A DNA stretch of 20,642 nt from a virus. This document shows, piece by piece, positions 1 through 20,642 of the stretch. The notes under the pieces are model-generated. The model searched no databases and was not told the origin of the DNA. It saw only the letters and a list, made by a program, of their open reading frames with translations. The DNA lies in the IMG/VR virus record IMGVR_UViG_3300042295_000929, positions 1 through 20,642 of that record; one strand, 5' to 3'. The translations under genes and the position numbers were made by a program. Numbering within the stretch: position 1 is the first letter of the stretch; the number at the start of each line of letters is the position of its first letter.

Positions 1-182
1 CTCCATTTCAGAACCCTCTTTGCATTATTCGTTGCAGCCTCTGGGTAATCGTTATATGTTTCGGCTTTCTCCTCATTTGCTAAATATTCAGAATAGGCTC
101 TTGCCGCATTAGCCTCTGAAGAAAAAACACATTCCCCATCCCCAATCCTCCATTTGCCGTTATCGCATCTTGTAATTGGCAT
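1..182 (-). CDS. N-terminus of a probable prohead protease/scaffold-region protein (partial)
   Basis: The open frame starts at ATG 182 and runs off the left edge, giving 60 residues that begin MPITRCDNGKWRIG and contain ETYNDYPEAATNNAKR. From memory, the 'TRCxNGKWRIG' opening and the '(Y/F)xDYPExAxNNAKR' segment occur in Bacteroidetes phage proteins of the XkdF/prohead-protease-like type encoded just after the MuF gene. The position fits: portal, MuF, then protease or scaffold is a common head-module order. The start lies 3 bp after the MuF stop codon, so the two are probably one transcript. The catalytic part is outside the window, so the protease assignment is inferred from the N-terminal motif and synteny. 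An alternative is a small accessory head protein. Confidence 0.6.
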   Translation of the reverse strand, partial: MPITRCDNGKWRIGDGECVFSSEANAARAYSEYLANEEKAETYNDYPEAATNNAKRVLKW

Positions 183-185
183 ATT

Positions 186-1016
186 TTACAATTTCATTAT
201 TAATCTACCATTTGCATCCCTACTCGGCACATACGCCACCGTACACCTGCAATTTATCAGAAAGCCTTTAGGTGCTTTCGGATCACCAGGCATATCTGCC
301 AAAACCACCCGACCCAACTTGTCAAAGCTCTGGAAAGGTTCATCAAGTGGTCTGACTTGCCCGTCCATATCCCAATGGTCATATTGGTCTTTAGGTATCC
401 GCCTCGTTCTCGCATCCCGCATACTCACCCACATCTTGTCCACTTGAAATGAATGCTCTGTGGCACCCATAGACACGCTGTAATTGCTCGCTCTCATCAC
501 CTCTGTCCTAATTATCATCCTCGCCCTCATCCTCGCATATTCCCCCATCTCCTTGCTCACAATAAGATTCACTATGTCATCCACACTCGCTCCAACCGCC
601 ACCGCAGCATTCACAAGGCTGATAAGTTTCTTTTTAGTCGTTTGCGTTATAAAAGCAACGATGTAAAAGCCGTACTGAGCCAGATAACGCATTATCTCCG
701 CAAGAAACGTACTATTCAGTTTAAACGGATTATATGCTTTTCTGCTCTCAATCCCCACCGCCCTATACGCACTATTGCTGAACTGAACCGCCACCTCTCT
801 ATACATATCACTCATCACCGCCATTATCTTTGTATCCCATACCACCGCTCCTAAACCACTCATCGCTGCACTTGACCCATCACGCTTAACACTCTTGGCA
901 AAGCTATCGAACTCTTTCAGCAACACCTCGGTCATGATGGGCGTATACTTACGCTCCACCACTCTCCGCATCCGCTCCATCTTGAGCCAATATTCGCTGC
1001 GCTGCATTGCGTTCAT
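186..1016 (-). CDS. MuF-like phage head morphogenesis protein
   Basis: This 276-residue protein matches the Mu gpF/SPP1 gp7 minor head protein pattern. The N-terminus has QRSEYW (5-10) and a helical ER..R segment. The C-terminal domain has RTE (170-172), W196 with DARTR (201-205), H214, MDG (217-219), GDP (244-246) and the terminal INCRC cluster (254-258), which are the usual conserved positions of the family. Such proteins sit inside the capsid near the portal and help head assembly or accompany DNA ejection. The gene follows the portal by 56 bp and precedes the next head gene by 3 bp. A TAG codon immediately precedes ATG 1016, which fixes the earliest start; Met4 is a possible alternative. 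No toxin or ADP-ribosyltransferase extension is fused to it. Confidence 0.87.
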   Translation of the reverse strand: MNAMQRSEYWLKMERMRRVVERKYTPIMTEVLLKEFDSFAKSVKRDGSSAAMSGLGAVVWDTKIMAVMSDMYREVAVQFSNSAYRAVGIESRKAYNPFKLNSTFLAEIMRYLAQYGFYIVAFITQTTKKKLISLVNAAVAVGASVDDIVNLIVSKEMGEYARMRARMIIRTEVMRASNYSVSMGATEHSFQVDKMWVSMRDARTRRIPKDQYDHWDMDGQVRPLDEPFQSFDKLGRVVLADMPGDPKAPKGFLINCRCTVAYVPSRDANGRLIMKL

Positions 1017-1072
1017 CTAATAGTCTTAATTTATAACTCTGCCTCACCTCTGCCCTTGTCATCATCTCTGTC

Positions 1073-2512
1073 CTACACGTCCTCTCCGTTGGGATCTTCG
1101 GAAATCTCGTCATCACGATCGCCCATATCTCGCTGTCCGTTGTTTCTGCTGTTATCATCACTTATGGTTAAGTCCATCATTGCCTGCTCAATCGGAACCA
1201 ACCCCTGATTGATATAGCTCATATCCCATGCACCACCCTTCTCGCTGTAATTCATCGCCACACGCTTCTCGTCCATTGTCAGCCAGTTGGCATCACGCAG
1301 TGAGCGAACCATCCGCTCCATGTCTTGCTGCATCTCCGGCAGAGCAGTTATATCGAAGTCGATATAGTATTCTGAGCCATATCTTGGCACAAGCCACTTA
1401 TTTAGCTCGTCACGAAGTGAGCAGCACATTGGCACAATGGTATTGGTGACAAGGTCACGCATCGCATTGTGGTAATTGTTATAGCTTGATGTGTCAGTAT
1501 CGAATATTACAGCAGGAAGGCCGAACACCCTACACCACTGCTGCAAACTCATCTGCATAGTTTTCACTAGCTCCATGTCGATAGAAGACAGGCCGAAATT
1601 GAGATAATCCCAAGGGGTCTGCAATACCGCAACCTTGCCTTTATTATCCACACTATTGATGTCTTCATTGACCGCCCTCTTAATGATATTAGCCTGCTCA
1701 ATTGTAAAGTTAGGTACTATCGAGCCTAATGGCTTTGGCGTTATCGCACCCTTGGCCCCGCCATTAGCAGTCATCATCGCAGAGGCATCAGCTGAGTTGT
1801 TGCTCATGCGCAAAGTCTTATATGCCGCTCTGAGCGGACTAACACCTCTCATGTGGCTACGGGTCACGTCATTGAAATCTGGACTCCAAGTCTTCCACTG
1901 CATCACATTATCCTTCGGTAAATCAATCCCTCTGCTTACCATCAGCTTATACCCAAGCAACCCGTACAGGTCGTTAGGATCAGGGTATATTTCCAAAAAG
2001 TGGGTCGGAAGCACGTTTAACTCGGTGAATTGACCGCCCAACCGACCATCATTTCCATAAACGTTCCCCTCACCGGAAAGGAATCGGTAACCGAATAAAT
2101 TCTCAAGAAATTGGTCTTGAGCCTGGTATTGGTTAGGTCTTTCGAGCAGCCTAGCTAATTCGTTATTCTCAACAATGTTTTCTGAGTAAGCGTTCTTTCT
2201 CGCCTTGACAGCCGCCTCATACGAGCCACGCTGCCCTATGTTGCGGCTCATGGTTTTATACCTACTCAGCTCAGTGCGGCCTTTAGGTGTATCATTGAGC
2301 TTATAAACATACCAAGGGATGGAAGAGGCCTTGCGTGAGAGGAATGTCACAATAGCATAAACATCAGCATTGCCTAAATATCCCTCGTTCACATACTTCC
2401 CATCCTCGTAATCCTGTAACACCGCACCATTGATGCCACGCATCTGCGTAGTGATATTTACATTTGGATTGATACCCTTTGTATTATTGAACAACCTATC
2501 GAATACGCCCAT
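1073..2512 (-). CDS. Phage portal protein (HK97-like)
   Basis: A 479-residue protein lying directly after the large terminase. Portal-type segments include the N-terminal MGVFDRLFNN, a central LARLLERPNQYQ...FLENLFGYRFLSGEGNVY block, a WSPDF...MRGVSPLRAAYKTLR block and a FGLPAVIFD...YNN(Y)HNAMRDL block near the C-terminal third. These are typical of HK97-family portals, which form the dodecameric DNA channel at the capsid vertex. I chose ATG 2512, 5 bp after the terminase stop. The longer frame begins at a TTG at 2533 and would overlap the terminase. The C-terminal 30 residues are rich in D, N, E and R, as in many portal tails. Order TerL-portal-MuF supports the call. Confidence 0.9.
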   Translation of the reverse strand: MGVFDRLFNNTKGINPNVNITTQMRGINGAVLQDYEDGKYVNEGYLGNADVYAIVTFLSRKASSIPWYVYKLNDTPKGRTELSRYKTMSRNIGQRGSYEAAVKARKNAYSENIVENNELARLLERPNQYQAQDQFLENLFGYRFLSGEGNVYGNDGRLGGQFTELNVLPTHFLEIYPDPNDLYGLLGYKLMVSRGIDLPKDNVMQWKTWSPDFNDVTRSHMRGVSPLRAAYKTLRMSNNSADASAMMTANGGAKGAITPKPLGSIVPNFTIEQANIIKRAVNEDINSVDNKGKVAVLQTPWDYLNFGLSSIDMELVKTMQMSLQQWCRVFGLPAVIFDTDTSSYNNYHNAMRDLVTNTIVPMCCSLRDELNKWLVPRYGSEYYIDFDITALPEMQQDMERMVRSLRDANWLTMDEKRVAMNYSEKGGAWDMSYINQGLVPIEQAMMDLTISDDNSRNNGQRDMGDRDDEISEDPNGEDV

Positions 2513-2517
2513 TATCT

Positions 2518-3669
2518 TTAAATTGCTCCCCAAGTCACCTTGGGAATTGTTATTTTGGAATAAATCCCATATCGTAAGGCATCAAGAATATGATCGCCAA
2601 ATTTTACGGGCATATCTAATTTATTTCCATTTCTATCGGTTTTCCACCGATAATTTTTGATTTCTTTCAACAAATTTACACTTTCATTTAATATAAACAA
2701 CGGAGTGGCTTTTACAGTCCTAATTCCCTCAGTAACATCTTTGTTAGCTGGCTTGGCATTAAACCCGCTCCTGACAAGTGCCTCTATAGTCTTTGGCTCA
2801 GCAGCATCGCAGTATAAATCGTCATACGGACTGATATTCAAAGCCTTCAACCGGTCTACCAAATCCTCTGTGGTAAGCTTGGTTTCGTAGAGCATCTCCT
2901 TACAATAAGCATTACCTTCGTGAAATATTACCTTAACCAATGCCGTTGGCACATTAAACCCGAAGTCCAACCCGTACACCACCTCACCTTCATCATCGTC
3001 AACCATTGCTTCAGTTGTTCTCCAATGCGAATATATTAAGTCTTGAGAAAGACCCCTCTCACCCAAGCCGTAAATCTGCCAGTAGTTCGGGTCAGCATCT
3101 TTCAACCTCTCTAGCTCCGCAATAAGCTCTGGTGGGAGGAATGGATTATCTCTGAAGGTGGTTATGTAGAAATCCGCATCAGTTCTGGGGATTACGTCAT
3201 CGTAAATCCAAGATGACAGGTCAGAGGGATTGTAATCAATCACTATCTTGCCGGAGGTACGCATAATCAACTGCATCCATGCCTCGTAAGTCAATTCGTT
3301 GGCCTCATTGCAGAAAAGGTAGTCACGGGCACGTCCACGAATCTTCTGAGGTTGATCAGCGGACACAAACTCAATAATGTTCCCGTTCAAGCTATATATC
3401 TGGTCAGTTTTATTGTGGTTGTCTTCAGAGTATATCTCCATGCGGGAGAGAATGTCAATGAAGTCCCTTAAAACCGTACCCTTTATAGATGGAAGTGATT
3501 GTCTAACAATGGTAAGCGTTTTGCCATCCTCCTGCAATAGCTTGATAATGAACCAAATAAGAATGTTGTACGTCTTTCCGCTACGACTTCCCCCTTGCAT
3601 CACCGTTATGCGCTTATCGCTATCCGTTAGGATGTCGAATATCTTGTTCGTCTGTAAGCTTACTTCCAT
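2518..3669 (-). CDS. terL: Terminase large subunit (PBSX/Terminase_3 type)
   Basis: A 383-residue packaging motor and headful/cos nuclease. The ATPase domain has Walker A GGSRSGKT (26-33), an adenine/Q-like VRQSLPS stretch (55-61), a Walker B-like DYLFCNEAN with E122, and a coupling-type DYNPSD (145-150). The RNase H-like nuclease domain shows the acidic triad as YGLDFG (D235), YCDAAEP (D288) and DHILDALRYG (D359/D363). The length is somewhat short for TerL (usually about 400-450) but all motifs are present. It is followed after 5 bp by the portal. The ATG at 3669 is the only good start. The upstream gap to the small terminase holds one small gene. Confidence 0.95.
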   Translation of the reverse strand: MEVSLQTNKIFDILTDSDKRITVMQGGSRSGKTYNILIWFIIKLLQEDGKTLTIVRQSLPSIKGTVLRDFIDILSRMEIYSEDNHNKTDQIYSLNGNIIEFVSADQPQKIRGRARDYLFCNEANELTYEAWMQLIMRTSGKIVIDYNPSDLSSWIYDDVIPRTDADFYITTFRDNPFLPPELIAELERLKDADPNYWQIYGLGERGLSQDLIYSHWRTTEAMVDDDEGEVVYGLDFGFNVPTALVKVIFHEGNAYCKEMLYETKLTTEDLVDRLKALNISPYDDLYCDAAEPKTIEALVRSGFNAKPANKDVTEGIRTVKATPLFILNESVNLLKEIKNYRWKTDRNGNKLDMPVKFGDHILDALRYGIYSKITIPKVTWGAI

Positions 3670-3770
3670 ATTTCAGTAAAAATTAAAAATTCAGTTTGGG
3701 TTTTGGGGTTGAAAAGTAGGGTGGAAAAGGGGGTCATTGTATAACGGATGTTTTATGTTTGGTTTTGGGA

Positions 3771-3908
3771 CTATGATTCTTGGGGGTTTACCCCGGCCAT
3801 GCCCGATCCAAGATCTTTAAAGTACCGGTCATTGTATCCGGCCACTTTACAGGTCAACCTTTGCCGGTTAAGCATTCCCCCCTCATCCATTTGCCCTACC
3901 TTTGCCAT
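3771..3908 (-). CDS. Hypothetical 45-aa protein between TerS and TerL
   Basis: This short open frame runs from ATG 3908 to a TAG at 3771-3773, read in the sense of the surrounding head operon. It encodes 45 residues with a protein-like composition: MAKVGQMDEGG, then LNRQRLTCKVAGYNDRYF, then KDLGSGMAGVNPQES. Internal in-frame ATGs exist at residues 7 and 12. A TGA three codons upstream of ATG 3908 limits the start. I recognise no family. Its position in an otherwise unexplained 335-bp gap between the terminase genes, its strand and its mixed polar/aromatic content argue for a real gene. It could instead be chance in a packaging-site region, since the same DNA holds direct and inverted repeats. 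Confidence 0.5.
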   Translation of the reverse strand: MAKVGQMDEGGMLNRQRLTCKVAGYNDRYFKDLGSGMAGVNPQES

Positions 3909-4004
3909 GTGCCATCATGTCATATCTGTTATGTTTTGTTTTTTTCGCCTTATAGCGAATATTATGTTAAGTAGAAAAGTTCAACAAAGCTTGTCAACTT
4001 GTCA

Positions 4005-4322
4005 TTAACTCACTTTTTTTAACGTTTCACTTTGTGGCCTTAATACTTCAATGTTCACCTGATTAAGGTTACCCTCAACTTTGCTTTCAATGCGCTGAGT
4101 TGGCAAACCAAAAAAGTACCTAAAAAATATATCCATGGCTTTTGGATCACCTTTGCTCAACCCTTGTTCCAATGCGGCCATTGCGATCCCTTGCAAGGGA
4201 TAGAGCTGTTCCATTAACTCTGATTCGTCCGGTTTCTTTTTGCGGCCTGAACCAGCACGGAACCCTCCCCTCCCTTTATTCTTTGTTTTCTTTGCTGCTG
4301 CTTGTATCTGTTCAATATTCAT
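4005..4322 (-). CDS. Putative terminase small subunit
   Basis: A 105-residue basic, helical protein two genes upstream of TerL. The N-terminus is Lys/Gly/Arg rich with GRGGFRAGSGRKKKPDE (residues about 17-33), followed by a predicted helical segment ending GDPKAMDIFFRYFFGLPTQR. The pattern 'AGSGRKxKxDE ... GDxKAxxxxxxxxFGxPxxR' is familiar from small proteins encoded just before TerL in Bacteroidetes phages, usually annotated as DNA-binding or small terminase-like. In a packaging complex it would recognise the genome end site and recruit TerL. The assignment rests on position, size and basic N-terminus rather than a diagnostic motif. ATG 4322 is the start; the preceding gene ends 33 bp upstream. 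Confidence 0.55.
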   Translation of the reverse strand: MNIEQIQAAAKKTKNKGRGGFRAGSGRKKKPDESELMEQLYPLQGIAMAALEQGLSKGDPKAMDIFFRYFFGLPTQRIESKVEGNLNQVNIEVLRPQSETLKKVS

Positions 4323-4355
4323 TTTGATAATCTTTGCTTATAAAATTAGTGCAAT

Positions 4356-4553
4356 TTATCCTACTTTGCCGGTTAATTGCTTAAGTTCATGCGTCAAACC
4401 ATTACTAGCCGGCTCTGATCGTTCATAAATTTTAAGATTAATCCAACCATCCAGGTGTTCCAAACTTTGCAAATAAGCTACAAAGTCAGCAACAAAGATA
4501 TTTAAAATTATATCGTTTTTTTTATCTTTTTTTAGATAATATCCTTTCTTCAT
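4356..4553 (-). CDS. Hypothetical 65-aa protein
   Basis: First gene of the leftmost minus-strand (head) transcription unit. From ATG 4553 it encodes 65 residues: a Lys-rich start (MKKGYYLKKDKKND), a hydrophobic middle (IILNIFVADFVAYLQSL) and a C-terminal part with GWINLKIYERSEPASNGLTH. A 'GWxNLxIxxRxEPSxxGxTH' pattern recurs in small Bacteroidetes-phage proteins of unknown role, as I recall. A TTG two codons earlier (4559) is a possible but less likely start. It is divergent from the plus-strand unit that begins at 4653, so a head-operon promoter should lie in 4554-4652. No function can be given. Confidence 0.55.
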   Translation of the reverse strand: MKKGYYLKKDKKNDIILNIFVADFVAYLQSLEHLDGWINLKIYERSEPASNGLTHELKQLTGKVG

Positions 4554-4586
4554 GCTCAAATTTAAACATTTTCTAAATTTTACCGG

Positions 4587-4618
4587 TTGTGTAAATACTA
4601 TATGTTTTATATCGTTTG
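4587..4618 (+). promoter_or_regulatory. Possible promoter for the plus-strand unit
   Basis: TTG at 4587-4589, then after 19 bases a TA..TTTG-like box at 4609-4618 (TATATCGTTTG region), upstream of ATG 4653. It resembles the Bacteroidetes -33/-7 arrangement but has one base too many between TA and TTTG. The divergent gene layout requires promoters here; the exact box is uncertain. Confidence 0.25.
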
Positions 4619-4652
4619 TTTTATGTTACTTTGTGCAATAAAATTAAACAAT

Positions 4653-4868
4653 ATGAACGAAGTAACTTTTCAGCTCACTAATCAAAATTCAATAATTGGA
4701 TTTGAAACAATGGTTTTAACTGCTATTACCGAACAATCAATGTGGTTTAAATGCTATTATACCACCAAAATTGATGGTGTTGAATTTATTAACATTTGTT
4801 TGGAATCATTCGATATGGAAGATTATTACAACATAATTAAACAGGATTACACAATTACTTCAAAATAA
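4653..4868 (+). CDS. Hypothetical 71-aa protein
   Basis: First gene of the only plus-strand unit. It starts at ATG 4653 (MNEVTFQLTNQNSIIGF) and is acidic, with alternating hydrophobic segments (MWFKCYYTTKIDGVEFINI) and a C-terminal DMEDYYNIIKQDY. A longer frame exists from a TTG at 4587, but it would translate the probable promoter and looks like a shadow. No family is recognised; the predicted make-up is mostly beta strand with a final helix. Five bases after its stop begins a 34-codon hydrophobic peptide, then the GP88-like gene, so the three probably share a message. Confidence 0.55.
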   Translation: MNEVTFQLTNQNSIIGFETMVLTAITEQSMWFKCYYTTKIDGVEFINICLESFDMEDYYNIIKQDYTITSK

Positions 4869-4873
4869 ACAAA

Positions 4874-4978
4874 ATGACTAGTAAACAAAAAAACACAAAA
4901 AAAGAGCAAGAGAATGCTTTGTTATCCCTTGCTCTTATTATTCTTTTGTTGCTTGCTTGCCTTGCTGATAACCTTTAA
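4874..4978 (+). CDS. Small hydrophobic (membrane) peptide, 34 aa
   Basis: A short frame from ATG 4874 to TAA 4976-4978 starts 5 bp after the preceding gene's stop. The peptide has a basic, polar head (MTSKQKNTKKEQE) and one hydrophobic span of about 17 residues (LLSLALIILLLLACLADN). This is the layout of a single-pass small membrane protein; the LLACL segment also loosely resembles a lipobox. The same DNA in another frame gives an apparently hydrophobic 32-residue extension of the next gene, and I regard that extension as the shadow. Function unknown; a holin, toxin-like or leader-peptide role cannot be told apart from sequence. Confidence 0.45.
   Translation: MTSKQKNTKKEQENALLSLALIILLLLACLADNL
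4902..4936 (+). promoter_or_regulatory. Hairpin inside the 34-aa peptide frame
   Basis: A perfect 9-bp inverted repeat, AAGAGCAAG (4902-4910) and CTTGCTCTT (4928-4936), encloses a 17-base loop. It is preceded by an A-rich run and followed by a T-rich stretch (ATTATTCTTTTG). It could attenuate or terminate transcription between the first gene and the GP88-like gene. It may equally be a by-product of the codons for KEQE and SLAL. Confidence 0.35.
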
Positions 4979-5009
4979 ATCATTTTATAACTACCTTAAA
5001 CTAAAAATC

Positions 5010-5723
5010 ATGATTAACAAAAACATCACTTTCAAAGTTCCCGCTAATTTACTTTCAGACGGTTTGACTAACGCTAAAACAAAGAAAAATAACGTTACAT
5101 CTTTCATTTTATACCTTGCTCCGGCTAATGAATCAGGAATAGTAAACGTTTGTCCATTTTCTTCAGATGGTTGCAAATCTGCATGCCTATACAAGGCCGG
5201 CCGTGGTAAATTTTCCAATGTTCAACTTTCTAGGATAAACAGAACAAAATTTTGGGCAGCTGATAGGCAATTGTTTTACACTAAATTAGGAAATGAGCTT
5301 TTAATGATAGCAGCAACCTATAAAAAAGCTGCAGTTAGACTGAACGGTACTTCTGATATTGATCACCTAGATCTGTTAAAACGATATACCGGTATAGATT
5401 TTTTGGCTAAAAAGTATAAAAACATAAAGTTTTACGATTATACTAAAAACATTAATATGGTTAAAAAGTATGCCGGTTCAAATTATCATTTAACATTTTC
5501 AAAATCAGAAACAAATGATAAACAAGTTTTGGAAGCTTTAAATTTTGGCGCAAATGTAGCAGCTGTTTTTAGCCATACTTTGCCGGAAACATACCTAGGC
5601 TATAAAGTTGTTGACGGTGATCTGACAGACTACAGGCCTGAAGACGGAAAAAACGTAATTGTTGGCCTTATTGCTAAGGGCCCAGCTAAAAAAGACAAAT
5701 CTGGTTTCGTTATTCAAAATTGA
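5010..5723 (+). CDS. GP88-like / DUF7227-type protein with Cys cluster
   Basis: A 237-residue protein from ATG 5010. Near the N-terminus lies a cysteine cluster C48-P-x5-C55-x3-C59, followed nine residues later by FSNV (68-71). Further on come VRLNGTSDID and an 'IKFYDYTKN..MVKK' segment. The cysteine spacing, the FSNV and the FYxYTK block match the minus-strand GP88-family protein at 15080-15748, so I consider the two distant homologs. From memory the type is the one Pfam calls DUF7227, found mainly in phages; its biochemical role is unknown. The cysteines suggest a bound metal or FeS cluster. A start at 4914 would add a hydrophobic 32-residue head, but that stretch overlaps a separate peptide gene. 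A strong terminator begins 19 bp after the stop. Confidence 0.75.
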   Translation: MINKNITFKVPANLLSDGLTNAKTKKNNVTSFILYLAPANESGIVNVCPFSSDGCKSACLYKAGRGKFSNVQLSRINRTKFWAADRQLFYTKLGNELLMIAATYKKAAVRLNGTSDIDHLDLLKRYTGIDFLAKKYKNIKFYDYTKNINMVKKYAGSNYHLTFSKSETNDKQVLEALNFGANVAAVFSHTLPETYLGYKVVDGDLTDYRPEDGKNVIVGLIAKGPAKKDKSGFVIQN

Positions 5724-5742
5724 TTTTTCACCTAATTAAACG

Positions 5743-5768
5743 CCGGCAATTTATTTGCCGGTTTTTTT
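5743..5768 (+). terminator. Rho-independent terminator of the plus-strand unit
   Basis: A perfect 7-bp stem, CCGGCAA (5743-5749) with TTGCCGG (5755-5761), a 5-base loop and an immediately following run of seven T (5762-5768). It lies 19 bp after the stop of the GP88-like gene. Confidence 0.9.
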
Positions 5769-5820
5769 ACGCTGTTCCGGTAGGCCGGTTTTAATATTGT
5801 TCGATTCAATAAACAGCGCC

Positions 5821-5992
5821 AATTTAAGGCCCTAATTGTGACTGACATGCTCATGTATGTCTTACATGGTTATAGGCTGAATTTAAGGCCCTAATTGTGC
5901 CTGACATGCTCATGTATGTCTTACATGGTTATAGGCTGAATTTAAGGCCCTAATTGTGCCTGACATGCTCATGTATGTCTTACATGGTTATA
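5821..5992. repeat. Three tandem 59-bp repeats (iteron-like)
   Basis: Units begin at 5821, 5880 and 5939. Copies 1 and 2 differ at a single base (GTGACTGAC versus GTGCCTGAC); copy 3 diverges only in its last bases. Each unit contains TTAAGGCCCTAATTGTG and a perfect 6-bp inverted repeat CATGTA-TGTCT-TACATG (5852-5868 in copy 1). The unit length is not a multiple of three and no long frame crosses it, so it is not a coding repeat. Confidence 0.95.
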
Positions 5993-6120
5993 TAGACAAA
6001 TTACCAGGATGAATACAAAAATCAACATATGACAATTTTCTATAATATATCAATCCCTACTTTTTTGGTAGACTGCTCAATTTCTGCCATGCCAACCAAA
6101 ATGGCGAGGGGTGGGAAAAA

Positions 6121-6260
6121 TTCTTTGAACCCCGCCAAAAACCCCCAACTGCCAAAAACCTCAGTGAACGAAGTGAACTGTGCCCAACCGCCAAAAATCC
6201 CCAACCCTGCCAAAAATCCCTAACCCCGCCAAAAACCCCAAACCGATAAAAATCCCCTTG
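6121..6260. repeat. Degenerate array of about 19-bp CCCCGCCAAAAAYCCC-like units
   Basis: Five or more imperfect copies of a unit reading roughly AACCCCGCCAAAAATCCCC, interrupted by one insert containing GTGAACGAAGTGAAC. On the minus strand the units give repeated runs of three or four G separated by T-rich linkers, so G-quadruplexes are possible. Short frames across it on both strands translate to low-complexity repeats and are not called as genes. Confidence 0.75.
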
Positions 6261-6392
6261 CCTAACCCCAAATGGCCAACCTAAAATTGTGCTAAAAATC
6301 TGCCAATTTTTCTCTGAATTTTGGTCAACCAAAGGGCATTTTTAAGGTCTAAAAATCCTTACACTTTTATTATAACGTTTCTTATCGCACCA

Positions 6393-6487
6393 GATGTAAT
6401 CGATTTTTAGTGTTTTCTATTCTGCCCCCTAAAAAAAACTTGTTTTTTTTTCTATTCACCTAAAATATTGAAAAAATCGGTTACATC
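6393..6487. repeat. 16-bp inverted repeat enclosing an A8/T8 hairpin
   Basis: GATGTAATCGATTTTT (6393-6408) is matched with one mismatch by the reverse complement of the segment ending GGTTACATC at 6487. Between the arms lies a run of eight A, CTTG and a run of at least eight T (6432-6452), and two direct copies of TTTTCTATTC flank that hairpin. The right arm continues as a tandem CGGTTACAT repeat (6478-6495). It could form a cruciform or be a binding site. Confidence 0.7.
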
Positions 6488-6518
6488 GGTTACATCCTTG
6501 ATTTACAATGAGTTATGA

Positions 6519-6716
6519 GGTGCAAAATCGGTAAGAAATCTGGTGCACGACCCCAAAATGAGGTGCATTTTCCACATTTTTGCTTCATTTTTTTCTTCAA
6601 CACTCCCTCACCTGTCGGTTGGTTCACCAAAAAACAATCGTTTTTTTGTTCCCGTGCACCCGTTTTTTCTCCACTGCACCTGATATTTTCAGATTTTCCA
6701 AAAAATCTAGTGCACC
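6519..6716. repeat. Mirrored GGTGCA / TGCACC sites
   Basis: GGTGCA occurs at 6519, 6542 and 6562; its reverse complement TGCACC at 6655, 6675 and 6711. The last three lie inside the 3' end of the primase-helicase gene. Two of the intervals are exactly 20 bp. This is either a cluster of binding sites or a chance enrichment. Confidence 0.5.
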
Positions 6717-9089
6717 TTTTCCGAACTTTTTCATGGAAAAATCCTTCTTTTCAAACCCGTTTTCTGACAAAAAATCGTTGTATAAAGTCTCTAGTTTGAC
6801 CGGCAAATTCTTCTCCTCAGATGCCGTCAACATGAACTCTAAAAACTCCTCTCCGTACATTACTCTGATCTGCTTTTTGGCTAATTTGTCGGAGTTTTCC
6901 ATCTTCAAAATGCCCACCTCTAGGTACTCATTCACGCAATAAAACATAAAATTATAGAACCTGTTCCACTCATCCTTATCCCAATCTTCAAATAATTTAT
7001 GTCCAAATTCATCCTCTGGCGTGTGCTTGACCCCAAAAAATGGTGCGAATTCCAAGACCCTTTGCCGCCTTTTGGCATGATTTCCGTTATTTGGGATGGT
7101 GTAATTTGTGGTGAACATGATCTTTGGCGAGTCCTTATAAGGGATAAAAAACTCATCTTGGTTCTTTTTTTCTACCGTAACCCCTTCAGTGATTATCGGG
7201 TAAAATGACTCAAAATCAACATTTTTCCTAGTGTCTTCAATGGCTATAATCTTGGTGTCGATGTCCACCCGCTGAAATGCAAAACTCTTATCGCTCTTAA
7301 AATTCTTGCCATCTAAGCGCACCACCTGCATCAAATATGACAAAGCCTTCACAAAAATTCCCTTACCCGTGCCGCCACCATTGGCCTCATTTTCCGTCTC
7401 TTCGGCTAATATAATAGCGAATGGCTTACCAGGGTCTTTGTACTTATGCAGCAAATACCCCATCAGTGTGATGCAATAAGCTATCCGCTCCTCATCATCT
7501 CCATTAATACGCCTTATAAATTTATAATATTCTATCTCCATTGGCTGCACCCCTTGATCAACCACTATTTCATGGTCAATAAGCTGAGATTGCCAGATGC
7601 TTCGGCCTAGCTCTCCGTAGCTTTTTAATGCAATTCCCGCCTTTGTTACCTCAACTATGCCATTTTTAAACGGGAAAAATGCCTTGCCTGCCTCATCACG
7701 CAAGAAATTAAGGTCAGCACGATTAAAGAACTCAAAAAACCCATCATTGAACAGGCTTGCGCTGCTGCGATATATCAATTCAAGCAGGTCGGCAGGACTT
7801 ACCCCGCCATCGAACTCATCAGGAAGCGAGTCGATGTAGCCTTTAATCTCTTTTTTTATCTGCTCAGTGCTGCTGTCATGGGCGATGCCTCCGGTGTGCC
7901 TAATCAGCCTATAATTGATACCATTATCATAAAAATACAAGAGAAATTCCTTCTCTACTGACAAAAATATCTGGAGCTTATACCTATTTATAGATATACG
8001 CCCTTTTGAGTCCACATCCCAGAAGGTGGTGAGATTTTTTTTTTCAGTCACCGACACTACCAGCTCCGCTGCATCTGCCAAAGGCATCCCATACTTCTTA
8101 ACCAATTCAGCGGTGATCTCATCTCCACTATACCCCTCCTCCGCCATTTTCCTAACCTCCTTGGTAGACCTCTCCACCACCACATTCCTCCGCTCTCCAA
8201 ATCCTAAGTCAAGCAGCTCTTTGGCTGCCCGACTAAAATCCCCTCCGCATTTTAGGATTGCAAAAACAATAGCAGGCTTGTAACCTTTACCGATGAGAAA
8301 CGGGGTGTTGGTGCTGAATACACTAAACAACCCCATGCTTTTATTATACGAGCCGCTGTGCTTACTAGTGCCGCCTGGGCGCAAATAATAATCCCGCTCG
8401 CTATTCCCCCCAACAAATTTCCATCCGCACTCCTCAAATAGGTTGCGGACATCACCATTTTTGTTATAGGCATCAAATGGCGATGCACCATAATCCTTAA
8501 CACTCGGCCTGTCATGTGCCTCTATTAGCTGCTCCACCACTATGCTGTTAAATGACCGCATGACTTCAATTAAATGTTCCCGTTCTTCTAAGGTCACCAC
8601 ACTAAGTCCCTTTTGCACAACCGTGTACCCCTCCGTTGGCGGAGCCACCACATACCCACCCTCACCCCGTGTCTCTATTATGCAATATGTCTTCACAACA
8701 GGGTTGGCTTTTAGCTCGGCTTCAGTGGCTGGCCTTTCCGCTAACTTTTGGTTACCCTCAATGTATTCGCATCGAAAAAGTAAGTGGTAGCCACCACTTT
8801 TTGTGCGGACAATGTGCAGCTTCGCCCAGATATCAGGGTTGACAAGCTCTTTTATCTCAGAGTACAGGTCAAAGTCGGCATATTTTGTGTCAACATCAAT
8901 GACTTCAAGGTTGCCACTCACCGCTCCGCATATTATTGCGACTCCTTTGGCCCTTTTATCCGACATTTGCACCCGCAAATCATGCTCCGTAATCATCTCG
9001 CTTTGGTAACGCTTCCAAGGGAATATGGCGGTCTTGTTTTCGCTTACAGCGATGATATTGACACCAGCTTTAAGGTATTTTTCGTACAT
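6624..9089 (-). CDS. Bifunctional primase-polymerase / D5-like replicative helicase
   Basis: An 821-residue fusion. The N-terminal archaeo-eukaryotic primase (prim-pol) domain has the AGVNIIAVSENK opening, the metal-binding pair EVIDVD (D65, D67), SGGYHLLF with H102, and an ETRGEGGYVVAPP block. The C-terminal part is an SF3/D5-type helicase: Walker A GGGTGKG near residue 571, KIIAIEDT near 613 as Walker B, and a KIMFTTNY sensor region, preceded by a D5_N-like zone. It would prime and unwind phage DNA. I chose ATG 9089, 4 bp after the upstream stop and right at the start of the prim-pol fold. ATG 9131 and a TTG at 9164 are longer alternatives that overlap the upstream gene. The 3' end runs into the putative origin region. 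Confidence 0.93.
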   Translation of the reverse strand: MYEKYLKAGVNIIAVSENKTAIFPWKRYQSEMITEHDLRVQMSDKRAKGVAIICGAVSGNLEVIDVDTKYADFDLYSEIKELVNPDIWAKLHIVRTKSGGYHLLFRCEYIEGNQKLAERPATEAELKANPVVKTYCIIETRGEGGYVVAPPTEGYTVVQKGLSVVTLEEREHLIEVMRSFNSIVVEQLIEAHDRPSVKDYGASPFDAYNKNGDVRNLFEECGWKFVGGNSERDYYLRPGGTSKHSGSYNKSMGLFSVFSTNTPFLIGKGYKPAIVFAILKCGGDFSRAAKELLDLGFGERRNVVVERSTKEVRKMAEEGYSGDEITAELVKKYGMPLADAAELVVSVTEKKNLTTFWDVDSKGRISINRYKLQIFLSVEKEFLLYFYDNGINYRLIRHTGGIAHDSSTEQIKKEIKGYIDSLPDEFDGGVSPADLLELIYRSSASLFNDGFFEFFNRADLNFLRDEAGKAFFPFKNGIVEVTKAGIALKSYGELGRSIWQSQLIDHEIVVDQGVQPMEIEYYKFIRRINGDDEERIAYCITLMGYLLHKYKDPGKPFAIILAEETENEANGGGTGKGIFVKALSYLMQVVRLDGKNFKSDKSFAFQRVDIDTKIIAIEDTRKNVDFESFYPIITEGVTVEKKNQDEFFIPYKDSPKIMFTTNYTIPNNGNHAKRRQRVLEFAPFFGVKHTPEDEFGHKLFEDWDKDEWNRFYNFMFYCVNEYLEVGILKMENSDKLAKKQIRVMYGEEFLEFMLTASEEKNLPVKLETLYNDFLSENGFEKKDFSMKKFGKGALDFLENLKISGAVEKKRVHGNKKTIVFW

Positions 9090-9093
9090 GGGA

Positions 9094-9306
9094 TCAGTTT
9101 TTGTGGTCAAGTATTTCTGGCTTCTTTTCATTGAAGATATTATACATCCTGCATGACATTTCAATCATTTCCCTAAATGTTTGGTCTTCTGACATGGCAG
9201 CCACAACCATGCTGATTAGGTCAATCCCCTCACCATTAAGGATTAGTTTACAACTCTCAGTGGACTTGTCTGTTTTTAGGTGAATTTCTACGATCTCTTT
9301 TTTCAT
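9094..9306 (-). CDS. Hypothetical 70-aa protein
   Basis: A 70-residue acidic-to-neutral protein (MKKEIVEIHLKTDKST... ending EKKPEILDHKN) between the VRR-NUC and primase genes: 3 bp after the former, 4 bp before the latter. The first half looks like beta strands (EIVEIHLKT, SCKLILNGE), the second like helices (GIDLISMVVAAM; TFREMIEMSCRMYNIF). I recognise no family. The tight packing in the replication operon suggests a replication accessory role, but nothing in the sequence shows it. Confidence 0.7.
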   Translation of the reverse strand: MKKEIVEIHLKTDKSTESCKLILNGEGIDLISMVVAAMSEDQTFREMIEMSCRMYNIFNEKKPEILDHKN

Positions 9307-9309
9307 GTG

Positions 9310-9582
9310 TTATTTGTTTAGGTAAATAGATATGTCTTCGATGCTGTCAACTCTGCGGGCGTGTACGCCAATTGAGTTAAGTGTCTTAATACGGTGCTCT
9401 TGTAATGGCTCAAGCTCTCTCCCAGGTCTCTTTACCTCTAGGAATATGGTCACCCCCTTCCTGATGCACATCAGGTCAGGGATACCATTCCAATTGGTTT
9501 GAATGAGCTTAACAACAAGCCACCCGCTTTTGGTCATGGCTTGTGCGATTTGTCTTTGAATATCTGATTCTAATCTCTCCAT
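9310..9582 (-). CDS. VRR-NUC domain nuclease
   Basis: A minimal 90-residue VRR-NUC (PD-(D/E)XK fold) nuclease. From ATG 9582 it shows E5 in the first helix, the GIPDL motif (33-37, catalytic D36), FLEVKRPG (47-54, with E49 and K51 as the ExK pair) and LEPLQ with Q61. Stand-alone VRR-NUC proteins are common in phages next to SNF2-type helicases and act on DNA in replication or recombination intermediates. The pair is found here too, with the helicase two genes upstream. A longer frame starts at 9684 but its extra residues are a shadow of the upstream gene. The start overlaps the upstream stop by 13 bp. Confidence 0.92.
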   Translation of the reverse strand: MERLESDIQRQIAQAMTKSGWLVVKLIQTNWNGIPDLMCIRKGVTIFLEVKRPGRELEPLQEHRIKTLNSIGVHARRVDSIEDISIYLNK

Positions 9583-10010
9583 TCTGCTTCGATTTTTTTT
9601 GAGTCCAAATATACCCAAACTACATTTGGTTTGAAATAAAAACCATTCGACTGCACCATCTCCACGTCCATGCTGTGATCCCACCCTTGTTGCATGGTGT
9701 CGATGATAATCTGACCATACACTGTTTTCTCGCCAATGATAGCTGAGTGTTCTTTTTGCAGCCTAAGTGCCTCAAACGACTCAAGCGAGTCAAGCTCTAT
9801 CTCCCACAAAAGAGAAAAGCAGACCCGCTTGGTTGTAAATTTTATGTCATCGATACAGGAGTTAGTTGCACTATAAACCACCATTTCCCAGTCAATAGTG
9901 CGCTGTCTGGCTACTTTTTTGTCAACTTGTACAGAATCATGTACACCTAAATAAGAATCAAGCTCTGAGATGTAGATGTCGAAGGCTCTTGTTTGGAATT
10001 GCATTGTCAT
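9570..10010 (-). CDS. Hypothetical 146-aa protein
   Basis: A 146-residue protein (MTMQFQTRAFDIYISELD... ending YLDSKKIEAEWRD) between the helicase and the VRR-NUC nuclease. It has a ...VARQRTIDWEMVVYSATNSCIDDIKF stretch, a LLWEIELD segment and a QGWDHSMD segment. I cannot place it in a family. ATG 10010 is the first start; Met3 is an in-frame alternative. It begins 60 bp after the helicase stop, the widest gap in this part of the operon, and its 3' end overlaps the nuclease start by 13 bp. Confidence 0.7.
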   Translation of the reverse strand: MTMQFQTRAFDIYISELDSYLGVHDSVQVDKKVARQRTIDWEMVVYSATNSCIDDIKFTTKRVCFSLLWEIELDSLESFEALRLQKEHSAIIGEKTVYGQIIIDTMQQGWDHSMDVEMVQSNGFYFKPNVVWVYLDSKKIEAEWRD

Positions 10011-10070
10011 AACATATGTGTTTAGACAGCAATATTACAACACTTTTTATATACGAGCCAAATAAATCTT

Positions 10071-11318
10071 TTAAAATCTGAAATCTTTTTTAAAATGGTC
10101 TAAAGTGTAGTCTTTTTTGTCCATCACAGCCTTGTAAATCTTATGTTCTATCCCATTCTCCGCAAAAATCCAATATATTTTCGCCTCCGCCTCCCTATCC
10201 TTTGTTTGGAGCCTTGCCCTTGCCTGCCAATATGATACTGCCGAGAAATCTATGTTATAAAACACAAGAGCCTCTGCTGTACTGAGATTAATCCCCTCCC
10301 GACCGGACTGTATCTGAGAGATAAAAACCCCATCACTAGCCTCTGCAAAGGCCTGCGGATCGGTAAAAATCCTCCCCGCAAAAACCCATTGGAGTATCAC
10401 TGACTCCGCAATAAACTTATAATAGATCGCAAACTTGCGGCAGTTCTGAAAAGTATCACGAATAAACTCAGCCTTTGTGTGATCAAATGCTGCTGCCCTT
10501 CTTTCCGGCTCATCTACTATCACCGACCCGCTGTAAATCTGATGCATTTTATTCATCAGCTTAACGGCTGTGTCAGCAAGCACCACCTCACCATCCTTAT
10601 TGGTCACTATTTTATCAATCCTCAGCCTCTCAGCAAACTTATATGTCGAGTCCGCCATTTTAACGGTCAATATCTCTTCCTGTACCATCTGCTTGAACCC
10701 CGCCTCCTCTTGGGTGAATGTGATAAAAATCTTGTCAGTGATAGGCTTTATCTTCTCAATCTGAGCGCACGAATAGTCGTTGATTGACCTATTAAAAACG
10801 TACTTTTTCTTGAGAATGACAAACTCCTCTGCCCAACGATAAAAGCCGTCATAGTTCTTAAATGGCGAAAAGTTACTTATCCAAAGCTGATGGTAAATCT
10901 GAGACCAGGACTCAGGTGTCGGTGTTCCGGATAAATACACTACCTCCGCATACTTAGCTATCTTTTTTAGCTCTCTTGCCCTTTCCGATGGCTTAGGGAA
11001 TGCTCCAAGGCTGTGAGCCTCATCTACAATAACAAAGCCATAAATATCCTTTACGTTATGCAGCTGATCATAATTTATAACATCAACCTGTATGCTTGGG
11101 AAATGCTCTGCTTGTTTTTCGATGTCTGCAATAGCCTTTTTCTTAGTAACAAATAATAGCTTGTATATACCCCTCTTTTCGGCTATTGCTAGTGATGTAA
11201 GCGTCTTACCAGTCCTGACCTCCATAGCTAGATACACCATCCTAAAAACGGATAGGACGTGCGATGCCTTGTCCACAATCCTTACCTGGTAATCCCTTAG
11301 CTCAATATTTTGTGGCAT
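10071..11318 (-). CDS. SNF2-type DEAD/DEAH-box helicase
   Basis: A 415-residue superfamily 2 translocase. Motifs in order: LRDYQ (7-11), motif I EVRTGKT (33-39), a TKKK motif Ia-like region, motif II DEAH within VIVDEAHSLGAF (about 97-108), motif III SGTPTP, then the second RecA lobe with an IQSGREGINLS motif V and YWQARARLQ as motif VI. The arrangement is that of compact phage SNF2-like proteins. These are usually encoded near VRR-NUC nucleases and thought to remodel DNA during replication or recombination. The start overlaps the end of the SNase-like gene by 17 bp. Motif VI has QARAR rather than the commoner Q..GR..R, with the two flanking arginines kept. Confidence 0.9.
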   Translation of the reverse strand: MPQNIELRDYQVRIVDKASHVLSVFRMVYLAMEVRTGKTLTSLAIAEKRGIYKLLFVTKKKAIADIEKQAEHFPSIQVDVINYDQLHNVKDIYGFVIVDEAHSLGAFPKPSERARELKKIAKYAEVVYLSGTPTPESWSQIYHQLWISNFSPFKNYDGFYRWAEEFVILKKKYVFNRSINDYSCAQIEKIKPITDKIFITFTQEEAGFKQMVQEEILTVKMADSTYKFAERLRIDKIVTNKDGEVVLADTAVKLMNKMHQIYSGSVIVDEPERRAAAFDHTKAEFIRDTFQNCRKFAIYYKFIAESVILQWVFAGRIFTDPQAFAEASDGVFISQIQSGREGINLSTAEALVFYNIDFSAVSYWQARARLQTKDREAEAKIYWIFAENGIEHKIYKAVMDKKDYTLDHFKKDFRF

Positions 11319-11592
11319 AACCGCCCTCCACCATTTTGTCGTTTATATTTCCTATCCGGACAACTGGTCTGCCGTACTTATCAAGTCCTGTGGACTCAAT
11401 GGTGAATTCAGGTGATAGCATTTGCATTAGTGCTACTTTAGAGACCTTCCCCTCCTCCGTATTCATCTCAGGCGCATTTATCCCTGCCAGACGGCAATTG
11501 GCGGTGTAGGTGAGACGGAATCCCAAGTCAATTGTCAGGTTTACCGTGTCACCGTCTACGACACGGTTTAGTTTTGCTTTGTAGGTGTACAT
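11302..11592 (-). CDS. Staphylococcal nuclease-like (TNase/SNc) protein
   Basis: A 96-residue single-domain SNase homolog. By alignment to staphylococcal nuclease from memory: VVDGDTVNL gives D15 (D21), CRLAGINAPE gives R34 (R35) and E42 (E43), and DKYGR gives R75 (R87). The D40-T41 pair of the classical enzyme is N39-A40 here, a common variant in phage 'INAPE' proteins. The fold is complete to the terminal GYATKY. No signal peptide is present, so it acts inside the cell. It starts inside the preceding gene (25-bp overlap) and its end overlaps the helicase start, indicating translational coupling. Confidence 0.9.
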   Translation of the reverse strand: MYTYKAKLNRVVDGDTVNLTIDLGFRLTYTANCRLAGINAPEMNTEEGKVSKVALMQMLSPEFTIESTGLDKYGRPVVRIGNINDKMVEGGYATKY

Positions 11593-11975
11593 TGTTTAAT
11601 ATTATGGGTTTCGATTAATTTTTTAAGACAAGCAAGTTGAGCATCTTCAAATTTGGTAAATACTTTTGGTATTATACCATATTCATTTTTTCTTATCAGT
11701 TTAGAATCTACAATAACTGTAAAAGTACCATCTGGTGGATTACATATTTCAAAGGAGTATTTTTTTCTGAACCATGCAAACGCTTGTTGCCAAAGCGGAG
11801 CATTTACTCCATGCTCGTGATCATCGCCATAACAATGGTGTAGGAATAGTTCCATTTTAGCTGGTTTAAAATAGACATCCCATGTGTTTAGCCTATAATA
11901 AGCAAAGCAATCTTCTTTGAAGCCAAGCTGCTTCATTTCAAGTGCTTCTTTGTACGGTATAAAGTTATTTATCAT
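11568..11975 (-). CDS. Conserved phage hypothetical protein, 135 aa
   Basis: This protein has the layout of a small cytosolic protein I recall from many Bacteroidetes phages and prophages. It opens NFIPYKEALEMKQLGFKEDCFAYY, has a central APLWQQAFAWFRKKYSFE block and ends with FEDAQLACLKKLIE near the C-terminus. The family's function is unknown as far as I know. It lies in a run of short overlapping genes: its start overlaps the MazG-like gene by 11 bp and its end overlaps the SNase gene by 25 bp. Confidence 0.82.
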   Translation of the reverse strand: MINNFIPYKEALEMKQLGFKEDCFAYYRLNTWDVYFKPAKMELFLHHCYGDDHEHGVNAPLWQQAFAWFRKKYSFEICNPPDGTFTVIVDSKLIRKNEYGIIPKVFTKFEDAQLACLKKLIETHNIKQCTPTKQN

Positions 11976-12168
11976 GCTTTATTTTTTCAAGGTAAATAAT
12001 CGAATCCATCAACTCCTCCTGCAAATGCGTGAGCCACTCCGCATAGGACAAATCATCTCGCTCCATCGTAGTTCCGTATTTTTTGATCCCAACCTGGCTG
12101 CGTTGGTACATTTTGCGAATGACTGCTGACACTATCGGGTCTTCTGAGGCGTAGGTTTCAAAGTCCAT
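11965..12168 (-). CDS. MazG-like / nucleotide pyrophosphohydrolase-like small protein
   Basis: From ATG 12168 this encodes 67 residues. The core DPIVSAVIRKMYQRSQVG-KKYGTT, then LSYAEWLTHLQEELMDSIIYLEK, matches small phage proteins with the EEL.D helix of all-alpha NTP pyrophosphohydrolases (MazG/dUTPase-like). The E-E-x-x-D pattern could coordinate Mg2+, but the protein is too short to hold all four usual acidic ligands, so activity is uncertain. A longer start at ATG 12207 adds 13 residues and overlaps the upstream gene by 50 bp. I prefer 12168 because the overlap is then 11 bp, like its neighbours. Confidence 0.65.
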   Translation of the reverse strand: MDFETYASEDPIVSAVIRKMYQRSQVGIKKYGTTMERDDLSYAEWLTHLQEELMDSIIYLEKIKHDK

Positions 12169-12388
12169 TGGTGTAGGTTTTATTGTAGTATGTTTCTGAA
12201 TCGTCATAATCGTAGGCTAACCCGCTATCAAAAGCATCAATTATCTGCTCCTTTTCCATTTCTTTGGCTTGCTCGATGATATTATCAGGTATATCAATTC
12301 TTATATTCATCCCGTATGGCAAACCTATACTATGTGAATGTCCATTAATTTGATTAACTAACCATTGAACTGCCGTTTGTTGTTTCAT
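12158..12388 (-). CDS. Conserved small phage hypothetical protein, 76 aa
   Basis: The pattern T-A-V-x-W-L-V-x-Q at the N-terminus, IIEQAKEMEKEQIIDAF in the middle and an acidic/aromatic tail (YDYDDSETYYNKTY) is one I recall from many Bacteroidetes phage genomes, always unannotated. The central helix is amphipathic and rich in E and K. ATG 12388 starts 10 bp after the zinc-binding protein gene. Nothing in the sequence shows a catalytic role. Confidence 0.82.
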   Translation of the reverse strand: MKQQTAVQWLVNQINGHSHSIGLPYGMNIRIDIPDNIIEQAKEMEKEQIIDAFDSGLAYDYDDSETYYNKTYTNGL

Positions 12389-12398
12389 GTTATTTGTT

Positions 12399-12722
12399 TT
12401 AATCCAGTGCTACTGGATAGTAAAATGAGGCATAATTTATCTCCATACTCGCCTTCTTCTTAGTCGTGTAACAAGCCTTACACTTGTGAACATAACCGTC
12501 TTTTGTTGACCTACTCCTTGGGAATGCGCCATATTCCTTCATCTCACCGCACCCTGCACATTGTTTCTGCCCTTCCTTATGAGGTCTTTTTGGCTTGGCT
12601 TTGGCATTTCTGTCTACACGCTGACATTGCTTACATTGTGAATTGTACCCACCTTTAAAATAGGCTTTTACGCAGAAATCAGTCAACGGCTTATCTTTTT
12701 TACACTTTGTGCAGGTTTTCAT
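12399..12722 (-). CDS. Zinc-binding protein with two Cys4 modules
   Basis: A 107-residue basic protein from ATG 12722 (ATG 12731 is three codons longer). It contains two similar Cys4 modules: CTKC...CKQC and CAGC...CKAC, each with a pattern CxxC-K/G...L/Y-x-x-F...K-x-G-Y...C-K-x-C. The modules are separated by a Lys/Arg/Pro-rich linker (AKPKRPHKEG). Such modules occur in phage homing endonuclease/endonuclease VII-like and other nucleic acid-binding proteins, but the downstream catalytic HNH residues are not present here. DNA or RNA binding is the likely role. The start overlaps the methyltransferase end by 23 bp. Confidence 0.7.
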   Translation of the reverse strand: MKTCTKCKKDKPLTDFCVKAYFKGGYNSQCKQCQRVDRNAKAKPKRPHKEGQKQCAGCGEMKEYGAFPRSRSTKDGYVHKCKACYTTKKKASMEINYASFYYPVALD

Positions 12723-13224
12723 ATTGTTCAATCGTTTTAAAAATTTGGTAAACTACTTGCGGAACTATTGCGTTTCCAAAAGCTTTTATGCTTTCTTTTC
12801 TCCATTTAGAAAAGGTAATAGAGTCCAATCGGTCGGGAATCCCATCATCTTTTCTGCAAACGATGTTTTCAAGTGATATGTTGAAACTCCATTTGGTGTT
12901 AAATCTGCTGCCATTTGTCTTAATGTCATTTGCAGGATTACTGATTTTTTTTGATGTTTCATCTTCCTTTTTTGGTAAGTCATGGGCTTTGTACCTGTAT
13001 TCCAATCCATTGCATTTGGAGTGGGCAACAAACCAAACTCTGTCCCTTCTGTGTGGAGCGTTGACGGATACAGCTGGAAGAACATACGGTTGTACTTCGT
13101 ACCCTTCAGCTTCCAAGTCAGCTTGCACCTCGTGGAAAACCAACCCTCCTGACCAATTAACAAGTCCGAGAACGTTTTCGCCCACAACCCAACGTGGGGA
13201 AATTTCTTTAATTGCTCTAAGCAT
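12700..13224 (-). CDS. DNA cytosine-5 methyltransferase, C-terminal fragment (after in-frame stop)
   Basis: This frame carries the C-terminal two thirds of a phage C5-cytosine methyltransferase: VVGENVLGL (motif VI ENV), APHRRDRVWFVA (motif VIII) and FGNAIVPQ (motif X). It is in the same frame as the N-terminal fragment at 13294-13545. The homologous reading continues upstream of ATG 13224, without a start codon, to the PCQPYSSAGKRLG motif IV (catalytic Cys codon at 13288-13290), and is cut by TAA 13294-13296. Translated separately from 13224 the protein would lack the catalytic cysteine. It would make a full 280-residue enzyme only by readthrough of the stop. Most of it is also covered by another open frame. 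Confidence 0.75.
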   Translation of the reverse strand: MLRAIKEISPRWVVGENVLGLVNWSGGLVFHEVQADLEAEGYEVQPYVLPAVSVNAPHRRDRVWFVAHSKCNGLEYRYKAHDLPKKEDETSKKISNPANDIKTNGSRFNTKWSFNISLENIVCRKDDGIPDRLDSITFSKWRKESIKAFGNAIVPQVVYQIFKTIEQYENLHKV

Positions 13225-13325
13225 TTCCGGCCAGAGGTGTCTCTCATCTTCTTTGCCAAGTCGTTTTCCTGCTGAGGAGTATGGTTGGCATGGTTAAGGG
13301 AAGCCTCCAGTGAGAACAATGTCAT
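12786..13325 (-). CDS. Overlapping-frame protein embedded in the methyltransferase gene
   Basis: On the same strand as the methyltransferase but in another frame, an uninterrupted reading frame runs 179 codons from ATG 13325 (192 from ATG 13364). It contains MTLFSLEAS, RCKLTWKLKGTKYNRM, FQLYPSTLHTEGTEFGLLPTP and, at the C-terminus, EKMMGFPTDWTLLPF. From memory these segments match proteins annotated in phages and Bacteroidetes as hypothetical or 'DNA methylase' ('MTLFS..AS', 'LLPTP', 'MMGFP..WT'). The frame spans the 6-bp insertion that stops the methyltransferase without being harmed, gaining only two codons. Database resemblance could be a mere reflection of conserved methyltransferase codons. 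Whether it is translated is open. Confidence 0.45.
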   Translation of the reverse strand: MTLFSLEASLNHANHTPQQENDLAKKMRDTSGRKCLEQLKKFPHVGLWAKTFSDLLIGQEGWFSTRCKLTWKLKGTKYNRMFFQLYPSTLHTEGTEFGLLPTPNAMDWNTGTKPMTYQKRKMKHQKKSVILQMTLRQMAADLTPNGVSTYHLKTSFAEKMMGFPTDWTLLPFLNGEKKA

Positions 13326-13545
13326 TTGTCCTCCAGAGGCTTCCGAATCTTTTTTGTAGTTCATAATCTAATTTGTCTATTGTTAATGTTTTGATATCAT
13401 CGTGATGATATGCTTTGGGCCAGTAATGCTCTAAGATTTTCCTGCCAAATGGGTTTAATTCACAAGATGCAATGTTTTGCCATCCCATCCATTCAGCAGC
13501 TAACTCAAAGCCTCCTATACCACTAAATAGGCTTATATGCTTCAT
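13294..13545 (-). CDS. DNA cytosine-5 methyltransferase, N-terminal fragment ending at an in-frame TAA
   Basis: From ATG 13545 this encodes 83 residues with the S-adenosylmethionine-binding motif I SLFSGIGGFELAAEW near the start, ASCELNPFGRKILEHYWP (motif II region), HHDDIKT (motif III) and the beginning of motif IV, DIVLTGGFP. The next codon is TAA (13294-13296). After it the same frame resumes with PCQPYS, whereas family members read GGFPCQPYS directly. The gene therefore seems to carry a 6-bp insertion (CCTTAA or an equivalent cut) right before the catalytic Pro-Cys. The start overlaps the upstream stop as ATGA, which supports ATG 13545 over the codon at 13554. Alone the fragment could bind SAM at best. 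Confidence 0.78.
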   Translation of the reverse strand: MKHISLFSGIGGFELAAEWMGWQNIASCELNPFGRKILEHYWPKAYHHDDIKTLTIDKLDYELQKRFGSLWRTNDIVLTGGFP

Positions 13546-13757
13546 AATTGACACGCTTTAATGTATTCTTCCCTCTGATAGTGGAACTCAATCAGCTGCC
13601 ACCTGCAACCATAGGTGTCGAGTAATGCCTCCCAAACCTCTTCCCAATAGGCTTTGTCTTCAGAGTGCTGATGCAGGAGGCAGATAGCACCCTCCGCTGC
13701 GTTGAATGACAGATTCATATATATGTAAATCTGTTCGGCTTTGTTTTTTGGTGTCAT
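13542..13757 (-). CDS. Hypothetical 71-aa protein
   Basis: From ATG 13757 the protein begins MTPKNKAEQIYIYMNLSF, the 'MTPKxKAxxL/IY' opening of a class of small helical proteins frequent in Bacteroidetes phages. It continues with a Trp-rich segment (YWEEVWEALLDTYGCRWQLIEFHYQREEY). The function is unknown. A longer start at 13778 exists, but ATG 13757 overlaps the upstream zinc-ribbon stop as ATGA, and its own stop overlaps the methyltransferase start the same way. The gene therefore sits between two coupled junctions. Confidence 0.75.
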   Translation of the reverse strand: MTPKNKAEQIYIYMNLSFNAAEGAICLLHQHSEDKAYWEEVWEALLDTYGCRWQLIEFHYQREEYIKACQL

Positions 13758-13873
13758 TTTAAGTTCAGTTTTAGGCAATGTGGGCAGATAGACTGCTGCC
13801 TACTAATTGCGGTGATAGTATAGTATTTACGGCATGAACGGCATTTAATCCAGAAGGTTTTAATCAGTTTCAT
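13754..13873 (-). CDS. Zinc-ribbon microprotein, 39 aa
   Basis: A 40-codon frame fits exactly between the DnaA-like gene and the next gene, sharing ATGA overlaps at both ends (13870-13873 and 13754-13757). It encodes a basic peptide with two CxxC pairs, C11-RS-C14 and C30-PH-C33, separated by 15 residues, which is the layout of a small zinc ribbon. The gap it fills would otherwise be 112 bp of unexplained DNA in a tightly packed operon. Nucleic-acid binding or a structural role is likely. Evidence is the exact coupling and the paired cysteines, not database matches. Confidence 0.7.
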   Translation of the reverse strand: MKLIKTFWIKCRSCRKYYTITAISRQQSICPHCLKLNLK

Positions 13874-14202
13874 AACCCTATATTTTTCATGTGAACTGAA
13901 ATCTCATTATCGTTCTTTAAGGATAGCTGATCCTCAACACCTCGGAGTGCATGGATGACAGTTGTGTGGTGGGTAACACCTGGCTTGAAGAATTCAACTA
14001 TCTCCTTTAGCCTCCAATTACATTTGTAATACAGGTGGTAGGCTAGTATTGACCGCATAACGATTATTTCCCTATCTCTTCTTCTTGCTCTCAAAGACTT
14101 CAAATCGGAGTTAAAATATTTTAAAACACGATGTGTAACATATTCAGCAGTGTTCAGCCTTGCTGACTCTCTGATTCCAGGTATAACGTAAGGTGATATC
14201 AT
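13870..14202 (-). CDS. Stand-alone DnaA domain IV-like DNA-binding protein
   Basis: A 110-residue protein from ATG 14202. The C-terminal half reads like domain IV of DnaA: RRRDREIIVMRSILAYHLY, then WRLKEIVEFF and the signature HHTTVIHALRGVEDQL, equivalent to DnaA's 'DHTTVxHAxxxI' DnaA-box-binding helix-turn-helix. No AAA+ ATPase or domain I is present. Such solitary domains are known in phages and may bind DnaA boxes at the phage or host origin, or act as regulators. A longer frame from ATG 14271 adds a Cys-rich head, but that DNA is better explained by the overlapping membrane peptide, and ATG 14202 overlaps that peptide's stop as ATGA. Confidence 0.8.
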   Translation of the reverse strand: MISPYVIPGIRESARLNTAEYVTHRVLKYFNSDLKSLRARRRDREIIVMRSILAYHLYYKCNWRLKEIVEFFKPGVTHHTTVIHALRGVEDQLSLKNDNEISVHMKNIGL

Positions 14203-14318
14203 CTCATTTCGGGGGTTGTACTTTGAATATGACCGACTATTGCAAGAAGGATGAGAACAATGGCAACCCATACGGCTACCTTGTTCTCACGATAGAATTG
14301 AATCAGCTCTTTTCTCAT
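14199..14318 (-). CDS. Single-pass membrane microprotein, 39 aa
   Basis: A 40-codon frame linked on both sides by 4-bp ATGA overlaps (14315-14318 with the nuclease gene, 14199-14202 with the DnaA-like gene). The peptide has a charged head MRKELIQFYRENK, one membrane span (VAVWVAIVLILLAIVG) and a short polar tail HIQSTTPEMR. By positive-inside logic the N-terminus is cytoplasmic. Its function is unknown. Position in a replication operon is unusual for a membrane protein; membrane anchoring of a replication complex or a host-interaction role are possibilities only. Confidence 0.7.
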   Translation of the reverse strand: MRKELIQFYRENKVAVWVAIVLILLAIVGHIQSTTPEMR

Positions 14319-15070
14319 CTCTTATGTTTGAGTTGGTAGGAGATATTGCGAGGTTTCACGTCCTTATTAAGCGTGTCATAGAGGCTCTTGGTGTGATGAA
14401 ATGCAGCAAGATCATCGATTATATCTTCTACACTCTTAGTTATGAGCTGCCAGCCTATGCCTTGTATTGCTCCACCCTTTCCGGTAGTTCTGGTCTTAGC
14501 ATTCAGCCACAAAATACCTACCTCTCTTATACCATAAGGTACATCTGTTGTACATAAAAGTAGTTTATAGTAGGCAGCAAGCTGCAACCAATAGCTATTA
14601 TGTAGATTATTAGATGTCTTGATGTCCATCAATATACGCTTACCATTTAGCTCAATAACCCTATCAATGGTTCCTGCATAGCCAAGCTCAGAATCAGCAA
14701 AGTGCTCTTCCATCATCAGTATCTCAGGCTTATGTGTCTCCGTAAAGTCAACATACCGCTCGAACATGGCCCATTCGAGCATTTTAAACTCAGGGAAGCC
14801 GTTAGGGGATAGGAATGTAACCTCTTCTCCGGCATCGTAACGCTCGGTGAGATTATGCACCACGCTGCCCCGCTTACCCGCTTCATCACGGATATGGTCA
14901 GCTTTATCTCCAACGTCTTTTAGCCATTGGAAGAAGTGAGCATCTTTCGGATAGCATTCGAGGATGGTCGTGACGGAAGGGACATAGGTGCCGTCTTCGG
15001 TGATGTAAAATCTGTTGTCTGTGAACTCGATCCTGTTCTTGTGCAGGTCGACAATAAATGGCTTGTTCAT
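14315..15070 (-). CDS. RecB/Cas4-like PD-(D/E)XK exonuclease
   Basis: A 251-residue nuclease of the RecB/Cas4-type PD-(D/E)XK superfamily. Residues in order: KRGSVVHNL (67-74, H72), ELGYAGTIDRV (128-138, with D136), LMDIKTS (148-153, D149 and K151 as the D-x-K pair) and YWLQLAAYY (160-168, Q163 and Y167), the classic RecB motif III. No Cas4-type cysteine cluster is seen and there is no cas neighbourhood. In phage it would process DNA ends for replication or recombination, alongside the SSB, helicase and VRR-NUC genes. ATG 15070 lies 9 bp after the GP88 stop. Confidence 0.9.
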   Translation of the reverse strand: MNKPFIVDLHKNRIEFTDNRFYITEDGTYVPSVTTILECYPKDAHFFQWLKDVGDKADHIRDEAGKRGSVVHNLTERYDAGEEVTFLSPNGFPEFKMLEWAMFERYVDFTETHKPEILMMEEHFADSELGYAGTIDRVIELNGKRILMDIKTSNNLHNSYWLQLAAYYKLLLCTTDVPYGIREVGILWLNAKTRTTGKGGAIQGIGWQLITKSVEDIIDDLAAFHHTKSLYDTLNKDVKPRNISYQLKHKR

Positions 15071-15079
15071 GTGTGTGTT

Positions 15080-15748
15080 TTAGTTCTGATTATAATTACT
15101 AAAGTTTTTACCTTTCATTTTTTTAATAAAATGTGGTATATTATTTCTGTATAAACCTATTTTATGGTTCTGGCTTGTAGCCGCTAACTTATCGTCCTCC
15201 TCTATATCAATATACCCTTGTGCAATCATTTCATCATAATTGCTAAATACATCACTATGCCTATCGGTTTCTTTGTCAATTAGGTTGTCTTGCCTACCGC
15301 CATAAGAGTATATAGCGGTAAAATTATCCGGTATGTCTGTATGCTCTTTTACTAATTTAACCTCTTTAGTATAGGCGTAGAAGTTTACTGTCGGGTTGTT
15401 CCTGCAAATGGTTAACCAATCGTTGAAATAATCAGCCGAAAAGAAATCACCGGCATCATGTATTCTTATATGCTTACCGACATATTTACTTTTGCTTAAT
15501 TCGGTATTCATCATTTCAATCCACTTTTCTCTATTAAATAAAACAAGTTCTAACTTTTCAATATGCGATTTTTTGACATTGCTGAAATTGTAAGTACCAT
15601 TTTTAGCATAACAAAATCCTGCACATATTCCTGCATTCGGGCAAGTGTTAAAATTGCTTCCATTGTTTAGCTTAACAATATGAGCCGGCAATGTCCATGA
15701 GTATATGCCGGTCTTTTTTAAGTCGCTGTTCTGTGTTAGTAAATTCAT
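15080..15748 (-). CDS. GP88-family (Gene 88) protein
   Basis: A 222-residue member of the phage GP88 family. Diagnostic segments are YSWTLPAH (16-23), the cysteine cluster C36-PNAGI-C42-AGF-C46 followed by YNFSNV (53-58), RIHDAGDFFSADYFNDW (95-111) and NFYAYTKEV (122-130). The protein is cytosolic with no signal. The family is widespread in phages and its activity is unknown; three closely spaced cysteines suggest a metal site. A diverged copy with the same landmarks lies on the plus strand at 5010-5723. It follows an attenuator-like terminator and starts the long downstream operon. Confidence 0.9.
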   Translation of the reverse strand: MNLLTQNSDLKKTGIYSWTLPAHIVKLNNGSNFNTCPNAGICAGFCYAKNGTYNFSNVKKSHIEKLELVLFNREKWIEMMNTELSKSKYVGKHIRIHDAGDFFSADYFNDWLTICRNNPTVNFYAYTKEVKLVKEHTDIPDNFTAIYSYGGRQDNLIDKETDRHSDVFSNYDEMIAQGYIDIEEDDKLAATSQNHKIGLYRNNIPHFIKKMKGKNFSNYNQN

Positions 15749-15766
15749 AATTTAAATTGATATGTT

Positions 15767-15810
15767 AAAAAAACCCGCCCGATGTAGACACATAGGCGGG
15801 AGATTGTCTA
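15767..15810 (-). terminator. Terminator/attenuator with interleaved second stem
   Basis: On the minus strand CCCGCC (15795-15800) pairs with GGCGGG (15774-15779) across 15 bases and is followed by seven T (15773-15767), a good intrinsic terminator. A second 6-bp stem, GTAGAC (15805-15810) with GTCTAC (15784-15789), is interleaved with it (order a-b-a'-b'). The two helices either exclude each other or form a pseudoknot. The element stands between the SSB-like and GP88 genes. Confidence 0.75.
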
Positions 15811-15835
15811 CCTTAAAACTATACTAAACCAGAAC

Positions 15836-16411
15836 CTAAAAAGGTGTGTCCTCATCGACTGCGGATGCAGGCTCGACTTTGGAGTTAAATAAGTCTTTTA
15901 CAAAATTCTCTAAGTACTCAAGGCGTTTGGTGTCATCCCAAGTGTCTTTGCCCTTAATCTTAATCTTCTCAAGGTTTGGGAGCTGACCTGGGTTGTCTTT
16001 TGTCCAGTAATGCTTGAGGCCCTTACCATCTTGATTGATAAACATAACGCTGTTGCGCTTATCCCCATCTACCATAATCTTTGGCGTGATGGTCATAACA
16101 CGGCTGAGATCAGCGTTTGGGATGGCTTTCAGAAAGGATACAGCATAGCCACCTGAGTAATTGGTTGACAAGGTGTAGTCGCTTTCGCCATCATTGACGT
16201 TGATGACCCAAAACTTGCCGTACTCTGTTTCCTTGGTGGAGATGCCTTTGACATAACCGGTGAGTGAGTCATAAAACTCCTCGTGTACTTCTTTTCCTAC
16301 TTTGTTGGTTCTGCTTACTGATTTTGGGGTTGGGGAAGAAAAAGACCGGACAAGTTTCCCATTGCTGATTTGCAGATAAATGCTTGAGGACTGATTGTTG
16401 TTGAGGCCCAT
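15836..16411 (-). CDS. Phage single-stranded DNA-binding protein
   Basis: A 191-residue protein ending in the acidic tip DEDTPF, the hallmark of SSBs that recruit partners through a D/E-rich tail with Pro-Phe at the end. The middle (GYVKGISTKETEYGKFWVINVNDG, and a YTLSTNYSGG stretch) is compatible with an OB-fold beta barrel. The Asp/Glu-rich tail follows a short linker (SKVEPASAVDEDTPF). It is the second gene after the early promoter and would coat phage ssDNA during replication and recruit the helicase and nucleases encoded downstream. The OB fold is inferred; the tail is seen. ATG 16411 is the start, 22 bp after the HTH gene. Confidence 0.8.
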   Translation of the reverse strand: MGLNNNQSSSIYLQISNGKLVRSFSSPTPKSVSRTNKVGKEVHEEFYDSLTGYVKGISTKETEYGKFWVINVNDGESDYTLSTNYSGGYAVSFLKAIPNADLSRVMTITPKIMVDGDKRNSVMFINQDGKGLKHYWTKDNPGQLPNLEKIKIKGKDTWDDTKRLEYLENFVKDLFNSKVEPASAVDEDTPF

Positions 16412-16433
16412 AATTGGATTATTAAACGGGTGA

Positions 16434-16652
16434 TTAAAAATGTGGGTTTGGGTTCAGTTGCTTCGCTTTCTCACGCTCATAAGCGAGAACGGTTTGGTGA
16501 ATCTTGATGTAAGTCTCAAGGCTGATTTTACCAGTTGTCTCAGCTCTGAACATAGTCATCGCAGTGGTATCTGCCATTTTCGCAAACATCTCCCGTGAAA
16601 TTTCACGGTCAGTTCGCCATTTTCTTAATGTGTCTTTGATGTACAATTGCAT
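16434..16652 (-). CDS. Small HTH-like DNA-binding protein
   Basis: A 72-residue protein with a helical core (KWRTDREISREMFAKMADTT, then AMTMFRAETTGKISLETYIKIHQTVLAYE) that fits a Cro/CI (XRE)-like helix-turn-helix pattern: FAKMADTT as first helix-turn, then the MFRAE.TGKIS segment usual before helix 4. It is the first gene of the early operon, beginning 16 nt after the predicted transcription start. It could repress its own promoter, where a CCGTTTT inverted repeat flanks the -33 and -7 boxes. Fold assignment is by eye, so it could instead be an unrelated small helical protein. Confidence 0.6.
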   Translation of the reverse strand: MQLYIKDTLRKWRTDREISREMFAKMADTTAMTMFRAETTGKISLETYIKIHQTVLAYEREKAKQLNPNPHF

Positions 16653-16660
16653 TTTATTTT

Positions 16661-16723
16661 CCGTTTTGTTTACACAAATTTAATAACGTTTGTTTTAATC
16701 ACCAAATTTATTTTATAAAACGG
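16661..16723 (-). promoter_or_regulatory. Early promoter with Bacteroidetes -33/-7 boxes and flanking inverted repeat
   Basis: Reading the minus strand, TTTG (16706-16703), 20 bases, then TAAATTTG (16682-16675) fits the Bacteroidetes TTTG-N19-21-TAnnTTTG promoter; transcription would begin near 16668, about 16 nt before ATG 16652. CCGTTTT (16723-16717) and its inverse AAAACGG (16667-16661) bracket the boxes, a possible operator for the HTH protein encoded by the first gene. Confidence 0.7.
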
Positions 16724-16725
16724 AT

Positions 16726-16757
16726 AAAAAAATCCCGATGTGAAAACACCAGGATTT
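16726..16757 (-). terminator. Rho-independent terminator of the lysis operon
   Basis: On the minus strand AAATCC (16757-16752) pairs with GGATTT (16735-16730), with GTG/CAC extending the stem, a TTTT loop, and a run of seven T (16732-16726). It lies 23 bp after the endolysin stop and just upstream of the early promoter, separating late and early units. Confidence 0.75.
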
Positions 16758-16779
16758 AAGACACCTATCGAAAAACACA

Positions 16780-17244
16780 CTATTTGAATGGCTTGTACCT
16801 TGTTATTCCAAGTGTTTTGTAAGCCACAAGAACTTCTTTTCTGTTTTTGCCTTCGGCATAGCTAACGTGAACCCAGTCGGGGTTGTAGTTATCTCCAAAC
16901 TCCCAAATGAGCTGATCAAACTCTAAATTGCCTTTGATGTAGTAAAACACATCGCTGTTGCTTATCGTCCCGCTGCCGTCCATGTCGATGTCCATAGCCT
17001 GCCCCTTGCTATGCTGAGATGCCTTGCTCGACCCTTTAATCGCACGATTTAACGCCTCAGACCTGTAGCCAGATGAAATATATATAGCCGTTTTGAAGTG
17101 AGCTCTAATAGGCTCAAAAATCCGTTTGGCGAGCAATATCATGTTATCTAGATGCTCTGGGTTGGGCCTATTGCTGATGCCTTTACGCTTGGCAGTGTCG
17201 CTGCGGATCATCTCTGCCATTGAGAGGTGTAGAGATAGTTTCAT
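16780..17244 (-). CDS. Endolysin, peptidase M15 family
   Basis: A 154-residue L,D/D-Ala carboxypeptidase-type endolysin of the M15A/M15_3 group. Zinc ligands are visible as SQHSKGQAMDID (H78 and D85, the HxxxxxxD pattern) and WVHVSY (H126), with an acidic residue at E115 in IWEFGD as probable catalytic base. An SSGYRSEALN segment (57-66) matches the substrate-binding loop of the family. No signal peptide is present, so release needs a holin or membrane disruption. It overlaps the spanin-like gene by ATGA (17241-17244), the expected order for a lysis cassette. It would cut the peptide stems of the host peptidoglycan. Confidence 0.93.
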   Translation of the reverse strand: MKLSLHLSMAEMIRSDTAKRKGISNRPNPEHLDNMILLAKRIFEPIRAHFKTAIYISSGYRSEALNRAIKGSSKASQHSKGQAMDIDMDGSGTISNSDVFYYIKGNLEFDQLIWEFGDNYNPDWVHVSYAEGKNRKEVLVAYKTLGITRYKPFK

Positions 17245-17744
17245 TTGAGTTTAAATAATAGTAAAAAGAATAATAATGCTCCTCCTCCAATCAGATACAC
17301 CATCCTCTGTAATTTTTTCATGTCACCCACCGCAAGTTTCTCCATGCTTTTGGCATCGCTCAATTCCTTTGTCAGCACCTTAATCCTTGCGGAGTCGACA
17401 AGAACCATCTTTACGCTATCACGGATGGTGCGAACCTTGGTGACGGTGTGAAATTTTGTTTCCCATAGGTAGGTGGTATCGTTAATGACTGCGGTGTCCA
17501 CATATACCATAGTTGTAGTGTCATGTACTTCAAGGGTATCTGTTTTAAATTTATAAAGGGTATCGCACTCGCAATACCCTCTTTTAATAACTTCAGCAGC
17601 TACAACCTCAAACTTTTTGTTGTCACCAAGCACCTGCTTGACGGGGTTGCAGCTGCCAAATAATATTAGGAGAACGATAATCGTTATAAAAGCTAAGATT
17701 ATCTCTATCTCCGGACTTAATTTGTATTGGTTATTCTTCTTCAC
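17241..17744 (-). CDS. Probable unimolecular spanin (lipoprotein with C-terminal TM)
   Basis: A 167-residue protein with a GTG start. The N-terminus has a hydrophobic segment (IILAFITIIVLLILFGSC, residues 15-32) ending in a lipobox-like FGSC, with C32 as probable lipidation site. The middle is periplasmic, with repeated D-T turns (KTDTLEVHDTTT, VYVDTAVINDTTY) and a short helical zone. The C-terminus is a transmembrane helix (MVYLIGGGALLFFLLLF). An outer-membrane lipid anchor plus an inner-membrane anchor is the u-spanin layout (phage T1 gp11), and the endolysin follows directly. The alternative is that it is a holin-like or structural lipoprotein. The start overlaps the upstream stop by 14 bp. 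Confidence 0.65.
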   Translation of the reverse strand: MKKNNQYKLSPEIEIILAFITIIVLLILFGSCNPVKQVLGDNKKFEVVAAEVIKRGYCECDTLYKFKTDTLEVHDTTTMVYVDTAVINDTTYLWETKFHTVTKVRTIRDSVKMVLVDSARIKVLTKELSDAKSMEKLAVGDMKKLQRMVYLIGGGALLFFLLLFKLK

Positions 17745-18111
17745 CTTGCGTGAATTTAACGCCTACTATAAAATTTTTGAGGTATATATGCTCCTCAAGT
17801 CCAGATGGGTTAACAACCTCAATAAAATCGTATTCAAATTCTTTATTAAGTAATTCCTTAATCTCTTTGTACATTTTCCGCTGCCCCTCTTTGTTGTATT
17901 TGTATCCACCCTTTTCGTCAAGGATCAGCGCACCATTCTCTTCCGTCATGGCGTTCTCAAGTCGGATATCGTTTAGTAATTCCTCGTAATTCTCGTAATA
18001 CTTTTTGAGTTTCCCATGAATGGCGAGTAGCTTCTTCTGTGTTTTTGTCTCCTGGTTGCCGATGTTCTGAACCAAGATTTGCATGGCTTCGATGAGTTCT
18101 TTGTAAGTCAT
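17731..18111 (-). CDS. Conserved phage hypothetical protein, 126 aa
   Basis: From ATG 18111 a 126-residue, strongly charged helical protein: MTYKELIEAMQILVQN, a likely coiled coil (KLKKYYENYEELLNDIRLENA), an ILDEKGGYKYNKEGQRKM block and a C-terminal hVxPSGLEEHxxLxxFIVGVKF region. I recall similar proteins in Bacteroidetes phages downstream of the tail genes without a known function. A TTG at 18132 extends the frame by seven codons but ATG 18111 is preferred. The gene lies after the tail fibre gene and before the spanin, so a role at the end of tail assembly or in lysis timing is possible, but nothing shows it. Confidence 0.72.
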   Translation of the reverse strand: MTYKELIEAMQILVQNIGNQETKTQKKLLAIHGKLKKYYENYEELLNDIRLENAMTEENGALILDEKGGYKYNKEGQRKMYKEIKELLNKEFEYDFIEVVNPSGLEEHIYLKNFIVGVKFTQGEEE

Positions 18112-18134
18112 TGGTGTAAGTTTTATAAACAAAG

Positions 18135-20279
18135 TTATACAATTCTGTATGTAAAATGAAATGAATAGTTAACTGAAGTATCAACAGATGGTAATACTTC
18201 AAACTCACCAAAGTTTGTAGCATAGCCAGATAAACAAGCAGCTACTCCACCACCTTGCTCTACGCCTGTTCCATTGAGCCTATTTACAACTGATGTATCT
18301 GAATTGATTGGTAAAGAGAATGATAATGATGTTGGTGTATTGTCAGCCGTTGCGTTGATTGTTACCCATCCTGAAACCGTCACCGTATCCCCTACTCTCA
18401 TGTATTGTGAACTGAATGCAGTTACTGAGTCAACATTAGCAAGTCCAGTCCAAGTTGGCGTATAAGTTCCAGATGCAGTTGTCTGTTGTGCATCAACTGT
18501 AATAACATCTCCTGCTGATGTAACTGCCAATGTTGCTACCGATGTACCCGTGAATGCAGTTGAACTTGTATAGGATGGTAATGCAAGCTGACCAGTACGC
18601 CTCAAAGCCATTTTTACGCCACTTGTAGAACCCGCAGGATAGAACTGAAGAAAACCATTGCTACCGCTACCGCTTGTTCCTGATATGGTTGGAATGTCCG
18701 TACCATAAGCACCACCCCACGTTATATTAGTAGCAGTGTTTAATTGCAGATTTCCTGTCGTAATTTGTAACGTTCCTGCATTAGTAAGCCTCATTCTTTC
18801 AGACATAGTAACCGATGAGCCAATAGCAACAGACTGATCTGCACCTGCATACCATACCACATCAGTACCTAACACATTTGCATATCTTGGCAGTGGTACA
18901 CCACTAATAAAAACTGAACTTAAAAAAGCAGTTGATGAAGATGTGGATGGGGTAACCCCATAACCTATCATAAAGTTACCACCGCTGAACATTGTACCCA
19001 CATTGCCAAAATGCCCATTAGAATAGCTATCCTGCAACATTATCGAACCGTTGGTAGCAGATACGTTTCCTGCTGATATTACACCAATAACCTCAAGTTT
19101 ATGCGTTGGTGTTGAAGTTCCAATACCAATATTAGTACCATTGTCATAAATAGTACCATCTATCAAATTAGTCGCTGATGTCCATCTTGCTAATCTATCC
19201 GCAACACCGTTCCCGCTTATTAATGATGCCGTAAAGAACTCATATGCCGTATTCGCTACATTTCTTCTGAGCAGTTGCCCCGATGTACCTGCAACGCCAC
19301 TCACTGCTGAAGTGCCGTTACCTATCAATACGCCAGTAAGCGTACTCGCACCCGTTCCTCCACGACCTACTGCAAGTTGACCTGTCCAACCAAGCGTAAG
19401 GCTTACAGGCTGAAGTAACGCCGATGCAGGAGTACCGCCTAATGAGATTGTCACATTGGTGTCATCAGTCTTATTCAATTCACTTCCTGCGATATCTGCA
19501 CCTTGGAGCGTTCTGAACTCGTATGCAGTATTAGCCGTATTCCTGCGGAGGAATTGTCCTGCCGTTCCTGCAACCGCAGTCATATTAGCCGTACCATTGC
19601 CGATAACAACCCCCGTGAGCGTTGCTGCTCCTGTACCGCCCCTGCCGACCGCCAACTGCCCAGTCCATCCCATTGTGAGCGATACGGCATTAATCAGAGA
19701 ACCCGTTGGAGTACCTCCAAGTGTTATTTGGATGTTGGTATCGTTTGAACTTGTTAAGTTCCCACCGCTAAAAAACTCATAAGCAGTATTGCCCGAATTC
19801 CTTCTTAGCAACTGAGATGCCGTACCCGCTACTCCTGTAAATGCTGATGTGCCGTTGCCAATTAATACTCCTGTGAGTGTTGATGCCCCTGACCCACCTC
19901 GTGAGACTGCAAGAGTACCAGTCCATCCAAAAGTTAATGATACTGCTCTAAGCAACGAAGTAGCAGGAGTACCACCTAATGTACAAGTCACGTTGGTATC
20001 ATCCACCTCAGTCAGAGCAGCACCCGTGACATCAGTTCCCGTGATGTTTACCCATGACATTGTTGTGCCATTGGTAGTGAGGAACTTACCAGAGTTCCCC
20101 GTCATCAGAGGAGGAATGCCGTAACCAGTTGTAAAGGCTAAGGCAAGTGTTCCCGATGTTGTTACGGGTGATCCGCTCACAGTAAACCCCGTAGGAGCAG
20201 ATAGTGCCACAGATGTGACCGTACCACTACCCGCTCCACTCGCAGGGATATAAGTTATTAAGGATTTGTTTATCCTCAT
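18135..20279 (-). CDS. Tail fibre / receptor-binding protein with three repeats
   Basis: A 714-residue, Gly/Thr/Ser/Asn-rich protein. Residues 1-92 lead in, with a degenerate first unit (GKFLTTNG...TEV). Three repeats follow (about 93-178, 179-271 and 272-349), each reading roughly DDTN-(V/I)-x-x-LGGTP, then LGWTGQLAVGRGG-GASTLTGVLIGNGT, then LLRRN-ANTAYEF. After residue 360 comes a fibre shaft, DRLARWTSATNLIDG with GIGTSTPTHKLEV, and a beta-rich C-terminal domain ending YSFHFTYRIV. This is typical of trimeric beta-rich fibres, and the C-terminal part probably binds the host. Start ATG 20279 overlaps the upstream stop as ATGA. There is no C-terminal chaperone signature that I can name. Confidence 0.8.
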   Translation of the reverse strand: MRINKSLITYIPASGAGSGTVTSVALSAPTGFTVSGSPVTTSGTLALAFTTGYGIPPLMTGNSGKFLTTNGTTMSWVNITGTDVTGAALTEVDDTNVTCTLGGTPATSLLRAVSLTFGWTGTLAVSRGGSGASTLTGVLIGNGTSAFTGVAGTASQLLRRNSGNTAYEFFSGGNLTSSNDTNIQITLGGTPTGSLINAVSLTMGWTGQLAVGRGGTGAATLTGVVIGNGTANMTAVAGTAGQFLRRNTANTAYEFRTLQGADIAGSELNKTDDTNVTISLGGTPASALLQPVSLTLGWTGQLAVGRGGTGASTLTGVLIGNGTSAVSGVAGTSGQLLRRNVANTAYEFFTASLISGNGVADRLARWTSATNLIDGTIYDNGTNIGIGTSTPTHKLEVIGVISAGNVSATNGSIMLQDSYSNGHFGNVGTMFSGGNFMIGYGVTPSTSSSTAFLSSVFISGVPLPRYANVLGTDVVWYAGADQSVAIGSSVTMSERMRLTNAGTLQITTGNLQLNTATNITWGGAYGTDIPTISGTSGSGSNGFLQFYPAGSTSGVKMALRRTGQLALPSYTSSTAFTGTSVATLAVTSAGDVITVDAQQTTASGTYTPTWTGLANVDSVTAFSSQYMRVGDTVTVSGWVTINATADNTPTSLSFSLPINSDTSVVNRLNGTGVEQGGGVAACLSGYATNFGEFEVLPSVDTSVNYSFHFTYRIV
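19233..20003 (-). repeat. Three in-frame repeats of the tail fibre gene
   Basis: DNA encoding fibre residues 93-349, in units of about 258, 279 and 234 bp (20003-19746, 19745-19467, 19466-19233). They share runs such as GGxGGTACxCCTxxT and CTTGGTTGGAC-like stretches by codon content, but third positions have drifted, so the duplications are old. Such units can expand or contract and change fibre length. Confidence 0.75.
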
Positions 20280-20569
20280 AGGATAGTAATGTTCAGAATA
20301 TTAGCTGCCCAAGAATATGCCCAGTTGTTAATGTCAGAACCGCCTTGCTCACCCCACTCTGTATAATCTGGGTTTACCATAGTTAGGTTACCTTGACTAA
20401 GTGCCTGACCTACCACGTCATTACCTTCAGCATCCTGCGTTTTGGCGAATAGCTGCCAATAGAACTGGGCTTGGTCTTCAAGGTTATCGTCAATAGACTT
20501 CATTGCGAAATACTCTGCGTTTACATTAGCACCGTTGTGCCAAACTGCGAAAGGACTAATTGATTTCAT
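20276..20569 (-). CDS. Hypothetical 97-aa tail-associated protein
   Basis: A 97-residue acidic protein (MKSISPFAVWHNGANVNAEYF... ending AANILNITIL) with several Trp residues (TEWGEQGG, NNWAYSW). It sits between two fibre genes: its start follows the upstream fibre stop by one base and its stop overlaps the downstream fibre start as ATGA (20276-20279). Proteins of this size and composition between fibre genes are frequent in Bacteroidetes phages and may be fibre assembly factors or short baseplate parts. I cannot assign one. No signal peptide or membrane segment is seen. Confidence 0.75.
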   Translation of the reverse strand: MKSISPFAVWHNGANVNAEYFAMKSIDDNLEDQAQFYWQLFAKTQDAEGNDVVGQALSQGNLTMVNPDYTEWGEQGGSDINNWAYSWAANILNITIL

Positions 20570-20570
20570 A

Positions 20571-20642
20571 TTATACTATTTTAATTGTTCCTGCATCGTT
20601 CCAAATTGCACCCGTTGGCAATCCTGCCGATGATGTTGGCAA
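20571..20642 (-). CDS. C-terminal end of an upstream tail-fibre-like protein (partial)
   Basis: At the right edge the minus strand reads 23 codons and a TAA (20571-20573): LPTSSAGLPTGAIWNDAGTI then KIV. The pattern 'LPTSxAGLPxGAIWxxxGTIKIV' is the usual last segment of phage fibre or baseplate proteins of this group, as I recall. The gene continues beyond the window. The next gene begins one base after its stop. Confidence 0.75.
   Translation of the reverse strand: MPTSSAGLPTGAIWNDAGTIKIV

Follow-up and report, generated by a model that had tools for sequence, protein, structure and literature searches.

The window analyzed here is the whole of a 20,642-nucleotide viral contig from a tailed phage; genes for terminase, portal, and primase are present. 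Homologs of Gene-product-88 (PF17338) occur on it twice, separately and on opposite strands, at 4914-5723 (+) and 15080-15748 (-). On the minus strand, a C5-cytosine methyltransferase (C5-MTase, or alpha) frame runs from 13545 to 12700, with Pfam PF00145 matched in both halves and motifs I, IV (PCQ), VIII, and X present; a profile built from uninterrupted MTase relatives matched HhaI at 1e-35. The frame is broken by a TAA at 13296-13294, part of a 6-nt insert (TAA CCA) that lies between GGFP and the catalytic CQPY, and this stop-containing insert interrupts motif IV in the DNA. Overlapping the gene in its +1 frame is a second open reading frame, from 13364 to 12786, of 192 aa, or of 179 aa from an internal ATG at 13325 that is preceded by GGAGG (Table 1).

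Table 1. Features of the methyltransferase locus, in window coordinates
Feature	Position	Strand	Basis or remark
MTase (alpha) N-terminal part, motifs I-III to GGFP, ending at the in-frame TAA	13294..13545	-	PF00145, E 9.6e-7; ORF list; alternative GTG start at 13554 possible
RNA stem-loop with GGAAGCCTCTGGAGGACA as its 5' arm; the last base of the 3' arm is the first C of the take-off codon	13299..13344	-	MFE -27.6 kcal/mol, z -4.5; compensatory changes
Proposed take-off codon CCT (Pro of GGFP)	13297..13299	-	CCN in all elements
Stop codon TAA adjoining the take-off codon	13294..13296	-	Always TAA, TGA, or TAG in relatives
Proposed landing codon CCA	13291..13293	-	YYN in 48/48
MTase (alpha) C-terminal part, catalytic Cys codon TGC (13290-13288) to motif X and stop	12700..13290	-	PF00145, E 3.6e-27; selection tests
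Beta-like protein in the overlapping +1 frame, 179 aa if started at the ATG that follows GGAGG; frame open from 13364; C-terminal motif FAEKMMGFPTDWT	12786..13325	-	PHROG 1008 family

The sequence-only reading had suggested that this overlapping frame of 179-192 codons encodes a second protein and that its product resembles separately annotated phage proteins, and both suggestions held up. A tblastn search with the product yielded homologs at 27-88% identity in the same +1 register, in 33 IMG/VR contigs (32-88%) and 66 phage records (27-39% among the matches listed); wherever the register was checked, it was always +1 of a C5-MTase. All 26 overlapping-frame products tested matched PHROG 1008, none of the 26 matched a Pfam model, and the record of phage Lily contains a member of the same family, LILY_63, annotated as "g62 internal gene." Identity to the window moves in step for the two products, at 62, 77, and 44% for the overlapping protein versus 63, 74, and 55% for the MTase.

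Codon shuffles revealed that both frames are kept open. When the MTase codons of the locus were shuffled synonymously, 2.7 +1-frame stops were expected between the Cys codon and the end of the open reading frame, and about 1% of the shuffles were stop-free. The +1 frame was likewise open beyond chance in about 70 relatives, a result that takes in genes not selected for having that frame: 3 to 4 +1 stops were expected, stop-free shuffles made up less than 3% in most genes, and the real +1 frames stay open for a median of ~200 codons past the Cys codon, coming to a stop ~20-30 codons ahead of the MTase end. Also, in the same gene pairs, MTase third positions diverge less within the overlap (0.386-0.404) than in the stretch upstream (0.517-0.537). 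On the evidence of its homologs and of the codon shuffles, the overlapping frame is a real, conserved second protein.

Searches of Pfam and the PDB with an alignment of this protein returned nothing meaningful, and its predicted structure (pLDDT 47.5) is too poor to show its fold. By eye, its C-terminal MMGFP..WT resembles motif IX of C5-MTases, a likeness with no matching profile or structure. The small subunit of M.EcoHK31I, described by Lee and colleagues in 1995, is reportedly nested in the gene for the large subunit in another frame. The large subunit of that enzyme contains motifs I-VIII and X, and motif IX resides in the smaller polypeptide (PMC3404938). From the resemblance of MMGFP..WT to motif IX, and from the place of motif IX in the smaller polypeptide of M.EcoHK31I, we infer a beta-type subunit of the MTase (here beta) in the overlapping protein, which probably supplies the part missing from alpha, the motif IX region, as the M.EcoHK31I small subunit does. 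The two systems are also alike in having a second protein nested in an MTase gene in another frame, and here that protein is conserved and selected in the relatives studied. The likeness is one of layout and motif, and a stop or hairpin element is not known in M.EcoHK31I.

Phage and plasmid C5-MTases of Bacteroidota, Firmicutes, and cyanobacterial phages (L002-L040 and L118-L221, e.g., L217, L218, and L220) very commonly carry an overprint in the +1 frame, among them genes without the stop-hairpin element described below; the open +1 frame extends for a median of ~200-264 codons past the catalytic Cys. The Paenibacillus phage "internal genes," such as LILY_63, share with the window the PHROG 1008 family and the same +1 register in a C5-MTase, but the records inspected are without the element, and their annotation is silent on the nature of these genes as overprinted partners. 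In L221 (Bacteroides finegoldii plasmid NZ_OY725930.1), two in-frame MTase stops lie upstream of an uninterrupted motif IV and the overlapping frame is open; this MTase, which is missing from the gene table of the plasmid, may be a decaying gene.

The stop in the window is not an isolated case. Its closest relative, L001, has the same stop, and a scan for GGFP-stop-x-CQP found ~20 viral contigs, some with TAA and some with TGA, whose MTase frame has no other break on either side. A recurrent element of the form GGFP-CCN-stop-YYN-TGC, where TGC encodes the catalytic Cys, is common to ~50 distinct MTase sequences from viruses. In unbiased scans, which left both inserted codons free, 6-nt inserts were present in 42 distinct real MTases; the first codon was always TAA, TGA, or TAG and never a sense codon, and the second was always YYN. 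Although scans for TRR allowed TGG at the stop position, it was never seen there. A variable-gap scan additionally found 7-nt inserts (TGAA-YYN, which change the frame) and 9-nt inserts (e.g., TAATGA-YYN), with YYN adjoining TGC in each; that the insert always begins with a stop is an unbiased result for the 6-nt class only, the 7- and 9-nt classes having come from a scan that required TRR. Gaps of 3, 4, and 6 nt all seat YYN directly before the Cys codon, and where 4-nt gaps shift the frame (L107 and L117), the MTase goes on in the new frame. Two consecutive stops occur in four of the six distinct inserts with 6-nt gaps.

For comparative work, 48 non-redundant element-bearing genes were set against 52 genes without the element. 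The proposed landing codons of the 48 were CTA (14), CCA (10), TCA (7), CTG (7), CCT (4), TCG (2), CCG (2), CTT (1), and CCC (1). Take-off codons were CCG in 25, CCT in 12, and CCA in 11, with CCC in none, compared with CCC in 12 of the 52 element-free genes. On the MTase tree, the insert was gained or lost at least 8 times, of which 5 are forced by supported branches, and one supported clade contains all three gap lengths. Within element-bearing genes, the stop type changed 12 times, the gap length 7 times, and the landing dinucleotide 21 times.

These scans used exact patterns on GGFP-CQP[YF]xxAG, which miss other forms, and the contigs are metagenomic, with near-copies among them. Run also on 84,980 bacterial and archaeal genomes, the unbiased scans gave two real matches. 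With gaps of as much as 30 nt beyond the stop allowed, this motif showed lengths of 3, 4, and 6 nt only; longer-gap matches were uninterrupted genes with a chance TTCCC upstream. A search for the same insert in GGPP-type MTases gave no matches. The element was not found among isolates in the GenBank phage records inspected, motif IV was uninterrupted in the annotated phage and plasmid records inspected, and no description of the element appeared in the literature searched. Sequencing error is ruled out by the recurrence of the element across many independent contigs, and an altered genetic code is ruled out by the fact that all three stop codons end genes in element-bearing contigs (240/198/86).

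Past the stop, the MTase frame is under strong purifying selection. Downstream differences at codon positions 1, 2, and 3 were 0.265, 0.173, and 0.404 in genes with the element and 0.231, 0.141, and 0.386 in genes without it, a pattern that is the mark of a translated frame; under selection on the overlapping frame alone, MTase position 1 would be expected to change fastest. When the codons of the overlapping frame were shuffled, a mean of 8.5 downstream MTase-frame stops per gene was predicted, versus 0 seen. The catalytic Cys never varies; for the conserved Ser that follows CQP[YF], 29 element-bearing genes use TCN and 19 use AGY. A pseudogene is ruled out by the codon-position differences together with the absence of MTase-frame stops. 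The sequence-only reading had proposed a test for selection in both frames, as well as a homolog search, and the slower third positions inside the overlap and the working-gene pattern kept by the MTase frame provide evidence of selection on both.

The stop comes with an RNA hairpin of its own. Folding of the 81 nt that precede the stop gave a mean z of -4.5 in the 48 element-bearing genes, versus +0.33 and +0.41 in two element-free sets (codon shuffles), and no RNA structure was detected 3' of the stop (mean z ~0). The 3' arm mostly ends 2 nt before the stop, which is base 1 of CCN, and the 5' arm begins 27-61 nt before the stop, varying by lineage. A perfect (9/9) upstream complement to the 9 nt ending at that base is present in 34 of 48 genes with the element and in 0 of 52 without it; weak hairpins only are found at element loci L074, L077, L091, L101, and L105. 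Base pairs of different types replace one another (G-C/C-G at pair 5; A-U/G-C/U-A at pair 8), cells with both sides changed number 12 versus 3.9 after shuffling, and the covariation score of 0.200 (0.076 when shuffled) was reached in 0 of 500 shuffles, with the signal lost upon a slide of one column. A strict covariation of the first Gly codon with the take-off codon, judged by eye, was not consistent, and the longer hairpin supersedes it.

Codon usage in the motif bears the imprint of this structure. Because the 3' arm of the hairpin lies there, element-bearing genes favor TTC for the Phe of GGFP (48/48) and GGC or GGG for the second Gly (45/48), versus 36/52 for TTC in genes without the element, where the second Gly is GGA in 23/52 and GGT in 10/52. 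A census covered 167,448 stop codons in 1.8 Mb of DNA, gathered partly for the motif and so informative on specificity rather than frequency, and a perfect 9-nt hairpin that ends 2 nt before a stop splitting two frames of at least 60 codons turned up in 36 cases, 34 of them at this site. In the window, the ATG of beta lies in the hairpin loop and its GGAGG in the 5' arm. Judged by comparison among relatives, the stop is conserved together with YYN and the hairpin as a single unit, and both frames are selected. The insertion had been read from the sequence alone as the loss of one product of an overprinted pair. The recurrence of the stop insert in ~50 distinct viral MTases, the codon-position pattern of the MTase frame beyond it, and the hairpin that goes with the stop argue instead that the MTase is most likely still made, by recoding.

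We propose that programmed translational bypassing, or a "stop-hop," lets alpha be made across the in-frame stop, and we place the probability of this reading at roughly three in four. In the hop that we infer, a ribosome would reach CCN (the Pro codon of GGFP) with the stop codon in its A site, and the stem-loop from the just-translated mRNA would zip up behind it and pull the mRNA out. The peptidyl-tRNA-Pro would then detach, skip the gap (3 nt in the window, 4 or 6 nt in relatives), and re-pair with YYN through G-C or G.U pairs to its NGG anticodon, after which translation would restart at TGC to yield an uninterrupted GGFP-CQPY. With G-C or G.U pairs allowed, YYN suits both G's in the anticodon of any tRNA-Pro. 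A stop next to the take-off codon, a pairable landing codon (48/48, many via G.U) adjoining the resume codon, and an upstream stem-loop behind the ribosome make bypassing the best explanation, and the coding sequences on both sides are selected as one protein, as is expected of bypassing of the T4 type. The N-terminal MTase sequence is conserved anyway, irrespective of any nascent-peptide signal. Against bypassing, the landing codon often matches the take-off codon through G.U pairs only (CTN in 22 and TCN in 9 of 48), the double stops in 6-nt gaps would suit strict termination too, and the hairpin holds the start region of beta in most loci and so could serve beta translation; the five loci with weak hairpins and the lack of isolates with the element in the GenBank phage records inspected also count against it. 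Terminating ribosomes would sit beside the beta start codon in the hairpin loop, and the element may set the alpha:beta ratio too; such control is not its sole role, because in L092 and L107 the element sits where the beta frame is not open.

True termination would leave alpha truncated at GGFP and MTase activity lost, with the stop and hairpin only controlling beta through translational coupling or attenuation. This reading draws support from the double stops and from the position of the beta start, which lies in the loop ~25 nt upstream of the stop and has its ribosome-binding site in the 5' arm, but we consider it unlikely: the downstream MTase frame is selected as a working gene, the element is present in the two loci just named, and beta control has no need for YYN before the Cys codon. 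Readthrough, by which the stop would be decoded and alpha would gain two (or three) residues in its catalytic loop (GGFP-X-[P/L/S]-CQ), is quite unlikely in our estimation. A stop followed by C is a context often linked to readthrough, and C usually comes right after the stop here; moreover, 3-nt and 6-nt gaps stay in frame. The 4-nt gaps of L107 and L117, however, are unreadable in the zero frame that readthrough requires, and double stops would have to be passed, whereas a hop from CCN to YYN would give GGFP-CQPY whatever the gap length. The residue before the catalytic Cys would become Leu in 22/48 and Ser in 9/48 genes, yet it is Pro in 52/52 element-free genes; all three stop codons are in use; and the hairpin lies upstream of the stop, where it is not known as a usual signal for readthrough.

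An alternative at the DNA level is that the hairpin and short insert mark a site of nicking, of recombination, or of resistance to a homing endonuclease where the gene is most conserved, the stop being incidental. The hairpin would form in single-stranded DNA too, the insert has been repeatedly gained and lost, and the T4 bypass segment is part of a mobile cassette. As a full account this is very unlikely, for it leaves unexplained why every case has YYN and an in-frame stop, why the sequence varies at the presumed point of cleavage, and why coding is kept on both sides; nevertheless, a DNA-level role may exist alongside bypassing and be what selects for the insert. Least probable of all, in our judgment, is +1 programmed frameshifting at CCN-stop, as in RF2, which would carry translation from the alpha N terminus into either the overlapping frame or the C-terminal part. 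Pro codons before a stop are prone to +1 slips, and in the two loci with 4-nt gaps such a slip would lead into the frame of the C-terminal MTase part. But CCC, the best +1 slip codon, is the one that element-bearing genes lack at take-off, CCA and CCG would re-pair poorly at CAT and CGT, and the MTase frame would not be restored in the 3-nt and 6-nt classes.

Bypassing as proposed here has a counterpart in T4 gene 60, where a stop follows the take-off codon, the landing codon is matched, and a 5' stem-loop is thought to pull the mRNA by zipping up (PMC5009743, PMC11194080). Both systems are in phage genes, and in both, the stop adjoins the take-off codon, a matching landing codon precedes the resume codon, and a stem-loop lies behind the ribosome. 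Unlike in T4, where the gap is ~47 nt, the gap here is 3-6 nt, the landing is G.U tolerant (YYN), the hairpin abuts the take-off codon, and the element occurs in many lineages and in a different gene, one that overlaps a second. Synthetic stop-hops function in E. coli (PMC5009743) and likewise have a codon-stop-codon arrangement in which nine nucleotides yield one amino acid, as CCN-stop-YYN would here, but they are laboratory-made reporters. As of a 2016 review, no in-frame stop-hop was known from nature (PMC5009743), and none was found in the literature searched.

More broadly, we think it reasonably likely that the elements represent a natural, widespread class of minimal bypassing elements (upstream hairpin plus CCN, stop, and YYN) at the catalytic motif of overprinted viral C5-MTases, with ribosomes hopping one or two stops and being split between the MTase and its nested partner. 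If so, they would be the first natural family of in-frame stop-hops. Knowledge of programmed bypassing has so far come essentially from T4 gene 60 and yeast mitochondria, and ~50 distinct natural elements that vary in stop, gap, landing codon, and hairpin arms would provide a comparative data set on how ribosomes release and regain mRNA. The work also brings to light a very common overprinted gene pair in phages and carries a warning that stop-bearing genes of this kind can pass for pseudogenes.

An extra zinc-ribbon/HNH-like segment (IQAHHxDYxxPLxVxWLCxxCHHEWHK) separates motif III from motif IV, a short way upstream of the element, in the MTases of L077, L088, L090, L091, L096, L101, L105, L107, L116, and L117. 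In L117, at ~7939-7960, the sequence CCATGAATCATGCC of this 4-nt-gap element offers an overlapping-frame ATG start that overlaps the stop codon TGA.
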